Below the pieces are notes generated by a model. That model made no database searches and was not told where the DNA came from. It saw nothing but the letters and a program-made list of their open reading frames with translations. A stretch of DNA of 64,000 nucleotides from Alphaproteobacteria bacterium. GTDB lineage: Bacteria > Pseudomonadota > Alphaproteobacteria > UBA6615. Positions 1 through 64,000 of the stretch are shown here, piece after piece. Numbering within the stretch: position 1 is the first letter of the stretch; each line of letters begins with the position of its first letter. The stretch is taken from the NCBI GenBank assembly GCA_039980135.1, contig JBDXCV010000009.1, positions 257,854 to 321,853 on the forward strand. Reading direction: 5' to 3'. The position numbers and the translations under genes are program-made.

Positions 1-1
1 C

Positions 2-424
2 GATGTGTTCAAACGCTATGCGCTGAATGACCCCTGGATCTGGAGCCTTGAATTCAACGAGTGGATGCTACTGTTAATTTTTGCATTCGCGATCCCCGAG
101 TGCACACGTCAGAACGGCCATGTGCGCATGGAATTGCTGATCTCGAACCTGCCCAAACGCAGCCAGGAGGCGATGGATGTCGTCTATATCCTGTGCGCGA
201 TTTCTCTTTTCTATCTCCTTGGCCACCACGCCTGGGAAGAGTTCCTGTTCGATTACGAACTGGGACGCATCACCGAGTTCGTCCGGCTGCCCATATGGGG
301 CCATCATCTGGCGATTTTCGGAATGTGCGTCATCCTGATCATCTATTACGTATTGCGGCTTGTCGCCACGATCTTCAATTTTGGAGAGTTTACGCGGACC
401 GAATCTGTCGGGCTGGAGGAATAG
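2..424 (+). CDS. TRAP transporter small permease (DctQ-like), 5' end cut by window edge
   Basis: Small membrane subunit of a tripartite ATP-independent periplasmic (TRAP) transporter, which imports carboxylates or related solutes using an ion gradient and a periplasmic binding protein. About 140 residues are visible. The frame is open to the left edge, and the family is usually 160-190 residues, so the first transmembrane helix probably lies outside the window; the GTG at 5 is unlikely to be the true start. The W-x-E-F-N-E-W motif region and three hydrophobic segments match DctQ. It ends 3 nt before the large permease, whose ribosome site (ggagga, about 415-420) lies inside this gene. The binding protein should be just upstream. 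The substrate cannot be read from the permease. Confidence 0.9.
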   Translation, partial: DVFKRYALNDPWIWSLEFNEWMLLLIFAFAIPECTRQNGHVRMELLISNLPKRSQEAMDVVYILCAISLFYLLGHHAWEEFLFDYELGRITEFVRLPIWGHHLAIFGMCVILIIYYVLRLVATIFNFGEFTRTESVGLEE

Positions 425-427
425 ACG

Positions 428-1846
428 ATGAACGCTAAAGCGATAAATTTACCCGCATTGGGGGTGCTGGTTGTCATCCTGCTCGCCGCCGCCCTCTTCA
501 GTGCCACAGGCACACTCGAGGCCCTCAAATCCGTCGACAAGAGCGCCATCGGTCTCATTGCGTTCGCGGCCATGATGCTGCTGATCGTGCTCGGCGTGCC
601 GATCGGTTTCGCGATGCTGGCGACGGCCGTGGCCGGTTTCTTCATCGTCGGGCGATCGAATTTTGCCGAAACACAACTCTCGATCACCTTCATCGAGCAG
701 GGTACAAGCTTCGTTTTCGTCGCGGTGCCCCTCTATTTCATGATGGGCCAGATCGTCCAGCGAACGAACATCGCCTACGATCTGTATGAATGCGTCTATC
801 GTTGGCTGGGGCGCTTGCCCGGCGGCCTGGCGATCTCTTCGGTCGTCGCCTGTGGCGGTTTTGGCGCCGTGTCGGGAGGCAGCGTGACCGCGGTCGCGAC
901 CATGGCCCCGATGTGTATTCCCGCCATGCGTCGATACAATTACGACGATTCACTGGCAACAGGCAGCGTGAGTGCTGCCGGTACGCTGGGTATCCTCATT
1001 CCGCCAAGCATCATCATGATCGGCTACGGCATCCTGACCGAGACATCGATCGGCGCGCTGTTCATCGCCGGTATCATTCCGGGCATCCTGATGACGATCG
1101 GGTATTCGGCAACGATCATGGTCAAATGCATGATCAACCCCGAGCTGGGGCCCGTGGGCGAGAAATACAGCATGGGTGAGAAGGTCCGGTCGCTGACCAA
1201 GGTGACGCCGATCTTCCTGACATTCATCATCGTGATCGGCGGTATTTACACCGGTGTCTTCACCCCGACCGAGGCCGCCGGCGTCGGCGTGCTCGCGCTT
1301 CTGCTCATTTCCATCGCGATGAAGCGGTTGAACATCACCAACTTCAAGGAATCCCTGCTCAAGTCCATGCACACCTCGGCGATGATCTTCGTGATCATCA
1401 TCGGCGGTCACATGATGGGCAAGTTTGTGGTCCTCACCGGGTTGACCACCGGCGTCGTCGACTGGATCACGGCGGCCCAGTTCTCGCCGCTGATGGTCAT
1501 GCTGATGATCAGCCTGCTGTTCATCGTACTGGGGATGGTGCTGGACGTCTGGGGCATGCTGATCCTGACCATTCCGTTCACCATGCCGATCATTCTGGAC
1601 CTGGGCTACAGCCCGGTCTGGTATGGCGTGTATGCGGTGATCATGGCCGAGCTGGCGCTGATTACACCGCCGGTTGGGATCAATGTCTATGTGATGGCAA
1701 AGATGGCACCCGACGTGCCGTTGATGAAGATATTCAAGGGTGTTGCACCCTACTTCATCTTCACACTGTTCCTGGTCATGCTGATCACGCTGTTTCCGGA
1801 GATCGTGCTGTGGCTGCCGCGAACAGCGGGCATGGGCGTCTTCTAG
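428..1846 (+). CDS. TRAP transporter large permease (DctM-like)
   Basis: The 472-residue large transmembrane subunit forms the transport channel of a TRAP system together with the upstream DctQ-like gene. It is hydrophobic throughout, with about 12 predicted membrane segments. It has family signatures such as a G-G-F-G-A-V-S-G-G-S stretch near residues 140-150, a P-P-S-I-I-M-I-G-Y-G loop near 190, and a C-terminal L-I-T-P-P-V-G-I-N-V-Y loop near 415. The N-terminus is about 40 residues longer than the shortest family members and carries an extra hydrophobic stretch. The ATG at 428 has a good ribosome site. Translation is probably coupled to DctQ (3 nt gap). The substrate is unknown. Confidence 0.93.
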   Translation: MNAKAINLPALGVLVVILLAAALFSATGTLEALKSVDKSAIGLIAFAAMMLLIVLGVPIGFAMLATAVAGFFIVGRSNFAETQLSITFIEQGTSFVFVAVPLYFMMGQIVQRTNIAYDLYECVYRWLGRLPGGLAISSVVACGGFGAVSGGSVTAVATMAPMCIPAMRRYNYDDSLATGSVSAAGTLGILIPPSIIMIGYGILTETSIGALFIAGIIPGILMTIGYSATIMVKCMINPELGPVGEKYSMGEKVRSLTKVTPIFLTFIIVIGGIYTGVFTPTEAAGVGVLALLLISIAMKRLNITNFKESLLKSMHTSAMIFVIIIGGHMMGKFVVLTGLTTGVVDWITAAQFSPLMVMLMISLLFIVLGMVLDVWGMLILTIPFTMPIILDLGYSPVWYGVYAVIMAELALITPPVGINVYVMAKMAPDVPLMKIFKGVAPYFIFTLFLVMLITLFPEIVLWLPRTAGMGVF

Positions 1847-1874
1847 GCGGGACAGGCGTCAGGAAAGTTCACGC

Positions 1875-2477
1875 TTAGCGAAGCGCGCGGCGTTTCGGGT
1901 CCGGGGCATTCTCCGGGCCCGGCTCTGCATGCGCCGGGACGGGTGCGGTCAGCCGGGGTAGCGGTGTCACCGTTGGTGACGGCGCATCAGAACCCCGCAT
2001 GTCGTCTTCAACCGGGACCTGCCGGCGGCGACGATCCGGACCGGTGAACGATTGTGTCCGGACAAATGGCCGCGGATTTGTCAGCAGACTGTTCAGGCGC
2101 GCACCCACGCCCTTGACCGTGACCGGCTTGGCCAGGAATTCCGTCACACCGGCGTCACGCGCGGCTTCCACATGTTGCTTTTCCGAATAGCCGGTGATCA
2201 TGAGAACGGGAACCCGGGTCGCCGGGTGGGTCAGATCATCGCGCAGCATGCGGGTGAATTCGAGACCGTTCACCGGTTCCATCATCATATCGGTGATGAT
2301 CACATCGGGTATCATGAGCTTGCTGTCGTTAAGCGCCGTCACACCATTCCCCGCCTCGCGCACCTGGGCAACTGACAACGCCTCCAGAATGCTGCGCAGC
2401 AGGCGTCGCATATGATCATTGTCATCGACAATCATCACCACGAGTTCGGACAAATCACGGCCGTTCAGATTGGTCAC
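1875..2477 (-). CDS. Response regulator with REC domain and unstructured tail
   Basis: A CheY-like receiver protein. The frame is open to a TTG at 2540, but I prefer the GTG at 2477, which has ggggaag about 5 nt upstream; this gives 200 residues. The receiver domain starts within the first 15 residues (V-M-I-V-D-D-N-D, acidic pocket) and continues with an I-I-T-D-M-M-M-E-P phosphoacceptor region and a K-P-V-T conserved lysine. The tail after about residue 120 contains F-T-G-P-D-R-R-R-R and is rich in Pro, Ala and charged residues. No DNA-binding domain is visible, so it probably acts by protein-protein contact. No sensor kinase is adjacent. It runs convergent to the TRAP operon and divergent from arsC. 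Confidence 0.85.
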   Translation of the reverse strand: MTNLNGRDLSELVVMIVDDNDHMRRLLRSILEALSVAQVREAGNGVTALNDSKLMIPDVIITDMMMEPVNGLEFTRMLRDDLTHPATRVPVLMITGYSEKQHVEAARDAGVTEFLAKPVTVKGVGARLNSLLTNPRPFVRTQSFTGPDRRRRQVPVEDDMRGSDAPSPTVTPLPRLTAPVPAHAEPGPENAPDPKRRALR

Positions 2478-2632
2478 AAGCTTCCCCGGTATCAGGCGTC
2501 TGGCATCTGGTGAACAGATACGCGTAAAAATAGCCAACAACCGTTAAACTAGGGCTTGTTTGGTTAACAAATGCTTTCGGAAGCCAGATAGTAAAGGCCG
2601 GTTTTCCGGCGCACTGAAGGAAGGAAAAAGAC

Positions 2633-2986
2633 ATGAGCGACAGTGTCGACATCTATCACAACCCCCGCTGCAGCAAATCACGGGCGACCCTGGAACTCCT
2701 GGAATCACGAGGAATCGACGTTTCCGTGATCGAGTATCTGAAAGAGCCGCCGGACGATATCGAGCTTCGCCAGCTGCTCGATCTGCTGGGCATATCCGCA
2801 CGCGAGCTGCTGCGTACGGGCGAAGCGCCGTACAAGGAACTCAACCTTGCCGACCCGTCGAAAACCGAAGACGAGATCATCGACGCGATACTCAAATTTC
2901 CGATCCTGATGGAGCGACCGATCGTAACGACGAGCAGCAAGGCGCGCATCGGCCGTCCCCCGGAAGCCGTGCTGGAAATCCTCTGA
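2633..2986 (+). CDS. arsC: ArsC-family glutaredoxin-dependent arsenate reductase
   Basis: A 117-residue protein of the ArsC/Spx fold that reduces arsenate to arsenite using glutathione and glutaredoxin. The N-terminal I-Y-H-N-P-R-C-S-K-S-R motif holds the catalytic Cys. The arginines that line the oxyanion pocket fit L-L-R-T-G-E near residue 60 and M-E-R-P-I-V near residue 100. The start is supported by a strong purine-rich ribosome site (aaggaagga, 2616-2624). It stands alone with no arsenite efflux pump or ArsR nearby, so a housekeeping or general thiol-reductase role is possible. The family (ArsC/YfgD type) is secure; the physiological substrate is not. Confidence 0.9.
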   Translation: MSDSVDIYHNPRCSKSRATLELLESRGIDVSVIEYLKEPPDDIELRQLLDLLGISARELLRTGEAPYKELNLADPSKTEDEIIDAILKFPILMERPIVTTSSKARIGRPPEAVLEIL

Positions 2987-3082
2987 TCGAACAGCCGACG
3001 ACGACCGGGCGAACGGCCAGGCTGGTTCGACGATGACCTTGCACACCAACCGCGCAACGTGCGGTTACAGGGGACCGGGTCG

Positions 3083-4057
3083 GTGAGGGCCTGCATCGTC
3101 GGCGCCGGCGCGATCGGCGGCATCATTGCCGCCCGTCTGGCGCGCGCCGGGCATGATGTCTCGGCCATTGCACGCGGCGATCATCTGGACGCAATCCGGG
3201 ACCGCGGCCTCACCCTGCGTGCGGGCGCCGAAGAATTCACGGTCGAGATAAACGCGGCGTCCAACGCATCCGAGCTTGGGCCACAGGCCTACGTCATCCT
3301 GACGGTCAAGGCACCCGCCCTGCCCGGTATCGCCGCATCGCTCACACCCCTGCTTGCACCCGATACGGTCGTTGTGACGGCGATGAACGGTGTGCCCTGG
3401 TGGTTTTGCCTCGCGCTCGAAGGACCGCTGGCACGGCGGTCGCTGCACTCCACCGACCCGAACGGCATCCTGGGCGAAACCCTGACGCGAGAACGCGTGC
3501 TCGGCTGCGTGGTGCATGCGGGCGCCTCGGTCCCCGAACCGGGTCTGGTGGATCACGCGGCGGGGAATCTCTTCATCGTGGGTGACGCCGGCCGGCTCTT
3601 GTCCGCCCCCGCCGTCACGCTGGCCGATGCGTTTACCGACGCGGGGCTCGATGGGCGTAGCTCCGACGACATCCATGGCGAAATCTGGATGAAACTCGTC
3701 GGGAATATGGGCATGGGGCCCATTTGTGCCCTGACCGGCGCCACCCTGGCGGGCCTGGCCGGAGATGCCGATGTACGCCCCATCGCGGCGGCGATGATGC
3801 AAGAGGCCATGGATGTGGGCGAAGCGCTCGGCCTGCCGATGAACATGAGCGCCGAAGATCGGATCGAACTCGGCGCGGAGCTCGGGGAGTTCAAGCCCTC
3901 CATTCTCCAGGATTTGGAGCGCGGCCGGCCGCTTGAGATCGATGCCATGGTCTCCGTCGTCTCGGAGATGGGCGAGATTGCGCGTATCCCAACCCCGACC
4001 GTCGATACGGTTCTGGCCCTGCTCCGCGGGCGCGCGCGACGCGCCGGCCTCTACTGA
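3083..4057 (+). CDS. 2-dehydropantoate 2-reductase family protein (PanE-like)
   Basis: NADPH-dependent reductase of the ketopantoate reductase/ApbA family, 324 residues from the GTG at 3083; an in-frame GTG at 3059 would add eight residues before the fold begins. The Rossmann motif G-A-G-A-I-G-G lies within the first 12 residues, and K-A-P-A near residue 77 fits the NADPH-binding strand end. The C-terminal helical domain contains K-L-V-G-N, the catalytic-lysine segment of the family. The following MFS gene starts 8 nt after its stop, so the two are probably co-transcribed. Paralogues of PanE often act on other 2-oxo acids; without other pantothenate genes nearby I do not assign panE. Confidence 0.85.
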   Translation: MRACIVGAGAIGGIIAARLARAGHDVSAIARGDHLDAIRDRGLTLRAGAEEFTVEINAASNASELGPQAYVILTVKAPALPGIAASLTPLLAPDTVVVTAMNGVPWWFCLALEGPLARRSLHSTDPNGILGETLTRERVLGCVVHAGASVPEPGLVDHAAGNLFIVGDAGRLLSAPAVTLADAFTDAGLDGRSSDDIHGEIWMKLVGNMGMGPICALTGATLAGLAGDADVRPIAAAMMQEAMDVGEALGLPMNMSAEDRIELGAELGEFKPSILQDLERGRPLEIDAMVSVVSEMGEIARIPTPTVDTVLALLRGRARRAGLY

Positions 4058-4065
4058 TCCCACGC

Positions 4066-5259
4066 ATGGTGCTGCACAAATCTTCGCTCGCGGTGCTGTT
4101 CGCGATGATGTTCTCGAGCCAGTTGGCGCTGACGATCTTCCTGCCGGCCGTGCCGGACATCGCGCGCGACCTTGAGACAACGCTCGGCCGGACCCAGCTG
4201 ATCATCCCGGCTTACCTGATCGCGTTCGCATTCATGCAGCTCATCGTCGGACCGCTTTCCGACCGGTTCGGGAGACGCCCCGTCATCATGGGCGGGGTCG
4301 CGCTGTTCATGCTCGCGAGCCTGGCCTGCGCCTTCGCGACGGATATCTGGCAGCTACTGGGCGGGCGCTTTTTCCAGGCGGCGGGGGCGTGTGCGTCCAT
4401 CGTCGTGGGGCGCGCGACCGTGCGCGACACGAACGACGGCAAGGCGGCGGCCCAGGCGATGTCCTATGTCGCGATCTCGCTGGGCGTCGGGCCCGCCATC
4501 GCGCCTCTGATCGGCGCCGAGCTCGTTGAAACCTTCAACTGGCGCGCAACCTTCCTGGTCACGGCACTTGCAAGCGGCCTGTCCCTGCTCGTCGCGATCC
4601 CGGTGCTCCGCGAAACGCTGCCGGAACAGGCGCGGGAGCGGATCGATATCTTTCAGCTCGTCCGGGGCTACCTGGCATTGTTCAAGCGCGCCGGGTTCAT
4701 GGGCTACAGCCTGACCGTTTCATTCCAGAGTTCGACTTTCCAGGTCTTCATGACCGCGGCCCCGATCGTGCTGATCAGCCAGCTCGGGGTCACCCCGAAG
4801 CTGTTCGGCCTGTATCTGATGGTGATCCCCCTCGCCTTCATCACCGGAAGCTTCGTGGCCGGACGGCTCGTGCGGTTCCTGCCGGTCGACCTGATCGTCG
4901 GGGTGGGATCCACCATGGGGGTCCTCGGCGGCATTCTCCAGGTGAGTTTCGCGCTGTCAGGCCACGCCACCCCGACACATATCGTCGCGGCGATCCTGGT
5001 ATCCAACTTCGGCACCGGACTGGTGCTTGCCAACTGCTACGCCCAGGCCCTGAACACCGTCCCGCCGTCATTCGCGGGTGCCGCGTCGGCGCTTGGCGGC
5101 TTCCTGCATATGGGTGTGGCGTTCGTCATGGCCCTGATCGTGGCCAACCTGCCCCACAACTTGTCGCTGCAGATGGGCATGGCACAGACGGCCACAACCC
5201 TCACGAGCCTGACCGTCTTCCTTGTGGTCATCAGGTATTACAGCCGACGGGGGGCTTAA
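4066..5259 (+). CDS. MFS drug-resistance transporter, Bcr/CflA family
   Basis: A 397-residue major facilitator with 12 predicted helices. The cytoplasmic loop 2-3 motif G-P-L-S-D-R-F-G-R-R-P-V (about residues 64-75) is the MFS motif A in the form typical of Bcr/CflA-type exporters. L-P-A-V-P-D-I-A-R-D-L in the first loop is also characteristic. It presumably exports a small molecule by proton antiport across the inner membrane. It follows the PanE-like gene by 8 nt, so a link to that gene's product is possible but unproven. It converges on the GlcG-like gene with only 21 nt between stop codons, and no clear terminator hairpin is visible there. Confidence 0.88.
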   Translation: MVLHKSSLAVLFAMMFSSQLALTIFLPAVPDIARDLETTLGRTQLIIPAYLIAFAFMQLIVGPLSDRFGRRPVIMGGVALFMLASLACAFATDIWQLLGGRFFQAAGACASIVVGRATVRDTNDGKAAAQAMSYVAISLGVGPAIAPLIGAELVETFNWRATFLVTALASGLSLLVAIPVLRETLPEQARERIDIFQLVRGYLALFKRAGFMGYSLTVSFQSSTFQVFMTAAPIVLISQLGVTPKLFGLYLMVIPLAFITGSFVAGRLVRFLPVDLIVGVGSTMGVLGGILQVSFALSGHATPTHIVAAILVSNFGTGLVLANCYAQALNTVPPSFAGAASALGGFLHMGVAFVMALIVANLPHNLSLQMGMAQTATTLTSLTVFLVVIRYYSRRGA

Positions 5260-5280
5260 CGACCCCGCCGCGCATGGAAA

Positions 5281-5709
5281 TCAGACCTGTGCGGTCAGAC
5301 CCGCGGCCTCGATACCCGCCACCGCGCAGGTCTCGTCATTGTCCGAGCTGTCGCCCGTCACGCCGACCGCACCGGCAACATTGCCATCCGCATCGCGGAT
5401 CAACACGCCGCCCGCGACGGGAATGACCCGGCCGCCGGACGCGGCCGCAATCGCGACGCCGAAATGCTCACGGGTCAGGAAATCCGTCTCATTGGCCCGC
5501 GAGGACCGGCCGATGGCCAACCCGCCCCAGGCCTTGCCGAAGGCAATCTCGAACCGCATGATTCCGCTCTTGTCCTCACGCTGCATCGATACGAGATGGC
5601 CGCCATCGTCGAGGACGACGATGGTCAGCGGGCCGATATCGAGGTCCCGCCCCTTGGCCTGGCCGGCCGCGATGATCTTGTTCGCCTGTTCGAGTGTCAC
5701 CTTCGCCAT
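5281..5709 (-). CDS. GlcG/HbpS-family protein (DUF336)
   Basis: A 142-residue protein of the GlcG/HbpS family, found in glycolate, diol and haem-related loci; the family fold binds small ligands or haem but has no settled catalytic role. Features are the N-terminal L-E-Q-A-N-K-I-I helix, V-V-L-D-D-G-G-H near residue 37, and the Gly-rich end G-A-V-G-V-T-G-D-S-S-D-N-D-E. The ATG at 5709 (M-A-K-V-T-L) matches the usual family start; a TTG or ATG five codons upstream is the alternative. It lies downstream of the dioxygenase gene on the same strand with a 107 nt gap. Confidence 0.88.
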   Translation of the reverse strand: MAKVTLEQANKIIAAGQAKGRDLDIGPLTIVVLDDGGHLVSMQREDKSGIMRFEIAFGKAWGGLAIGRSSRANETDFLTREHFGVAIAAASGGRVIPVAGGVLIRDADGNVAGAVGVTGDSSDNDETCAVAGIEAAGLTAQV

Positions 5710-5816
5710 GATCTTGCTTCCCAACGGTTTGTTTGTGTTCAGAATGTTGGGCGCAGACTAACTGCCACCCCCGCCGAAAACCAGACCGGGGACGGTGGAT
5801 ATTTCGGCCGGCGAGC

Positions 5817-6854
5817 CTATCCGGCGGCTTCCGGCTTACGCTTCTGATGGGTGTAGGTGCTGGCCAGATAGTCGGCAAAAAATTTCCCGTATCGGATCGG
5901 ATCATATTTCGAAGGATTGTCCGCCCCACAGCATCCCGCGACCGGATCGATCACATCGTCGAGGTCGGGATTGAAGAAGAACGCGAGCGAATAGCGGTCT
6001 TGCGTGGTCGCGGTCGTCACCCGGTGCGGCGTCGCCACGAAGCGGTCGTTCGACCAGCGCCGCAGCATATTGCCGGAATTGACGATCACCCCCCGGGCCA
6101 TCGGTGGATGGTCGATCCATTCGCCATCGGGCGTCTTGATCTGCAGCCCCGGCTGGTTGCTCTGGGGCAGCATGGTGATGAAACCGGCATCCGTATGGGA
6201 AGAGGCGCCGAACTGATCGTCACGAAGTTCGCCGACCGCGGGATACTTGACCATCCGCACCACGATCGTCGGATCCTTGAAATAGTCGTCAAAGAAATCG
6301 TCGGGCATATCCATCGCCCGGGCATAGACCGGCAGCATGCGGTAGCCGAGATCCGACATCATGCCGTGATAGGCCAGTTGGGAGTTCCGGAAACCCGGCG
6401 CGTGGCTTTCTTCGGGCCATTGGTTCAGCCCGCGGAAACGTTCACCCGACAGGACCTTGGGATCGTCCGGCGAACGTTCCTGATAGTAGGTCAGGTTCTC
6501 CGACGCATCACGCTTCAGGCCCTTCGTACTGTCCACCGCATGGGCTTCGTTGAAAGTAAAATTCATCGGCACATAGCCGATCTGATGCTCGTTCACCCGC
6601 AGCGCCATCTTCTCGTCCAGCGGCAGATCATGGAACTGCTGTGCCCCGTCAAATCCGTTCTCGATCACCGACCAGTCGAGCCCGTGGTTGACCCACATCA
6701 TGAAACCGACCCGCACCAGCGCGTCGCGCACCTGCGCCGCCAGCGCGTCAAGCGCCCCAGCCTCGCCGGCGAGATAGGGGCCGACATCCAGAATGGGAAA
6801 CTCGTCTCCCGCAGCAACTCGGTAGGGGCGGTCGCTGGACATCGTGGCGGTCAT
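5817..6854 (-). CDS. Isopenicillin N synthase-like 2-oxoglutarate/Fe(II) dioxygenase
   Basis: A non-haem iron dioxygenase of the plant-type 2OG/IPNS family, 345 residues. The N-terminal DIOX_N region begins with F-P-I-L-D-V near residue 17. The metal site is H-T-D-A-G-F (His and Asp) with the distal His in T-P-H-R-V, followed by R-Y-S-L-A-F-F-F carrying the Arg-x-Ser pair that binds the 2-oxo acid carboxylate. I chose the ATG at 6854 because aggag sits 7 nt upstream; the open frame extends to 6953 without family-like sequence. Bacterial members act on small metabolites or are involved in ethylene-forming-enzyme-like chemistry; the substrate is not predictable. It is divergent from the dehydrogenase at 7058. 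Confidence 0.88.
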   Translation of the reverse strand: MTATMSSDRPYRVAAGDEFPILDVGPYLAGEAGALDALAAQVRDALVRVGFMMWVNHGLDWSVIENGFDGAQQFHDLPLDEKMALRVNEHQIGYVPMNFTFNEAHAVDSTKGLKRDASENLTYYQERSPDDPKVLSGERFRGLNQWPEESHAPGFRNSQLAYHGMMSDLGYRMLPVYARAMDMPDDFFDDYFKDPTIVVRMVKYPAVGELRDDQFGASSHTDAGFITMLPQSNQPGLQIKTPDGEWIDHPPMARGVIVNSGNMLRRWSNDRFVATPHRVTTATTQDRYSLAFFFNPDLDDVIDPVAGCCGADNPSKYDPIRYGKFFADYLASTYTHQKRKPEAAG

Positions 6855-7057
6855 GCTGGAACTCCTGTCGTCGGCATGCGTGGCGATTGGAATGTTCGGC
6901 GAGCTTTCCCCAGTCGCCGATGTGCGACAAGATATGAAAATGCTGTGTCTCACCGGCTAAGACTCCCGTCGCCATGGCATGAAGCCGTTTATTCGGTGTG
7001 GCAAACCGAATGAACGAAAATTGGACCCTGATCAAAGCGGAAGCGGAGGAAGACGAG
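6855..7057. other. Divergent intergenic region between dioxygenase and dehydrogenase genes
   Basis: This 203 nt region separates two divergently transcribed genes and should hold both promoters. The right end holds the ribosome site ggagga at 7045-7050, which fixes the start of the dehydrogenase at 7058. I see no convincing operator palindrome or terminator. Confidence 0.5.
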
Positions 7058-7954
7058 ATGAGCCGGACGGTTGGTGTTGTGGGACTTGGTGCGATGGGAT
7101 CCGCCATGGCGATCATGCTGGTCAAGGGGGGCTTCCAGGTCGTCGGCTTCGACCCGCGCGAAGAAGCCCTCGACGAGCTGGAGGAAAACGGCGGTATCCG
7201 CGCCGGGAGCCCGCGCGACGTCGCGGAACAGGCCGATGTTGTTATCCTGTCATTGCCGACCGTCGAGGCCTTCCAAAGCGTCCTGCGCGAACAGGGCAGC
7301 ATCACGTCGAGCGGCAAGGAGGGCCTGGTCCTCATCGACACCTGCACCCTGCCGATCGCGATCAAGGAGGAAGGCGCGCGCATGGCCGAAGCGGCGGGCA
7401 TGACCCTGATCGACGGCACGGTCAGCGGCAACCGGGACATGATCCTGGCCAAGACCCTCACCGCCTATATGAGCGGCGATGAAGCTGCCTGTAACGCCAA
7501 TGCCGACGTCCTGTCTGCGTTCACCCGCAAACACAGCTTTGTCGGTGCATTCGGCAATGCGAGCAAGATCAAGTTTGTCATCAACCATCTGGTCTGCGTT
7601 CTCACTGCCGCGAATGCCGAAGCCATGGCAATGGCGCTCAAGGCCGGTTTGCAGGCGGATGACGTATTCGATCTGGTGAAAGACAGCGCAGCGAACTCGG
7701 TGCTCTGGGAGATACGCGGGCCGATGATGGTCACCGAGGACTACTCCAGCTCGCGCGGGAATTTCGGCATGGCGTCGAAGGACGGCCCGGTCATCGGTGC
7801 CTTTGCGCAGGAGATGCATTATCCTGTGCCCTTGTTCCAGACCGCGCTGCAGATGCATCAGGCCGCTGTCGGGATGGGCATGTATGACATCGATACGGCC
7901 GCGCTCTGCAAGATGTACGAGACGATCTCGGGCACCGAGCGTGAGACGGGTTGA
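7058..7954 (+). CDS. NAD(P)-dependent 3-hydroxyisobutyrate dehydrogenase-family oxidoreductase
   Basis: A beta-hydroxyacid dehydrogenase of 298 residues. The Rossmann motif G-L-G-A-M-G-S lies at residues 8-14. The substrate-binding segment D-G-T-V-S-G occurs near residue 122, though the usual G-G-x-x-G-A is altered here to G-N-R-D. The catalytic lysine fits N-A-S-K-I-K-F-V-I-N near 170. The start is set by ggagga upstream; an upstream in-frame start at 6998 would add 20 atypical residues. Its stop is followed 20 nt later by the hydrolase start. Family substrates include 3-hydroxyisobutyrate, tartronate semialdehyde and other hydroxy acids. The changed substrate loop argues against naming one. 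Confidence 0.87.
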   Translation: MSRTVGVVGLGAMGSAMAIMLVKGGFQVVGFDPREEALDELEENGGIRAGSPRDVAEQADVVILSLPTVEAFQSVLREQGSITSSGKEGLVLIDTCTLPIAIKEEGARMAEAAGMTLIDGTVSGNRDMILAKTLTAYMSGDEAACNANADVLSAFTRKHSFVGAFGNASKIKFVINHLVCVLTAANAEAMAMALKAGLQADDVFDLVKDSAANSVLWEIRGPMMVTEDYSSSRGNFGMASKDGPVIGAFAQEMHYPVPLFQTALQMHQAAVGMGMYDIDTAALCKMYETISGTERETG

Positions 7955-7974
7955 ACACTTCCAGAGGGTTTCAA

Positions 7975-8850
7975 ATGGGCGAAATTGTGTATCTCGACTA
8001 CGACGCGGACACGCTGTTCGCCGAGTACAACAACCGCGGCAAGGTGGCGGAGTTCGCATCGCTCATTGCCGAGGGTGCCGCGCGCAGCGACAAGCTCCGC
8101 GCCGACGCGAAGAACGGGCGGGTCGATCTGGCATATGGCGACGGACCAAGGGACCGGTTCGACCTGTTTCTGCCCGACGTGGTAAACCCGCCGCTCCACG
8201 TCTTCATCCATGGCGGGTACTGGCAGTGGAACGACAAGGACGAATATGCGTTTCTGGCCAAACCGTTTCTGGACGCAGGTATCGGCTTCGCAAACCTTGA
8301 ATATCCCCTCTGCCCCGGCGTTTCCCTCGCGGAACTCGTCGACCATGTCCGCGCGGGTATTGCGCATATCTGGAAGCAAGGCCCCGACCTCGGCTATGAC
8401 CGGGACCGGATTCAGGTCAGCGGGCATTCCGCCGGCGGACATCTCACCGGCGTGGTTCTGACAACGGACTGGACCGCGTTCGACGATAGCCTCCCGAACG
8501 ATGTCGTGAAGAGTGCCATGCCGATCAGCGGTGTTTTCGACATCGAACCGCTCCGGCACACGCCAATCGGCGACCCGCTGGGACTCGACGCGGTGAGCGC
8601 CGCCGCACTCAGCCCGATGTTTGCACTCCCCCGAACCGGGGCCAAAACGGTGGTGGCACTCGGTTCCCATGAAGGGCGCGAGTTCCACCGCCAGGCCGAA
8701 GCCTTTGCCACACACTGCCGCAGTCACGGCACCCATGTCAGAATCGCCAGCATCCACGGCAGCAACCATTTCAGCGTGCTCGAATCTTTGTTCGACAGCG
8801 ATGGTCAACTGTTCGGTCTGGCACGGGAAATGCTGCTGGGAGACGCCTGA
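7975..8850 (+). CDS. Alpha/beta hydrolase, HGGxW type (kynurenine formamidase-like)
   Basis: A 291-residue alpha/beta hydrolase. The oxyanion-hole motif H-G-G-Y-W occurs near residue 79 and the nucleophile elbow G-H-S-A-G-G-H near 155. The likely catalytic His is in H-G-S-N-H-F near 262. This combination is typical of the arylformamidase-like esterase group that hydrolyses N-formylkynurenine or related amides and esters. The ATG at 7975 has agaggg upstream; a TTG at 7951 overlapping the previous stop is the alternative. It sits in a short operon with the 3-HIBADH-like gene, suggesting a small catabolic pathway rather than tryptophan breakdown alone. Confidence 0.85.
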   Translation: MGEIVYLDYDADTLFAEYNNRGKVAEFASLIAEGAARSDKLRADAKNGRVDLAYGDGPRDRFDLFLPDVVNPPLHVFIHGGYWQWNDKDEYAFLAKPFLDAGIGFANLEYPLCPGVSLAELVDHVRAGIAHIWKQGPDLGYDRDRIQVSGHSAGGHLTGVVLTTDWTAFDDSLPNDVVKSAMPISGVFDIEPLRHTPIGDPLGLDAVSAAALSPMFALPRTGAKTVVALGSHEGREFHRQAEAFATHCRSHGTHVRIASIHGSNHFSVLESLFDSDGQLFGLAREMLLGDA

Positions 8851-8944
8851 CACCTCTTGTGGCGACGCGACCGCCGGGGCCAATATCCCGATCCATCTTC
8901 ACCGCAGAAAACTGGCGCCGGGCGTGACTCCCACAACCGAGAAT

Positions 8945-9877
8945 ATGAGGACGACACACACCGATCCGTGGCGACGGGTCTCGGTTGTGGCGGTAACCCA
9001 TCACAGCCGCGCGGTCATCGAAAATTGCCTGGCCGGCATTGGCGACGATGCCGAAGTGGTCGTTATCGACAACGCCAGCGACGATGGGACGCCGGACCTC
9101 GTGCGGCGGCTGGTACCCCATGCGGATATCCAGGAAAATGCGATCGGCGTGGGCTACGGCGCGGGCGCCAACCAGGGCCTCGCGAAGGTAACGCGTGAGT
9201 TTGCGCTTCTGGCTAATCCCGATTCCCGGGTCGATACGATCGCGCTGGAACGGCTGCTTGCCGCCGCCGACGCGTATCCGGACGCCGCCCTGCTCGCACC
9301 CTGTGTGCTCGACGACGCTGGCGCATATGAGCCGGCGCACGATGCCGAACTTTTCCGGCGCCACCTGTTGCCGGCACGGGCCGGCGAAACGCCACCCGAT
9401 GGCCCCTGTTGTGCGGAATATCTCTCCGGCGCGGTGGTTCTGCTTCGCATGGCGTCATTTCGGGACATCGGGCCGTTCGACGACGCGATCTTTCTGTACT
9501 ACGAAGACGATGATTTCTGCATGCGCATACGCCGCAAGGGCTTCAGTGCCATTCTGGTGCCCGATGCCATGGTCAACCATGGCGGTGGCGGGTCGGTCCG
9601 ACCGAGCGCGCATTACCGTTGGGAAAAATACTGGCACATGGCCTGGTCTCGGCTTTATCTCGAACAAAAATATCATGGCCGCGTCGCCTGCGCCGCGATC
9701 GCCTGGCCCAACCTGCTGCGTTACACCTTGAAAGCAATCGGGAATGGTCTGACCCTGCGCCGCGCACAGGCATGGCGAGACGTGGCCCGGCTGTTCGGGA
9801 CGGTCGGATATTTGCTTCACATCCCGGCATCCCGGACGGTGGCGCGCGCCAGACCCCAACAAACCGGCATAGAGTGA
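8945..9877 (+). CDS. Glycosyltransferase family 2 (rhamnosyltransferase-like)
   Basis: First gene of the glycan island. This inverting GT-A enzyme of 310 residues transfers a sugar from a nucleotide donor on the cytoplasmic side. It has the N-terminal V-V-A-V-T-H-H-S strand, V-V-I-D-N-A-S-D-D-G nucleotide-binding segment, N-P-D-S metal-site-like motif (in place of DxD) and the acceptor-side E-D-D-D-F-C-M-R motif typical of WbbL-like rhamnosyltransferases. The ATG at 8945 precedes the fold; the longer open frame from 8621 overlaps the hydrolase and is not credible. It is followed 2 nt later by the CDP-glucose dehydratase and probably uses a deoxyhexose made by the next genes. Confidence 0.88.
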   Translation: MRTTHTDPWRRVSVVAVTHHSRAVIENCLAGIGDDAEVVVIDNASDDGTPDLVRRLVPHADIQENAIGVGYGAGANQGLAKVTREFALLANPDSRVDTIALERLLAAADAYPDAALLAPCVLDDAGAYEPAHDAELFRRHLLPARAGETPPDGPCCAEYLSGAVVLLRMASFRDIGPFDDAIFLYYEDDDFCMRIRRKGFSAILVPDAMVNHGGGGSVRPSAHYRWEKYWHMAWSRLYLEQKYHGRVACAAIAWPNLLRYTLKAIGNGLTLRRAQAWRDVARLFGTVGYLLHIPASRTVARARPQQTGIE

Positions 9878-9879
9878 CG

Positions 9880-10968
9880 ATGAGCAATCCCGATCAGGAC
9901 TTCTGGCGCGGACGGCGCGTCCTCGTGACCGGCCATACCGGCTTCAAGGGCGCCTGGCTGTGCGCGTGGCTGGAGATGCTGGGCGCCGAGGTGCATGGTT
10001 TCGCGCTCCCTCCCGAGCCGGGCGCAAACCTGTTCCGTGACCTGGGCGCGTGGACATACCTCACCTCCATGACGGGCGACATCCGTGATCGCGAGGCTGT
10101 GGAAATCGCCTGCGCCGCCGCCGACCCGGATATCGTCATTCATCTGGCCGCCCAGTCCCTGGTCCGCCGCGCCCATCGCGACCCGCTGGGCACCTACGCG
10201 AGCAACGTGCAGGGCACCGGAAATCTTCTTGAAAAGCTCTCCGCCTGTGCGGGGCTCCGCGCGATTTTGGTTGTCACCAGCGACAAATGTTACAGGAACG
10301 ACAATAGCGGCCGCCCGTTCGTGGAATCCGACCCGTTGGGGGGCAGCGAGCCTTATGGGGCGTCGAAGGCGGCGCAGGAAACGCTCAGCGCCGGCTGGCG
10401 CAAAGGCATCCTCGAAAACCGCGAGCGTGCACCGCGGCTCGCCACCGCGCGCGCCGGCAATGTCATCGGCGGCGGCGACTGGTCGGAGGACCGGATATTG
10501 CCCGACCTGTTCCGGGCCATCGGCGCGGGCGACGCGCTCCAGGTCCGCAACCCCGACGCGACGCGACCGTGGCAACATGTGCTCGACGTGCTGGCGGGCT
10601 ATATGCGCTATGCCGAGGCCCTGGTGCGCGACAAGGATGCAACGCTTCCGACCGCGCTCAACTTCGGCCCCGATGTGGAATCGGCACAGCCGGTGCGCTG
10701 GGTCCTGGAACGTGTGATCGAAACCGCCCGCACCGAAGGCATCGACGTCCAGGATTGGCACCACGTGCCGGAGGACGGGCCTGCGGAAGCCACCAATCTG
10801 GCCCTCGATGCGACGCTTGCGGCCACGACACTGGATTGGCGACCGCGCCTCTCGCAGACGGATGCCGCCGAGTGGACAGCGCGCTGGCACGCCCGGGCGT
10901 TGCAGGGTGCATCCCCGCGCGATCTCGTCGAGGCACAGATCAACGCCTATCGGGATCTCGCATCATGA
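9880..10968 (+). CDS. rfbG: CDP-glucose 4,6-dehydratase
   Basis: An extended SDR of 362 residues that converts CDP-glucose to CDP-4-keto-6-deoxyglucose, the entry point for CDP-linked deoxy and dideoxy sugars. The cofactor motif G-H-T-G-F-K-G-A-W near residue 18 and V-T-S-D-K-C-Y near 133 are diagnostic of RfbG rather than of dTDP-glucose dehydratase. The catalytic Y-G-A-S-K follows at about 160. It overlaps the next start by 4 nt (ATGA). No CDP-glucose pyrophosphorylase (rfbF) is in the window, so the CDP-glucose must come from elsewhere. Confidence 0.92.
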   Translation: MSNPDQDFWRGRRVLVTGHTGFKGAWLCAWLEMLGAEVHGFALPPEPGANLFRDLGAWTYLTSMTGDIRDREAVEIACAAADPDIVIHLAAQSLVRRAHRDPLGTYASNVQGTGNLLEKLSACAGLRAILVVTSDKCYRNDNSGRPFVESDPLGGSEPYGASKAAQETLSAGWRKGILENRERAPRLATARAGNVIGGGDWSEDRILPDLFRAIGAGDALQVRNPDATRPWQHVLDVLAGYMRYAEALVRDKDATLPTALNFGPDVESAQPVRWVLERVIETARTEGIDVQDWHHVPEDGPAEATNLALDATLAATTLDWRPRLSQTDAAEWTARWHARALQGASPRDLVEAQINAYRDLAS

Positions 10969-12212
10969 ACGCCGTCACCGGCACACATCCGGCATGCCGT
11001 TTCTGTGGCGAGGTCCTGCGGACCAGCTTTGCCGATCTGGGTGCGACACCGCTCGCGAACAGCTACCTGGACAACGCCGACCCCGGCACCCCGGACCCGT
11101 CCTATCCGCTCCACGCGCGCGTGTGTGACAACTGCCTCCTCGTCCAGGCGGAAGACGTCGTGCCTGCCGAGGAGATTTTCTCCGAATACGCCTACTTCTC
11201 ATCTTTCTCGACGAGCTGGGTCGCCCATGCCGAAGCCTATACGAAGATGGCGACCAAGCGTTTCGATCTGGATTCCTCGAGCTCGGTCGTCGAAGTCGCC
11301 AGCAACGACGGCTACCTGCTGCAACATTTCGTCAAGGCGGGAATCCCCGTCCTCGGGATCGAACCCGCCGCCAACGTCGCCGAGGCGGCCGAGGCGAACG
11401 GCGTGCCGACCATGGCCGCATTCTTCGGCCTCGAACTGGCAGATGCCCTGCGAAGCAAGGGAACCCAAGCGGACCTCCTGCTCGGCAACAACGTGCTGGC
11501 CCATGTGCCGGACCTGAACGACTTCGTCGCCGGTCTCGCCCGTCTGCTGGCGGAAGACGGCGTCCTGACCATGGAGTTCCCCCATCTGGCGCGGCTGATC
11601 GAGCATGCGCAGTTCGACACGATCTACCACGAGCATTTCTCCTATTTTTCACTGCTCGTCGTCGAAAAGGTCTTCGCCCGGCACGGGCTGCGGTTGTTCG
11701 ACGTCGAAGAATTACCGACCCATGGCGGGAGTTTGCGAATATTCGCGTCGCACGCAGACGGCGCGGCACGCCCGGAAGGATCCGGCCTCGCAAAGGTCCG
11801 CCGCGACGAGGCCGCGATGGGGCTCGACAAGGTCGCGAGTTACGCCGGGTTCCAGGCGCGTGTGGAGGCCATCCGCGACGGGCTGCTCGCGTTTCTGGCA
11901 AAGGCCGGGGACGACGGTAAGTCCGTCGCCGCCTATGGGGCGGCCGCCAAGGGCAACACGCTCCTGAACTATTGCGGGGTGGACGCGGCACTTATCGACT
12001 TCGTGGCCGATGTGAGTGACCAGAAACAGGGCAAGTTCCTGCCGGGCAGCCATATCCCGATCGTCGCCCCCGCGCGGTTGCGCGACACGAAGCCGGACTT
12101 TGTGCTGATATTGCCGTGGAACCTGAAACGCGAGATCACCGTCGCCCATGATTATATCGCGGAATGGGGTGGTCGGTTTGTCGTCGCCGTGCCGGAGCTG
12201 ACCATCCTGTGA
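10965..12212 (+). CDS. Sugar C-methyltransferase (NDP-4-keto-hexose 3-C-methyltransferase-like)
   Basis: A 415-residue SAM enzyme with the three-part layout of TylC3/NovU-like C-methyltransferases. The N-terminal zinc-binding domain has two C-x2-C pairs (C-R-F-C near residue 10, C-D-N-C near 48). The central SAM fold begins V-V-E-V-A-S-N-D-G-Y. The C-terminal domain carries Y-G-A-A-A-K-G-N. The conserved Y-H-E-H-F-S-Y-F active-site stretch is present. Family members methylate C3 of NDP-4-keto-6-deoxyhexoses. Placed directly after CDP-glucose 4,6-dehydratase, it should produce a CDP-3-C-methyl-4-keto-6-deoxyhexose. It overlaps both neighbours by 1-4 nt, indicating translational coupling. Confidence 0.9.
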   Translation: MNAVTGTHPACRFCGEVLRTSFADLGATPLANSYLDNADPGTPDPSYPLHARVCDNCLLVQAEDVVPAEEIFSEYAYFSSFSTSWVAHAEAYTKMATKRFDLDSSSSVVEVASNDGYLLQHFVKAGIPVLGIEPAANVAEAAEANGVPTMAAFFGLELADALRSKGTQADLLLGNNVLAHVPDLNDFVAGLARLLAEDGVLTMEFPHLARLIEHAQFDTIYHEHFSYFSLLVVEKVFARHGLRLFDVEELPTHGGSLRIFASHADGAARPEGSGLAKVRRDEAAMGLDKVASYAGFQARVEAIRDGLLAFLAKAGDDGKSVAAYGAAAKGNTLLNYCGVDAALIDFVADVSDQKQGKFLPGSHIPIVAPARLRDTKPDFVLILPWNLKREITVAHDYIAEWGGRFVVAVPELTIL

Positions 12213-12748
12213 TGAAGTTTATGCCCACGGAAATCGCCGGAGTCTTCGTCATCGCGACGGAACCGATCGCAGACGAACGCGGTGATTTTGCGCGAAGCTA
12301 TTGCACCGATGAGTTTCGGGCAGCCGGCATTCGCTTCGGCATCACCCAGACGAACATCTCGCGCAACCACCGGCGCGGCACGCTGCGCGGCATGCACTAT
12401 CAGGCCGAACCGTCCCCCGACCCGAAACTCGTCCGCTGTACACGTGGGCGCATCTTCGATGTCGCCGTCGACCTCAGGCCCCGGTCGGAAACCTTCTGCA
12501 GCTGGACCGGCGCCGAGCTCACCCCGGAACATCAGAACGCCCTTTTCGTGCCCCCCGGTTGCGCACACGGATTCCTGACGCTCGAGGATAATTGCGACAT
12601 CGAATATCTGATGGGAGCTCCCTATGTGGCCGAGCTGGCGCAGGGGGTGCGGTGGGATGACCCCGCATTTGGGATTGATTGGCCGCACGAGCCGGCATTG
12701 ATGTCCGATCGCGATGCGTCCTATCCCGACTTCGCGACCGAGGTCTAG
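12212..12748 (+). CDS. dTDP-4-dehydrorhamnose 3,5-epimerase-family protein
   Basis: A 178-residue cupin-fold epimerase of the RmlC family. It shows D-E-R-G-D-F at the N-terminus, the catalytic-His motif L-R-G-M-H-Y-Q near residue 64, and P-P-G-C-A-H-G-F near 109. RmlC relatives epimerise C3, C5 or both in 4-keto sugars. After the C-methyltransferase this enzyme probably inverts C5 (or C3) of the branched CDP-sugar rather than making rhamnose, since no RmlA/B/D set is present. The ATG at 12212 overlaps the previous stop by one base. Confidence 0.88.
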
Positions 12749-12749
12749 A

Positions 12750-13340
12750 ATGGGGGGCCTCAGCTACAGCCTCCGCCGCCTGTTCGGTGCCCCGCCGCGC
12801 AAGAGCCAGCTTCCCGGCTATATCTCGATCGGACGTGGCACCTACGGCCTCGACCGAAACAGCTTCGCCGGCCTGTCGCCCGACTGTCCGGTGTCAGTCG
12901 GGAATTATTGTTCCGTCGGGCCCGAAGTCATGATCCTCTGCAAGACCGACCATCGGACGGACCGCCCCGCGACCTATCCCGTGCGCAGTCTCCTGGAAAG
13001 CGGCGGGGCCAACCCCGATGCCGTCACCCGCGGGCCCATCACCATCGGACATGATGTGTGGATCGGCGCCCGTGCGATCATCCTCAGCGGCGTGACCATC
13101 GGAAACGGGGCCGTCATCGGCGCCGGCGCCGTGGTTTCCCGCGATATCGCGTCATACTCGGTCAATGTCGGTGTGCCGGCAAGGAACGTCCGGAGCCGGT
13201 TCGAACCCGCGCAGATCGCGGCACTTGAGGCCATCGCATGGTGGAACTGGCCGGAAACGAAGATTCGCAATTCGGCCGATCTGTTCGAGACCGGCATCGA
13301 CGATTTCATCGCCGGCGCCGAACGGGCATCCGATGGCTGA
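12750..13340 (+). CDS. Hexapeptide-repeat acetyltransferase (CatB/XAT-like)
   Basis: A 196-residue left-handed beta-helix acyltransferase. Hexapeptide repeats run from [10 protein letters not shown] to [11 protein letters not shown] and V-I-G-A-G-A-V-V. The loop K-T-D-H-R-T-D near residue 72 supplies the likely catalytic His of the xenobiotic/sugar acetyltransferase group. It probably O- or N-acetylates a sugar or sugar nucleotide made by this operon. It starts 1 nt after the epimerase stop and overlaps the next gene by 8 nt. Confidence 0.87.
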
Positions 13341-14250
13341 TTCGCGCCCGGCTCCAGACTTCTCGTCCGCGCTGGTGACCGGTGCGACGGGGTTCCTTGG
13401 ATTTCATCTCGCCGGCCGTCTGGCCGACGCCGGTGTCGCGATTACCGTGATCACGCGCCCGTCGAGCGACCCGGCGCGCATCGCGGAGTTGCCGGACAAC
13501 ATCAAAATCCACACCGCAACGGGCGACAGCGCCGATCTGATCGCCTGTCTCGACCGGGCGAAGCCCGATACGGTGTTCCATCTCGCGGCGCGATTCCTGG
13601 GCGCCCACACGCCCGACGATATCGCGGGACTGATCGAAGACAATGTGACCTTCACGGCCCAGCTCTGCGAAGCGGCCGTCGCCGCGAAATGCCCGGCCCT
13701 CGTGGCCGCAGGCACCGGATGGCAGAACGCCGGGAGCGCCCCCGGTGATCCGACACCGGCCCCGAACACGCTCTATGCCGCGAGCAAGCAGGCGGCCGAT
13801 GACATCATCGACTATTATTGCCGGCAGTCGGATTTGAACGCGGTCACGCTCAAGATCTACGACAGCTACGGCCCCGACGATCCCCGGCGCAAGTTCCTGG
13901 CCGTGCTTCGCGAGACCGCAACCCGGGGTGAAGCGCTCGATGCGACTCCGGGCGATCAGTTGCTCCACATGGTGCATGTGGACGATCTGGTCGACGGGTT
14001 CGTCCATGCGGGCAATCTTCTCGCGACGGGTGAAATTCGCGGCCGCGCCAGCCACACCCTGCCGTCGGGGCAGGCCGTCACGCTGCGTGAGCTGGCCGAA
14101 TTGTGGATGTCGACGAACGATTGCCGCGTCGAGATTGATTGGGGCCGCCGGCCCCATCGCGACGGCGAGGTCATGGCGCCGTGGGAGGGTACTCCCTTGC
14201 CCGGCTGGACTCCCCGGATCGGCCTGAAAGCGGGCCTGAAGGGCTGCTAG
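13333..14250 (+). CDS. NAD-dependent epimerase/dehydratase (sugar 4-ketoreductase candidate)
   Basis: An extended SDR of 305 residues with T-G-A-T-G-F-L-G-F near residue 17, the structural Ser/Thr region A-A-G-T-G-W-Q near 127 and the catalytic Y-A-A-S-K near 150. As the last gene of the CDP-sugar operon it is the best candidate for reducing the 4-keto group after C-methylation and epimerisation. The start at 13333 overlaps the acetyltransferase. Its TAG stop shares the palindrome CTAG with the stop of the convergent gene at 14247. Confidence 0.85.
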
Positions 14251-15137
14251 GTCGCCTCACCCGGCCCGAACAGATCGCCGCGCCCGCCGGCAAGGAACGG
14301 CCGGGGCGCATAGCCGAAATCCGCCGCCGCCGCGCCCACATCGAAGGCAAGGTCCCGATTCATCCGTCGCGCGACATCCGCGCTTAGCTCGCTGCCGGGA
14401 ATGACGCCGCCGGCGAGCGCCAGTATCTGCGGCAAGGCCGGGATATTGATCATTCGCGGTGACCGTTCCAGCACCGTGAAAATCCTTGCGATCATGTCCC
14501 GGTAGGAAAGGGTCTCGCCGCCGCCGAGGGCGTAGATGCGGCCATGGGTCTGCCTGTTATCCAGCGCAGATAGCGCCGCGGCCGCCAGATCGTCGGCATG
14601 CACGGGCTGGCGGGAACCCATGGCGTCGCCATAAACAGGATAGACGCCGAACCGGCGAATGAAACGCCCCGCCGCCGCAACGGTGTGGTCCCGGCCCGTC
14701 CCGTAGATCAGGGTGGGCCGCAAGATTGTCAGGGCCATGCCATGGGTGCGGCTTCGGTCCTGCAGTTTTTGCTCGGCATCGAGAACCCGCTCGACCACGG
14801 CCTTTTCATGCGCCGTCGACGTATCCGCCTTGCCGAGCACCGATGTGGTGCTGAAACAGACCAGGCGCTGCACACCGCCTTCCGCGAGCGGGTCCGCGAG
14901 GGGTGCGAGGCGCCATACTGGTATTGTCGCGATCGCCTGCCGGGGCAGTTCCGCATCGGGTGCGAACCCCTGTTCGGCCTCGAAGGCGGCCGGCTGCAGG
15001 CTCTTGAGCCTGGGGAGTCTGCCGGGCTCCCGCGCCAACGCCAGGACCGGCCGGTCACCCAGACGCGTCAGAATGTGTGCGCCGATCTGCCCCGTGGCGC
15101 CGACGACCAGCAGCGCGGCGGGCGTGGCTTCAGTCAT
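14247..15137 (-). CDS. NAD(P)-dependent SDR-type sugar nucleotide reductase
   Basis: A 296-residue extended or atypical SDR. The N-terminal V-V-G-A-T-G-Q-I-G-A cofactor motif is clear. The active-site pattern is weak: S-T-T-S-V near 93 and Y-G-T-G near 145, without an obvious YxxxK. It is most like the NAD(P)-binding Rossmann proteins annotated as NAD-dependent epimerase/dehydratase. The ATG at 15137 overlaps the stop of the upstream 3,5-epimerase-like gene by 8 nt, so the two form a coupled pair and probably act on the same 4-keto sugar. An upstream start at 15194 is less likely. Confidence 0.8.
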   Translation of the reverse strand: MTEATPAALLVVGATGQIGAHILTRLGDRPVLALAREPGRLPRLKSLQPAAFEAEQGFAPDAELPRQAIATIPVWRLAPLADPLAEGGVQRLVCFSTTSVLGKADTSTAHEKAVVERVLDAEQKLQDRSRTHGMALTILRPTLIYGTGRDHTVAAAGRFIRRFGVYPVYGDAMGSRQPVHADDLAAAALSALDNRQTHGRIYALGGGETLSYRDMIARIFTVLERSPRMINIPALPQILALAGGVIPGSELSADVARRMNRDLAFDVGAAAADFGYAPRPFLAGGRGDLFGPGEAT

Positions 15138-15693
15138 CCCGGCCGAACGGTGATTCGAGATCCGCCAGAAGCGGCAGGGCCTCGTCGCGCGCATTCACAA
15201 TTGCATCGCCCACGCCCACCGGCCAATCGATCGCCAGCGCAGGGTCACGCCACAACACACCGCCTGTCGCCTCGGCGCGATAGGGTGCCGTCAGCTTGTA
15301 GAAGACGAGGGTGTCGGGCTCGGTCGTGCAGTATCCGTGCGCAAAACCCGGCGGGATCCATAGCTGCTGCGGCGAGTCACCGCGCAAGGTAACACCCACA
15401 TGTCTGCCGAAGGTCGGCGACCCCTTGCGGACATCCAGCGCGACATCGTAGATGGCGCCCGAGAGGCATACGATCAGCTTGCCCTGATCATGGGGCGGGA
15501 TCTGAAAATGCAATGCGCGGATCACACCGACCGCCGCGCTATGGGTCAGATTGTCCTGCGCGAACGAGACCGGGAGCCCCGCCTCGGCCAATACCGCCGG
15601 ATTCCAGAGTTCGCTCAGCCAGCCGCGATTGTCCATGTGGCGGCCGGGATCGACGATTTTGACGTCCGGAATATCTGTGTCGATGATCTGCAC
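15130..15693 (-). CDS. dTDP-4-dehydrorhamnose 3,5-epimerase-related protein (second copy)
   Basis: A 187-residue RmlC-fold protein, divergent from the copy at 12212. It keeps D-N-R-G-W-L, the His of I-R-A-L-H-F-Q and P-P-G-F-A-H-G-Y. The substitution of R-G by R-A before the catalytic His and the W-N-P segment resemble WxcM/FdtA-like or FnlC-like relatives as well as RmlC. The start is a GTG at 15693 with no good ribosome site, so the exact N-terminus is uncertain. It is first in a two-gene operon with the SDR at 14247. Confidence 0.82.
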   Translation of the reverse strand: MQIIDTDIPDVKIVDPGRHMDNRGWLSELWNPAVLAEAGLPVSFAQDNLTHSAAVGVIRALHFQIPPHDQGKLIVCLSGAIYDVALDVRKGSPTFGRHVGVTLRGDSPQQLWIPPGFAHGYCTTEPDTLVFYKLTAPYRAEATGGVLWRDPALAIDWPVGVGDAIVNARDEALPLLADLESPFGRDD

Positions 15694-15917
15694 AGGAACG
15701 AAGTATCGGTGCGACCCCGGTGCGTCAAGGAAGCTGCCTGCAAGTAGCCATGTTTTCTGGCCCCATGGGAAACATGCCGCCAGTTAAATACAGCCGGATC
15801 AATGGCATAGGGTGTATGATCGTCGCAAACCGAGGTAAAGCGCGCACCGAGCAAGAGAAACCGGCCCATCGGGCGGATGAACGGAACACGCTCACGCCGT
15901 TGGCCGCATGAACCCTT
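15694..15917. other. Divergent intergenic region
   Basis: A 224 nt spacer between the 3,5-epimerase-like gene (-) and a glycosyltransferase (+). It is visibly more AT-rich around 15780-15850 than its surroundings, as expected of promoters for both directions. I could not identify convincing -35/-10 pairs or an operator. Confidence 0.45.
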
Positions 15918-16931
15918 TTGAACTCTATCCGGACAACCCCAGAATTGTCGGCCTCCGTCACAGTCATCATCGTCAACTTCAATGCGGGCGAACATCTGCG
16001 CAGATGCGTCGCGGCGCTGAAGGCGCAGTCGTATACGGATTTCTCCGTCGTTCTCGTGGACAACGCCTCAAGTGACCGGTCCCTCGACCTGGCCCGTGCC
16101 GAAATCGGTGACGACACGCGATTTTCCATCTCGCAGCCGCAATCCAATCTCGGTTTTGCTGCCGGCAACAATCGCGGCGCCGCGAACACGCAGAGCAGAT
16201 GGATCGCCACGCTGAACCCCGATGCGTTCCCCGCCGCCGACTGGCTTGAGACCCTTGTTGGAGCCACGAAGCGCCATCCGGACATCGCGATGTTCGGTTC
16301 AACGCAGGTCATGGCGAACGATCCGGCCAAACTGGATGGCGCCGGAGACCGCTACTTTGTCGCCGGTATCCCGTGGCGTGATCGTTCACGCGCACGTCTC
16401 GACAACGCGCGCAAGCAGGGCCATGACACGTTCGAGACCTTCTCGCCCTGTGCCGCGGCGGCGCTCTATCGTTCAAATGCCTTTCGGGATGCCGGGGGCT
16501 TCGACGAAAACTTTTTCTGCTACGTGGAGGATGTCGATCTCGCCTTCCGGATGCGCCGACGGGGCCACCGCTGCCTGCAGGTCATCGATGCGTTGGTGCA
16601 TCACGTCGGTGGCGGCGCGGGCGGCGGTCGACGGTCGGATTTCGCGCGTTACCACGGCACACGCAACCTGGTCTGGTGTTTCGCGAAGAACATGCCGATC
16701 GGGCCCCTGATTCTGCTGGCCCCGATACACCTGATCATCCTCGGATTCTTCCTGACCATCGCGGCCCTGCAGGGGAATGGCGGTGCGGTCGCAAGGGGCA
16801 TCAGGGATGGTATCGGCGGCCTGCGGCGCATCAAACGCGAGAAACACGACGCGGCAGCCCGCTCGACAGTCCTGGATGCTGTCGACTGGACCCCGCTCGG
16901 GTATCTTCGCCAACGGTTTCGGGGCGAATGA
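15918..16931 (+). CDS. Glycosyltransferase family 2 with C-terminal membrane segment
   Basis: A 337-residue GT-A fold enzyme. Features are V-T-V-I-I-V-N-F-N-A-G at the start, V-D-N-A-S-S-D-R-S, N-P-D-A in the metal-site position and E-D-V-D-L-A-F-R-M-R-R-R in the acceptor domain. A hydrophobic stretch near residues 265-290 may anchor it to the inner membrane. The only start in frame is TTG at 15918. An ATG at about 15908 lies in another frame, so a start in leader sequence or a small sequencing error is possible. It overlaps the next glycosyltransferase by 4 nt (ATGA). Confidence 0.85.
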   Translation: MNSIRTTPELSASVTVIIVNFNAGEHLRRCVAALKAQSYTDFSVVLVDNASSDRSLDLARAEIGDDTRFSISQPQSNLGFAAGNNRGAANTQSRWIATLNPDAFPAADWLETLVGATKRHPDIAMFGSTQVMANDPAKLDGAGDRYFVAGIPWRDRSRARLDNARKQGHDTFETFSPCAAAALYRSNAFRDAGGFDENFFCYVEDVDLAFRMRRRGHRCLQVIDALVHHVGGGAGGGRRSDFARYHGTRNLVWCFAKNMPIGPLILLAPIHLIILGFFLTIAALQGNGGAVARGIRDGIGGLRRIKREKHDAAARSTVLDAVDWTPLGYLRQRFRGE

Positions 16932-18097
16932 CGATGGCGTTGTCGCGATCCCTCAACATGGCGAAACGGCGGCTCGCCCATGCCATCGAAGCCGCCATGG
17001 CGCCAAGGTCCGGAGACTACGACAACCCGACGGCAGACCCGACGATCGCCGGGCTGTTTGGTGCGGCCAGCGGGATCGGGGAATCGGCACGGCTCTGTGT
17101 CGACGCGTTGCGCGGATTGGGCATCGAGACCGATACGATTGATCTGAGCGACGCGCTTCACCAGAACGACATCCACGCCGAGCGTTACCAGACGACCCGA
17201 TCCGGAAATGCCGGCCCGCTCATCATCCATCTGAACCCGCCGGAACTTCCGCGCGCACTGCGCCTGATCGGCCGCCAACGCCTCGCCGGCCGCAAGATCA
17301 TCGGATACTGGGCATGGGAGTTGCCTGAAGCACCGGCAAGCTGGTTGCGCGCGATGCAGTACGTCCATGAAGTCTGGACCCCGAGTGGTTTCTGCACCGC
17401 CGCGCTTTCGACCGGCGCGACTGTCCCGGTGAGGACCGTGCCGCATATCCTCCCGGAACTGCCACCTGTTGTGTCGGGAACGGCCGACCGTGACGTCGAG
17501 TTTCATGTGATCGCCGGCGGGGACGCGCGCTCCAGTCTCGCGCGCAAGAATCTCGAGGGCGCCCTTCTCGCATTCCGAAATGCATTCGGCGATGACCCGG
17601 CTGTCCGCCTCAGCATCCGGCTGGGACACGGGTCGTCAACGGACCCGGTGGTCGCGGCGTTCGAACGGCGTTGCGCGGCGCATCAGAACGTTCGATTGCT
17701 CGAAGACACCGTGGATGAGGCCGGATACACCCGTTTCATCGCATCGGCGGATGTGGTGATTTCATTGCACCGCTCCGAAGGTTTTGGCCTCGTGCTCGCC
17801 AAGGCCATGCGCATGGGACTTCCCGTCATCGCCACCGGCTGGTCGGGAAACATGGAGTTCATGACTGCGCAGACGGCGTGCCTCGTCGGCTTCGAAGCGA
17901 CAGATGTCCATGACCCGCAAGGCATTTATCCCGGCGCAGGGCAACATTGGGCGGAGCCTGATCTCGATGCGGCCTCCACATGGCTGAAACGACTGCGCTC
18001 GGACCCGGAGCTACGCACCCGGATCGGCGAAAATGCAGCGCGCGCGTATCCTGCGGGACGATTCCAGAAAATGCTGCGCGACGCGCTCGGTCGCTGA
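16928..18097 (+). CDS. Glycosyltransferase family 4
   Basis: A 389-residue GT-B enzyme (retaining, family 4 type). The C-terminal donor domain contains L-H-R-S-E-G-F-G-L-V-L-A-K-A-M near residue 280, followed by P-V-I-A-T-G-W-S-G-N. The classical E-x7-E motif has Lys in place of the second Glu. The N-terminal acceptor domain includes G-Y-W-A-W-E-L-P-E, common in GT4 enzymes of polysaccharide loci. It overlaps the preceding GT2 by 4 nt and converges on the aminotransferase gene with a 4 nt gap. The donor is unknown. Confidence 0.87.
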   Translation: MTMALSRSLNMAKRRLAHAIEAAMAPRSGDYDNPTADPTIAGLFGAASGIGESARLCVDALRGLGIETDTIDLSDALHQNDIHAERYQTTRSGNAGPLIIHLNPPELPRALRLIGRQRLAGRKIIGYWAWELPEAPASWLRAMQYVHEVWTPSGFCTAALSTGATVPVRTVPHILPELPPVVSGTADRDVEFHVIAGGDARSSLARKNLEGALLAFRNAFGDDPAVRLSIRLGHGSSTDPVVAAFERRCAAHQNVRLLEDTVDEAGYTRFIASADVVISLHRSEGFGLVLAKAMRMGLPVIATGWSGNMEFMTAQTACLVGFEATDVHDPQGIYPGAGQHWAEPDLDAASTWLKRLRSDPELRTRIGENAARAYPAGRFQKMLRDALGR

Positions 18098-18101
18098 ATA
18101 T

Positions 18102-19211
18102 CTACGCGTAGAAGGCGTTGACCTGCTCGGCGACATAGGAGACCTGATCTTCGGTCAGGCACTGATGGTGCGGCAGCGCCAGCACCCGGTCGCATTGCGC
18201 TTCGGCGACGGGCATGTCGCCACGCTTGTAACGCCCCCACTGTGCGGCCGCGTTATGCAGATGTAACGGTGTTCCATAGTAAATCAGGCTCTGAACGCCG
18301 TTCTCGGCCAGATGCGCCTGCAGGCCATCGCGGTCGTCGGCCTGGACCAGGAACATGACCCAGGCATTCTGCTCTTCCGGCTTGTCCGCCGGGATGAACA
18401 CCTGCTCCGTCGTAATCATCTCGCGATACTGGTTCACGTTCTTCGCGCGCCGCGCGATGACATCCTCCAGCCGGGTCAGCCGGTATTTGAGAACTTCCGC
18501 GTTGAGAATATCGAGCCGCGAGTTGACGCCATACATGACGCAATCATCACGGCTTTCGAGGCCGTGGTTGCGATACAGCCGCACCTTACGGTCAATCTCA
18601 TCATCGTCGGTGAGCAGAAAACCGCCATCGCCGAGTGCGTTCAAATTCTTGAGCGGGTGGGTCGAAATCGCGCCGACCTTGCCGAAGGTCCCGCCATGCT
18701 GTCCCTTCCAATAGGCGCCCATGCACTGCGCTGAATCCTCCACCACGAAGAGGCCATGGCGGTCCGCAATCGCGTTGACCTCGTCCATGTTGGCGATCCG
18801 GCCGCACCAGTGGACCGGCATGATCGCCTTGGTCTTGTCCGTGATCGCCGCCTCGATGAGCGATGGGTCGATATTCTGATCGTCGGTCACATCCACATAA
18901 ACCGGAACCGCACCCACATGCGCGATCGCCCCCGTCGTGGCAACGAACGAGACCGGCGTCGTGATGACCTCATCCCCGCGCCCCACATCTGCGGCCCAGA
19001 GCCCCATGAGCAACGCGTCGGTGCCCGAGTTCAGGCCGATACAGTGTTTGGCACCCGTGAACGCGACGACATCGGCTTCGAACTCGGCCAGTTCCGGCGT
19101 GAGCACCAGATGCCCGGACGTCATCACCCGGTCGAAGATCGCGATCAGCTCATCGCGCTCCTCCTGGTAACGCTGCTGGAGATCGATGAACGGAACCTTG
19201 AAATCAGCCAT
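18102..19211 (-). CDS. DegT/DnrJ/EryC1/StrS-family PLP aminotransferase (copy 1)
   Basis: A 369-residue sugar aminotransferase that converts a keto sugar nucleotide to an amino sugar with glutamate as donor. It shows G-L-N-S-G-T-D-A-L near residue 57, V-V-E-D-S-A-Q near 157 and S-T-H-P-L-K-N-L near 183, where the Lys forms the PLP Schiff base. The ATG at 19211 (M-A-D-F-K-V-P-F-I-D-L) is the standard family start; the frame runs further upstream only into its neighbour. It is the last gene of the long minus-strand run and starts 5 nt after the second aminotransferase. Confidence 0.92.
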   Translation of the reverse strand: MADFKVPFIDLQQRYQEERDELIAIFDRVMTSGHLVLTPELAEFEADVVAFTGAKHCIGLNSGTDALLMGLWAADVGRGDEVITTPVSFVATTGAIAHVGAVPVYVDVTDDQNIDPSLIEAAITDKTKAIMPVHWCGRIANMDEVNAIADRHGLFVVEDSAQCMGAYWKGQHGGTFGKVGAISTHPLKNLNALGDGGFLLTDDDEIDRKVRLYRNHGLESRDDCVMYGVNSRLDILNAEVLKYRLTRLEDVIARRAKNVNQYREMITTEQVFIPADKPEEQNAWVMFLVQADDRDGLQAHLAENGVQSLIYYGTPLHLHNAAAQWGRYKRGDMPVAEAQCDRVLALPHHQCLTEDQVSYVAEQVNAFYA

Positions 19212-19216
19212 GTTAC

Positions 19217-20317
19217 TTACCTTGCGTAGAACTCTTTGACGGTCTCGATCACATAATCCTGCTCGGCCTGCGTCAGGTGCTGATCGACCGGAAAACTGAT
19301 CATGGTCTCGACATGCCGGTCGGTGACCGGGAAATCGCCCTCGACATGGCCGAGATGGGCCAGTGCCTCCTGCCGGTAGAGCGCGATCGGATAATGGACC
19401 TTCGCCTCGATGCCCGCATCGAGACAATGCTGCAGCAACGCATCGCGGTCTTCGGCGAACAGAATGTAGAGAAGATATACGTGCCTGGTGCGCGGGTTGC
19501 GCCGCGGGATGACCACTCCGTCGATGGATTCGAAGCCCGCATCATAGTGGGCGGCAACCTCGGCGCGCCGCGCCACGATGTCGGGCGTCTGTTTAACGAT
19601 CCATTTTCCGACCACCGCCTGGGTTGAATCGAGACGCGTGTTGTAACCGAGGATTTCCATCTCATCGCGGTTGCGCAGTCCGTGATTGCGCAGCAGGCGC
19701 AGCTGACGGTCCATTTCGTCGTCATTGGTCACGACGATGCCCGCATCGCCCCAGACATTGATGATCTTGAGTGGATGCATCGAGAATCCGGCGGCAATGC
19801 CGAACGTCCCGGCCTTCGCGCCGTCCCATTCGGACAACAGGCTTTGACAGGCATCTTCCACCACCGGCAGGCCATGGGCCTCGGCAATGGCGTTGATCGC
19901 CGGCATGTCGGAACAGTCGCCGGTCAGGTGCACGGGCATGATCGCCTTGGTCCGGTCGGTGATGGCGCCTTCGAGCTGCCCCACATCCATGCAGAAATTG
20001 TCGTCGCAATCGACGAAGGCAGGCTTGGCACCGACCTCGTTGATCGCGCCGACAGTCGCATAGAAGGTATTGGCCGTGGTGATGACTTCGTCGCCGGGCC
20101 CAAGCCCCAGGGCCTTGAGCGGCAGTTTGAGCGAATCCGTTCCCGACCCCACGCCGATGGCATGCCGCACACCCAGCATCTCGGCGAACAACGCCTCGAA
20201 CTCGCGTACCGGCGCTCCCAATGTGAAATCGCCCGAGGCGACAAGCGCGCGCAACTCGTCGAAGACTTCATCGACGTCGGCGAACTGCTGGGGCAGCGGT
20301 GAATAGCGAACATGCAT
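19217..20317 (-). CDS. DegT/DnrJ/EryC1/StrS-family PLP aminotransferase (copy 2)
   Basis: A 366-residue paralogue of the preceding aminotransferase, with G-V-G-S-G-T-D-S-L near residue 58, V-V-E-D-A-C-Q and F-S-M-H-P-L-K-I-I carrying the PLP lysine. Substitutions around the lysine (Met-His-Pro, Ile-Ile-Asn-Val-Trp) separate it from copy 1, so the two probably act on different keto sugars or positions. The ATG at 20317 is preferred over a TTG six codons upstream. Two adjacent, divergent DegT genes suggest either a diamino sugar or two amino sugars in the glycan. Confidence 0.91.
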   Translation of the reverse strand: MHVRYSPLPQQFADVDEVFDELRALVASGDFTLGAPVREFEALFAEMLGVRHAIGVGSGTDSLKLPLKALGLGPGDEVITTANTFYATVGAINEVGAKPAFVDCDDNFCMDVGQLEGAITDRTKAIMPVHLTGDCSDMPAINAIAEAHGLPVVEDACQSLLSEWDGAKAGTFGIAAGFSMHPLKIINVWGDAGIVVTNDDEMDRQLRLLRNHGLRNRDEMEILGYNTRLDSTQAVVGKWIVKQTPDIVARRAEVAAHYDAGFESIDGVVIPRRNPRTRHVYLLYILFAEDRDALLQHCLDAGIEAKVHYPIALYRQEALAHLGHVEGDFPVTDRHVETMISFPVDQHLTQAEQDYVIETVKEFYAR

Positions 20318-20343
20318 GGTCGGATCGGTTCCCAATCGGAGAC

Positions 20344-21624
20344 TTAGCGCGGCCTTGAACCCAGACCGTGATATCGAAGCCCGTGCGAACTCACGACTTT
20401 CGCATCATACAAACGATAGGGATCAATTATCACGTCGCCCCGCATCTCCCGCACGAAAATCTCCGGTTGCAGGGACCGGAACTCATCCCAGGGCGTCATG
20501 ATCACCGCAGCATCCGCACCCGCCAGCGCCGCTTCCATCGTCGGCATCTCCACCAGCCCGTCATGCCAGGCCCGATCCACCGTAACCACCGGATCGTACG
20601 CCACAACATCGAAGTCGCGCAGCGCATCCAGCAACTCGAGTGCCGGTGAATTCTTCACCGAGTCCGAATCCTCTTTATAGGCCAGCCCCAGGACGGCAAT
20701 ACGGGCATCCTCCCGTTCTCCAAGGACCGTCTGCGCAAGGGTCCGCAGCGGCCAACCCTTGCGGTAAGCGCTGTTGGCAACATAAGCCTCGATCGCCCGC
20801 GCATCGGACCCGTGACGTTCTGCCAGCGCAATGGCGGTCGCCATATCCCGTTCCAGATTGCCCCCGGAAATGCCCAGACCGGGATTGAGATAGGCGTACG
20901 GGCCGATGCGCCGGTCCAGCCGCAAGGCCGGGGCAATCTCGGACCATTCCGCGCCGACACGTTCACATATCTCGGCAATCGTGTTGGTTGTCGTCACACT
21001 GGCAGTCAAAAACAGATTGATCGAGATCTTGGCGAGCTCGGCGCTTTCATAGCGCATCGGCAGGAGCGGGCAGCCATAGGCGCCGAGATAGGCCGCCAGC
21101 GCCTCGGGCATGCCGGCGTCGCCCTCATGCAGCCCGACGATGAACCGTTCGGGCTGGAGTGTCCGATGCACGGCCTGGCCGAAGATCAGCGTCTCGACCA
21201 CATAGCAGAGTTTTTCGGGCGAACGATCGATCGAACGCGTAAATCCCGGCGGCACCTGACACAACAGTGTCAGGATCGCCGTCTCGGATAAAGCCTCGGC
21301 CAGGTCATCAACCAGCGCGCGGATGGGTGCGAGGTCGCTCTGGCCCGCATCATCGGTCGGTACGTCACGGGCCACGAAGACCAGGTCACAATCGCCCAGT
21401 GCGGCAACATCGTCGGTAAACTGAAGTAGTCCGGCGTTCTTCTCGACGAGCGCGTCGAGATCCGGCTCGACGACAGGCAGGTCGCCACGCGTCAGCGCCG
21501 CAATCAGGGCCGGGTCCGGATCGTACCCGACAGTGGAAAAACCCTTCTCCGCCGCCCCCGCCGCACTCACCAGCCCGAGATGGGACATTCCGGCGAACCC
21601 GACGCGTATTGGTTTCGCGCTCAT
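20344..21624 (-). CDS. UDP-glucose/GDP-mannose dehydrogenase-like protein lacking the catalytic Cys
   Basis: A 426-residue member of the nucleotide-sugar dehydrogenase family by overall layout: N-terminal Rossmann domain, central helical domain (E-L-A-K-I-S-I-N near residue 197) and C-terminal domain starting V-L-G-L-A-Y-K-E-D-S-D. Two key sites are altered. The cofactor motif GxGxxG is G12-M-S-H-L-G17, with Ser for the second Gly. The catalytic loop, normally G-G-S-C-F-P-K-D, is G-I-S-G-G-N-L-E-R-D at 251-260 with no Cys. Four-electron oxidation to a uronic acid is therefore unlikely; a two-electron dehydrogenase, an epimerase-like or a binding role is possible. It overlaps the upstream Gfo/Idh gene by 4 nt. 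Confidence 0.85.
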   Translation of the reverse strand: MSAKPIRVGFAGMSHLGLVSAAGAAEKGFSTVGYDPDPALIAALTRGDLPVVEPDLDALVEKNAGLLQFTDDVAALGDCDLVFVARDVPTDDAGQSDLAPIRALVDDLAEALSETAILTLLCQVPPGFTRSIDRSPEKLCYVVETLIFGQAVHRTLQPERFIVGLHEGDAGMPEALAAYLGAYGCPLLPMRYESAELAKISINLFLTASVTTTNTIAEICERVGAEWSEIAPALRLDRRIGPYAYLNPGLGISGGNLERDMATAIALAERHGSDARAIEAYVANSAYRKGWPLRTLAQTVLGEREDARIAVLGLAYKEDSDSVKNSPALELLDALRDFDVVAYDPVVTVDRAWHDGLVEMPTMEAALAGADAAVIMTPWDEFRSLQPEIFVREMRGDVIIDPYRLYDAKVVSSHGLRYHGLGSRPR

Positions 21625-22559
21625 CCGGCCTTGTCCGCGATCCGGATCGCGGGCGCCGACAGGCGGGCGAGTTCGTCGCTGATCCAGATATCCGTATCGA
21701 GGTTGGTGCCCTCGGCTTGAGCGCAGAGCGACTTGAAATGGTCATACTCAAGCGCCCAGGTTGGATCGTCCTGTTCCAACGTTTCGCTGTCCTCTTCCGG
21801 ACGTCCGGACGGCAATATGCGGGTGCGCTGACGAAATGTCGTCGGGCCCCATTTGCACAGGGATTCGATATGCGCCGAGCCCTTTTCCCCCAGCACGTCG
21901 CAGGTGAAATGGTTCCGCCACATCAGCAGTGTCATCTCGAACTCCAGTCGCGGCGAAACAGCGTCGTTGACCAGAACCACATGGTCGGGAGACCGGTTTT
22001 CAAAACGGTTCGAGGAAACCACCTCGAACGATGTCGGGCGGGTTCCGAACCAGAAGTTTGCCGTATCGAGGAGATGCGAACCCAGATCCCCCAGCACGCC
22101 CGCCCCCTGGTCGCGCCAGCGCGAATCCCGGACCAGCCGCGCCGTGCCGTTCCCGTAAAACATCCGGCAGGAATAGATGCGGCCCAGCACGCCGGAATCG
22201 ATACATTCCTTCATGCGCACGAAGTGCGGCTCGAACCGGTGGTTATAGGCGGTGTAGCAAACCGCCTCCTTGTCGCGAGCGAGAGCCGCGAGTTCACGCA
22301 ACGCGTCGGTCGTGGCGGCGACCAGAGGCTTTTCGACCAGCACATGCTTGCCGTGGCCCAGCAGATATCGCAGCAATGTTTCCTTGGCGTCGTCGGGGGT
22401 GCAAACGAGCGCGGCATCGAATGTATCGAGCGGAACGTCTTCAAGATTGTCGAAGTCGACGTCGTCGGCGATGGGATCGACCGTGGCCACCACTTCATCG
22501 CCGGCAATCATCCGCCGCTTGCGACCCTGAACCCCGATACCGACGACGACGACGCGCAT
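21621..22559 (-). CDS. Gfo/Idh/MocA-family sugar oxidoreductase
   Basis: A 312-residue NAD(P)-dependent oxidoreductase. The N-terminal V-V-V-V-G-I-G-V-Q-G is the cofactor site, H-V-L-V-E-K-P-L near residue 78 carries the conserved Glu-Lys-Pro, and G-D-L-G-S-H-L-L-D near 165 is the usual catalytic His/Asp region. In glycan loci such enzymes oxidise or reduce C3 of UDP-sugars (WlbA/WbpB type). The ATG at 22559 matches the family; the frame upstream is unrelated sequence inside the neighbouring gene. It overlaps the UGDH-like gene by 4 nt and lies near two DegT aminotransferases, a classical arrangement for 3-amino sugars. Confidence 0.9.
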   Translation of the reverse strand: MRVVVVGIGVQGRKRRMIAGDEVVATVDPIADDVDFDNLEDVPLDTFDAALVCTPDDAKETLLRYLLGHGKHVLVEKPLVAATTDALRELAALARDKEAVCYTAYNHRFEPHFVRMKECIDSGVLGRIYSCRMFYGNGTARLVRDSRWRDQGAGVLGDLGSHLLDTANFWFGTRPTSFEVVSSNRFENRSPDHVVLVNDAVSPRLEFEMTLLMWRNHFTCDVLGEKGSAHIESLCKWGPTTFRQRTRILPSGRPEEDSETLEQDDPTWALEYDHFKSLCAQAEGTNLDTDIWISDELARLSAPAIRIADKAG

Positions 22560-22572
22560 GTTCTTCGATCGC

Positions 22573-24126
22573 TCAGCGATAATGGGCCTGGCGCTCAAGT
22601 ATATCGATGTGCCCGCGCACATCGTCGGGCGTGACCGGGATATTCCCGTCATGCCCGCACTCGACCGCAGCGGCGATGGAGCCCAGGATGGATGCTATGA
22701 CATCGTTACCCGTGGCCTTCAGTGCGAGCGTCGCGTAGGCCAGTAGCGCGTCTCCCGCACCCACCGCGTCTTTCACGTTACCGGCGAATGTCTCGAGCGA
22801 GTAAAAGGCACGCGGGTCGCCTTCTGGCCGGTTGCGGAAGGTCAACGTGCCGCGGTCACCGAGCTTGAGAATAAGCAGTTCGCAATTGGCAAGCTCACGC
22901 AGGGCCTCGGCCAATGGTCGCACCACGGAATCCTGGTCCCCCAGCGCGAAGCGCGCCTCGCGTTCATTCGGCGTGATCAGGTCAAAATTCTGGAATTCCA
23001 GAATATTGCCCCACCGGCTCGCCACCTGGCTGTCCGCGACCCGGAGAACATTCCCGGGAATGGCGTCGACCAGCGCGGGGATCGTTTCGCGATTGAATAT
23101 GCCGTGGCGGAAATCGCTGAAGACGACGATATCGGTCTCGACGGACCGGATCGCCGCCGTAAACTCATCGCGGATCTTCTCCGATATGGAACGGTTGTCG
23201 AGCGTATCGACCTTCAGCAGCCGGTAATTGTCGGCGACGATTGCGTTCTTGTTGGTCGTCGGGCGCGTCGGGTCGATAATCGGCCGGCATTCGACGCCGG
23301 CCTCCTTAAGATCCTCGATCGCGAAATCCTTGAAATCGTCGTCGCCCAGGACCGTCGAATACACGACCTCGGCCCCTGCGGCCCGCAGATGCTTGGCCAC
23401 GATGCCCGCACCGCCGACATAGTCATCCTGCTCCTCGTAGCGCACGCTCATGGTCGGCGTCTTGGTCATGCCGCCGATCATGCTGCACCGGGTCAGGCTG
23501 TCGACGATCGTGTCCCCGACCACATGCACCCGCAAATCTCTCATCGCGTCGAGAGCGCCGCGGAGATCCGCAAAACCGATTGATTCGCCGCTCATGACGA
23601 GCAGCAGCTTCTCGACGCCCAAATTCGGTGGCGAGGCTTCGATCAGCGCCGATGACGAGTAGACGATGTCCCCCGGCGTGAAAATCACCTCGCCGCCATA
23701 GGAATCGAGGACCGCGATCTCCTCCTCCGTCTTCGGATGGATGGCCCCGTGATAATACTCGTAGCCCTTGGCAAAATAGTCCGGCTGGATCGCCTTCAGA
23801 TTGGCCAGCGGCGTGGGGTCGGAGTCAACGATCACATAGTCGACGAGCTCCAGCGCGGCCAGGTTGATGGCGCGGAGGTCCTGCGGGACATAGGGCCTGA
23901 AATTGGCCTTCTCGATATGGGCGTCCGCCGTCAGGCTGGCGACGAGAACATCCGCATGCTGCTTGGCATAGAGCAGATGACGCACATGCCCCGGATGCAC
24001 GACATCGAAGGTGCCGTGACACATGATGACTTTCTTGTCGCGCGGGAACGGCCCGATCTCCGCGATCAGGTCCTCGACGGACTTGATCTTGTGGTTCACG
24101 AGCTCACTGCTCAGTGGATCGATCAA
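22573..24126 (-). CDS. Bifunctional nucleotidyltransferase-PfkB kinase (HldE-like, domains in swapped order)
   Basis: A 517-residue fusion. Residues about 30-165 form a cytidylyltransferase-type nucleotidyltransferase (G-T-F-D-V-V-H-P-G-H at 38-47, HxGH signature). Residues about 190-510 form a PfkB/ribokinase-type sugar kinase, with the catalytic D-A-V-G-A-G-D-A-L segment near 465. HldE (RfaE) has the same two domains in the opposite order, kinase first. Together they should phosphorylate heptose 7-phosphate at C1 and later activate heptose 1-phosphate with a nucleotide. The start is TTG at 24126 behind a ggggga site. It sits in a run with SIS isomerase, HAD phosphatase and transaldolase, the other steps of nucleotide-heptose synthesis. 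Confidence 0.88.
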   Translation of the reverse strand: MIDPLSSELVNHKIKSVEDLIAEIGPFPRDKKVIMCHGTFDVVHPGHVRHLLYAKQHADVLVASLTADAHIEKANFRPYVPQDLRAINLAALELVDYVIVDSDPTPLANLKAIQPDYFAKGYEYYHGAIHPKTEEEIAVLDSYGGEVIFTPGDIVYSSSALIEASPPNLGVEKLLLVMSGESIGFADLRGALDAMRDLRVHVVGDTIVDSLTRCSMIGGMTKTPTMSVRYEEQDDYVGGAGIVAKHLRAAGAEVVYSTVLGDDDFKDFAIEDLKEAGVECRPIIDPTRPTTNKNAIVADNYRLLKVDTLDNRSISEKIRDEFTAAIRSVETDIVVFSDFRHGIFNRETIPALVDAIPGNVLRVADSQVASRWGNILEFQNFDLITPNEREARFALGDQDSVVRPLAEALRELANCELLILKLGDRGTLTFRNRPEGDPRAFYSLETFAGNVKDAVGAGDALLAYATLALKATGNDVIASILGSIAAAVECGHDGNIPVTPDDVRGHIDILERQAHYR

Positions 24127-24150
24127 CGGCTTTGTCCCCCAGAAATCCGA

Positions 24151-25149
24151 CTAGTCGCCCATAAACTCGAACCAACCCTTGGTCGCGGACGCGATCGAGT
24201 CGGGATCCCAGAGCGGCGCATTCTTCCAATAGTCGATATTGGCCAGAATCCGCTCAACGCCCTCTTCGAAGCTGACTTCCGGGCGCCATCCGAGTTCTTC
24301 ACTTATCTTGGAGATATCCGCCCAAGTGACATCGGGTTCGCCCGGTCGCTTGGGTATGTAAATGACATCCCCACTCCCCAACAATTCGACGAGCCGGTTC
24401 ACCGATTGCGGCTGCCCGGCGCCGAGATTCCAAACTTCGCCCACCCTATCCGATTCAGCGGCGGCAACAAAAGCGTTCGCCACGTCCGTGACGTACAGAA
24501 AGTCGCGGGTCTGGGTGCCGTCCCCGACAACGGTGAACGGCTCGCCGGCGATTTTCTGGCGCAGAAATACGCCGAACACCGCGCCGTAGGCCCCCGACGT
24601 GCGCGACCGCGTCCCGTAGGCGTTGAATATTCGAATGGCGTTGACCGGCAGTCCGTAGACCTCATGCCAGTGGAATGCCGCCTGCTCACCCTGATACTTG
24701 CTCAGCGCGTAGGGGTATTTCGGCTGAATGCGATGGTTTTCATCGGTGGGCGTGTCCGCCAGCCCATAACAGGACGACGACGCGGCATAGACGAACCGCG
24801 AGACCGATGCAGCGCGCGCGCATTCGAGCATGGTCACGGTGCCCTGAACATTGACCGACATATATTCTGCCGGGCGCTCGATCGACGGGACGATGTCGCC
24901 GATGCCCGCAAAATGAATCACGATCGACGCGTCATGAAACAGCGAATCATCCGGCGCAAACGCCCGGATATCCCGCTCTTCAAAGGTAACATCGGCATTG
25001 TCCGAATGCTGCGCCAGATTCTCGACGCGGCCCCCCGTCAGATTGTCGATCACGCGGACCTGGTAACCCCGGTCTACCAGCCGGTCGACGGCATGACTGC
25101 CGATGAACCCCGCACCACCGGTGACGACGGCGATCGGCGACCCGGTCAT
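24151..25149 (-). CDS. NAD-dependent epimerase/dehydratase (GalE-like SDR)
   Basis: A 332-residue extended SDR with T-G-G-A-G-F-I-G-S near residue 10, A-A-S-S-S-C-Y near 124 and the catalytic Y-A-L-S-K near 150; R-D-F-L-Y-V-T-D-V near 213 is the usual substrate-binding segment. It resembles UDP-glucose 4-epimerase and GDP-sugar epimerases or reductases. The start codon overlaps the upstream SDR stop by 4 nt. In this cluster it may modify the nucleotide-heptose. Confidence 0.88.
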   Translation of the reverse strand: MTGSPIAVVTGGAGFIGSHAVDRLVDRGYQVRVIDNLTGGRVENLAQHSDNADVTFEERDIRAFAPDDSLFHDASIVIHFAGIGDIVPSIERPAEYMSVNVQGTVTMLECARAASVSRFVYAASSSCYGLADTPTDENHRIQPKYPYALSKYQGEQAAFHWHEVYGLPVNAIRIFNAYGTRSRTSGAYGAVFGVFLRQKIAGEPFTVVGDGTQTRDFLYVTDVANAFVAAAESDRVGEVWNLGAGQPQSVNRLVELLGSGDVIYIPKRPGEPDVTWADISKISEELGWRPEVSFEEGVERILANIDYWKNAPLWDPDSIASATKGWFEFMGD

Positions 25150-26147
25150 GCCGCGCCAATCGCCTTCATCGTGCGGACATTGTAGTACCGGTCATCGTCA
25201 AAACTGTCGGGCAGCAGGCCTTCGGCAAAGGCTTCGACGAGACCGCGCACCGCATCCTCGACCGTGAATTGCGGTGTGAAGCCCAGCACGTCGCGAATCT
25301 TGTCGGAATTGATGTGGTATGAGCGAATATCGTCTGTCGGCTCGACGACGATCGGAATCTCGCCCCGATCGGGATAAATCTCGCCCACCACCCGTTGCAC
25401 GGTGATGGCGATGTCCATGATCGACATGTTTTCGGTGCCGACGTTGAACACCTCGTTTGCGATCTTCTCCGCCGGGGCGCTCGCCAGCAAGCGCGCCACG
25501 GCCGAATAGTCGCGAATATGCAGGTTCGGACGCAGCTGGGAACCACCAAATACGGTGATCTTTCCGCGATTCAACGCGTGGTTTGTCAGGATATTCACCG
25601 AGACGTCGAGCCGCTGACGGGGACCAAACCCGCACACCGTGGCCGGACGGAACACGACGCCGACGAATTTCTCATCCGTGTGTTTCAGCAGCAGCGGCTC
25701 GCACATGCCCTTGTACTTGTTGTAGAGCGTCAGCGGCAGGAGCGGATGGTCTTCGGTCACATCCGGCGCATCTGAAACGCCATAGACCGAACTGGATGAC
25801 GCAAAGACAAAACGCGTCACACCCGCCTTCTTGGCCTCGATGACAACCGGCTCGAACGCCTCGAGATTGATCGTCGTCGACAGCTTCTCATCGAGTTCGA
25901 AGCTCGAATCATTCGAGATGCAGGCCAGATGGATGACGGTGTCCTGCCCCGCACAGGCCGCGCGCACGGCGTCAATGTCGCGCACATCCGCCGTCACCAG
26001 GGACAGGTTCGGATTGTCCGTCGGCAGGTGACCCTGCCCGTACCAGAACGTATCGAAAACCGTCACCCGATGCCCCTCATCCAGAAGGTCGGGGATCAGG
26101 ACGCTTCCCGTGTAACCACCGCCGCCAAATACCAGGATGTTCTTCAT
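25146..26147 (-). CDS. NAD-dependent epimerase/dehydratase (extended SDR)
   Basis: A 333-residue SDR with V-F-G-G-G-G-Y-T-G-S at the N-terminus (GxxGxxG form), A-S-S-S-S-V-Y near 118 and the active-site Y-N-K-Y-K near 140; L-H-I-R-D-Y near 210 replaces the more common H-V-R-D. It is typical of NAD-dependent epimerases in heptose and deoxysugar clusters. The ATG at 26147 is chosen because the cofactor strand starts two residues later; a 15-residue upstream extension looks non-conserved. It is coupled to the next SDR by a 4 nt overlap. Confidence 0.88.
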   Translation of the reverse strand: MKNILVFGGGGYTGSVLIPDLLDEGHRVTVFDTFWYGQGHLPTDNPNLSLVTADVRDIDAVRAACAGQDTVIHLACISNDSSFELDEKLSTTINLEAFEPVVIEAKKAGVTRFVFASSSSVYGVSDAPDVTEDHPLLPLTLYNKYKGMCEPLLLKHTDEKFVGVVFRPATVCGFGPRQRLDVSVNILTNHALNRGKITVFGGSQLRPNLHIRDYSAVARLLASAPAEKIANEVFNVGTENMSIMDIAITVQRVVGEIYPDRGEIPIVVEPTDDIRSYHINSDKIRDVLGFTPQFTVEDAVRGLVEAFAEGLLPDSFDDDRYYNVRTMKAIGAA

Positions 26148-26207
26148 GTTCGGTCCGATTTGCTGTCGTTTGAGTTCAGGCGCGGCCGGCACGGCGGCGC
26201 GTTTGAT

Positions 26208-26939
26208 CTATGCGGAAATGTCGTAGCCTGCCGACCGAGCGTCCTGGAAGAACATGTCGACTGTTTCGCGCGAGAAGAGTTCGAGGTCCTTGCCGACACC
26301 GGAAAGTTTGCCGAGCAGGTCCGGCGTGACCGTGATGATGTGGCAGCCGCTTTGATCCGCGTGAAACACATTCAGCAACTCGCGCGGGCTGGCCCACAGG
26401 ACTTCGAGCCCCGGCTTCTCTGCGGCAATTTCAACACAAGACATCATGTGCGGCACGGGATCGACGCCCGTGTCGGCGATACGGCCGGCGAACACCGAGA
26501 GAATGCCCGCGGTACCGTCCGCGTAGATATCCGTCATCGCCCGCACCTGGTCGATCGTGAACATCGCCGTCACGTTGCAGACCACACCGTCTCCGGAAAG
26601 GCGTTCGACCAAAGGTGCCGCGCTCTCGCCCTTGGTGTTCGTCACCGGAATTTTGACATTCACGTTGGGGCCCCAGGTCGCGATCTTGCGCGCCTGGCGA
26701 TCCATTTCATCGAACTCGTCCGCAAACACCTCAAACGAGATCGGGCGGTCGGTGACGATTTCGAGAATGTCCCGGGCGAAGGCTTCGTAATCCGACACAC
26801 CCGCCTTGCGCATCAGGGTCGGATTCGTCGTGAATCCCTTGATCGCCGGATCGGCCGCCAATGCGCGGATCGCATCCGCGTCCGCGCCATCCGCATACAA
26901 TTTGATCGACAGGCCGGGTATGTCTGGGACTCGTGCCAT
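26208..26939 (-). CDS. Transaldolase-family protein
   Basis: A 243-residue TIM-barrel aldolase of the transaldolase/fructose-6-phosphate aldolase group. It has K-G-F-T-T-N-P-T-L near residue 34, and the Schiff-base lysine is K96 in N-V-K-I-P-V-T. It is somewhat longer than TalC-type enzymes (about 220) and shorter than classical TalB (about 317). Family members transfer dihydroxyacetone units; product sedoheptulose 7-phosphate is the precursor of bacterial heptoses. Its place between the heptose-pathway phosphatase and two SDRs suggests a dedicated supply of that ketose. The start ATG at 26939 directly precedes the first beta strand. Confidence 0.88.
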   Translation of the reverse strand: MARVPDIPGLSIKLYADGADADAIRALAADPAIKGFTTNPTLMRKAGVSDYEAFARDILEIVTDRPISFEVFADEFDEMDRQARKIATWGPNVNVKIPVTNTKGESAAPLVERLSGDGVVCNVTAMFTIDQVRAMTDIYADGTAGILSVFAGRIADTGVDPVPHMMSCVEIAAEKPGLEVLWASPRELLNVFHADQSGCHIITVTPDLLGKLSGVGKDLELFSRETVDMFFQDARSAGYDISA

Positions 26940-26971
26940 TTGAATTAATGCCTTCCCGCCTTGCGGCTTCG

Positions 26972-27559
26972 TCAATCGCGCTCACGCCCGACAATCAAAT
27001 CCATCGCCGAGGTTATATCCGATACAACTGCGTCAGGGGGTTGTCTCAACTCTTCGTCGTATCCGCAATCGATAAATATGGAAAAACACCCTGCGGCTTG
27101 GCCGGCATCGATATCGCGCCATCGGTCGCCGATCAGGTAACTCTCCTCAAGGTCGATTCCAAACTGTTCCGCCGCGTCCAGAAGCATGCCCGGGCGTGGC
27201 TTGTAGCGCCGGGAATCCGGGCCTTCGATCTCGAAACAGGCCTGCACATCATCCACACCAAGCGCGCTGGTCAACTGCGCATGCATGGCATCGACTTCCG
27301 ACCGATCGGCCAGACCGCGCGCGACATCCGGCTGATTGGTTACGACGACGGTGAGAAAGCCGAGTTCGCGCGCGCGCTGCACTGCCTCCCGGGCGCCGGG
27401 AAGATATTCCAGGTCCGCCGATTTGCGAATCGCGTAGGGCCGGCCCTCACGAACATCGGTTCGGATCAGAACGCCGTCACGGTCCAGAAATATTGCCCGG
27501 ACGAGGCCCGTTCCGGCCTTGGGTCGGCCGCCGCGGCCATCGTCACCATTTGGTGGCAT
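26972..27559 (-). CDS. HAD-IIIA hydrolase, heptose-bisphosphate phosphatase-like (GmhB-related)
   Basis: A 195-residue HAD phosphatase with the N-terminal nucleophile motif F-L-D-R-D-G-V-L, T-N-Q-P-D in motif II position, Y-K-P-R-P-G-M in motif III and G-D-R-W-R-D in motif IV. The order fits GmhB, which removes the C7 phosphate from heptose 1,7-bisphosphate. The zinc-binding Cys/His cluster that normally precedes K-P-x-P-G-M in GmhB is absent here. The chosen ATG at 27559 overlaps the SIS isomerase by 17 nt; the frame is open further upstream, but that reads through the neighbouring gene. Confidence 0.83.
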   Translation of the reverse strand: MPPNGDDGRGGRPKAGTGLVRAIFLDRDGVLIRTDVREGRPYAIRKSADLEYLPGAREAVQRARELGFLTVVVTNQPDVARGLADRSEVDAMHAQLTSALGVDDVQACFEIEGPDSRRYKPRPGMLLDAAEQFGIDLEESYLIGDRWRDIDAGQAAGCFSIFIDCGYDEELRQPPDAVVSDITSAMDLIVGRERD

Positions 27560-28127
27560 AGTTCTGCAAATCCGGATGGCTGACGAGACAATGCCAGACC
27601 ACGGCCTGATATCCCTCGCTGTGGGGTGTGATCCGCGCATCGTCAACGACCGGAATCACGACGACCACATCCCCGACCTTCTTGGTGTAGCCACCGTCCC
27701 GGCCGACAATTCCAAAGACCCTGGCGCCCTTGTCTTTCGCAACCTTCAGCGCCTCGACGATGTTCGCGCTGACGTTCTTTTCCGCGTTGCCGCCACCGAC
27801 GGAGAACACCAAAATCGCGTCGTCCGCCGTGAGCCTGCTTGTCTGCAGCCAGGCCGCAAACACCGTGTTCCAGCCTTCATCGTTGGTCCGGGCGGTCAGC
27901 TCCGACACATTGTCGGTCGGCGCGTAGGCCTCGATCCCGCAAAGTTTGCGAAAATCGTTGACCGCATGGCCGCAATTCGCGGCGCTGCCGCCAACGCCGA
28001 TGATGAACAACCGCCCGCCGCGCTCCCGCAGCGAAACCAGTTCACCAGCCATCGCCTCAATGGCTTGCTTGTCGATTGCGACCGCGATCTTTGTCGTCTC
28101 TGCGAAGTATGTGTCAGCGTGGCTCAT
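27543..28127 (-). CDS. SIS-domain phosphoheptose isomerase-like protein (GmhA-related)
   Basis: A 194-residue sugar isomerase domain protein. G-V-G-G-S-A-A-N-C-G-H-A-V-N-D near residues 44-58 corresponds to the GmhA substrate loop, and H-S-E-G-Y-Q-A-V-V near 168 to the second active-site region. GmhA isomerises sedoheptulose 7-phosphate to D-glycero-D-manno-heptose 7-phosphate in the cytoplasm. With the adjacent HAD phosphatase, the kinase-nucleotidyltransferase and transaldolase it completes an apparent nucleotide-heptose pathway. The ATG at 28127 is the first in frame. Confidence 0.87.
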   Translation of the reverse strand: MSHADTYFAETTKIAVAIDKQAIEAMAGELVSLRERGGRLFIIGVGGSAANCGHAVNDFRKLCGIEAYAPTDNVSELTARTNDEGWNTVFAAWLQTSRLTADDAILVFSVGGGNAEKNVSANIVEALKVAKDKGARVFGIVGRDGGYTKKVGDVVVVIPVVDDARITPHSEGYQAVVWHCLVSHPDLQNYATKW

Positions 28128-28170
28128 TGTCGACTTTCAGCTCAATTGGAAAATGATCCGGGAATCCAAC

Positions 28171-28191
28171 GCGTCGCGGAACGCGCGACGC
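28171..28191. repeat. Intergenic GC-rich hairpin
   Basis: Perfect 8 bp inverted repeat (GCGTCGCG at 28171-28178, CGCGACGC at 28184-28191) with a 5 nt loop, in the 102 nt gap between the GT2 gene at 28230 and the SIS isomerase at 28127. No T-run follows on either strand, so it is not a typical intrinsic terminator. It could act as an mRNA processing or attenuation element within the minus-strand run. Confidence 0.55.
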
Positions 28192-28229
28192 CTCTCTGAC
28201 ACCTGTTAAATCCCGCCGCAGGACAAGAA

Positions 28230-29204
28230 TCAAGGTGACTTATCCCGATGGCGTTCCAGGCCGTTGCGTTTTAGCAGCCATGCGATCGGAATGTCGGGCC
28301 CGCCGCGCCGCCGCCGGGCGCCATATCCCCACGCGACAGAACACAGCAGCCGCCAGTCGGACGGCCGGCACCAGGCAGCCCGCAGAAGCAAACGGCCGAG
28401 CGCATGGCCCAAGGCCTGCGGTCCCCTTCGCAGTGCCGCTCCCATATCACCACTTTCGGGGCCGCGAACCCAATCAAGATAGCCGCGTACCACGGCACGC
28501 GTTTTCTGCTTGTCCGCGCGCGCTTTTCCACTGAATGAATCGGGACGGCGCAGGACAGTAGACAGAGGTCGCCCGACCAGGACGGCCCCATGACGATTGG
28601 CAACATCGTAGAGCGCCGCCCAATCCGCAAACCAGTCCAGTTCCGGTCGCCAGCCGATACCTGATTCCAACGCGTCGCGGCGAAGAAAGGCGCCGCTCGA
28701 TGCGAGCCACACATAGCGCCAGCTCTGAAGGGTCGCCAGGTCTTCGCCGCTGACGAACAACCGCGATGAATCCAGCCCGTACCGGTGGGTGTAGGCGGGC
28801 ACCAGCTCTCCGTTAACTTCGTAGGCCACATCCGTTTCGGATGAAATAACGCCGGCATCGGGGTGAGCGATCGCCGCACGCTCGGCTTCGGCGAGCAAGT
28901 CCGGAGAAATATGGTCATCAACCGACCACCAGGCGACAAAGTCGCCATCAGCCTTCGCGAGCCCGGCATTGCCGGCGGTGACAACACCGAGATTGGATGG
29001 CTGCCAGACGACTTCCAGGTCGGGGTATGCCCGAACAGCCGTTTCAACGATGGCGCGTTGATCGGGATCGGAACCATCGTCCACCAGAATTACCTGATCG
29101 GGCGGGCGCGTTTGACCGAACACGCGCGCAAGACCGCCGGACAGATAGTCCGCATCATTGTAGTGACAAATGATGACCGAGAATGTGGGGTTGGTCGCGC
29201 TCAA
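28230..29204 (-). CDS. Glycosyltransferase family 2
   Basis: A 324-residue GT-A fold enzyme: F-S-V-I-I-C-H-Y-N-D-A near residue 8, V-I-L-V-D-D-G-S-D-P near 37, and W-S-V-D-D-H-I in the DxD position near 93. The acceptor half is Trp-rich and the C-terminus basic, suggesting peripheral membrane contact. The start is a TTG at 29204 with a weak ribosome site. It sits between the heptose genes and an SDR on the same strand, so the heptose is a plausible donor sugar. Confidence 0.85.
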   Translation of the reverse strand: MSATNPTFSVIICHYNDADYLSGGLARVFGQTRPPDQVILVDDGSDPDQRAIVETAVRAYPDLEVVWQPSNLGVVTAGNAGLAKADGDFVAWWSVDDHISPDLLAEAERAAIAHPDAGVISSETDVAYEVNGELVPAYTHRYGLDSSRLFVSGEDLATLQSWRYVWLASSGAFLRRDALESGIGWRPELDWFADWAALYDVANRHGAVLVGRPLSTVLRRPDSFSGKARADKQKTRAVVRGYLDWVRGPESGDMGAALRRGPQALGHALGRLLLRAAWCRPSDWRLLCSVAWGYGARRRRGGPDIPIAWLLKRNGLERHRDKSP

Positions 29205-29271
29205 CGCTCTGGCCTGTTCGTCAACACCGGTTCGCGGCCGCGCAAACCCATCGACGGCGCACAGGTATCCG

Positions 29272-30168
29272 TCATGTCTTCAGACCCAACGTCTTGTGGA
29301 CGGCGCCTATGGCCTCGTCGAGTGAGGTAAAACGGAAGCCCGGGAACGCCCGCGTCAGCCGCGTGGAGTCGAAATGCCGGTGGGTCACCGGCATCGTGCG
29401 GTCCGTCGTCACGATCTCCGGCCGATCGTCCATGGCATCGGCCACCATGTTCGCGACATCATGGAACGAATGGGAGACCCCGCTCACAAGATTGAGGGTA
29501 CCGTCAAAGCGCGCCCGGACCGCTTCGATCACCAGCCGCGCCACATCATCGACCAGCACATGATCGCGGGTTTCCTCGCCCCCTCCGCCCAGAACGATCC
29601 GGCCTTCCTCTGTCGCCTGCTTGCGAAACCGGTTGGGGCCATAGGAGTTGTGGGTGTCGCGCGGCGACAGGACGAGCGTGCAACGCAGGACCGCCAGCGG
29701 CGCGTCCAGTCCCAGTGACCGGAACATGACCTCGCGTGCCAGGTGCATCACGCCGTAGAGGTCAGCCGGTGCCGCGGGTGTCGCCTCGGATACGACGCCG
29801 GGCATGAACGGATAGACCGCGTCGGAACTCATATAGACAAGATGCGCCGGCGGCACCTGTTTCAGCGCCGCCCCCACCGACCGGGCCATGACCAAATTTT
29901 TGATGAGCGTCGCCGAATCCCGGCCTTTATCGGGAGTCAGCCCGGACAGCATGATTACCGCATCGTCCGGCCGCAGAAGCGCCCCCAGTTTGTCAGGCGC
30001 GCTCTCCGCGAGCAGATCCACATCCCCCGACGACACGGCAACGACCGGCGCGAAACCGTCTTTCATGTTCTGGAGCGTTTCAACGAGGGCGTGGCCGATA
30101 ACACCCCGGCTGCCGATCACGACGACCCGTCCGGGCGGCGCGAGGGTTTCGTTCATGGTCTGCGCCAT
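29272..30168 (-). CDS. SDR-family epimerase/dehydratase with altered active site (YxxxH)
   Basis: A 298-residue extended SDR. The cofactor motif is V-I-G-S-R-G-V-I-G-H (GxxGxxG). The S-S-D-A-V-Y strand is present near residue 122. At the catalytic position the sequence reads Y-G-V-M-H near 148, so the Lys of the usual YxxxK appears to be His. R-D-H-V-L-V-D-D-V matches the substrate region. The start at 30168 (ATG, with aga-rich upstream sequence) lies 14 nt after the E1 beta stop; a second ATG at 30156 is possible. The activity is likely on a sugar nucleotide, but the mechanism may differ from normal SDRs. Confidence 0.82.
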   Translation of the reverse strand: MAQTMNETLAPPGRVVVIGSRGVIGHALVETLQNMKDGFAPVVAVSSGDVDLLAESAPDKLGALLRPDDAVIMLSGLTPDKGRDSATLIKNLVMARSVGAALKQVPPAHLVYMSSDAVYPFMPGVVSEATPAAPADLYGVMHLAREVMFRSLGLDAPLAVLRCTLVLSPRDTHNSYGPNRFRKQATEEGRIVLGGGGEETRDHVLVDDVARLVIEAVRARFDGTLNLVSGVSHSFHDVANMVADAMDDRPEIVTTDRTMPVTHRHFDSTRLTRAFPGFRFTSLDEAIGAVHKTLGLKT

Positions 30169-30182
30169 CACGCTCTTCTGCC

Positions 30183-31307
30183 CTAGAAAGGCCCCTTGAA
30201 ATAGGCGTTCGGCGTATCGATCGGCTGATCGCCGTTCATCTCGACCAGCTTCGATACGACCGCGCCCACATCCGAAGCGGACAATCCGCAGAGTTCCCCG
30301 ACGGCCTGCGCGATCGATATCGAGTCCGGGTAGAAACCGGGGACCATGCCGCGCGAACTCGGGGTCGGATGATTTGCGAGCGCCATGCGACGGGGCGGCG
30401 CCTTCAATGCCGAAAACGCGTGCTCCGCCACCTGGGCGCAGACCTCGGCGCCGGTGCCGAATGCGGCCCAACTGCTGTCCACGGTCAGGAGCCGACCGGT
30501 GCGGCCCACGGATTCGAGGATCGGCGCCATATTCAGCGGACGAACCATTCGCAAATCGATCAGCTCGACTTCGCACCCGACTTCGGCGAGCACTTCGGCG
30601 GCGCGCAGCGCCTCGAGGTTCATGTAGGAGGTGCCGACAATCGTGACATCGCCGCCGGGCCTCAGGACCGCCGGGCCATCGAGCGCGGTCACGTAGTGGC
30701 CTTCCGGCACATGCCCCTCGGAATAGTGCAGCCAGCGATGCTCGATCGAGATGACCGGGCTGTCATCCTCGATCGCGGCAATCAGCATGCCCTTCGCATC
30801 CATGGGCATGGTCGGCATCATCACCTTGAGCCCCGGGAAATGACCGAAGATCGATTCCAGGCTCTGGGAATGTTCGGGCCCCTGCCCCCAGCCACGCCCG
30901 ACGATCATCCGGATGACCAGCGGCACCTTGTGGCGACCGTTGCTGACATAGTGGGACTTGGCAGCATTGTTGACGATCTGCTCGATCGCGAGCAGCGCGA
31001 ACTCGACCCGATGCAACGAAATGACGGGACGCTGCCCGGAGAGTGCGGCCCCGATGGCGACGCCGACCATGCCGTTCTCGGCGATCGGCATCTCGACCGC
31101 GCGGGCCGCGCCGAACTGATCGAGAAGTCCCTTGGTCGTGCCGAAAAACGACGCCGGGTCCGCGATGCCCTCACCCATCAGGAAGACCGACGGATCATTC
31201 TCCATGGCGGTCGCGAGGCCCTCGCGAATCGCATCGGCATAATTGATCAGCCGGGCATTGGCCAATGGCTCGCCGTCACCGGCCATACTGTTCGATGTGT
31301 CAGGCAT
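30183..31307 (-). CDS. Thiamine-diphosphate-dependent E1 component, beta subunit (2-oxoacid dehydrogenase/transketolase-like)
   Basis: A 374-residue E1 beta. It contains the transketolase pyrimidine-binding region (F-L-M-G-E-G-I near residue 43, V-E-M-P-I-A-E-N-G-M-V-G near 71, whose Glu activates the thiamine ring) and the C-terminal transketolase domain (V-T-I-V-G-T-S near 218, L-I-D-L-R-M-V-R-P near 244). It pairs with the alpha subunit immediately upstream; the ATG at 31307 overlaps that gene's stop by 8 nt, and a second in-frame ATG at 31313 is close by. No E2 acyltransferase or E3 gene is present, so decarboxylation with transfer to a sugar or aldehyde acceptor is more likely than acyl-CoA formation. 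Confidence 0.88.
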   Translation of the reverse strand: MPDTSNSMAGDGEPLANARLINYADAIREGLATAMENDPSVFLMGEGIADPASFFGTTKGLLDQFGAARAVEMPIAENGMVGVAIGAALSGQRPVISLHRVEFALLAIEQIVNNAAKSHYVSNGRHKVPLVIRMIVGRGWGQGPEHSQSLESIFGHFPGLKVMMPTMPMDAKGMLIAAIEDDSPVISIEHRWLHYSEGHVPEGHYVTALDGPAVLRPGGDVTIVGTSYMNLEALRAAEVLAEVGCEVELIDLRMVRPLNMAPILESVGRTGRLLTVDSSWAAFGTGAEVCAQVAEHAFSALKAPPRRMALANHPTPSSRGMVPGFYPDSISIAQAVGELCGLSASDVGAVVSKLVEMNGDQPIDTPNAYFKGPF

Positions 31308-32262
31308 AGACATGCTGCACCGCCGCGTCGGGGCCGGGTAGAGGTGCGTTCTTCGCGAACTCGAACGCCGCATCTATCTCGCGCGACAGATCATCGGCCA
31401 GCGTCGCAAGCGCTGCCTCATCGCCCGCACCGGACTGGATCAGCGCCGCGCGCGCGGCCGCGACCGGGTCGCGCCCCTTCCAGTTCTCGAACTCCTGTTC
31501 GGTGCGATAGCCCAGATGATTGTCCATGTTCGGGCCGCAATGCTCGAACCAGCGATAGGTCTCGAACACCAGGAAACTGGGGCCGCCACCTTCGCGCGCG
31601 CGGCCGACAGCCGCCGCCATGGTCGAGCACACCGCTTCGATATCGTTCCCGTCGGCCTGGCCGGATGCGACGCCATGCGCCTCGGCGAGGTCGGTGATGG
31701 GACGGTCCGGCTGGCGTTGGTTGAGCGAGGTGTAGATCGAGAACAGATTATTCTCGCAGACATAGATAACCGGAAGCTTGTTGAGCTCGGCGAAGTTCAT
31801 GCTCTCGTGGAACACGCCCTCCTCGATGGCCGCGTCGCCGATGATCACGACCGCGACATTGTCCTCGCCGCGCTGTTTCATCGCCAGTGCGGCACCGGTC
31901 GCAAGCGGGATGGAACTCCCGACGATGGGCACACTAAGCTCCATGCCCACCGACGTGTCGAACAGGTGCATCGAGCCACCCCGTCCGCCGCAACAACCGG
32001 CCGCCTTGCCGTAGATCTCGGCCAGCATCGCCTTCAGGTCCCCGCCCTTGGCGAGATAGTGCGCGTGGCTTCGATGTGTGCTGTAGACCTTGTCTTCGGG
32101 CCGCAGCGGCGCGCAAACGCCGACGGCGGTCGCTTCCTGCCCGACCGACAGATGGACAGGGCAGCGCATTTCCTGATCCACATAGCGCGCCGCGATCGCC
32201 TCTTCGACGAGGCGAATGCGGAGCATGTTTTCGTAAAGTTCGGTAGGTACAGGCAGTACCAC
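31300..32262 (-). CDS. Thiamine-diphosphate-dependent E1 component, alpha subunit
   Basis: A 320-residue E1 alpha of the pyruvate/acetoin/branched-chain dehydrogenase type. The ThDP-Mg motif reads G-D-A-A-I-E-E-G and ends at C-E-N-N about 26 residues later (GDG-x-NN family, with Ala for the second Gly). H-R-S-H-A-H-Y-L-A near residue 75 is the usual active-site His segment. The GTG at 32262 with gggaga just upstream is preferred to an earlier frame extension. It is the first gene of a 14-gene minus-strand run devoted to sugar synthesis, and is unusual as an E1 pair outside central metabolism. Confidence 0.88.
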   Translation of the reverse strand: MVLPVPTELYENMLRIRLVEEAIAARYVDQEMRCPVHLSVGQEATAVGVCAPLRPEDKVYSTHRSHAHYLAKGGDLKAMLAEIYGKAAGCCGGRGGSMHLFDTSVGMELSVPIVGSSIPLATGAALAMKQRGEDNVAVVIIGDAAIEEGVFHESMNFAELNKLPVIYVCENNLFSIYTSLNQRQPDRPITDLAEAHGVASGQADGNDIEAVCSTMAAAVGRAREGGGPSFLVFETYRWFEHCGPNMDNHLGYRTEQEFENWKGRDPVAAARAALIQSGAGDEAALATLADDLSREIDAAFEFAKNAPLPGPDAAVQHVYA

Positions 32263-32556
32263 GTGCTTCTCCCAACATCGCAATGGCGTCCCGCCCCTCA
32301 CACGACGCGCGGGGTCACCTCACAAAAAGGAATAAATCACCGGGATGCCAGATGAAAGGGATTAAGGGACTCGTTCAAGCACGACAACCGGTTTTACAGT
32401 CTCCAGAATGGCTGAGGCACCGGTCACACCTGGACCCGATACGGCCGCGGGCGCGGGGTATCGACATTTAGCGCGATCACACCAGCATGCTTGCGTATAT
32501 TGTGTGCCCGATAGGTCCTCTCACTCGGTCAGAGACCGGCAGCGAAAAATATTGGC
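32263..32556. other. Divergent intergenic region between the E1/heptose run and the oxygenase block
   Basis: This 294 nt spacer separates the longest minus-strand run in the window from the plus-strand oxygenase block and should carry both promoters. It is locally AT-richer near 32325-32345 and 32480-32560 than the surrounding coding DNA. I see no credible gene, RNA or operator in it; small open frames crossing it have no recognisable protein features. Confidence 0.5.
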
Positions 32557-33444
32557 ATGTCATATCGCGAACTACTGAACCAGAAACTGCGCGACGCCCC
32601 CGTCCACAGTGCGCCATTCCCGCATGTGCAGTTAACCGACGTCCTGCCAGAGGATGTCCTGGCTGATATCCTGGCCCATTGGCCACAGCCGGATGAATTC
32701 GAGCCTGAGTGGGGCAACTCGACGAGAGGCTGGCGGTTGCTGGTTCATGACGACAAGATTTTTGCGCCGCCCGGAGCCCGACATCAGGAGTTTTGGGAGA
32801 GCGTCACCCGATCTCATCTCACGCCGTTCATCGAAGCGCTGGCGGAAAGGTTCTCGCCATTCTGGGCGCTCCGCTACGGTGGCCCTGTCCAGCGCCTGAA
32901 TGTCGTCCAGCTTTGTTGCTTTACCGCCTCGCCCGAGTTTGTGTTTCACCCGCCGCACCACCATTCGAACCACGGGCCGCACTGGCTCTTTACCGGCCTG
33001 CTCTACCTTGATGACAACGGTGGGGTCGATCGCGGCACCCGTCTGTACCGCGTCAACGGCCTCGAGACGTTCCGCGATCGGGAATTCTACAATCTGCTCG
33101 CAAATGACGGCGCCGCACCGGTCGAACCGGCGCATGATTCCGGCTTTCGCACGAACGGGATGCTTGCATTCCTGGATTCGCCGGTTTCTTTTCATGGATC
33201 GACGCCGTTCGATACCAATGTTGACGCCCGGGGGGAACGCAAGATCATTCGGATGCATGTCGCGGCATCCCTGGAGGATTTTCAGCGCGCGTTCGGTATT
33301 CCATCGCCCGACGAGTATCGGGAGGCGGTTTCCCGATACCGGGAGACCCACCAACCCGAAACGCTTGAGCCTTACCGCAACCAGATCGAACGCGAAGAAC
33401 AGCTTGTGATGTCGCGGAACCAAGGTCCCGCCACCCACTACTGA
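32557..33444 (+). CDS. Putative 2OG/Fe(II) oxygenase-like protein, HxHxNH type (copy 1)
   Basis: A 295-residue protein that I place by pattern in the double-stranded beta-helix oxygenase superfamily. The N-terminus has F-P-H-V-Q-L-T-D-V-L-P-E-D, like other 2OG oxygenases of glycan and nonribosomal loci. The probable metal site is P133-H-H-H-S-N-H139 followed by W-L-F-T-G-L-L-Y, with a distal His at H213 (D-S-P-V-S-F-H) and a carboxylate-binding Arg at R232. The usual HxD is replaced by His-rich sequence. The paralogue at 35869 conserves these positions, which supports function. It is first in the plus-strand block ending at 37422. Substrate and reaction are unknown; a sugar or peptide hydroxylation is only a guess. 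Confidence 0.72.
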   Translation: MSYRELLNQKLRDAPVHSAPFPHVQLTDVLPEDVLADILAHWPQPDEFEPEWGNSTRGWRLLVHDDKIFAPPGARHQEFWESVTRSHLTPFIEALAERFSPFWALRYGGPVQRLNVVQLCCFTASPEFVFHPPHHHSNHGPHWLFTGLLYLDDNGGVDRGTRLYRVNGLETFRDREFYNLLANDGAAPVEPAHDSGFRTNGMLAFLDSPVSFHGSTPFDTNVDARGERKIIRMHVAASLEDFQRAFGIPSPDEYREAVSRYRETHQPETLEPYRNQIEREEQLVMSRNQGPATHY

Positions 33445-33486
33445 TTCGCGCCAGCCGAAGATACATGCCCGACCACATGCCCGATT

Positions 33487-34164
33487 ATGACATTGCAGAA
33501 GATTAATTTCCTCGAATCCGCCCCGAAGATTGCCCGGAACATCGATGCGCGCAAAACCGACAAAGAAGAGAACCGTCGAATCGCACTCGAGTTCGGTGAA
33601 GCCTATTTCGATGGCCCCCGCGAACAGGGATATGGCGGCTATGGCTATGACGGTCGCTGGGTCGCCGTCGCGAAACGCTTGATCGAAACCTATGAGCTGA
33701 AACCGGGCCAACGTGTGCTCGATGTCGGCTGCGCAAAGGGCTTCCTGGTCAATGACCTGCTTGAGGCATTGCCGGGGCTCGAGGTCTACGGGCTCGATAT
33801 CTCCCGATACGCTCTCGAACGGGCCCACGGGAGATCCAGAGGCGAACTCATCCGGGGTTCGTGCGACCGCCTTCCATTCCCGGACGCCAGTTTCGACCTG
33901 GTGCTGGGAATCAATACGATCCACAATTTGACGGAGGATGGGTGCCGCCGGGCGCTGCGCGAAATTCATCGTGTCTCGCGCGCGAACGCATTCATCCAGG
34001 TCGACGCCTACCGAAACGAGAGTGAACGCGCGATATTCGAAGACTGGATGCTGACCGCACTGACCTACAAGACCGAGAAAGGTTGGCTCGATTTATTCGA
34101 TGATGCGGGGTATATAGGTGACTATTACTGGACCGTTCTGCTTCCGGACGGGCAGGTCGCCTGA
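33487..34164 (+). CDS. Class I SAM-dependent methyltransferase
   Basis: A 225-residue methyltransferase. Motif I V-L-D-V-G-C-A-K-G-F lies near residue 77, the acidic end of strand 2 is in V-Y-G-L-D-I-S near 102, and L-P-F-P-D-A-S-F-D-L-V is motif II/III of the UbiE/type 11 group. It is flanked by the putative oxygenase upstream (42 nt) and a B12-type radical SAM gene downstream. The N-terminal 60 residues contain a G-Y-G-G-Y-G-Y segment before the SAM fold. Likely to methylate a sugar or a lipid-linked intermediate; the target is not predictable. Confidence 0.88.
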   Translation: MTLQKINFLESAPKIARNIDARKTDKEENRRIALEFGEAYFDGPREQGYGGYGYDGRWVAVAKRLIETYELKPGQRVLDVGCAKGFLVNDLLEALPGLEVYGLDISRYALERAHGRSRGELIRGSCDRLPFPDASFDLVLGINTIHNLTEDGCRRALREIHRVSRANAFIQVDAYRNESERAIFEDWMLTALTYKTEKGWLDLFDDAGYIGDYYWTVLLPDGQVA

Positions 34165-34236
34165 AACCTCCGCCGACAAACGCGTTTGTGGAGCGTTTTC
34201 AACGGCATTAGGTGCGGCATACCGCAGGAGACAAGT

Positions 34237-35808
34237 ATGGGTGAAATCAAGACCCCTATCGCCTTCGACGAAACCGCCGCGGCTGCGAAGAAGAAGGCTA
34301 TTTCGCGCGCCATCAAACCCGACGCGAGTCTGACAACGCTCCCCCCGCTGACAACGGCACCCAAACGTATTCTGCTTATCGTCCCGCCGGGAACGATGGA
34401 GGAACATTCGGGTCGACTTTCGGGCGCAGCGGGTGAGTTGCCCATGCTTGGTCTGGCCTTTATTGCCGCGGCCCTTCGCGACCAGGGCAACGAGGTCAAG
34501 GTCATCGACTATGAGGTCAACGGCTGGCCGATGAGTCAGGTTGCCCGTGATATCGAGGAGTTCAAGCCCGACATGATCGGGATGACCATCTATGTCACCA
34601 ACATGCGGCGCTGCGCCTCGGTTGCCCTGATTGCCAAGGAGGTCAATCCGGATATTTGCGTGGTGTTCGGGGGGCCGCAGGTCACCATCTTCCCGGAAGA
34701 AGCCTTTCTCAGCCCCGACGTCGACGTGGTCGTCTTGTCGGAGGGCGAGATCATCATTCGGAATGTGGTGAACGCACTCGGCGACGATGACGCCATGCGC
34801 GAGGTGAAAGGCATCTGGTTCCGTGCAGAGAATGGTGAAGTTGTCCGCAATCAGCGTGAAGGGCTGGTGGACAATCTCGACATACTGCCCTATCCCGCGC
34901 TCGACCTGTTCGATATGCAGAAATACTTCCCGCCGGTCTATATCCGCGGAAAACGGGTCGCCCACCTTCTCACCTCACGCGGCTGCCCGTTCAAATGTAC
35001 CTTCTGCGAAACGAAACTCACCTTCGGGCGAAGCTTCCGTTACCATTCCACTGAACGGATGCTCCGGGAACTCGAGAAACTCGTGGCCCAGGGCTATGAC
35101 GGGTTCCAGTTCTACGACGACATTTTCACGGCCAACAAAAAGCGTGTCTTCGACCTCTGCCAGGGCATCATCGACCGCGGTCTCAAGATCAAGTGGATGT
35201 GCTACTCGCGCACCAACACCGTGGCGCCGGATATGCTCGAGATCATGCGTAAGGCCGGCTGCTACATGATCAGCTTCGGCATCGAGACCGCAGACGATGC
35301 TTTACTGGATGTCATCAGCAAGGGCCTCTCGGTCGAACACAACAAAGCCGGCCTGCAGATGACCAAGGATGCCGGCATCCAGACCACCGGCACCTTCATG
35401 CTCGGACTGCCGACAGAAACCGCAGCGCAGACGCAGAAGACGATCGACTTCGCCATCGAGTTTCCCGTCGATTATGCAATCTTCGGCATCACCGAGCCTT
35501 TTCCCGGAACCGAGTTGTGGGTCGATGCTCAGAAGTACGGCTATTTCGACACGTCGGGCAAATACCGCAACGCGCTCCTCTCAGAGAACGCGGCCGTGTG
35601 GATTCCGAACGGGCGGACCCGCGAAGAACTCAAGGATTTCGTCGAGAAGGCGATGTGGCGTTTCTATGTACGCCCGAAATCGATCTGGCTCGGCCTGCAA
35701 AATTTCCTGCAGCTTCCGCCAGGTCGCGCCTTTCGGTATTTCTGGGCCGGTTTCGTGTTCTTCGTCATGGGGCGCCTGAAACCCTCGCATCTGGCGCAGC
35801 GGAACTAG
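34237..35808 (+). CDS. B12-binding-domain radical SAM protein (copy 1)
   Basis: A 523-residue enzyme with two recognisable parts. An N-terminal cobalamin-binding-like Rossmann domain (about residues 45-190) contains M-I-G-M-T-I-Y and V-V-F-G-G-P-Q. A radical SAM core follows, with C-P-F-K-C-T-F-C near 249 binding the 4Fe-4S cluster. Such enzymes methylate unactivated carbons or make ring or C-C rearrangements using SAM and often cobalamin. The ATG at 34237 is supported by gcaggag. Relatives are abundant in polysaccharide loci with unknown substrates. It lies between the SAM methyltransferase and the second oxygenase-like gene; a second member is at 52402. Confidence 0.88.
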   Translation: MGEIKTPIAFDETAAAAKKKAISRAIKPDASLTTLPPLTTAPKRILLIVPPGTMEEHSGRLSGAAGELPMLGLAFIAAALRDQGNEVKVIDYEVNGWPMSQVARDIEEFKPDMIGMTIYVTNMRRCASVALIAKEVNPDICVVFGGPQVTIFPEEAFLSPDVDVVVLSEGEIIIRNVVNALGDDDAMREVKGIWFRAENGEVVRNQREGLVDNLDILPYPALDLFDMQKYFPPVYIRGKRVAHLLTSRGCPFKCTFCETKLTFGRSFRYHSTERMLRELEKLVAQGYDGFQFYDDIFTANKKRVFDLCQGIIDRGLKIKWMCYSRTNTVAPDMLEIMRKAGCYMISFGIETADDALLDVISKGLSVEHNKAGLQMTKDAGIQTTGTFMLGLPTETAAQTQKTIDFAIEFPVDYAIFGITEPFPGTELWVDAQKYGYFDTSGKYRNALLSENAAVWIPNGRTREELKDFVEKAMWRFYVRPKSIWLGLQNFLQLPPGRAFRYFWAGFVFFVMGRLKPSHLAQRN

Positions 35809-35868
35809 ACTCCTCTGCGCGCGCGTGCGCCGACACGCGTCTAGAGATCTGGCCTACGGGAAACTCTA

Positions 35869-36879
35869 ATGGTCGTCGATACCGAAATCTCAGCTGCTGA
35901 CCAGCTCACCCCCAACCTCATCCACCCGGCCGCACTCAGCCAGACCGAACGCGTAAACCTGGAGACTTGCCGGGCGTCGCTTTGGGCGAGTGAAGTACAG
36001 GTCGATCCCTGGCCGCATTTCGAGGTGGATGATGTACTGCCACCGGACGTGTACGCCAAGGTGATGGAGAATTGGCCCGAGACGGAGGCGTTCGACAATC
36101 TGCCGTCATTGGTTCCCGGTCAGGAAATGCACTACATCATCGTGGAGGACGGTCGCCAACCGTCCACGATGAGCGAGTCCAAAGCGGCGTTCTGGCGCGA
36201 GTTCACCGACGCCTGGGCCTATCCGCTGGTTCTGGCCAATCTCGAAAAATTCGTTTGGCAGACTGCCCTCCGTTTCGATGGCTTCCTCAGCCGTGTCTCG
36301 ATCCAAACCTTCAACCTGATGCATCACGGCCCGGACTATGCGGGCCAGGACCCGCACAATCACTACAATCACAACGTCAATTGGCTCTTCACCTTCCTGA
36401 TTTATGTCGGCGATGAAACGGACCCGGGGGCCGGAACCGGCCTGCATCGCATCGTCGATAACGACTGGTATCTGAAGGATCTGCGGGCGCTCGACTATAC
36501 GGTCCCGTTCGGATCACCGATGCAGGGAACGGCGCTCTCCCGGCGTTCGGAATTCAGGGGCAACAAGCTGATCTCGATGATCGATTCCCCGGTAACGCTT
36601 CACAGCGGCACCCCCCCTGCGACACCGCCGACGGGTCTCAATCGCAGGATCATACGGTTCCATGTGGGTGTGCCGAACGAGGATATCGAACGCGTCTATG
36701 GGTGCAGCCGGCAGGATTTCCTGAAACACTTCTCGGAACAATCCGTCGAGGGCAGGATGCGAGAAGGCATCCTGCGCGACATAAACATCTCGCGCCTTTC
36801 GACCAATCCGAACAAGCATCGCGAACTGACGGCAGAAACTCAGCTCGTGCTCGAAGCACGCCCGCCGCTTGCCGGGTAG
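35869..36879 (+). CDS. Putative 2OG/Fe(II) oxygenase-like protein, HxHxNH type (copy 2)
   Basis: A 336-residue paralogue of the protein at 32557, with an extra N-terminal segment of about 35 residues. Shared positions are W-P-H-F-E-V-D-D-V-L-P-P-D near 48, the metal-site-like P162-H-N-H-Y-N-H168 followed by W-L-F-T-F-L-I-Y, the distal His H245 in D-S-P-V-T-L-H, and R263 in R-I-I-R-F-H-V. The two proteins are otherwise quite different, indicating old duplication with the putative active site kept. The start ATG at 35869 is 60 nt after the radical SAM stop. A short GC-rich inverted repeat (35822-35839) lies between them. Confidence 0.72.
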   Translation: MVVDTEISAADQLTPNLIHPAALSQTERVNLETCRASLWASEVQVDPWPHFEVDDVLPPDVYAKVMENWPETEAFDNLPSLVPGQEMHYIIVEDGRQPSTMSESKAAFWREFTDAWAYPLVLANLEKFVWQTALRFDGFLSRVSIQTFNLMHHGPDYAGQDPHNHYNHNVNWLFTFLIYVGDETDPGAGTGLHRIVDNDWYLKDLRALDYTVPFGSPMQGTALSRRSEFRGNKLISMIDSPVTLHSGTPPATPPTGLNRRIIRFHVGVPNEDIERVYGCSRQDFLKHFSEQSVEGRMREGILRDINISRLSTNPNKHRELTAETQLVLEARPPLAG

Positions 36880-36945
36880 AAGGTCCGGGCTTCCGGTTTC
36901 GGCTGTGTACAAATTCTCGGTTCGCAAGAAAGTCGCGGCACGCGA

Positions 36946-37422
36946 ATGACCAGAATTGAAGTTGAACCCTATCCGCATGCGGTCGTGAATGACGCCATCA
37001 ACAATCACACCCGATTCTCGATTCTCGACAACTGGCCTGCCCGTGACGCATTCAGCCCCGAGATCGAGGGCAACAATGCCTGCTGGTTTAACGACACGCC
37101 CCCACCCAAACCCGTGCATGACCTGCTGCGAACCGAGATCGGGCGTCTGGCACAATCCGTCATGACGGCATTCGCACCCTGGGCGCATTGTTTGGACCGT
37201 TACGGGGTCAGCGAAGTGGAATATTGCGAATTGCACCCGATCGGCACTTTGGCGACTGATCCAAGAGCGCGTGAATGGGCCGAGATGGACCTGCAGGCAT
37301 TGCGCGCTCCCGTCCAGCGGGACTGGACGGGTTCGGTGAACATCATGCTGGCGGAAGAGGACAAGCTCGTCGGCGACGATCGGCCGATTGAGTCAACGAA
37401 TCCAAGCCTGTCGGTTTCGTAG
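36946..37422 (+). pseudogene. Truncated third oxygenase-like copy
   Basis: A 158-residue frame that begins like the two oxygenase-like paralogues (P-Y-P-H-A-V-V-N-D, then I-L-D-N-W-P at the position of the W-P segment). It ends soon after a segment D-W-T-G-S-V-N-I-M-L matching the W-L-F-T-G-L-L-Y strand of the others. The His cluster is missing and the C-terminal half with the distal His and Arg is gone. It could be a decaying copy, or a short scaffold-like derivative. The start ATG at 36946 is plausible but has no strong ribosome site. It converges on the membrane-protein gene at 37443. Confidence 0.55.
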
Positions 37423-37442
37423 GACTGTTCTGTTAACCCGCA

Positions 37443-39029
37443 TCAGGGCACCTGAACGTAGAAGCACTCGCGCAGCGACGGGTCCTTGGCGCAATCGATG
37501 AACTCTATATCGCGAACACCATATAGTTTCGCCAGCCCGCTGCGGTAACTGTCCGCGCCGGGTCCCGATGGCGGCCATCCGATCACCGGCGCATAGGGGA
37601 TCGGTGTACCGGTTCCCGAGCTGAGCATCATGAAAACAAGCGGATAGCGAACGACTTTGTCGCGGCCCATTTTCAGCAGATCGTCGCGTTTCTCGTAGCC
37701 CTCTGCCAGCTTCAGGCCCGGCCCGGTCGCAGAGCTGAAAGCGACGCGATATACCGGGTCCGCTGCGACCAATCCCGCAACCGCAAGAAACCCGACGCCG
37801 GCGAGCACCCGCGCGCCCAACAGACGCCGGCGTTGAACCACTCCCGAAGTGCCGACATAGATGCCAAGGCAGAACACGGCGATGACCAAATGCAACCCGG
37901 TATAGTTGAGCAGGCGCGGAATCGCGCTTCCCGTTTGCATGTAGCTGCCGACAATGGTCACGAAACTCACCACGAAAAACACCGGTATGGGGACCAGAAG
38001 AAAATTCCTGTTGGCGCCCTTCATGAACCTGGCGAGACCATAGCGTCGCGATACGACCACCGCCAACAGGAACAGGATCCCGAATAACGGGCTCGAAACG
38101 AGATATGTGTTCGGCACCAGGTTCACCAGATCCGCCGCTGCGCGCGCCATGGCTTCGACGGGTGTCGCTTTGGTGGTGTAGCCGGCCCGGTTGTCGAATG
38201 CGTGCACGGTAAGATGCAGATAGACGAACGCACCGGCGATCAGAACCATCACAATGCCCGTGAGATAGACCAAACGGCTATGCATCTCGGGACGCACCCG
38301 AATCATTCGGCTGACCCGGGAACCGCCATCTATCGGGCTGCTTCGACGCGCCCATCTGAGGCTCACCAGTCCTGCGGCGCCCACGAAAACGAGGCCGCCT
38401 ACCACATTCACCTCGTGCGTACCGGCATACAGGACGAAAGCGAGGAGCAGGAGAATGCTTATCCACTTGCGCAATTCCAACTTGGACACGAACAGAAAAA
38501 ACGAAGCCAGGAGCGCACAATAGAAGGCGAAGCCGGGGAGATAATTGCTCACCACCCAGGCCAGCAACACGTTGCTGAAGACGGGAGCGGATAACGTAAG
38601 GCTCGCCAGCAATGTCGTCAGGATCATGGCAACCGCAAAGGCCAATGCGAGCGCAAACGGCATGCGCGGCAGGACCACCCGCACCAGCCATGTGGCCGCG
38701 GCAATCGGCAGCAGATAATCGACGAACACGACGATCCGGATCCAGTCGAGGGGCGTCAGCCCGAGGGAAAATGTCAGGTCCGCAAGCCCGCTGTACAAAC
38801 CGATGAAAACAGGCCGAACCATCGAATAGGTGGCGAACCACTTCGTGGTCTCGATCCACCCACGGTCGAGCACGAGATTGAGCAGGCCGACATCATCGCC
38901 GTTGACGAAATTGAACGTGCTGAGCAGCGCAATCGGAACAAGAAGCGCCAGCAAAAGAACCGCGGCAATCGCGAAAACCACGTTCCAGAATCGTTCCGAC
39001 CCGGCATGTGAATTGTCATTCGCGCGCAT
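37443..39029 (-). CDS. Polytopic membrane protein, DUF6056-like (copy 1)
   Basis: A 528-residue membrane protein with about 10-12 hydrophobic helices. The first extracytoplasmic loop has S-T-F-N-F-V-N-G-D-D near residue 40, reminiscent of the acidic loop of GT-C glycosyltransferases, and Y-A-G-T-H-E-V-N lies near 200. The C-terminus ends with a soluble-looking segment (R-S-G-L-A-K-L-Y-G-V near 505) containing several Cys. It is closely related in layout to the protein at 40300. I suspect a GT-C-like or ligase-like role in glycan assembly at the membrane, but this rests on topology and motif position only. Confidence 0.75.
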   Translation of the reverse strand: MRANDNSHAGSERFWNVVFAIAAVLLLALLVPIALLSTFNFVNGDDVGLLNLVLDRGWIETTKWFATYSMVRPVFIGLYSGLADLTFSLGLTPLDWIRIVVFVDYLLPIAAATWLVRVVLPRMPFALALAFAVAMILTTLLASLTLSAPVFSNVLLAWVVSNYLPGFAFYCALLASFFLFVSKLELRKWISILLLLAFVLYAGTHEVNVVGGLVFVGAAGLVSLRWARRSSPIDGGSRVSRMIRVRPEMHSRLVYLTGIVMVLIAGAFVYLHLTVHAFDNRAGYTTKATPVEAMARAAADLVNLVPNTYLVSSPLFGILFLLAVVVSRRYGLARFMKGANRNFLLVPIPVFFVVSFVTIVGSYMQTGSAIPRLLNYTGLHLVIAVFCLGIYVGTSGVVQRRRLLGARVLAGVGFLAVAGLVAADPVYRVAFSSATGPGLKLAEGYEKRDDLLKMGRDKVVRYPLVFMMLSSGTGTPIPYAPVIGWPPSGPGADSYRSGLAKLYGVRDIEFIDCAKDPSLRECFYVQVP

Positions 39030-39107
39030 GTCAAATCAAGCTAGATGTCAACGCACCCGGCGAGCGTGCCGAACAGAGTTCGGCTGCCTTGCCGCGCGGG
39101 AGATACC

Positions 39108-40214
39108 TCAGGCACAGAATGCGATCCGGAAACCGATATGCGGCCCAAAGGCTTCACGTCCATAATTCAGATTGAGGCAGAATATCCCGCTGCTGTGCAA
39201 GTGGTAATAGTCGCCGGCCCTCAGCACCGACCGTTCGCCGAACGAACGCGCCCACAGCCCAACACCGCCGCCGGTCACCTCCGGGTCTGGGGGGAATATT
39301 GTGAGGGATTTGAGCAGCGGATAATGGGGGGCGGGGATATCGGTTCCCAGCGAACCAAACGGCCCGGATAGATGTGCGTCCTCGTCGGAATCGCGTTGCA
39401 GGAAGTTGTCCGTCGTCGTCGAGAGCTTGGGCATACCGAGATTGCCGGAGTGTCCCGGCTCCACGCCATCGAACTTGAGCGTTCCGGGCGTGGCCGGTTC
39501 GACCATCGTGCCGTCAGGCATCAGCGCGCGCCAGGCACTCGAAACCAGGTCGCAGATCGAACCGCCCACGGCGGCATCATTATTGGGGACGATCTGTATT
39601 TCCCCGTCGATAAGACGCAGCCCCGCATTCCACTCCCAGACATTCCCGACCATGTCGGCGACGCCGAACGGCGTTCCATCGTGGTTCCAGGAATCCGGCC
39701 CCGAACCCGTCAGCGTTCGCGGTGTTTCGACACCCTCCTCCGTTATTCGATCGGGCGTCAGGACACCCTCTTCTTCCGGCGCGTCATGGGCCTTCCCGGC
39801 CACCGTATTGCCTCGCGGCAAACTACCCGCCTTCCACGCCTCCAGAGCGAGACACGCCCATTCGGCGTTTGTCATGAGATGCCAGCCCGGGCCCTTTGCG
39901 CTCGCCGCCTGTGCGGCCTCGTCGAAGTTCATGTCGATGGCCGGGTCCAAATGGGGCAGCGATACCGCCGAACCCGATACCATCGCGGCCTTGTACTTGC
40001 CGACGAAAACATCGCCGACTTCGACGCCATGTCGCACGAATGCCGGCTGTACACCCGTTCCGAGCGACGGATCGATGTCTTCGAGATTGACCTTCGGCAG
40101 CAACACCATCACCGAAGGGTTACCGTGAATGTCATAGAGAACGGTATTCCGCCCCGCGGAGGCTTTTTCGACATACAGGCGAAAGCTGTCGGGTATGTAG
40201 AAATTCAAAGACAT
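39108..40214 (-). CDS. FGE-sulfatase/C-type-lectin-fold protein with DGR-target-like C-terminus
   Basis: A 368-residue protein with hallmarks of the formylglycine-generating-enzyme (SUMF1)/CLec fold: T-N-A-E-W-A at 115-120, D-M-V-G-N-V-W-E-W at 187-195 and a final G-F-R-I-A-F. The FGE active-site Cys pair is not evident, so it is not an obvious sulfatase activator. The last 50 residues (R-A-G-D-Y-Y-H-L-H-S-S-G-I-F-C-L-N-L-N ... I-G-F-R) follow the pattern of variable regions in proteins diversified by diversity-generating retroelements. No reverse transcriptase or template repeat is seen in this window. It lies between two paralogous membrane proteins and may bind glycan or cell surface structures. 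Confidence 0.8.
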   Translation of the reverse strand: MSLNFYIPDSFRLYVEKASAGRNTVLYDIHGNPSVMVLLPKVNLEDIDPSLGTGVQPAFVRHGVEVGDVFVGKYKAAMVSGSAVSLPHLDPAIDMNFDEAAQAASAKGPGWHLMTNAEWACLALEAWKAGSLPRGNTVAGKAHDAPEEEGVLTPDRITEEGVETPRTLTGSGPDSWNHDGTPFGVADMVGNVWEWNAGLRLIDGEIQIVPNNDAAVGGSICDLVSSAWRALMPDGTMVEPATPGTLKFDGVEPGHSGNLGMPKLSTTTDNFLQRDSDEDAHLSGPFGSLGTDIPAPHYPLLKSLTIFPPDPEVTGGGVGLWARSFGERSVLRAGDYYHLHSSGIFCLNLNYGREAFGPHIGFRIAFCA

Positions 40215-40299
40215 GTCGATCCAGCCCCCACTTCCGATCCTGTCCTAACGCGCCGCACCGGATTGGCGGCCCTTGTTCGCTCTTCTACACCATTCGGTA

Positions 40300-41850
40300 T
40301 CACGGGACATCCACATAGAAACACTCGGCGATCTCCGATGTTTTCTCGCAGTCGACAGGCTCAATGCCGCCAACACCATAAATCTTCCGGAGCCGGGCCA
40401 GATAGTTCCGCGCGATTTCACCGTCCGCATGCATTCCCACGATTGGTGCATAAGGAACCGGGCTCCCGCCTGTATGCGACAGAAACAGAAAGAAGACCGG
40501 AAATTTCACGGTTTTCCCGGCGCCCAAATACAGAAGATCTTCGCGGCGCTGCAGGCTCTCGGCAAACTTGTACCCGGAATCCACCGCCGATCTGACGACG
40601 GTCCGGTAAACTGGATCGTTGACCGCCACCACGATCACCGCAAGCAAACCGACCATGGTGAGAAACCGCCCCGCCAGAAGACGACGACGCATGACAAACC
40701 CGCTGGTCCCGAGAAACACCGCCAGTCCGACGAGCGCAACCGCGAGATGCATGGCCGCAAACATCGTGGCGCGTGGCTGCAGGTTGGCCGTCTGCATGTA
40801 GCTGCCTGCAAACGTCATCCAGCTGACGGCAAAGAAGACGGGTATCGGGACGAGGAGAATCCAGCGCTTGTGTCCGCTAAAGAATTCGCTGGCCCCGAAT
40901 TTGCGCGCCAGCAGAAGGACAACCACGAACAGAATGAGCAGGTATGGACGGTCGACGAGATAGGATACCGGCAAAGTGCCAGCCAGGTCCGCGAACGCCG
41001 TGCTGAAGCTCTCCACGGGCGACACCTTGTCCGTGTAGTCGACACGGTACCCGAAAGACACCACGTTGAGATGCAGGAAGATCATCCCCACCGTCATGAG
41101 GATCGGCAGGAATACCGCGCTGGTCAGGGTGCCCCGCGACACTTCGCGACGGCGCGTGTGCGGAAAGGCCGACAGAACCGACTGGCCGCCCGCGGCACCC
41201 TCCAAACTGGCGAGCCAAACCAGTCCGACAATCACGAGGCCCCCCAACAGGTTCACGTCGTGGGCGCCGGCGTAGGCCAGAAAGGAAAAAAACATCAACA
41301 GGTGGGCCCGGCGCCGCTGCGGATTCTGATACAAGAACAGGAGTGCACACAGGACCAGGCAGTAAGCGGCGACAGCAGGAAAATAAAGGACCACGACCCA
41401 GGACAGCAGCAGGATGCTGCCAACCGGTGGCGTATCTGCAAGTGTTGTTATCAATACCGAGAATATCAGGGCCGCCGCGAGTGCCAGCGACACGGTCGCC
41501 GGCACCGCAGGCATGACCATGCGCAAAAGGGCGTAAAACGACCCGACGATCAGAAAATAACTGAAGCCGACACTGATCTTTTGCCAGTCGAGCGGTGTCA
41601 GGCCGAGTGCCAGATTAAGCTCCGCGAGGCCCGCGTAAATGACAAAGAATGTCGGCCGCACAAACAGATGGCCCGTGAACCAGGACACCGTCTCGACCCA
41701 ACCGTCCTCCATCACCCGCAGGTAGAGCCGCGACGATTCATCATTGATGAAGTTGTAGGTGCTCAGCGATGCGATCGGCAGGAGAAACAAGCATAGCGCC
41801 ATGGCCACCAGCGCAAATCCGAGCCACCAGATTCTCGACTGGGCGCCCAT
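40300..41850 (-). CDS. Polytopic membrane protein, DUF6056-like (copy 2)
   Basis: A 516-residue paralogue of the protein at 37443, with the same helix pattern. Matching landmarks are L-S-T-Y-N-F-I-N-D-E-S in the first loop (D-E for D-D), L-T-P-L-D-W near residue 90, Y-A-G-A-H-D-V-N-L-L-G-G near 195, and a Cys-containing C-terminus ending Y-V-D-V-P. Conservation of the first-loop acidic pair and the C-terminal G-V-x-x-I-E segment suggests a common function. The pair brackets the CLec/FGE-fold gene on the same strand. I do not assign an activity. Confidence 0.75.
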   Translation of the reverse strand: MGAQSRIWWLGFALVAMALCLFLLPIASLSTYNFINDESSRLYLRVMEDGWVETVSWFTGHLFVRPTFFVIYAGLAELNLALGLTPLDWQKISVGFSYFLIVGSFYALLRMVMPAVPATVSLALAAALIFSVLITTLADTPPVGSILLLSWVVVLYFPAVAAYCLVLCALLFLYQNPQRRRAHLLMFFSFLAYAGAHDVNLLGGLVIVGLVWLASLEGAAGGQSVLSAFPHTRRREVSRGTLTSAVFLPILMTVGMIFLHLNVVSFGYRVDYTDKVSPVESFSTAFADLAGTLPVSYLVDRPYLLILFVVVLLLARKFGASEFFSGHKRWILLVPIPVFFAVSWMTFAGSYMQTANLQPRATMFAAMHLAVALVGLAVFLGTSGFVMRRRLLAGRFLTMVGLLAVIVVAVNDPVYRTVVRSAVDSGYKFAESLQRREDLLYLGAGKTVKFPVFFLFLSHTGGSPVPYAPIVGMHADGEIARNYLARLRKIYGVGGIEPVDCEKTSEIAECFYVDVP

Positions 41851-41979
41851 CAGGAAATGGCTCCCGCATTTCGCGCAACGGCCTGGCCGGCCCGGCCAAC
41901 CGAGACGTCCGAGGTGGCGAGCCGAAACCAGTGCTTGTGGTGCGCGAAAGGGTCCACGTCGTGAACGGTCATTTGGGAA

Positions 41980-43257
41980 TCAGGCCAGACGCGCGCGCAA
42001 ACGGCGCCATATCGGCATGACACCGGGAACATTCCGCAGTTTCTGCAGACGTGCCATCCGCACGACAGCAAAAAGCAATTTTAATTTGATGCCGGCGCCC
42101 TCGGGGGCCACGGGCGGCGGCGGAGCCACCGGCTCGTAGAAGCTGTGAAAAACAGGCTCTCGCCAGCCACGGAACCTGGCGCGCCGCCGGGCGCGCGCGG
42201 CGTACGCGGTCTCATCCTCGAACCGCAGAATGGAATCCGGCGTCGCCAGCCGGTCCCGGATCACGTCAATTGTCTCGGCGCTTTCCGCTTCGACGGCTTC
42301 CCACAAATCCTCATCCTCAATTGCCTGGCCGTGCCAGCGAAACGGAATGGTCGAAAATTCTCGGTGGATCAGCGCTGCATATTCCTCCGCCCAGTGCGCA
42401 ATATGTACCAGCCGGATAGGTACATCGAGCGGTTGTGGCGGTGAGGTTGGGGTCCGGATGCTGCACATCGCGAACTCATCCGAATCGCGCGCGAAATATA
42501 CGCCGTCGAGCGAACGGAAGAGCCGCGGTACATATTCTTCGTCGAGGCTGACAATGAACTCGTTCAGATAAAACGGATTGTCGCGCTGGACCCGGATCAC
42601 CAGCGGATGCAAATGAAAACATCGAAACAGCATCCCCTCATCGGGGACATTCCAGATCATGTAGGCCGGGCCGATATTGCTCCGCTCACCACCCATGATG
42701 TAGCCCGATATCATCGGATGAAAATGACGTGTCGATGCATCGACCAGGAGACGCGGCGGAATTTCGATCACCGCACCTTCACCCGTCGGCGTGATCACCT
42801 CATTCTCGACGATTGCCGGGTCATCGAAGATGGATTTGAGAACGGCGGGAATCGGGAACATCACCGCATCCTTGCCTTCAACGATGCGCCGTGCGGCGTT
42901 GGTGATCGTTCCGGTCGCGCAGATAAAATCCGGGTACAGAAAAAAGATCGCGTCGAAATTACCCGACCGTTTCAGAGCTTCCAGCTGTGCCATGCTGGCG
43001 CCGATATACTTGTTGTGCCGCGGGATCTTGTCGATCTCCACATACTGCACATCGATCAAACGCTTCAGGCGACGCATGATCGGTGCCGCTTCGAGAATTT
43101 TGCGATCCTGCGCGGTCGTCAGGATCATGTACTGGGACCCTTCCAACCACGGAAAACCCGAAAGATTTCCATAGGCGAGCTGGGTCGGAAGCGACTGCTC
43201 CAGAAACTCCCGCACATAGCTCGGTCCCCAGACAATCAGGGGGAATAGAAACCTCAT
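41980..43257 (-). CDS. Unrecognised glycan-locus protein, family with 44477-45604 (copy 1)
   Basis: A 425-residue soluble-looking protein that I do not recognise. It shares with the protein at 44477 the opening M-R-F-x-V-V/L-x-x-V-W-G, then S-L-P-T, F-F-L-Y-P-D-F-I near residue 112, F-H-L-H-P near 215 followed by D-N-P, S-L-D-E/D-E, and D-x-x-A-M-C-S-x-R. The Y-P-D-F segment after a hydrophobic strand and the two-domain length are reminiscent of GT-A enzymes, but there is no clear DxD. This copy has a Pro-rich linker near 385 and a basic C-terminal extension. It overlaps the GT2 gene by 4 nt. Confidence 0.7.
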   Translation of the reverse strand: MRFLFPLIVWGPSYVREFLEQSLPTQLAYGNLSGFPWLEGSQYMILTTAQDRKILEAAPIMRRLKRLIDVQYVEIDKIPRHNKYIGASMAQLEALKRSGNFDAIFFLYPDFICATGTITNAARRIVEGKDAVMFPIPAVLKSIFDDPAIVENEVITPTGEGAVIEIPPRLLVDASTRHFHPMISGYIMGGERSNIGPAYMIWNVPDEGMLFRCFHLHPLVIRVQRDNPFYLNEFIVSLDEEYVPRLFRSLDGVYFARDSDEFAMCSIRTPTSPPQPLDVPIRLVHIAHWAEEYAALIHREFSTIPFRWHGQAIEDEDLWEAVEAESAETIDVIRDRLATPDSILRFEDETAYAARARRRARFRGWREPVFHSFYEPVAPPPPVAPEGAGIKLKLLFAVVRMARLQKLRNVPGVMPIWRRLRARLA

Positions 43258-44426
43258 GGTAAATGCACCTCAACCTGATCGTCCGCCCATTTGCTCATCT
43301 CGCGATGCCAGTGGTGAACGCCGTAGCGATCGATCTCACGTTTCACATACCGCGGCAGCATACTGGACGGAAGACTGCACAACGCCAACAGCCGCAAGTT
43401 TTCACGCGATAGCGGCACACCATGCTTGATTGCGGTTTGCAGGAACTTCCAACCTCGAATCTCGGGCTTGAATATCTTCCGCATCTCCAGAAGCGTGCCG
43501 TCGCCGAACCAGCCAAGCTGGTAACCCAGCTTGTTGCGGACATAGTTGAAGATTATCGCATGCTTCATTTTCTTCTCGAAGTACCGCAATACGAGCTGAT
43601 CGTAGGGGTCCGCATCGCGTAGCGGTTTCGAAAACGCAATGTCGATCGATACCAGGCAATCATTCATATGCAGCAACTGCGTGCCACGGAAACTCGCGCT
43701 GCCGATATCGACATTCGCGGCAATTGAAGGCTTGTCGAAATAGTAGGAATTTCCCTGCGTGCCGACCCCGGTCGTCAGTTCGTAGCCTGCCTGCCAGCGT
43801 GATGCCTTCCGGGCCTGAAACACACCCGCACGCTCAAACGCGCTACGCCGGTACACGGATGCCCCGGTCAGGATATTGCGGGTGACGGGCATCTGTGCCT
43901 GCAGGTCTAAAAAATCGTCGCGCGGGATCAGGCCGTCGGGGAAAATCCCCTTCATGAACAGCCCGTTCGCAATTCCTGGAACCCATTCATAATTCCACGG
44001 TTCTTCGATGTGCGGAATTTTCCGAACCGGGTCGGGATAGATCTGGACCTGCCCGCCCATGACCTGGACCACGGACGGGTCCGACTTCATGACCCCCATC
44101 GCACGGCTCAAGAGACTCTTCGACACCCAAAAATCATCATCACAAAGGTAGATGAAATATTCGCCCGTGGACCATTCATAGACAAAGCGTCGAAAGATCT
44201 CGCGATCCCCAAGCTTCGATCCGACATTCTTGGGCAATCGAATATAGCGAATTCTCGAATCGATTTCGGCTGCGGCGTTGACGACTTCGGGTGTCGCGTC
44301 CGGCGAGCAATCATCGACGATGATCAGTTCGAAATCCTCGAAATCCTGTTTCAGGACTGAATCGATGGCGCGCTGGAGGATGCCGCAACGCTGATATGTC
44401 GCGATCAGAACGCTGACTTCAGGCAT
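43254..44426 (-). CDS. Glycosyltransferase family 2
   Basis: A 390-residue GT-A fold enzyme: V-S-V-L-I-A-T-Y-Q-R at the start, I-I-V-D-D-C-S-P-D-A near 36, and a good metal-binding D-D-D-F-W near 96. The second half is long and basic, ending in W-A-D-D-Q-V-E-V. It sits between the two copies of the unrecognised family, to which it is coupled by a 4 nt overlap on one side and a 50 nt gap on the other. The three could form a complex or act in sequence. Confidence 0.88.
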   Translation of the reverse strand: MPEVSVLIATYQRCGILQRAIDSVLKQDFEDFELIIVDDCSPDATPEVVNAAAEIDSRIRYIRLPKNVGSKLGDREIFRRFVYEWSTGEYFIYLCDDDFWVSKSLLSRAMGVMKSDPSVVQVMGGQVQIYPDPVRKIPHIEEPWNYEWVPGIANGLFMKGIFPDGLIPRDDFLDLQAQMPVTRNILTGASVYRRSAFERAGVFQARKASRWQAGYELTTGVGTQGNSYYFDKPSIAANVDIGSASFRGTQLLHMNDCLVSIDIAFSKPLRDADPYDQLVLRYFEKKMKHAIIFNYVRNKLGYQLGWFGDGTLLEMRKIFKPEIRGWKFLQTAIKHGVPLSRENLRLLALCSLPSSMLPRYVKREIDRYGVHHWHREMSKWADDQVEVHLP

Positions 44427-44476
44427 CGGACAAATCGGTCACTGGGCGTGATTGAGCGGCGCGCGCGATCCTCATG

Positions 44477-45604
44477 CTAGAGCCCGGTGTTTCTGTGCAT
44501 GAAGTAGCCGGAGCGTCGCTGGCGCGCCTTGTAGGCATCCGGGTCTTCGATCGCGAGAAGGGAGTCGGGTATGGTGAGGCGTTTGCGCAAATTTTTCATG
44601 AAGCGCCGCGCTTCGACGGATTTCTCCTCCCATTCGGAAGACGTCATATCGCGGTAATGCCAATAGAATTGCTGGCGGGTGAAGTATCGGAGGATCAGGC
44701 TCGAGCTCTCCTCGGCCCACAATGCCGCGCGGGCCAGGTTGAGCCGGCTACCTTCCATCGGGTGGGGAGGATCTTCGACGCTGCGTGTGCTGCACATGGC
44801 AAGATCGTCAGAATCGTTGATGAACGCCAGCTTGTCGCCAATTGTGAAGACGCGTGAGATGAACTCGTCGTCCAGGCTGATTTCGAAGTGACGAAAGAAC
44901 TCCGGATTATCCTTTTCCAGAAGCAATCCGGTCGGATGCAAATGAAAACTGTGAATGATCTGACCCTGGCCGATGATCGGCCAGACAAAGAGTGCGGGCC
45001 ATTCGGCGTAGACCCCGCTGTCGGTCTCGTAACCGCGATTGACCGGATGGGGATAAAGGATATCCAGCTCGACGAGCTGGCGTGGCTCGATACTGATTTC
45101 CTTGCCCTGAGCGGTCCCGACCTCCATTCCGTGGGCTCTGAACAATCCCCCACAAACCGCTTCCTGCGAAATATAGGGAATTGGGCACAGCACCGCGCGG
45201 TAGCCGTCTGCAAGCTTCTCGGCAACCGTCCGCAAGGATCCTGTCGAGTAGATGAAGTCGGGATACAGGAAAAAGATACCGTCACAGGTTTCTGCCGCAC
45301 GTTTCATGCCCGCAGTCTGCGCGATCGAGACCCGATTATACTTATGGATATCGACAGAGGTATCGACCTGGATGTCGTCGATGAACATCACATCGACTTC
45401 CAGCAGACGTTCCAGGCGCTGGTAGGTGGCCGCTTGCGAAATCTCCGCAAAATCCTCCCGGGTGGTCATCAACTGATACACAAAGTGCTCAGTCCAGGAA
45501 TTCTCCAGAAAGTTTCCGCGTGAAAACAGTGTCGGCAGCGAGTGGTTGACCAACAAGTCGACATAGGTGTGCCCCCAAACGACTGTGTTGAGCGCAAATC
45601 TCAT
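44477..45604 (-). CDS. Unrecognised glycan-locus protein, family with 41980-43257 (copy 2)
   Basis: A 375-residue protein of the same unnamed family as the one at 41980. Landmarks in order: V-V-W-G-H-T-Y near residue 8, H-S-L-P-T near 21, F-F-L-Y-P-D-F-I near 112, F-H-L-H-P near 220 followed by D-N-P-E-F, S-L-D-D-E near 240 and D-D-L-A-M-C-S-T-R near 265. This copy lacks the Pro-rich extension. It overlaps the O-methyltransferase by 4 nt, so it is translated in one operon with it. The conserved acidic and His positions suggest an enzyme with metal or nucleotide binding, not established. Confidence 0.7.
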   Translation of the reverse strand: MRFALNTVVWGHTYVDLLVNHSLPTLFSRGNFLENSWTEHFVYQLMTTREDFAEISQAATYQRLERLLEVDVMFIDDIQVDTSVDIHKYNRVSIAQTAGMKRAAETCDGIFFLYPDFIYSTGSLRTVAEKLADGYRAVLCPIPYISQEAVCGGLFRAHGMEVGTAQGKEISIEPRQLVELDILYPHPVNRGYETDSGVYAEWPALFVWPIIGQGQIIHSFHLHPTGLLLEKDNPEFFRHFEISLDDEFISRVFTIGDKLAFINDSDDLAMCSTRSVEDPPHPMEGSRLNLARAALWAEESSSLILRYFTRQQFYWHYRDMTSSEWEEKSVEARRFMKNLRKRLTIPDSLLAIEDPDAYKARQRRSGYFMHRNTGL

Positions 45605-46335
45605 TCATCACCCACAACCCGGTTCTGTGTACCGGGTTTCATCAGCAGCAACATGCCGTTCGACACGGGAAGAAGGACGCGCCGCCAGCCGGAAAGCTCC
45701 TTGGCGCGCATCAGAGCAGCATGCACACCGCTTCCCTTCTCGGTCGAAAAATCTGCATTCATCACATCGCCATGGAACAGCGCATCATCGATGACGACGA
45801 TCCCGCCCGGAGTGACGGCATCGACAACCATGTCCAGATACGCGGCATATGCCTCTTTGTGACCGTCGATGAAAACCAGATCGAACTTGCGATCAGCCAC
45901 CAACGACGGCAGCACTTCATCTGCACTGCCGTTGATCAGCTCGATTTTGTCCGACAGACCGTTGCGCTCGAAGTTTCGCCTTGCGATCGCCGCGAACTGA
46001 TCGAATTTCTCGATCGTCACCAGGTGCCCGTCGTCCGGCAGGGTCTTTGCCATATATAGCCCGGACACCCCGATGAACGTGCCTATCTCCAATATGGAAC
46101 GTGCGTCACGCAGGGTTACGAGGCATTGAAGGAAGCTCAGCGCCACCGGGCTCGAAGCCATTTCCTCGATCGTTTGTGAATCCGGCACCTCAAGATCGAA
46201 GGTATCCTGTGGCAATCTCAGGTCACAAACGTCGAGAATGAGATCGAATATGGATTGCTCGATGGGCACATCCGCATTCGCATACAGGTTGGCGTTGAAT
46301 GCCTGGTTTGGAAGTATTTTCTGCCAGCTTTCCAT
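45601..46335 (-). CDS. O-methyltransferase (class I SAM, CCoAOMT-like)
   Basis: A 244-residue methyltransferase. Motif I I-L-E-I-G-T-F-I-G-V-S near residue 83 and the metal-binding V-F-I-D-G-H-K-E-A-Y region near 150, followed by V-V-I-D-D-A-L-F near 178, match the catechol/caffeoyl-CoA O-methyltransferase family, which uses a divalent metal to hold vicinal hydroxyls. A vicinal diol on a sugar or a lipid head group is a plausible substrate here. It is the first gene of the minus-strand run going down to 37443, divergent from the Nudix gene. Confidence 0.88.
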   Translation of the reverse strand: MESWQKILPNQAFNANLYANADVPIEQSIFDLILDVCDLRLPQDTFDLEVPDSQTIEEMASSPVALSFLQCLVTLRDARSILEIGTFIGVSGLYMAKTLPDDGHLVTIEKFDQFAAIARRNFERNGLSDKIELINGSADEVLPSLVADRKFDLVFIDGHKEAYAAYLDMVVDAVTPGGIVVIDDALFHGDVMNADFSTEKGSGVHAALMRAKELSGWRRVLLPVSNGMLLLMKPGTQNRVVGDE

Positions 46336-46513
46336 ATCGCCCCTGCGCTGTCACAGCCCTGTAGGCGCAACACACGAATTTGCCCACGTTACGCGCATTT
46401 TCCGCACACATGCTTATACTTGAAGGCACACGATTGTTGCAGTGCTAGTTTACGTTTTTGCCCCGTACCGACGGCGAAAAAGAAGACCCCCGCGAAAGGT
46501 CAGGACCGAAGCA
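46336..46513. other. Divergent intergenic region with uncertain Nudix leader
   Basis: The gap between the O-methyltransferase (-) and Nudix gene (+). It contains the AT-richer stretch near 46410-46460, likely promoter territory. An in-frame GTG at 46442 would extend the Nudix protein by 24 very basic residues. The TTG at 46514, with AGGA at 46502-46505, is a better-supported start. Confidence 0.45.
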
Positions 46514-46993
46514 TTGGACCGGAACCATGTATTCATCACCGATGATTCGACGCTCGTACCCGATGACGCGGCCGTCGCCATAATCCGCGACGACGAGGGC
46601 AAATACCTGCTCCAGCACAGAGATGAGAAGCCCGGCATCTTTTTCCCCGACCATTGGGGTTTCTTTGGCGGCGCCCTGGAACCCGGGGAGACACCGGCTC
46701 AGGCATTGATTCGGGAACTGGCCGAAGAGCTTGATATTCACGTCGAGGAACGCACACTGAACCAACTGACCGTGTTTGGCTTCGACTTCGAGTTTGCCGG
46801 CGGCCCGAGGATCGACCGAACCTTCTTCGAACTTTCACCCGGCAACGACCAGCTCCGATCGCTTGATCTCGGGGAGGGCCAGGATTTCGGTTTTTTCAGC
46901 GGTGACGAAGCACTGACGCGACTTCGCTTGGCACCGTATGACGGCTTTGCACTCTGGATACATTCAAATCAGGACAGGATTGCGCGCGGCTAA
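46514..46993 (+). CDS. Nudix hydrolase
   Basis: A 159-residue Nudix-fold phosphohydrolase (183 residues if the GTG at 46442 is used). The Nudix box runs from G-G-A-L-E-P-G-E-T-P near residue 52 to R-E-L-A-E-E-L-D, keeping the Glu ligands for Mg or Mn. W-G-F-F-G-G before the box is typical of the family subset that hydrolyses nucleotide sugars (GDP-mannose mannosyl hydrolase-like) or oxidised nucleotides. In this locus a role in nucleotide-sugar turnover is plausible. It is a lone plus-strand gene between two minus-strand operons, converging on Wzt with a 42 nt gap. Confidence 0.87.
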   Translation: MDRNHVFITDDSTLVPDDAAVAIIRDDEGKYLLQHRDEKPGIFFPDHWGFFGGALEPGETPAQALIRELAEELDIHVEERTLNQLTVFGFDFEFAGGPRIDRTFFELSPGNDQLRSLDLGEGQDFGFFSGDEALTRLRLAPYDGFALWIHSNQDRIARG

Positions 46994-47035
46994 CGCAATC
47001 GCCCGCGGCCGGTCTCACCTGCGACGGCGAACTGC

Positions 47036-47803
47036 TCAGTGGCTGCTAACTTCCGCCACCCGCTTTGCATAGACTTCGATTGATTCTTCGACCGCACCGA
47101 AATGAACGAGGTTTCCTTTTTCCAATACAATCGCCTGGTTGCAGAATTTTCGAATGATGTCATTGGAGTGAGACGCAATGACAAGAATGTTCGCATCCTC
47201 GAGCATCTGCTCGAGGCGCTCGTTGGCCTTGTTCATGAACGCCGCATCACCCGCGCCAATGACCTCGTCAAGCAGCAGAATGTCCGGCTTCAGGGCGGTA
47301 GCTACGGCAAACGAAAGACGCGCACGCATGCCGGATGAATAGGTGCGAATGGGCAGGCTCAGAAAGTCCGACAACTGCGTGAACTCTTCAATATCGGGCA
47401 GCGCGTCCTCGATCTCGTTGGCGGTCATACCGAACACCAATCCTTGCAACCGGATATTGTCTCGGCCCGTAAGATCCTCGTCGAGCCCCAGGGAGATGCT
47501 GAAAAGAGTCGAGATGATGCCGTCTGTCGTGACCGATCCGCGCGTCGGCGCATAGATATTGGCCATCACGCGAAGCAGTGTGCTTTTACCCGAACCGTTA
47601 TGCCCGAGTATTCCCAGGCGTGTACCTTCGTTGATGTCGATACTGATTCCGTCCAGCGCCGATATAATCAGCTGGTTGCGCGCCGTAATTCCCAGTTTTC
47701 CGCCCAGAAATTCACGGAAAAACTCGGGATGCAGCAACCGGTTCTGGCTTACATGGCTGATGCGGAAATCCATACCCACATCTGTCAGCTTAATGGACGG
47801 CAT
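47036..47803 (-). CDS. wzt: ABC transporter ATP-binding protein, polysaccharide export (Wzt/KpsT-like)
   Basis: A 255-residue ATPase of the polysaccharide-export ABC class. Walker A is G-H-N-G-S-G-K-S-T near residue 67, the signature is Y-S-S-G-M-R-A-R near 152 and Walker B is D-I-L-L-L-D-E near 172, all in the Wzt/TagH/KpsT form. It stops soon after the nucleotide-binding domain and so lacks the C-terminal carbohydrate-binding module found in Wzt proteins that recognise modified chain ends. It pairs with the permease at 50524, although two other genes lie between them. Lipid-linked chains made in the cytoplasm are the probable cargo. Confidence 0.92.
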   Translation of the reverse strand: MPSIKLTDVGMDFRISHVSQNRLLHPEFFREFLGGKLGITARNQLIISALDGISIDINEGTRLGILGHNGSGKSTLLRVMANIYAPTRGSVTTDGIISTLFSISLGLDEDLTGRDNIRLQGLVFGMTANEIEDALPDIEEFTQLSDFLSLPIRTYSSGMRARLSFAVATALKPDILLLDEVIGAGDAAFMNKANERLEQMLEDANILVIASHSNDIIRKFCNQAIVLEKGNLVHFGAVEESIEVYAKRVAEVSSH

Positions 47804-47830
47804 TGATCTACTTCTTCGGGTCGCGGGGCG

Positions 47831-49600
47831 TCAGCGCCACGCCATATCGGCGCGCAGCTTGTCGTCAAATTGTTCGATGGTTCTCTCGGCCTGCTCATCC
47901 GAAAGCACCTCCGTCCAGTTCATATCCTTATCCACGGGCACACCTTCCCACACACTGTCCGGCACACCCAGCGTGGCTGCAATCTCGCGACGCCGGTCCG
48001 TGTTGTCACCATCGGCCTCACTCATGAGGATGATCGGCCAGTTGGGACGTTTGTCGAAAAACTCGATCCACCCCTGAATCCAATCTGCCATCAATGGAAC
48101 AAAGTTCTCGATCTGCCAGTCGACCAGTTCCGATGCATTTGTAAACTGTCCCTCCTGCAAGGGCGGGCTCAATCCCGCCTCAACAATCTGAGACTGCCCC
48201 TGATCCTCGAAGTAGAGGCGCGTCCGTCTGGCGACGATCAGCCGCGGGTCGCTGACATGTACGATCACCGCCGCGAGCGCCAGTTTCAGGCCATCGAGAT
48301 TCCTGGGGGAGGCGTCGAGATACGTCGCCGCAACGCATCGTCGGTCCTGGAGGAACGCATCCGTCGACAGCAGATCGTTCGGAAAGTATCCGTTGCACAG
48401 TTCCACCGGCACAAACTCAGCCGCATCGCGCATCGCTTCCGCAAGTGACTCACTTCGCGAAAACGGCAACCCCGCGATAACGATGTGACTGTCATGGAGT
48501 GACGGGCTGTCCGCATCATCGTCCGCCGCCGTCCGCAACTTCCTGAGCCGTTCTATTTCCGCTTCCGCCTCGACGAATGCGTGTTTCGCCCCCGCAAGCT
48601 CCTCGAGCGTTTTCTCATGATCGGCAAGAACCTGTGCCACCTCGTCGCTCACGTCTTTCTGCAGACCGGCGACGAGACCACGGACTTCATCCAGTTCCGT
48701 ACGCAACTCGGTTTCACCGCGACGAGCTTCGTCGGCCGAAGCCTGCAACGCACCAATCTGAGGTTCGAGTTCATTGACGCGGTCGCGCGCGGCCGCCAGT
48801 GCCGCCGTTAACTGGTCAATTTCAGCTCTCGAAGCTTCGGCCAATTCGCCAGCAGCACGGAGTTCTTCACTCTTGCGCTCCAACTCCTGCTGAATTGCGC
48901 TGGCATTCGCGCGCGCGTCATCGAGTTCAGCCGCGCGCGCCGCAATGTCTGCTTCCAACCCCTGCCGCGTTGCTTCTGATTCCTGCAATCGGACCACCAG
49001 AGCCCCGTTCTCGGCAGACAATGCTTCAGCCCGTTCGGACAATTCGTCGGCCTGTTTGGACATTTCGTCAGCCCGTTCGGACATTTCGTTAGCCCGTTTG
49101 GACATTTCATCAGCCCGTTCGGACATTTCGTCAGCCCGTTCGGACGATCCGATCGCCCGCGCAGTTGCCTCTTCTGCTTCAATCCACGCCTTCCCGCGAT
49201 CTTCGAGGATTTCAACATGCTTCTCGTAAATTCTGTCGATCGCCTCGAGCCCCTGCTTCAACTTGCCGCGGAGACTCTTAACTTGGCGTTCAGCCTGGTC
49301 GGCCCGGACGACCACGGCAGCCAGTTCATCAGACAGCGATTCGTTTTGACCGAGCGTCTCGTTGCGTTCGCCCAGAACCCGGTGGAACTCATCGTTTTGC
49401 CGCGCAAGGCTCGAAGCAATCTGATCACGATGCGCGATGATGTTCTCAACTTCGGCGTCACGCATATCTGCCTCCGCACGAAGCGCTTCGATCACGCGCA
49501 TCGCATGCGAATGACTGTTTCGCACCTCCTCGAGTTCGACGATTTTTACGGCGGTGTACCCGAACTCGCCGAGAACCCTTTGTATGCCGCGCCTCAGCAT
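47831..49600 (-). CDS. Long coiled-coil protein with C-terminal sulfotransferase-like domain
   Basis: A 589-residue protein in two parts. Residues about 20-370 are predicted coiled coil, rich in Glu, Ala, Lys and Arg with few Pro, including five tandem heptads of the type S-E-R-A-D-E-M near residues 150-190. Residues about 375-589 resemble a sulfotransferase: a degenerate 5'-phosphosulfate loop I-A-G-L-P-F-S-R-S-E-S, a 3'-phosphate region V-I-V-H-V-S-D-P-R near 455, and the terminal N-W-T-E-V-L-S-D-E-Q typical of the family. It lies between Wzm and Wzt, overlapping the next sulfotransferase gene by 7 nt and starting 27 nt from Wzt. A chain-length ruler combined with a capping or decorating enzyme, by analogy to WbdD, is an attractive inference. 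Confidence 0.78.
   Translation of the reverse strand: MLRRGIQRVLGEFGYTAVKIVELEEVRNSHSHAMRVIEALRAEADMRDAEVENIIAHRDQIASSLARQNDEFHRVLGERNETLGQNESLSDELAAVVVRADQAERQVKSLRGKLKQGLEAIDRIYEKHVEILEDRGKAWIEAEEATARAIGSSERADEMSERADEMSKRANEMSERADEMSKQADELSERAEALSAENGALVVRLQESEATRQGLEADIAARAAELDDARANASAIQQELERKSEELRAAGELAEASRAEIDQLTAALAAARDRVNELEPQIGALQASADEARRGETELRTELDEVRGLVAGLQKDVSDEVAQVLADHEKTLEELAGAKHAFVEAEAEIERLRKLRTAADDDADSPSLHDSHIVIAGLPFSRSESLAEAMRDAAEFVPVELCNGYFPNDLLSTDAFLQDRRCVAATYLDASPRNLDGLKLALAAVIVHVSDPRLIVARRTRLYFEDQGQSQIVEAGLSPPLQEGQFTNASELVDWQIENFVPLMADWIQGWIEFFDKRPNWPIILMSEADGDNTDRRREIAATLGVPDSVWEGVPVDKDMNWTEVLSDEQAERTIEQFDDKLRADMAWR
49029..49154. repeat. Tandem 21-nt repeat inside the coiled-coil gene
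   Basis: Five near-identical 21 nt units and a diverged sixth (starts at 49029, 49050, 49071, 49092, 49113, 49134). Each begins gcccgttt/ccggac on the plus strand and encodes one seven-residue heptad (consensus S-E-R-A-D-E-M) of the coiled coil. Units differ by one to three bases, indicating recent expansion. In-frame gain or loss would change coiled-coil length in seven-residue steps. Confidence 0.9.
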
Positions 49601-50517
49601 TCGGGCGCCCCCTCATCTGATTGATCTTCCGCCCGGTCGTGGCGCGTTGTTCCATCCGCGCTGGTGATCGCATGCTGCAGTCGTGCGGTCAGACGTTCAA
49701 CAACGTCTGGTTCATGGCTGTATCGATCTTGCAGCTCCTGCACGATGAATTCCACCGCATAGGCCGGATCACGAACCGCTTGCATAATATCGAACGTCTG
49801 CCACACGGTTTCGATCCGCCGACGGTCTTCGGTATCCAGGTCCGAGATATTTGCAGTCCCCATCTTGTGTACATGTACCGGGGAAGGCCGATATTTCCAA
49901 TCGGGATTGACGAATTTCCCGATTTCGTGGACGGCCTCTGGTTCGCTCAGATCCTCCGTGGCGATCGTCAGGACATTTCTGAAAAGGTGGATGTTCTTGT
50001 CGGTCAGTCGTGTTTGCTTGTCGACAAACCAGCCGAAACGTTCCCGCAGGCTGATGGCGCGCCATTCCTCCTCGGACATTTCGTCGAAATCCGGTGCGGT
50101 CAACCGCTGTATCGTTCTCATCCCTGGGAATTCACTCTCGTCGAACGAACTGTAGCCCAGCCAATGCTCCGGATCGATTTGAGACTGATTCTCAAGGGAG
50201 CGTGAATGCGGTTCGCGCTGTCGAGTGACGCGAATGATTCGGGTGTCCGCGCCCAGAACCGCTCGGACTGCAGGCAGTGCGAAACCGAGACCATGACTAA
50301 CTTCGAAACGTTGTTCCCATGACATCATCAGGCCGTAAAGCGGCGCAGGGTCCGACTCACACACATAGGCCCTCAAACTGGGCCAGAGATCGAATGTGTC
50401 CGATACATACCCGCAATAGGACAGGCTCTCGTTGTTGAAGAAGAGGTAACTCTGAAGGATGTTGCGTAACGATGTTGATCCATCGCGCGCCTGACAAACT
50501 GCCACACATTCAACCAT
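49594..50517 (-). CDS. Sulfotransferase-like protein
   Basis: A 307-residue protein with sulfotransferase features: a 5'-phosphosulfate-binding-like loop Q-A-R-D-G-S-T-S-L within the first 20 residues and R-I-I-R-V-T-R-Q-R-E-P-H-S near residue 92, corresponding to the 3'-phosphate motif (Arg and Ser). The C-terminal 40 residues are acidic and repetitive. It probably transfers sulfate from PAPS to a glycan in the cytoplasm before export. The stop overlaps the start of the coiled-coil gene by 7 nt and its start follows the Wzm stop by 6 nt, so it is translated with the transporter. Confidence 0.78.
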   Translation of the reverse strand: MVECVAVCQARDGSTSLRNILQSYLFFNNESLSYCGYVSDTFDLWPSLRAYVCESDPAPLYGLMMSWEQRFEVSHGLGFALPAVRAVLGADTRIIRVTRQREPHSRSLENQSQIDPEHWLGYSSFDESEFPGMRTIQRLTAPDFDEMSEEEWRAISLRERFGWFVDKQTRLTDKNIHLFRNVLTIATEDLSEPEAVHEIGKFVNPDWKYRPSPVHVHKMGTANISDLDTEDRRRIETVWQTFDIMQAVRDPAYAVEFIVQELQDRYSHEPDVVERLTARLQHAITSADGTTRHDRAEDQSDEGAPEC

Positions 50518-50523
50518 GGCGAA

Positions 50524-51297
50524 CTAGACCCAACTCGCAGCTCGGCGGTGATATCGTTCGTACAGCGGAAGTGCGAGAGCCCAGCCGACAAGCGTCACCG
50601 CGCCCACAACCATCCATGTCTCACTTTGCGGACTCTTGCCCAACAGCGGCAAGCGCGCCAGATCCAGAAAATGCGCGAACACGTTGAGCTTGACGATTAT
50701 CTGGGCGTCACCGAGCGTCTCCGAAAACCAGAAAATTGGCGTCACGAAAAAGAAAATCAGCATCACGTTCTGGATGATTTGCGGAATATCCCGGTAGCGG
50801 GTGCATACGACACCCAGCAACAAAACCACCCAGACGGCGTTCAGGAGGTAGAGCAGCAGCGCCGGCAGAATCAACAGGGTGTTCGTATTCAGCGGCAAGC
50901 TGAATATGAAGAATACTGCAATGTAGATGATGAAATTGTGCGCAAAGAGGATGGCATTGCGCGCAATGAACCGAAACACATGAACAGACATGGGCAAGTT
51001 GATTGCCTTGATCACATGCGCACTGCCGGCAAAAACCGCTGTTCCCTCGTTGACGGACGTTGAGATGAAGGTCCAGAGAATCAGGCCCGTCGCCAAATGG
51101 GGCAACAGCGCATGGGTTTCAACATTCCACAGGATCGAAAACACACCGCCAATCCCGACCACCGATACGCCGAGGCTTATGGTGGACCAGAATGGTCCGA
51201 TGACCGATCGGCGATAGCGTTGCTTGACGTCGATCCAGGCCCAGTTCAGCCAGATACGCCAGAGCAGAAATCCACGAATAACGTCCTTGCCGATCAT
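50524..51297 (-). CDS. wzm: ABC-2-type permease, polysaccharide export (Wzm/KpsM-like)
   Basis: A 257-residue inner-membrane permease with six predicted helices. The amphipathic N-terminal segment D-V-K-Q-R-Y-R-R-S-V-I-G-P-F-W near residue 23 is the hallmark of O-antigen and teichoic-acid ABC-2 exporters, and V-T-P-I-F-W-F near 187 matches the conserved C-terminal part. It forms the channel for export with Wzt at 47036. A clear ATG at 51297 follows the next sulfotransferase stop by 18 nt. Presence of Wzm/Wzt and absence of any recognisable Wzx/Wzy argues for synthesis of the full chain in the cytoplasm. Confidence 0.93.
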   Translation of the reverse strand: MIGKDVIRGFLLWRIWLNWAWIDVKQRYRRSVIGPFWSTISLGVSVVGIGGVFSILWNVETHALLPHLATGLILWTFISTSVNEGTAVFAGSAHVIKAINLPMSVHVFRFIARNAILFAHNFIIYIAVFFIFSLPLNTNTLLILPALLLYLLNAVWVVLLLGVVCTRYRDIPQIIQNVMLIFFFVTPIFWFSETLGDAQIIVKLNVFAHFLDLARLPLLGKSPQSETWMVVGAVTLVGWALALPLYERYHRRAASWV

Positions 51298-51315
51298 GAC
51301 TGCGTAATTGCCGGT

Positions 51316-52293
51316 TCACGCTGCATGGTCGAAATCCAGCACCACACTGGCGCTGCTCTCCGGCGGCAACTCGACAGGCTGACCAAGCAATTTTCCGGCG
51401 CGCGTCTTTGAGCGCTCGTTGACCGCCAAAATTGGTGCGTTGGCGGACAGTGAAAATTCCGATAGATCGCTCCAGATGGCCTCGTTCAGTCTGTCCGCCT
51501 CCGTTTCTTTCACCTTCTGATAAAGTTCCAGATCGGCATCGACAAATTCTTCGAACAGCTTGCACAGCTCATCGTAGCGCAGGCGATACTCAAACTGCCG
51601 CTCCGCGCTCCCCTGGCTGTGGATGCGCGGGAAGGCCACGCTGGGGAAATTGTATCGAACCAGATAGGCACGTACGAACTTCTCATACTCGTCGAGCGTT
51701 CCCACCAGGGTAAAATCGTTTGCGACGTTTGCTATCGCCGCATCGACATGCGAGCCCGAGAGGGGCTCATTGCGATCGACATTCCCGAGTATTGTCCGGG
51801 TCATGTAATTCTTGACGAGAACCGGCCCCTTGAGAAGCTCGTCGGCATTCCGCCGTATTCTTTGCCCGACCACATCAATGAGTTCGTCGATCGTCGTCGC
51901 CACATTGTGACTGGACAGATTCATGAACAGGCATTCCGAAACCAGGCGCTCGATCGGGTCGCGCAGGATCGTGACCGCGTCGATGGCACCGTAAGCGCGC
52001 GCTTCTACATGTAGCGGTGCATGGCCGAACATGAAGTTCCGACGTTCGGCCTCAAAAACCGAATTGTACAGTTCGCCGCAATCGTGGGGAAACCGCGCGG
52101 CACCGCTCATCCAGACATGGGTGAAACCAAACCGCGCGCAGAACGCAGAATTCAGCGTTGCAAACGTCCCGCCTCCACATTTCTGCAGATGGACGAAAGC
52201 CACGCTGCGTGCATCCAGTTCCGGTCGCCGGTCCGGATTGTAGTGCGGGTTGATGACAACGGTGGTGTCGTCCGGGCTATTCACGGCAAGCAT
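51316..52293 (-). CDS. Sulfotransferase (family 2 type)
   Basis: A 325-residue protein from the ATG at 52293; a TTG at 52338 would add 15 residues. The PAPS loop is F-V-H-L-Q-K-C-G-G-G-T-F near residue 34, matching the H-x-P-K-x-G-G-T/S pattern of carbohydrate sulfotransferases, and L-R-D-P-I-E-R-L-V-S near 110 is the 3'-phosphate site. This is the most canonical of three sulfotransferase-like genes clustered around Wzm. The product is probably a sulfated sugar or chain terminus. No PAPS-synthesis genes are in the window, so PAPS must come from general sulfate assimilation. Confidence 0.85.
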   Translation of the reverse strand: MLAVNSPDDTTVVINPHYNPDRRPELDARSVAFVHLQKCGGGTFATLNSAFCARFGFTHVWMSGAARFPHDCGELYNSVFEAERRNFMFGHAPLHVEARAYGAIDAVTILRDPIERLVSECLFMNLSSHNVATTIDELIDVVGQRIRRNADELLKGPVLVKNYMTRTILGNVDRNEPLSGSHVDAAIANVANDFTLVGTLDEYEKFVRAYLVRYNFPSVAFPRIHSQGSAERQFEYRLRYDELCKLFEEFVDADLELYQKVKETEADRLNEAIWSDLSEFSLSANAPILAVNERSKTRAGKLLGQPVELPPESSASVVLDFDHAA

Positions 52294-52401
52294 CCTGGCA
52301 ACAGATCGGGCAGACCGTCCAGAGACCGGATCGCGCAAAACGCAATGCAGGAGTCACAACCTCAGGAGGGTCCGTCGCCGGCAATTGATTTGAAGATGTG
52401 A

Positions 52402-53922
52402 TTATTTTACGTAGACCGATTCTGCCAGTTGCAGTCCCATTTTTGCCTTGCGGACAAACTCGTGGAAGCTGCTGAGTTTCCGAAGTTCACGCACAACGTA
52501 TCGCGGGCGAAAGTAAAATTTCTGGACGGCGTCGTTTCTGATCTTCTTCAACTCATCCAGCGATGCGTAGGTCTCGATAATCTCGGGCGGCAGGAAATTG
52601 GGGACCGGGCGGCACGCATATTCGCCCCAGAAGTCCGCCTTGATAACCCCCATGGAAAGGCCTTCCGTGTACATCTCCGTACCGGCATAGGGGATCGTGA
52701 TGGAGAATTGGGCGTAGTCGGCATCGAGTTCCTTGGCGAACTCGATGGTCTGGTACATGTCGGCTTTTGACTCGTCGAGATTGCCGAACATGAAGTAGGT
52801 CAGAACCGTCATCCCGGCGTTCTTTGCCAGTCGCACGGCATCGCGTGCCTGGTCCAGCGTGATCTTCTTCTTCATACGGTCGATGACATGCTGCACACCC
52901 GACTCGATTCCGAAATGAATTCGGCGGCAGCCGGCCTTGTGCATCAACTCGAGCAGGTCATCATCCACGGACGCCGACGAAACCCTGTCGCGGATGGCCC
53001 ATTCGACTCCCAGATCCGCTTCGATGAGCGCCTCGCAAATTTCCCGCAGTCGTTTACGCGACCAGGTGAAAGTGTCGTCGTAGATCTCGACTTCGCGGAT
53101 GCCCAGTGCATGAATCTCGCGAAACTCGTTCACAACACTCTCCGCCGAGCGGGCCAGGTTCTTCTGGAAGTTCAGTTTGCAGAAGGTGCACCGGTGCGGA
53201 CAACCGCGGCTTGTGATCATGGTCGTCACAAACTTCTGTTTACCGAGCACGGAACTGTAATTCTTTATCGGCAGCAATGTCCGATCGGGCTGCGGCAGGC
53301 TGTCGAGATCGCCCTCGACGAAAAAGACGTTCTGGACCGGTTTGATCCCGTGCTCCTTGAAATGCAGCCCGTCCATGGAATTGTCCAGAATGCCATGGGA
53401 CACCATGTTGCAGAGGTACAGGAAAGGTGTTTCACCATCACCGCACACAACGCTGTCGACGAACGGCACGTCGAGCGTCTCTTGCGGGTAGATGCCCAGA
53501 TGCGGCCCGCCGTAGCAAAGATGTGTGTCCGGCAGGGCCTGTTTGATCAGCTCCCCTGTGCGGTAGGCCGGATACCAGAAGTCGGTCCAAGCCGAAATTC
53601 CGACGACATCGGGACCGAACGCAACGGCCCGCTCGACGATCTCGTCGAACGAAAGCTGTTCGGCAATCGTATCGATAACCTCAACAGTGTGCGGCGAATT
53701 CTTGGCAATGTTGGTCGCGATGTAGAGAATTCCGAGCGGCGGCTTGTAACCGATCCCCTCACTCCCCTCCTCGACCTGCGGCAGAAAGGACTGCACACCT
53801 TCGATCGTCGGCCCCTGCAAAAGCAAAACCTTCAGCGGGCGCGCGGCAGTTGTCATGTGCACAGGCGCGCTGTCCGCGGCGTGCTTTGCCTGCACCAGAA
53901 AGGACTTCAGGGTATCACTCAT
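52402..53922 (-). CDS. B12-binding-domain radical SAM protein (copy 2)
   Basis: A 506-residue enzyme, only distantly like the one at 34237. The N-terminal cobalamin-binding-like domain (about residues 30-180) contains V-V-G-I-S-A-W and L-C-Y-G-G-P-H. The radical SAM core has S-R-G-C-P-H-R-C-T-F-C near 237 for the 4Fe-4S cluster and G-I-E-S-G near 325 for SAM. It is the first gene of the export operon and transcribed towards Wzm/Wzt. Possible functions are C-methylation or deoxygenation of a sugar or lipid carrier. The ATG at 53922 is clear, with the divergent region beyond it. Confidence 0.88.
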   Translation of the reverse strand: MSDTLKSFLVQAKHAADSAPVHMTTAARPLKVLLLQGPTIEGVQSFLPQVEEGSEGIGYKPPLGILYIATNIAKNSPHTVEVIDTIAEQLSFDEIVERAVAFGPDVVGISAWTDFWYPAYRTGELIKQALPDTHLCYGGPHLGIYPQETLDVPFVDSVVCGDGETPFLYLCNMVSHGILDNSMDGLHFKEHGIKPVQNVFFVEGDLDSLPQPDRTLLPIKNYSSVLGKQKFVTTMITSRGCPHRCTFCKLNFQKNLARSAESVVNEFREIHALGIREVEIYDDTFTWSRKRLREICEALIEADLGVEWAIRDRVSSASVDDDLLELMHKAGCRRIHFGIESGVQHVIDRMKKKITLDQARDAVRLAKNAGMTVLTYFMFGNLDESKADMYQTIEFAKELDADYAQFSITIPYAGTEMYTEGLSMGVIKADFWGEYACRPVPNFLPPEIIETYASLDELKKIRNDAVQKFYFRPRYVVRELRKLSSFHEFVRKAKMGLQLAESVYVK

Positions 53923-54195
53923 GCCTTCAACACCGCGCCTTTATCGTATCGGAACCAACGCTCGAATCACCCGCCGGCTCGCGGCGGCGGAGAGAAGCAA
54001 TTGTTTCTGTGCTCTAAACTTGCAACCAACTCGATTTTATAGCCGTTAACGCGTTCGAGGTCACCAACTATCCTTTTCTTCCGGCGCTGGATATTGTTGC
54101 AAACAGCCTAGGAAAACCGTGGCAAAACAGCATATTCACCGGTCGGCATTGCAAAATCCGGCGCCGAGCATTTCCACGTGGACACCCGCACTGCC
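53923..54195. other. Divergent intergenic region before the NodB-NodU fusion
   Basis: A 273 nt spacer between the export operon (-) and the deacetylase-carbamoyltransferase fusion (+). It is AT-richer than coding DNA in the parts 54000-54060 and 54090-54130, as expected for two promoters. I see no convincing terminator, RNA or operator. A GTG at 54178 lies in frame with the fusion but has no ribosome site. Confidence 0.45.
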
Positions 54196-56847
54196 ATGAC
54201 CGCAAAAACACCTGAAAAGCTCGCCTGGTGTCATGTGGACATGGATGGCCTGGAGGCCATTTACGCGCATCACGGGCGCGAACTGAAGTCGGTCGATCCC
54301 GACCATTACTTTGCCAGCGCGGTCGAACATTCCCTCGAATTCTTTGCAGAACATGCCATCAAGGCGACCTACTTCGTTATCGCAAACGACCTGGCGAAGC
54401 CGGAGCGCCTGCGTGCCGTGCGCCAGGTTGTCGACGCCGGCCACAATCTGGCGTCCCATTCGATTTCGCACGTAAAACTGCGGTTTCAGTCACCCGAGGT
54501 AAAAAAGACGGAAATCTTCGATTCAAAGAAGATCATCGAGGATGCCACCGGTGCACCCGTTATTGGATTTCGGGCGCCGGACTATGAAATCGACTTCGAA
54601 TCGCTCGAACTCATCGCGCAAGCGGGATACCGCTACGACACGTCTCTATTCGCCGACTACAGTTTTTACGAAAGGGTCGGCCTCTACCGTCTCTTTTCGG
54701 GGCCGTTTGAAGTCATTCCCGAAAGCGGACTGATCGAACTTCCCATGCCGCGGCGCGGCCTCGGAATGACGCCCTTCCATCCCTGCTATGCTTTCGTCCT
54801 GTCCAGGCACTACCACCGAATGGCCCTCAACAGGTTCGCCCGCAGCCATGACCACCTCACCTATCTGTTTCATCTGACAGACTTCGCCGACAAAATCGGG
54901 CTGCGGGGCGACCTCAAACTCAAGATCTACACCAACGATATGTCATGGAGCCGCAAGAAGCCGTTTCTAGATACGCTGGTGGGTCAACTCCGATCGCGTT
55001 ACACGATTTCCAACAGTGAAGACTTCATTGCCGATTGGCCCGCACATTCGCGCGCACGCGCACCACAAACGATTCTCGGCCTCAGTACGACCCACGAAAC
55101 CGCCGCATGCGTGGTCCGGAACGGCGAAATTCTGAGCGCCGTTTCCGAGGAACGTATATCGCGCCGCAAATTCGATACGCAGTACCCGCCGAAGGGCGCC
55201 ATTCGCGATGCCATCACGAGCGCCGGCATCGCGCCAGCAGAGATAGACGCGGTGGCAATCGCCGGACTGCAACGGCGCGATCTCGTCACGCGGTCGCTGA
55301 AAAGCCAGATCGCCGACATTCGGGATTTCCACGGAATTAGTGACTATCTGCCGCATTTCGCAAAATTCTTTTACCGGCTGTATTACTTTCTCCGCGCCAA
55401 TCAATATGGCCGTGCCCTCTCGTTCCTGCGGGACGAGTTCGGGATTACGCCGCAGGCCTATTTTATCGAGCATCACGAGGCACATGCTTCGAGCGCATAC
55501 CGGACAGGCACCACAAAGTCGGCTGTGATCATGACGGCCGATGGTGTCGGCGACGATATTTCGGTCACGATTTCCCACGGCAGAGCCGGTGTCATCCATC
55601 GTGTCTATCACCAGTTCTACCCAAACTCCTTCGGCCAGTTCTATTCAGCTCTCACACAGGTAATCGGGTTTCGCGCAAACCGTCATGAAGGCAAAGTCAC
55701 CGGTCTCGCGGCTTACGGCATGGAGAACTCGGGCGCCCTGGAAACGATACGAAGCACGGTCAAACCGAGAAGCGAATTCGTTCCCGACAAGCGCTACTAT
55801 TGCGAGGGCTTCCCAAGAGGACTGAGCATTCGAACATTGTTGACCCGGGGCCTCGGCACTGCGGCACGTTCGTTCGACTACCGGAACTACAAAGCGCCCT
55901 TGCGGCGACTGCTTCGCGGATACCGACGAGAGGATATTGCTCAGGCGGGCCAGCAAATACTCGAGCACGACGTCGGGCGCGTACTGATCGAGCACGGACA
56001 TCTGCCAGACTCGGAATTCGACCTGGCACTTGCCGGCGGCGTTTTTGCGAACGTCAAACTCAATCAGGCCATGAGCAATATCGAGAACGTCCGCTCAACC
56101 TATGTGTTCCCGAATATGGGCGACGGAGGGCTTTGCATCGGCGCCGCCCTCGCCGTCACCGCGGCTCCTATTGTGCCGCTGGCCGATGCCTATCTCGGCA
56201 ACCGGTATTCGGATGCCGAGATCGCCGACGCGATCGAACGGCATGACTGCGGACCCGTCTCGATGCCGGAGAGCATGGCAGAACGCGTTGCCGACCTGTT
56301 GTCCGAAAAGAAAACAATCGCGCGATTCGACGGCCGTATGGAGTTCGGCCCGCGAGCCCTCGGCAATCGATCCATCCTGTTTCACTGTGCCGATGCCACG
56401 GTGAACGACTGGCTGAACGAGAAGCTGGGGCGCTCGGAATTCATGCCCTTTGCACCTGTTTGTCTGTATGAGGACGCCGACGCCTATTTCCGGATTCGGC
56501 CCGGAGACCGCCGTGCGTGTGAGTTCATGACCATCACGGTTGATTGCACCGATCACATGCAGGCCCAGTGTCCTGCCGCGGTCCATGTGGATGGCACCGC
56601 CAGACCGCAGCTTTTGCGCCGCGACACAAATCCGGAACTCTATGCAATTATCGAAGCCTACAAGGCGCGCACCGGCGTTTCCTGCCTGATCAACACGAGC
56701 TTCAACATGCACGAAGAACCGATCGTCAGAAGCCCCGACGACGCGCTGCGCGCGTTCGCCGCGAGTGGCCTGGACTACCTGATCCTCGGCAACCGCCTGA
56801 TCGCCCGGGCGCCAGCGTCGGCGCCGTTGCAAGCGAATTCCGCCTAG
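54196..56847 (+). CDS. NodB-like polysaccharide deacetylase fused to NodU/CmcH-like carbamoyltransferase
   Basis: An 883-residue fusion from ATG 54196. Residues about 10-280 are a polysaccharide deacetylase (CE4 type): D15 and D17 in H-V-D-M-D-G, H88 and H92 in S-H-S-I-S-H form the metal site, and G-F-R-A-P-D-Y follows at 124-130. Residues about 285-875 are a carbamoyltransferase of the NodU/TobZ family, with the Kae1-like metal site H-H-E-A-H at 426-430, F-G-P-R-A-L-G at 717-723 and N-T-S-F-N near 833. Expected reactions are N-deacetylation and carbamoyl transfer from carbamoyl phosphate and ATP to a sugar hydroxyl. These two activities occur as separate proteins in Nod-factor synthesis. The stop shares CTAG with the convergent gene at 56844. 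Confidence 0.9.
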   Translation: MTAKTPEKLAWCHVDMDGLEAIYAHHGRELKSVDPDHYFASAVEHSLEFFAEHAIKATYFVIANDLAKPERLRAVRQVVDAGHNLASHSISHVKLRFQSPEVKKTEIFDSKKIIEDATGAPVIGFRAPDYEIDFESLELIAQAGYRYDTSLFADYSFYERVGLYRLFSGPFEVIPESGLIELPMPRRGLGMTPFHPCYAFVLSRHYHRMALNRFARSHDHLTYLFHLTDFADKIGLRGDLKLKIYTNDMSWSRKKPFLDTLVGQLRSRYTISNSEDFIADWPAHSRARAPQTILGLSTTHETAACVVRNGEILSAVSEERISRRKFDTQYPPKGAIRDAITSAGIAPAEIDAVAIAGLQRRDLVTRSLKSQIADIRDFHGISDYLPHFAKFFYRLYYFLRANQYGRALSFLRDEFGITPQAYFIEHHEAHASSAYRTGTTKSAVIMTADGVGDDISVTISHGRAGVIHRVYHQFYPNSFGQFYSALTQVIGFRANRHEGKVTGLAAYGMENSGALETIRSTVKPRSEFVPDKRYYCEGFPRGLSIRTLLTRGLGTAARSFDYRNYKAPLRRLLRGYRREDIAQAGQQILEHDVGRVLIEHGHLPDSEFDLALAGGVFANVKLNQAMSNIENVRSTYVFPNMGDGGLCIGAALAVTAAPIVPLADAYLGNRYSDAEIADAIERHDCGPVSMPESMAERVADLLSEKKTIARFDGRMEFGPRALGNRSILFHCADATVNDWLNEKLGRSEFMPFAPVCLYEDADAYFRIRPGDRRACEFMTITVDCTDHMQAQCPAAVHVDGTARPQLLRRDTNPELYAIIEAYKARTGVSCLINTSFNMHEEPIVRSPDDALRAFAASGLDYLILGNRLIARAPASAPLQANSA

Positions 56848-57815
56848 ATGGACCGGCGCATGCGTGCAAATCGCGCAAAGAACAGCAACCCCGGAAGCGA
56901 CCCCAGAAACACCCCGGCACCGACCAGCAGTGACGCCGCAACCGCCTGGCTCGGATCAATGTTTCCGACCGAGGTCAGCAGCACGACGGCCACCGCCTCG
57001 CGTGATCCCCACCCGAGGTAGAACACCGGGATGTTCTGGGCAATCGACAGGCTTGGCGCAACCGCAACCAACGCCCAATATGGCGATTGCGTGATACCGA
57101 GCGCCTGTAACGCCAGCCAGAGCATGGCGCCGTACAACATGACAGACATCGCCGCGAGAATGACCTGCCGGACCAGATATCTGGGCCTGACAATATTCCC
57201 GACAAGTCGTTGCACCAGTTCGTTGATGCGAACGACCCACGGCCATGGGACGCGGTTGTGAAAAGCGGATATCGAAATCGTCCCGATGAACAGCGCAACC
57301 AGAGAGCCCCAATAGAAAACCGCCTGGGTGAACAGATATTCGGGCGCATCCGCGTCCTGAAACAGCACCAGAATCGCGCCAAAGAAAATGAACCCCAGAA
57401 GCGCGATGACGCGGTCCTGGAGTGACAATTCGACGGCCCGCGACGGCGAAATTTTCATCTCGGCCCAAAGCACTGCGGCACGCACGCCATCCGCCATGAC
57501 GGCAATCGGAACCATATATCCGACGATCGCGGTAAAGAAGTTCAAGCGCAGCAGGAAGGCGACAGCCATTCGTCCGCCCGAGATTTGCTCGAAGATGAGG
57601 TTGATGCGAATGGTGGTAAGCGCAATCATCGTGGCCGCAACAAGCGCAATAAGCGGAAGGAAACCGAACTGCGCCGCCCCCAGGATCGAGAGCAACCGGG
57701 GTACGTCAATGAAGAACGCCAGCAGACCGAAAGCGATCAGCGTCATAACCAGAGGCACCAGCATTCTCAACCGCGCGCCGGGCGCACGGGAGACATTCAC
57801 GTCATCGTCCGACAT
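56844..57815 (-). CDS. Lysylphosphatidylglycerol synthase TM-like (YbhN/UPF0104) membrane protein
   Basis: A 323-residue integral membrane protein with about eight hydrophobic segments. M-V-P-I-A-V-M-A-D-G-V-R-A-A near residue 100 is a form of the conserved G-D-x-x-R/K-A motif of the flippase-like LPG_synthase_TM family. G-W-G-S-R-E-A near 268 is the second conserved site. Relatives occur in LPS, teichoic acid and glycolipid loci and are suspected lipid-linked sugar or lipid translocators. It is a single minus-strand gene between two plus-strand blocks. The transport role is inferred from the family only. Confidence 0.82.
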   Translation of the reverse strand: MSDDDVNVSRAPGARLRMLVPLVMTLIAFGLLAFFIDVPRLLSILGAAQFGFLPLIALVAATMIALTTIRINLIFEQISGGRMAVAFLLRLNFFTAIVGYMVPIAVMADGVRAAVLWAEMKISPSRAVELSLQDRVIALLGFIFFGAILVLFQDADAPEYLFTQAVFYWGSLVALFIGTISISAFHNRVPWPWVVRINELVQRLVGNIVRPRYLVRQVILAAMSVMLYGAMLWLALQALGITQSPYWALVAVAPSLSIAQNIPVFYLGWGSREAVAVVLLTSVGNIDPSQAVAASLLVGAGVFLGSLPGLLFFARFARMRRSI

Positions 57816-58032
57816 CCGCGCGCTCCCGTATTTCTACCGGGGCCAGAACCGGGTTGTGGGTCGGGTCGGAACGGATATGGTTTGCTGCGGAATTCATCGT
57901 CACGTCACATCGGGTTTTCCGGTCCGTGTGAACCGTACAGAATGATCGAGGGTACGGCTGGGGAACCCGGAAACCTGTATACAGGTATGACCAGACCCAC
58001 ACCACTGCGGCAGCGCGATTGAGGGACGATAG
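57816..58032. other. Divergent intergenic region upstream of wecB
   Basis: A 217 nt spacer between the flippase-like gene (-) and the wecB operon (+). It contains the 14 bp palindrome described separately, a likely protein-binding site, and should hold both promoters. No gene or RNA is recognisable in it. Confidence 0.5.
57973..57986. promoter_or_regulatory. 14-bp perfect palindrome ACCTGTATACAGGT (candidate operator)
   Basis: A perfect inverted repeat centred between 57979 and 57980, 46 nt before the wecB start. Its 14 bp length and A/T centre suit a dimeric helix-turn-helix regulator, for example of the GntR or LacI type. Nothing similar was noticed at other operon heads in the window. The wecB-GT2-asnB-acyltransferase operon would be the target. 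The regulator is not in the window. Confidence 0.5.
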
Positions 58033-59148
58033 ATGAAAACGATTGTCTGTATCGTTGGCGCGCGCCCAAATTTCATGAAGGTGGCGCCCATCATGCGCCA
58101 GTTCGCGCTGTGCGACGGAATTTCCGTGCGCCTTGCGCATACTGGTCAGCACTATGACGAAAGCCTGTCGGGACAATTCTTCCGGGATCTCGAAATACGC
58201 GCGCCCGAGATCAACTTGAACGTGGGGTCCGGGTCGCACGCCGTCCAGACGGGCCGGATCATGGCCGGGCTCGACGAAATTCTTGATCCGGACGGCGTCG
58301 ATGCTGTCCTGGTGGTTGGAGACGTGAACTCGACTCTGGCAGGCGCACTCGTGGCCGCGAAGAAATGCATTCCCGTCATTCATGTGGAATCGGGCCTGCG
58401 CAGTTTCGACAGGACGATGCCGGAAGAGATCAACCGGATTCTCACGGACCGGATATCCGACGTTCTGTTCGTCACGGAGCAGACGGGTGTCGACAACCTG
58501 TTGGCCGAGGGCATCGCGGCCGAACGCATCAGGCTCGTCGGGAACGTCATGATCGACAGCCTGTTTCACGCACTTCCCAGGGCGATCCCGGCATCCCGCA
58601 CGCTCAGCAAGTCGGGACTGGATCCGGAGGCGCGCGAGATTTCCCGGGACAAGTATGCATTGTTGACACTGCATCGGCCGTCCAATGTCGACGATCCGCA
58701 GGTGCTCGGGCCGCTTCTGGAGGCCGTGGTGGAAATCGCCGATGAAATGCCGGTGATCTTCCCGGCGCATCCGAGAACGCGTGCCGCAATCGACGCCGCG
58801 AACTTCACGGAATTGGCAACCCATCCACGCCTGGCCGTGATGGACCCGCTTGCCTATTTCGAGATGGTGGGCCTGCTGAAGGATGCCGCGTTGGTGCTGA
58901 CCGATTCCGGCGGCCTGCAGGAAGAAAGTGCGGCGCTCGGTATTCCCTGCCTGACCTTGCGCGAAAATACCGAACGGCCAATCACGGTGGCCGCGGGAAC
59001 CAACACCATCGTCGGGAACTCCCCCGATGCCCTGCGCGCGGCATTCCTTCGATATCGCGAGACAGATACCGCAGAGACGACAATCCCGGACCTTTGGGAC
59101 GGGCGCGCCGCCGAGCGAATAGTCGCCGAGATCGTCAATTGGATTTAA
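58033..59148 (+). CDS. wecB: UDP-N-acetylglucosamine 2-epimerase (non-hydrolysing)
   Basis: A 371-residue GT-B-fold epimerase that interconverts UDP-GlcNAc and UDP-ManNAc. It has G-A-R-P-N-F-M-K near the N-terminus, H-T-G-Q-H-Y-D near 35, H-V-E-S-G-L-R near 117 and D-S-G-G-L-Q-E-E near 288, all standard. It provides ManNAc for amino-sugar or uronic-acid building blocks. It is the first gene of the last operon, downstream of the palindrome, and 72 nt before the GT2 gene. A related 2,3-diacetamido-uronate epimerase (WbpI type) cannot be fully excluded. Confidence 0.93.
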   Translation: MKTIVCIVGARPNFMKVAPIMRQFALCDGISVRLAHTGQHYDESLSGQFFRDLEIRAPEINLNVGSGSHAVQTGRIMAGLDEILDPDGVDAVLVVGDVNSTLAGALVAAKKCIPVIHVESGLRSFDRTMPEEINRILTDRISDVLFVTEQTGVDNLLAEGIAAERIRLVGNVMIDSLFHALPRAIPASRTLSKSGLDPEAREISRDKYALLTLHRPSNVDDPQVLGPLLEAVVEIADEMPVIFPAHPRTRAAIDAANFTELATHPRLAVMDPLAYFEMVGLLKDAALVLTDSGGLQEESAALGIPCLTLRENTERPITVAAGTNTIVGNSPDALRAAFLRYRETDTAETTIPDLWDGRAAERIVAEIVNWI

Positions 59149-59220
59149 CCGGTGGGAAAAATCAGATAGACAGGTGCTGCGTGAGTACCCTGATCGCCTG
59201 ATTCTGGGCGTGACAGACAT

Positions 59221-60291
59221 ATGATTGCCGACAGATTGACCGTGACTCAGGAAAATCCGATTGCCACGCCATCCGGTTCACGCCGGGGTTCCGTCACTGT
59301 CGTTTGCCCGTTCTACAACGAAGAGGCGATTATCAGGACGGCGGCCGAAGTGATGGTCGCCAAGCTTTCCGAATGCTTTGACGACTGGGAGCTGATCCTG
59401 GTGGACGACGGGTCGACCGACGGTTCGTTGGCGGAAATTCTTGCATTCCGGGATTCGCTCGAAGCCGGCCGGGTTGCGGTGATTTCCTATCAGCCCAATC
59501 GGGGACGCGGGCACGCGCTGCGCCAGGGCATCGATGCCGCCCGTGGCGATATTATCGTGACCACGGAGGTCGATCTGTCCTGGGGCGAGAACATCGTACC
59601 GCAATTATTCGACGCGCTGGCAGCCGACGAGACAGCCCATTTCGTCATCGCGTCGCCCAATCTTTCGGGGGTCGGGTACATCGAGGTCCCGATAAGCAGG
59701 CGCCTGATCAGCCGTCTCGGCAACAAGCTGATCGGCCTGTTTTTTTCCGGCGGGATCACCATGCATACCGGGATGACCCGCGCCTATCGGAGCGAGATCA
59801 TCAAGCCGCTCCAGTTCAAGTCCGACGGCAAGGAGTTTCATCTCGAGGTCCTGTTGAAACTGCTCACGCTGGGATTCAACGCGATCGAAATTCCGGCGGC
59901 GATCAGCTGGGAAATACGCAACAAGACCGCGCGTCGACAGCGACCCGGTGCGCATGTCCTGAACCGGCGCATGCTCGGCACTATTTCGTCGCACCTCCTG
60001 TTTATCGCGTTGGCCCGGCCGATGGCCTATTTCGGTGTCATCTCGGCCATCGCGGTGTTGGGCGGAATTCTGTTTGCGCTGGCCGCGATCTGGAACCTTC
60101 TGACGGGCGGTGTATCGGCATTTTTCGCCGTGATTTCCATGTTGCTGTTCCTGTTCGGCGTGCTGTTTACCGGGTTCGCCGTGGTCTTCACCCTGCTTCG
60201 GGAACTCTCGCGCGACAACTGGCTGCGGGCCTATCCCAACCATCGCGAACTCCTGACGAAGGTCACACGTCACGATTCCGTGGACCGTTGA
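59221..60291 (+). CDS. Glycosyltransferase family 2, membrane-anchored (polyprenyl-phosphate type)
   Basis: A 356-residue enzyme with an N-terminal GT-A domain (V-T-V-V-C-P-F-Y-N-E-E near 22, L-V-D-D-G-S-T-D-G near 60, T-E-V-D-L-S in the metal site near 120) and two C-terminal transmembrane helices (residues about 262-285 and 295-325). This layout is that of dolichol/undecaprenyl-phosphate glycosyltransferases such as ArnC or GtrB. It probably makes a lipid-linked sugar donor for use on the outer face, or acts as an anchored transferase. The ATG at 59221 directly follows a spacer without strong ribosome site; asnB starts 3 nt after its stop. Confidence 0.88.
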   Translation: MIADRLTVTQENPIATPSGSRRGSVTVVCPFYNEEAIIRTAAEVMVAKLSECFDDWELILVDDGSTDGSLAEILAFRDSLEAGRVAVISYQPNRGRGHALRQGIDAARGDIIVTTEVDLSWGENIVPQLFDALAADETAHFVIASPNLSGVGYIEVPISRRLISRLGNKLIGLFFSGGITMHTGMTRAYRSEIIKPLQFKSDGKEFHLEVLLKLLTLGFNAIEIPAAISWEIRNKTARRQRPGAHVLNRRMLGTISSHLLFIALARPMAYFGVISAIAVLGGILFALAAIWNLLTGGVSAFFAVISMLLFLFGVLFTGFAVVFTLLRELSRDNWLRAYPNHRELLTKVTRHDSVDR

Positions 60292-60294
60292 TCC

Positions 60295-62184
60295 GTGTGT
60301 GGTGTTATCGGGGTCGCGGGCGAGAATTGCCTCGAGCAGGTTCGCGGGATGCTCGACCGGATTGCCCATCGCGGACCCGACGATTCCGGCGTCTATGCCG
60401 ACGACCACCTGACCCTGGGTCATTGCCGCCTCGCGATCATCGACCCGGCTCACGGGCAACAACCCTTCACCACCGAAAACGGCCGGTACGTACTTTCGTT
60501 CAACGGTGAAATCTACAACTACCGGGATCTCGCAGCCCGCCTGCACGCGCGCGGCGTGAACTTGAAATCCAACAGCGACACGGAAACCCTCGCCTACTGG
60601 TTTCAGGAATTCGGGATCGACGGGCTGGCCGACCTCGACGGGATGTTCGCGTTCGCCATCTGGGACCGGCAAACCCGCCGCCTCGTGCTTGCGCGCGACC
60701 GGTTCGGGATCAAGCCGATGTACACCGCCCGGGTCGGTCGCAAGCTCGTGTTCGGATCCGAGATCAAGGCGATGCTGCCCTGGATAGAGCGCAAACCGAA
60801 CCACCGCGCGATTGCCCAGTTCCTGACGTTTCAGAACGTTCTCACCGAAGAGACCTTCTTCGCCGGTGTCGAAAAGCTCGAACCCGGCGGCTGGGTTGAA
60901 TGGCGACCGGATGGATTCCGCAGCGGACAATTCTGGTCCCTGGCGTTTCCCGAGGACCCCCAGGAGATGTCTCTCGGTCCGGCGTCCGAGCGCTTCGCCG
61001 AACTGTTTGACGCGTCGGTAGACCGCCACCTGATCTCCGATGTGCCGGTCGGCAGCTATGTGAGCGGCGGCATCGACAGTGGCTCGGTCGCCACCCGGGC
61101 CGCCGCGAAGCGCCCCGGAGACGATTTCCCGGTGTTCACGGGGGCCTTCACCGACCGGCCCTACTATGACGAGCGTGACGGCGCGCGCGCGGTCGCAGCC
61201 AATATCGGCGCCAGCCTTCAGGATATCGTCATCACCCCGCAGATGTTCGAGACGGAAATGCGCCGCGTGATGTGGCACCTGGACGAACCGACCCTGGGCA
61301 CGGGCGCCATTCCCCAATTCATCGTCTCCCGGCTTGCCGCAGAGCATGTGAAGGTCGTGCTCACGGGCCATGGCGGCGATGAGCTTTTCGCGGGCTATCA
61401 GGTCAACAAGGCGTTTCAGATTCGCGACGGGCTGCGGCACGGCCCCGTGGGCCTGTTCCGTGCGCTTTCGTCCGTGCGGCCCGACGAGCTCACCCGTGTG
61501 CTCTACTACTTGATGTTTCCGCTCATTCAGCCCGAAGTCGGAAACGGCATCTTCATCATGACGTCGCGCAAGGGCTGGCCGAAGACCGCCGGTCCCGCGC
61601 TGATCGAGGGGTTGGAGCCTGACTATGTTCCGACCTCCACGGTGGCCGACCGGTATGGCGGCAACGGTTACACACCGGCGCAGCTCCTGTTCACGCTTTA
61701 TCTGCGCACCTATCTTCCGACACTGTTCATGCAGGAAGATCGCGTCGGCATGGCCCATTCGATCGAGGCGCGCATGCCGATCTGCGGAAACGACCTGCTC
61801 GATTTCGCGACATCGCTGCCGCTGTCGTCGAAACTCGCAGGCGGGTCCCTGAAGGCCATTCCCCGCGCCGCGGCACGGGACTGGTTGCCGCCGATGATTT
61901 TCGATCTCCCGAAACGCGGCTTCCCCACGCCCCTGGCCCGCTGGTTCCGGGAAGCCCCGCTGAATGAGGTCATCCGTGACCTGGTCGGATCACGCCGCAC
62001 CGAAGAGCGGGGAATCTTCGACACGGCGCGCGCACGGTCGATGTTCGATACGAATGCCCACGCCTCGACCGATACGCTGGCGGACTATGCCCGCGCCAAC
62101 AAGCTGTACTCGCTGGCGATGGTCGAACTCTGGTTCCGCACCTTCATGGATGCGGATCCCGCGGGCCCTATCGGGGCCGCCTGA
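60295..62184 (+). CDS. asnB: Asparagine synthase-family amidotransferase (glutamine-hydrolysing)
   Basis: A 629-residue two-domain enzyme. The GTG start at 60295 puts the nucleophile Cys at residue 2 (C-G-V-I-G-V), exposed after removal of Met, as in class II glutaminases. Residues 1-215 are the glutaminase domain (R-G-P-D-D-S near 26, F-N-G-E-I-Y-N near 70) and residues about 235-600 the ATP-pyrophosphatase synthetase (S-G-G-I-D-S near 258). In glycan loci AsnB-like enzymes (WbpS, VioB-neighbour types) amidate uronic acids or amino acids on sugars. The spacing (3 and 2 nt) places it firmly in the wecB operon. Confidence 0.92.
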   Translation: MCGVIGVAGENCLEQVRGMLDRIAHRGPDDSGVYADDHLTLGHCRLAIIDPAHGQQPFTTENGRYVLSFNGEIYNYRDLAARLHARGVNLKSNSDTETLAYWFQEFGIDGLADLDGMFAFAIWDRQTRRLVLARDRFGIKPMYTARVGRKLVFGSEIKAMLPWIERKPNHRAIAQFLTFQNVLTEETFFAGVEKLEPGGWVEWRPDGFRSGQFWSLAFPEDPQEMSLGPASERFAELFDASVDRHLISDVPVGSYVSGGIDSGSVATRAAAKRPGDDFPVFTGAFTDRPYYDERDGARAVAANIGASLQDIVITPQMFETEMRRVMWHLDEPTLGTGAIPQFIVSRLAAEHVKVVLTGHGGDELFAGYQVNKAFQIRDGLRHGPVGLFRALSSVRPDELTRVLYYLMFPLIQPEVGNGIFIMTSRKGWPKTAGPALIEGLEPDYVPTSTVADRYGGNGYTPAQLLFTLYLRTYLPTLFMQEDRVGMAHSIEARMPICGNDLLDFATSLPLSSKLAGGSLKAIPRAAARDWLPPMIFDLPKRGFPTPLARWFREAPLNEVIRDLVGSRRTEERGIFDTARARSMFDTNAHASTDTLADYARANKLYSLAMVELWFRTFMDADPAGPIGAA

Positions 62185-62186
62185 CC

Positions 62187-63347
62187 ATGGGAACCGTTCG
62201 CAGCTTCCTTGCCCTGTCTGTCGCGATCGGCCACTGGGGGCCCTTCTTTGGCGTGGTTCTGATCAACGCGCAGATTGCCGTCCTGCTGTTCTTCCTGATC
62301 TCCGGCTTCTACATGTCGATGATCATCAACGAGCAATACCGGCACATCGACCGCTGGCGGCGAAAGTTCATTCTCAACCGGATCCTCCGGATTTATCCGA
62401 CCTACTACGTCGTGCTGGCCCTGATGATCGTGCAGTTCACGGTTAACAACGTCGAGAACGTGTTCACCATCCCGAGCGATGACATGGATGCGGGACAGCG
62501 TGTGTTGTTCATGATCCTGAACATCACGTTGGTCGGCGAGGACATCATTTCCGGTCTGATTCCGGCCTACGATTCGGTTCAGAGCAGTCTGATTCCGCAA
62601 TCCTGGACACTCGGGAGCGAGTTCCTGTTCTACTTTCTCGCACCGTTCCTCGTTCTGGCGACACCGCGCAAGTACCGCGCCATCGTCGCCGCGCTCGCCT
62701 TGTCGAGCCTGGCGTTGCGACTGGCCATCTTTCAGTTTCCCGAGGAAATTTTTCGGTTCCTCACCGGCCAGGCCGGCGTGAGTGAGCAGATATCCCGGCG
62801 CCTCGTCGCCTCCGATCCCGGCCGCTACAGGTTTATTCCAACCACGCTCGTCATGTTCCTGATGGGGTATTTCAGCTACCTCATCTATGCGCGCCTGCGC
62901 GATTCCGATACCGCCAGAAACGTCGGCAAACTTCTGTTCATTCTGGTGATCGCGGCTGGCGTCTACTATATCGTCGGGTTTGGCGAACTCGACAGCCCCC
63001 TGTACATCGCCGACAAGGATTCGGGCCTCGTCTGGTCCCTGTATCTGTTCGCGCTGGTGGCAACGCCGTTTATCTTCCTGGCCACGAAGAACAGCCGGCT
63101 GGACGATTTCATCGGCGCACTCAGCTTCCCGATCTATATCTCGCATATATTTGTGAAACAGTTCATCGGCGGCAACTGGCACCGCATTTCCGCCGTTCGT
63201 CCCACAGAAAACGAAATGGCGATCATGGTGTTTTTGCTGACGATCGCGCTATCAATCCTGCTCGTCTATATCGTAGAAAGGCCCATCGATAGTTACCGGC
63301 GGCGGGTGTCGCAACGCGCGCGACGCACCTTCGCCGACGCGGGCTGA
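62187..63347 (+). CDS. Membrane acyltransferase, family 3
   Basis: A 386-residue integral membrane protein with about ten helices, of the acyltransferase_3/OafA-like group. S-F-L-A-L-S-V-A-I-G-H near residue 5 is the usual catalytic-His start (R-x10-H form), and F-F-L-I-S-G-F-Y near 37 is the second conserved segment. It O-acetylates or otherwise acylates sugars of surface polysaccharides. It begins 2 nt after asnB and its frame ends about 40 nt before the methyltransferase. The acyl donor and site are unknown. Confidence 0.9.
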   Translation: MGTVRSFLALSVAIGHWGPFFGVVLINAQIAVLLFFLISGFYMSMIINEQYRHIDRWRRKFILNRILRIYPTYYVVLALMIVQFTVNNVENVFTIPSDDMDAGQRVLFMILNITLVGEDIISGLIPAYDSVQSSLIPQSWTLGSEFLFYFLAPFLVLATPRKYRAIVAALALSSLALRLAIFQFPEEIFRFLTGQAGVSEQISRRLVASDPGRYRFIPTTLVMFLMGYFSYLIYARLRDSDTARNVGKLLFILVIAAGVYYIVGFGELDSPLYIADKDSGLVWSLYLFALVATPFIFLATKNSRLDDFIGALSFPIYISHIFVKQFIGGNWHRISAVRPTENEMAIMVFLLTIALSILLVYIVERPIDSYRRRVSQRARRTFADAG

Positions 63348-63386
63348 ACCGCAGCCGGCCGACGGTCACCTTTTAGAGTGTTTTGG

Positions 63387-64000
63387 ATGGAAGATTCCGA
63401 TTTGACGACGCAGGAAGATTTCTGGTCCGCGCATCCATGTGGAATCGACGCCCCGCTCGCGGAGCGGCGGCGACACCGGCATATCATCGAGCCGTGGCTG
63501 CCGGCATATCTGAAAAGTCTGGCGAACGGTGGCCGGCTGGACTGTCTCGAAGTGGGTTGCGGCCAGGGGACTGATGCCATCGAAATCTGTCGGCACCTTG
63601 CCCCCGGCTCGTCCTACCATGGCATCGACTTCTCGCCGGAATCGATTGCCGTATCGGAACGCAGCTTGCGCGAGGAAGTTCCGCCGGAAATGCTGAACAC
63701 GGTGCCACAGTTTGCCACCGGTGACGCGCTCGATCTTGATTTTCCCGACGATCGCTTCGATCGGGTTTTCAGTCTTGGTGTCCTGCACCACACGCCGGAT
63801 CCGGCGGCGGCCGTTCGCGAGGTGCATCGCGTCCTGAAGCCCGGCGGGACCTGCCACGTCTTCCTGTATCGGACCTTCTCGGCAAAGGTCGGGGTCGCCA
63901 AAATTCTTCGCGGCGTGCAGCGGGCCAGCGATGTTCTGACGCGTCGGGAACGATCCATCTACGCCATGTTTCTCGAGAAACGTTCCGCCCTACCCGGCCT
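63387..64000 (+). CDS. SAM-dependent methyltransferase, 3' end cut by window edge
   Basis: The frame from ATG 63387 stays open to the right edge (at least 204 residues), so the end is missing. Motif I reads L-E-V-G-C-G-Q-G-T near residue 55, the acidic strand-2 end is H-G-I-D-F-S near 80, and F-P-D-D-R-F-D-R-V-F-S-L-G-V-L-H-H near 123 is the post-I/II region of the UbiE/type 11 methyltransferase family. V-L-K-P-G-G-T follows at about 150. Upstream ggatgg includes the start. It follows the acyltransferase by 39 nt and belongs to the same operon. The target is unknown. Confidence 0.88.
   Translation, partial: MEDSDLTTQEDFWSAHPCGIDAPLAERRRHRHIIEPWLPAYLKSLANGGRLDCLEVGCGQGTDAIEICRHLAPGSSYHGIDFSPESIAVSERSLREEVPPEMLNTVPQFATGDALDLDFPDDRFDRVFSLGVLHHTPDPAAAVREVHRVLKPGGTCHVFLYRTFSAKVGVAKILRGVQRASDVLTRRERSIYAMFLEKRSALPG

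Follow-up and report, generated by a model that had tools for sequence, protein, structure and literature searches.

A protein of 589 residues, encoded between the two subunits of a Wzm/Wzt ABC exporter, combines a long coiled coil with a C-terminal head predicted to adopt the fold of PAPS sulfotransferases. By analogy with described systems, this locus can be tentatively regarded, with a little less than even confidence, as a variant form of the polymerase-coil-terminator machinery that serves glycans exported by ABC transporters, in which the protein would have a ruler- or terminator-like role. In related bacteria, the association of a coil, an intact sulfotransferase and a GT2 glycosyltransferase next to exporters suggests a chain-length ruler, with sulfate maybe serving as the cap. 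The window referred to below is the whole stretch of alphaproteobacterial DNA that was analysed (64,000 nucleotides).

The gene run and its coiled-coil protein

From position 53922 down to 47036 of the minus strand, the genes are arranged in the order radical SAM protein, ST1, Wzm, ST2, coiled-coil protein and Wzt. The following features were delineated:

47036..47803, minus strand: Wzt, ATPase of the ABC exporter, 255 aa (PF00005, 79.2 bits; NF050108, E 1.5e-73, under cut-off)
47831..49600, minus strand: coiled-coil protein, 589 aa, with a predicted C-terminal sulfotransferase-fold domain (open reading frame, profiles, heptad test, structure model, fold search)
47834..48514, minus strand: head of this protein, residues 363-589, predicted sulfotransferase fold with degenerate PAPS site (model pTM 0.70; VIA-align; motif loss)
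48521..49546, minus strand: coiled coil, residues ~19-360 (heptad contrast z = 9.5 against shuffles)
49026..49145, minus strand: 21-bp tandem repeat, 5.7 copies, encoding SERADEM-type heptads in the coil (Tandem Repeats Finder)
49538..49600, minus strand: basic amphipathic N-terminal stretch MLRRGIQRVLGEFGYTAVKIV (hydrophobic moment)
49594..50517, minus strand: ST2, sulfotransferase-like, 307 aa, loop ARDGSTSL (motif; homologue in genome G209)
50524..51297, minus strand: Wzm, permease of the ABC exporter, 257 aa (PF01061, 46.2 bits; NF050109, E 5e-79, under cut-off)
51316..52338, minus strand: ST1, Sulfotransfer_2-like, loop HLQKCGGGTF (weak PF03567 match, 13.9 bits for a cut-off of 22)
52402..53922, minus strand: B12-binding radical SAM protein that opens the run (PF04055 and PF02310)

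The earlier note, made from the sequence alone, had placed two sulfotransferase-like genes between Wzm and Wzt, one of them the coiled-coil protein. Gene order and profiles agree with this description, the small gene being ST2, but a third such gene, ST1, had been omitted upstream of Wzm. From ST1 to Wzt, the intergenic gaps amount to 18, 6, -7 (an overlap) and 27 bases, which makes a coupled run plausible.

The identity of Wzm and Wzt as exporter subunits was confirmed by profile. Their best NCBIfam matches are the Klebsiella galactan exporter models NF050109 and NF050108, respectively; the curated equivalog cut-offs are not reached (247 of 400 bits for NF050108 and 265.6 of 380 for NF050109). 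As had been claimed, Wzt is short, and Pfam profiles detect in its 255 residues neither a C-terminal carbohydrate- or cap-binding module nor any extra domain. Glycosyltransferase and carbamoyltransferase genes surround this pair, the glycosyltransferase being a separate protein that is not fused to the coil, and no polymerase was identified with certainty within the window. An APS kinase is encoded in the genome, so that PAPS can be made.

Several other genes of the vicinity can be described. Two proteins devoid of Pfam match (44477-45604 and 41980-43257) belong to a single unnamed family, relatives of which are also found near sulfotransferase genes at loci L044, L050 and L152. A NUDIX hydrolase-like gene (46442-46993) adjoins Wzt, and a similar one is observed in genome G401 (L152 8117-8584), whose cluster also holds a broken sulfotransferase gene. 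A single frame of 889 residues (54178-56847) fuses a polysaccharide deacetylase with a carbamoyltransferase, and the C-terminus of the product of 39108-40214 resembles formylglycine-generating-type or variable lectin-like proteins. Two further adjacent sulfotransferase-like genes (L013, 11805-12548 and 12566-13297) are located in the same genome, ~65 kb from the coil gene, in surroundings that appear prophage-like from the neighbouring genes.

The two small sulfotransferase-like proteins differ in the firmness of their assignment. ST2, whose end is overlapped by 7 bases by the start of the coil gene, has no Pfam match. It shares 28% identity with a domain that G209 carries in fusion with a radical SAM protein, and this homologue itself scores 19.6 against PF17784, under the cut-off of 22.8. 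The structure model of ST2 reached a pLDDT of 41, and profile comparison with the head family gave a probability of 1.2%. ST2 is therefore designated here as a putative sulfotransferase by motif only. The assignment of ST1 appears firmer, since its relative L203 passes PF03567 with 37.2 bits. Searches of PDB sequences with ST1 or ST2 alone returned nothing useful. The G209 homologue is a radical SAM/SPASM protein carrying the ST2-like domain (L202 9133-11433), and radical SAM genes are likewise present at the coil-sulfotransferase loci L010, L040 and L042.

The coiled coil of the 589-residue protein is well beyond chance. It extends over ~340 residues (about 350 in the earlier note) ahead of the C-terminal domain, and the heptad contrast of residues 19-360 stands far above shuffled sequences, compared with ~0 for three control stretches. 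The repeat-encoded heptads occupy residues 153-194; a 21-bp repeat of this kind would allow the length of a ruler to change with the reading frame intact. If folded as one unbroken helix, the coil would span roughly 50 nm (arithmetic, at 0.15 nm per residue), a value to be taken as an upper bound because the stretch holds 14 glycines and one proline. The N-terminal stretch MLRRGIQRVLGEFGYTAVKIV has the highest 18-residue hydrophobic moment of the protein (0.63 at residue 4, with coil stretches coming near at 0.61), and could possibly provide a membrane contact.

The head (residues 363-589) matches no Pfam family, PF00685 included, and Pfam and NCBIfam gave no match to a methyltransferase, kinase or Kdo-transferase head in this protein. 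A model built from three sequences reached a pLDDT of 66.6 with a pTM of 0.70. The top three rows of a Foldseek search with this model were sulfotransferases, with modest E-values (0.0045 to 0.0094), and realignment with VIA-align gave PAPS sulfotransferases for 50 of the 50 top chains, with Z of 9.8-11.8 over 166-186 residues. Sulfotransferases were likewise matched among PDB sequences by a four-row profile of the head (best E 1.1e-5). According to these models and profiles, the head is a PAPS-sulfotransferase fold, as had been proposed for this domain.

Its PAPS site is another matter. The loop lysine is gone (PFSRS versus PKSGT in HXMU1420-4 and Ferrovibrio), SDPR stands in place of RDPR with loss of the arginine, and the FRxGxxDEW segment is missing; the PSB lysine, the PB arginine and FRxGxxDEW are all present in HXMU1420-4, Ferrovibrio and G145. 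In a tree of 30 related domains, no branch is longer than that of the window head. Because three PAPS-binding motifs kept in the relatives are lost, this head is probably catalytically dead and would carry out no PAPS chemistry. The earlier description of a degenerate PAPS loop understated the extent of the loss. No close orthologue of the protein was found in the same genus, and the head was unmatched in a plasmid collection.

Relatives and their linkage to ABC exporters

A search of 95 related genomes with the window head, neighbours being disregarded, gave two outside matches, one of them in HXMU1420-4; a two-row profile then run over 385 genomes of the class added the Ferrovibrio and G145 loci. 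In HXMU1420-4, a MAG that shares its family with the window genome, a protein of 842 aa with the organization GT2-coil-Sulfotransfer_1 (PF00535, 80.2 bits; PF00685, 35.7 bits, cut-off 22) is encoded directly before Wzm. A Ferrovibrio MAG encodes a comparable GT2-coil-sulfotransferase protein of 782 aa (PF00535, 67; PF00685, 28.3, cut-off 22), directly before Wzm and then a Wzt of 619 residues. PAPS motifs are intact in both fusions. In G145, the GT2, the sulfotransferase and Wzm/Wzt are separate genes of one cluster; the GT2 is of the type present in the fusions, and the sulfotransferase (410 residues; PF00685, 35.6) bears a short helical segment. The coil stands out strongly in HXMU1420-4 (z 6.7) but only weakly in Ferrovibrio (z 2.2), and in G145 its signal is marginal (z 1.3-2.1). 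All three relatives with a segment before the domain adjoin Wzm or a Wzm/Wzt exporter, and the predicted linkage of such coil-sulfotransferase proteins with ABC exporters was thus found again in three other genomes.

A profile search of genome contigs matched only HXMU1420-4 and Ferrovibrio. When the Ferrovibrio fusion was compared with the plasmid collection, only GT2 parts were matched, including that of an Oscillatoria GT2-sulfotransferase. This plasmid protein (L205 9992-11737) consists of a GT2 and a sulfotransferase-like part, and no exporter is annotated within 10 kb of it.

At the start of the Ferrovibrio Wzt tail stands an F5/8 type C domain (28.6 bits for a cut-off of 28.2), a candidate carbohydrate-binding reader of the cap. 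Only two of the ~60 Wzt proteins surveyed have a long C-terminal tail, namely that of Ferrovibrio, where 365 residues follow the ATPase, and that of L140, with 133 residues.

The linkage was surveyed in the neighbourhoods of 34 sulfotransferase genes of the head family, over at most 10 kb per side, some being shortened by contig ends. Wzm was found within 10 kb of 4/4 sulfotransferases with a preceding coil-like segment, at distances of 35 to 7052 bases, and of 0/30 without one. The exact chance of such a partition is ~2 in 100,000 (arithmetic) if the cases are independent; they are so only in part, and the four coil cases seeded the search profile. Even if limited to four cases, this survey argues against Wzm being a chance neighbour of the coil-sulfotransferases. 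An additional frame-broken sulfotransferase without visible coil lies ~3 kb from Wzm in G401, so that proximity to an exporter also occurs for sulfotransferases other than coil proteins. No intact sulfotransferase of the head family was detected in 60 further Wzm neighbourhoods of the class, and the coil-sulfotransferase/exporter arrangement is therefore rare.

The four exporters occupy three separate positions in a tree of 63 Wzm sequences, with at least two changes forced. More than one exporter background thus shows the association, which, judging from this tree, was not merely passed on together with a single exporter. A tree of 30 domains neither supports nor contradicts a single clade of coil-type sulfotransferases.

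Possible roles of the locus

In the relatives, the glycosyltransferase end would be located at the membrane, and the coil would keep the sulfotransferase at a fixed distance from it. Only chains long enough to reach the sulfotransferase would be sulfated and then stop growing, as with WbdD and methylphosphate. In the window, this layout would be split, with a separate glycosyltransferase and a head devoid of PAPS site, and the coil protein would most likely act as a ruler or scaffold that sets the position of ST2 (or ST1) with respect to the exporter complex. ST2, whose own classification is by motif only, is the obvious candidate partner. In the window, sulfate may be carried by the chain end or by internal sugars.

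The earlier note had proposed a sulfate cap with the coil as ruler. The architecture of the relatives fits this proposal, and by analogy a sulfate cap is credible there. For the window coil protein alone it appears unlikely, since its head lacks the PAPS-site residues and Wzt the cap-binding module; a partner enzyme would be required there. The more specific scheme, in which GT2-coil-sulfotransferase proteins are sulfate-cap terminators with a coil ruler and the window a split form whose dead head, borne on a long coil with variable heptad repeats, positions separate active sulfotransferases, is itself rather doubtful. If true, sulfate capping would be a new way of terminating such chains and would give sulfotransferases a new function. 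The Ferrovibrio locus, where the GT2-coil-sulfotransferase, Wzm and the F5/8 type C Wzt are found in one operon, makes the cap idea directly testable.

The best surviving alternative, though on the unlikely side, is that ST1 and ST2 sulfate repeat-unit sugars ahead of export, with the coil protein serving only as their scaffold, and that chain length depends on how synthesis and export are balanced, as it does in Klebsiella O2a, where the coupling of extension with export has been described (PMC10629545). The shortness of Wzt and the proximity of Wzm/Wzt to the galactan exporter among NCBIfam models are in its favor, as is the presence of two separate sulfotransferase-like genes, more than a single cap needs. 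This explanation nevertheless leaves unaccounted for both the 340-residue coil and the GT2-coil-sulfotransferase fusions adjoining exporters, and the other galactan-like exporters in the survey lack sulfotransferases of the head family, the broken one in G401 excepted.

It is improbable that the locus encodes an ordinary coiled-coil protein with little or no role, whose sulfotransferase domain is decaying from a once active fusion. The loss of three of three PAPS motifs, the very long branch and the lack of a close orthologue in the genus are consistent with such decay, but the frame has remained open over 589 codons, the heptad order is strong, the gene overlaps its upstream neighbour and the head retains a foldable core (pTM 0.70). 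The export of a sulfated glycolipid or short oligosaccharide, the coil tethering modification enzymes to the exporter, is very improbable: it would agree with the accompanying radical SAM genes and with the want of a certain polymerase in the window, but Wzm and Wzt group with O-polysaccharide exporters and are surrounded by glycosyltransferase and carbamoyltransferase genes.

Comparison with known systems

A literature search returned no paper describing a sulfotransferase terminator, the 2019 terminator census (Glycobiology 29:822) being outside its coverage; sulfotransferase terminators may have been predicted earlier in that census. The word stem 'sulf' is absent from PMC11231755 and PMC10629545. 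Among the caps that end chain growth and admit ABC-exported glycans to export, methyl, methylphosphate and Kdo are well described, pyruvate being a candidate (PMC10629545, PMC11231755).

A sulfotransferase-domain gene (ORF19) likewise stands beside Wzt in the wbsalmo cluster of Aeromonas salmonicida, which encodes an ABC-exported O-antigen (PMC4483657). Its product has only 216 aa (table of PMC4483657), too short for a long coil, and the Wzt of this organism has 438 aa (PMC4483657). No sulfate was reported in this O antigen (PMC4483657), so that a sulfotransferase-domain gene adjoining Wzt need not mean a sulfated glycan.

The window Wzt is as short as that of the Klebsiella O2a galactan exporter and equally devoid of a binding module. 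The O2a system has no mechanism based on a terminal moiety and a binding module, while known capped systems have a Wzt with a cap-binding module. No coil-sulfotransferase has been described for O2a, where chain length results from coupled extension and export (PMC10629545).

The relatives and their exporter linkage support the analogy, drawn in the earlier note, with WbdD of E. coli O9a, a terminator with a coiled-coil ruler that is also present in Klebsiella O3. WbdD and the window protein both have a long coil and a transferase-type head and are encoded with an ABC exporter; in the relatives too, the coil has the glycosyltransferase at one end and the head at the other. The head is predicted here to be of sulfotransferase fold, whereas that of WbdD is a methyltransferase/kinase, and the order is reversed, with the coil first and the head last. 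The window further differs by a head without catalytic motifs and a Wzt without cap-binding module.

Published systems have their polymerase modules close to the membrane and the terminator at the distal end of the intervening coil; the cap is recognized by the ABC exporter by means of a binding module (PMC11231755, PMC10629545, PMC5082667). Like Klebsiella O7 ORF6 and O12 WbbB (PMC11231755), the Ferrovibrio and HXMU1420-4 proteins fuse a glycosyltransferase, a coil and a putative terminator. The terminators of O7 ORF6 and O12 WbbB are methyltransferase-kinase or Kdo transferase, while the relatives described here carry Sulfotransfer_1 and, unlike these Klebsiella proteins, have their glycosyltransferase at the N-terminus. 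Their GT2-coil-sulfotransferase order matches the published polymerase-coil-terminator layout (PMC11231755).
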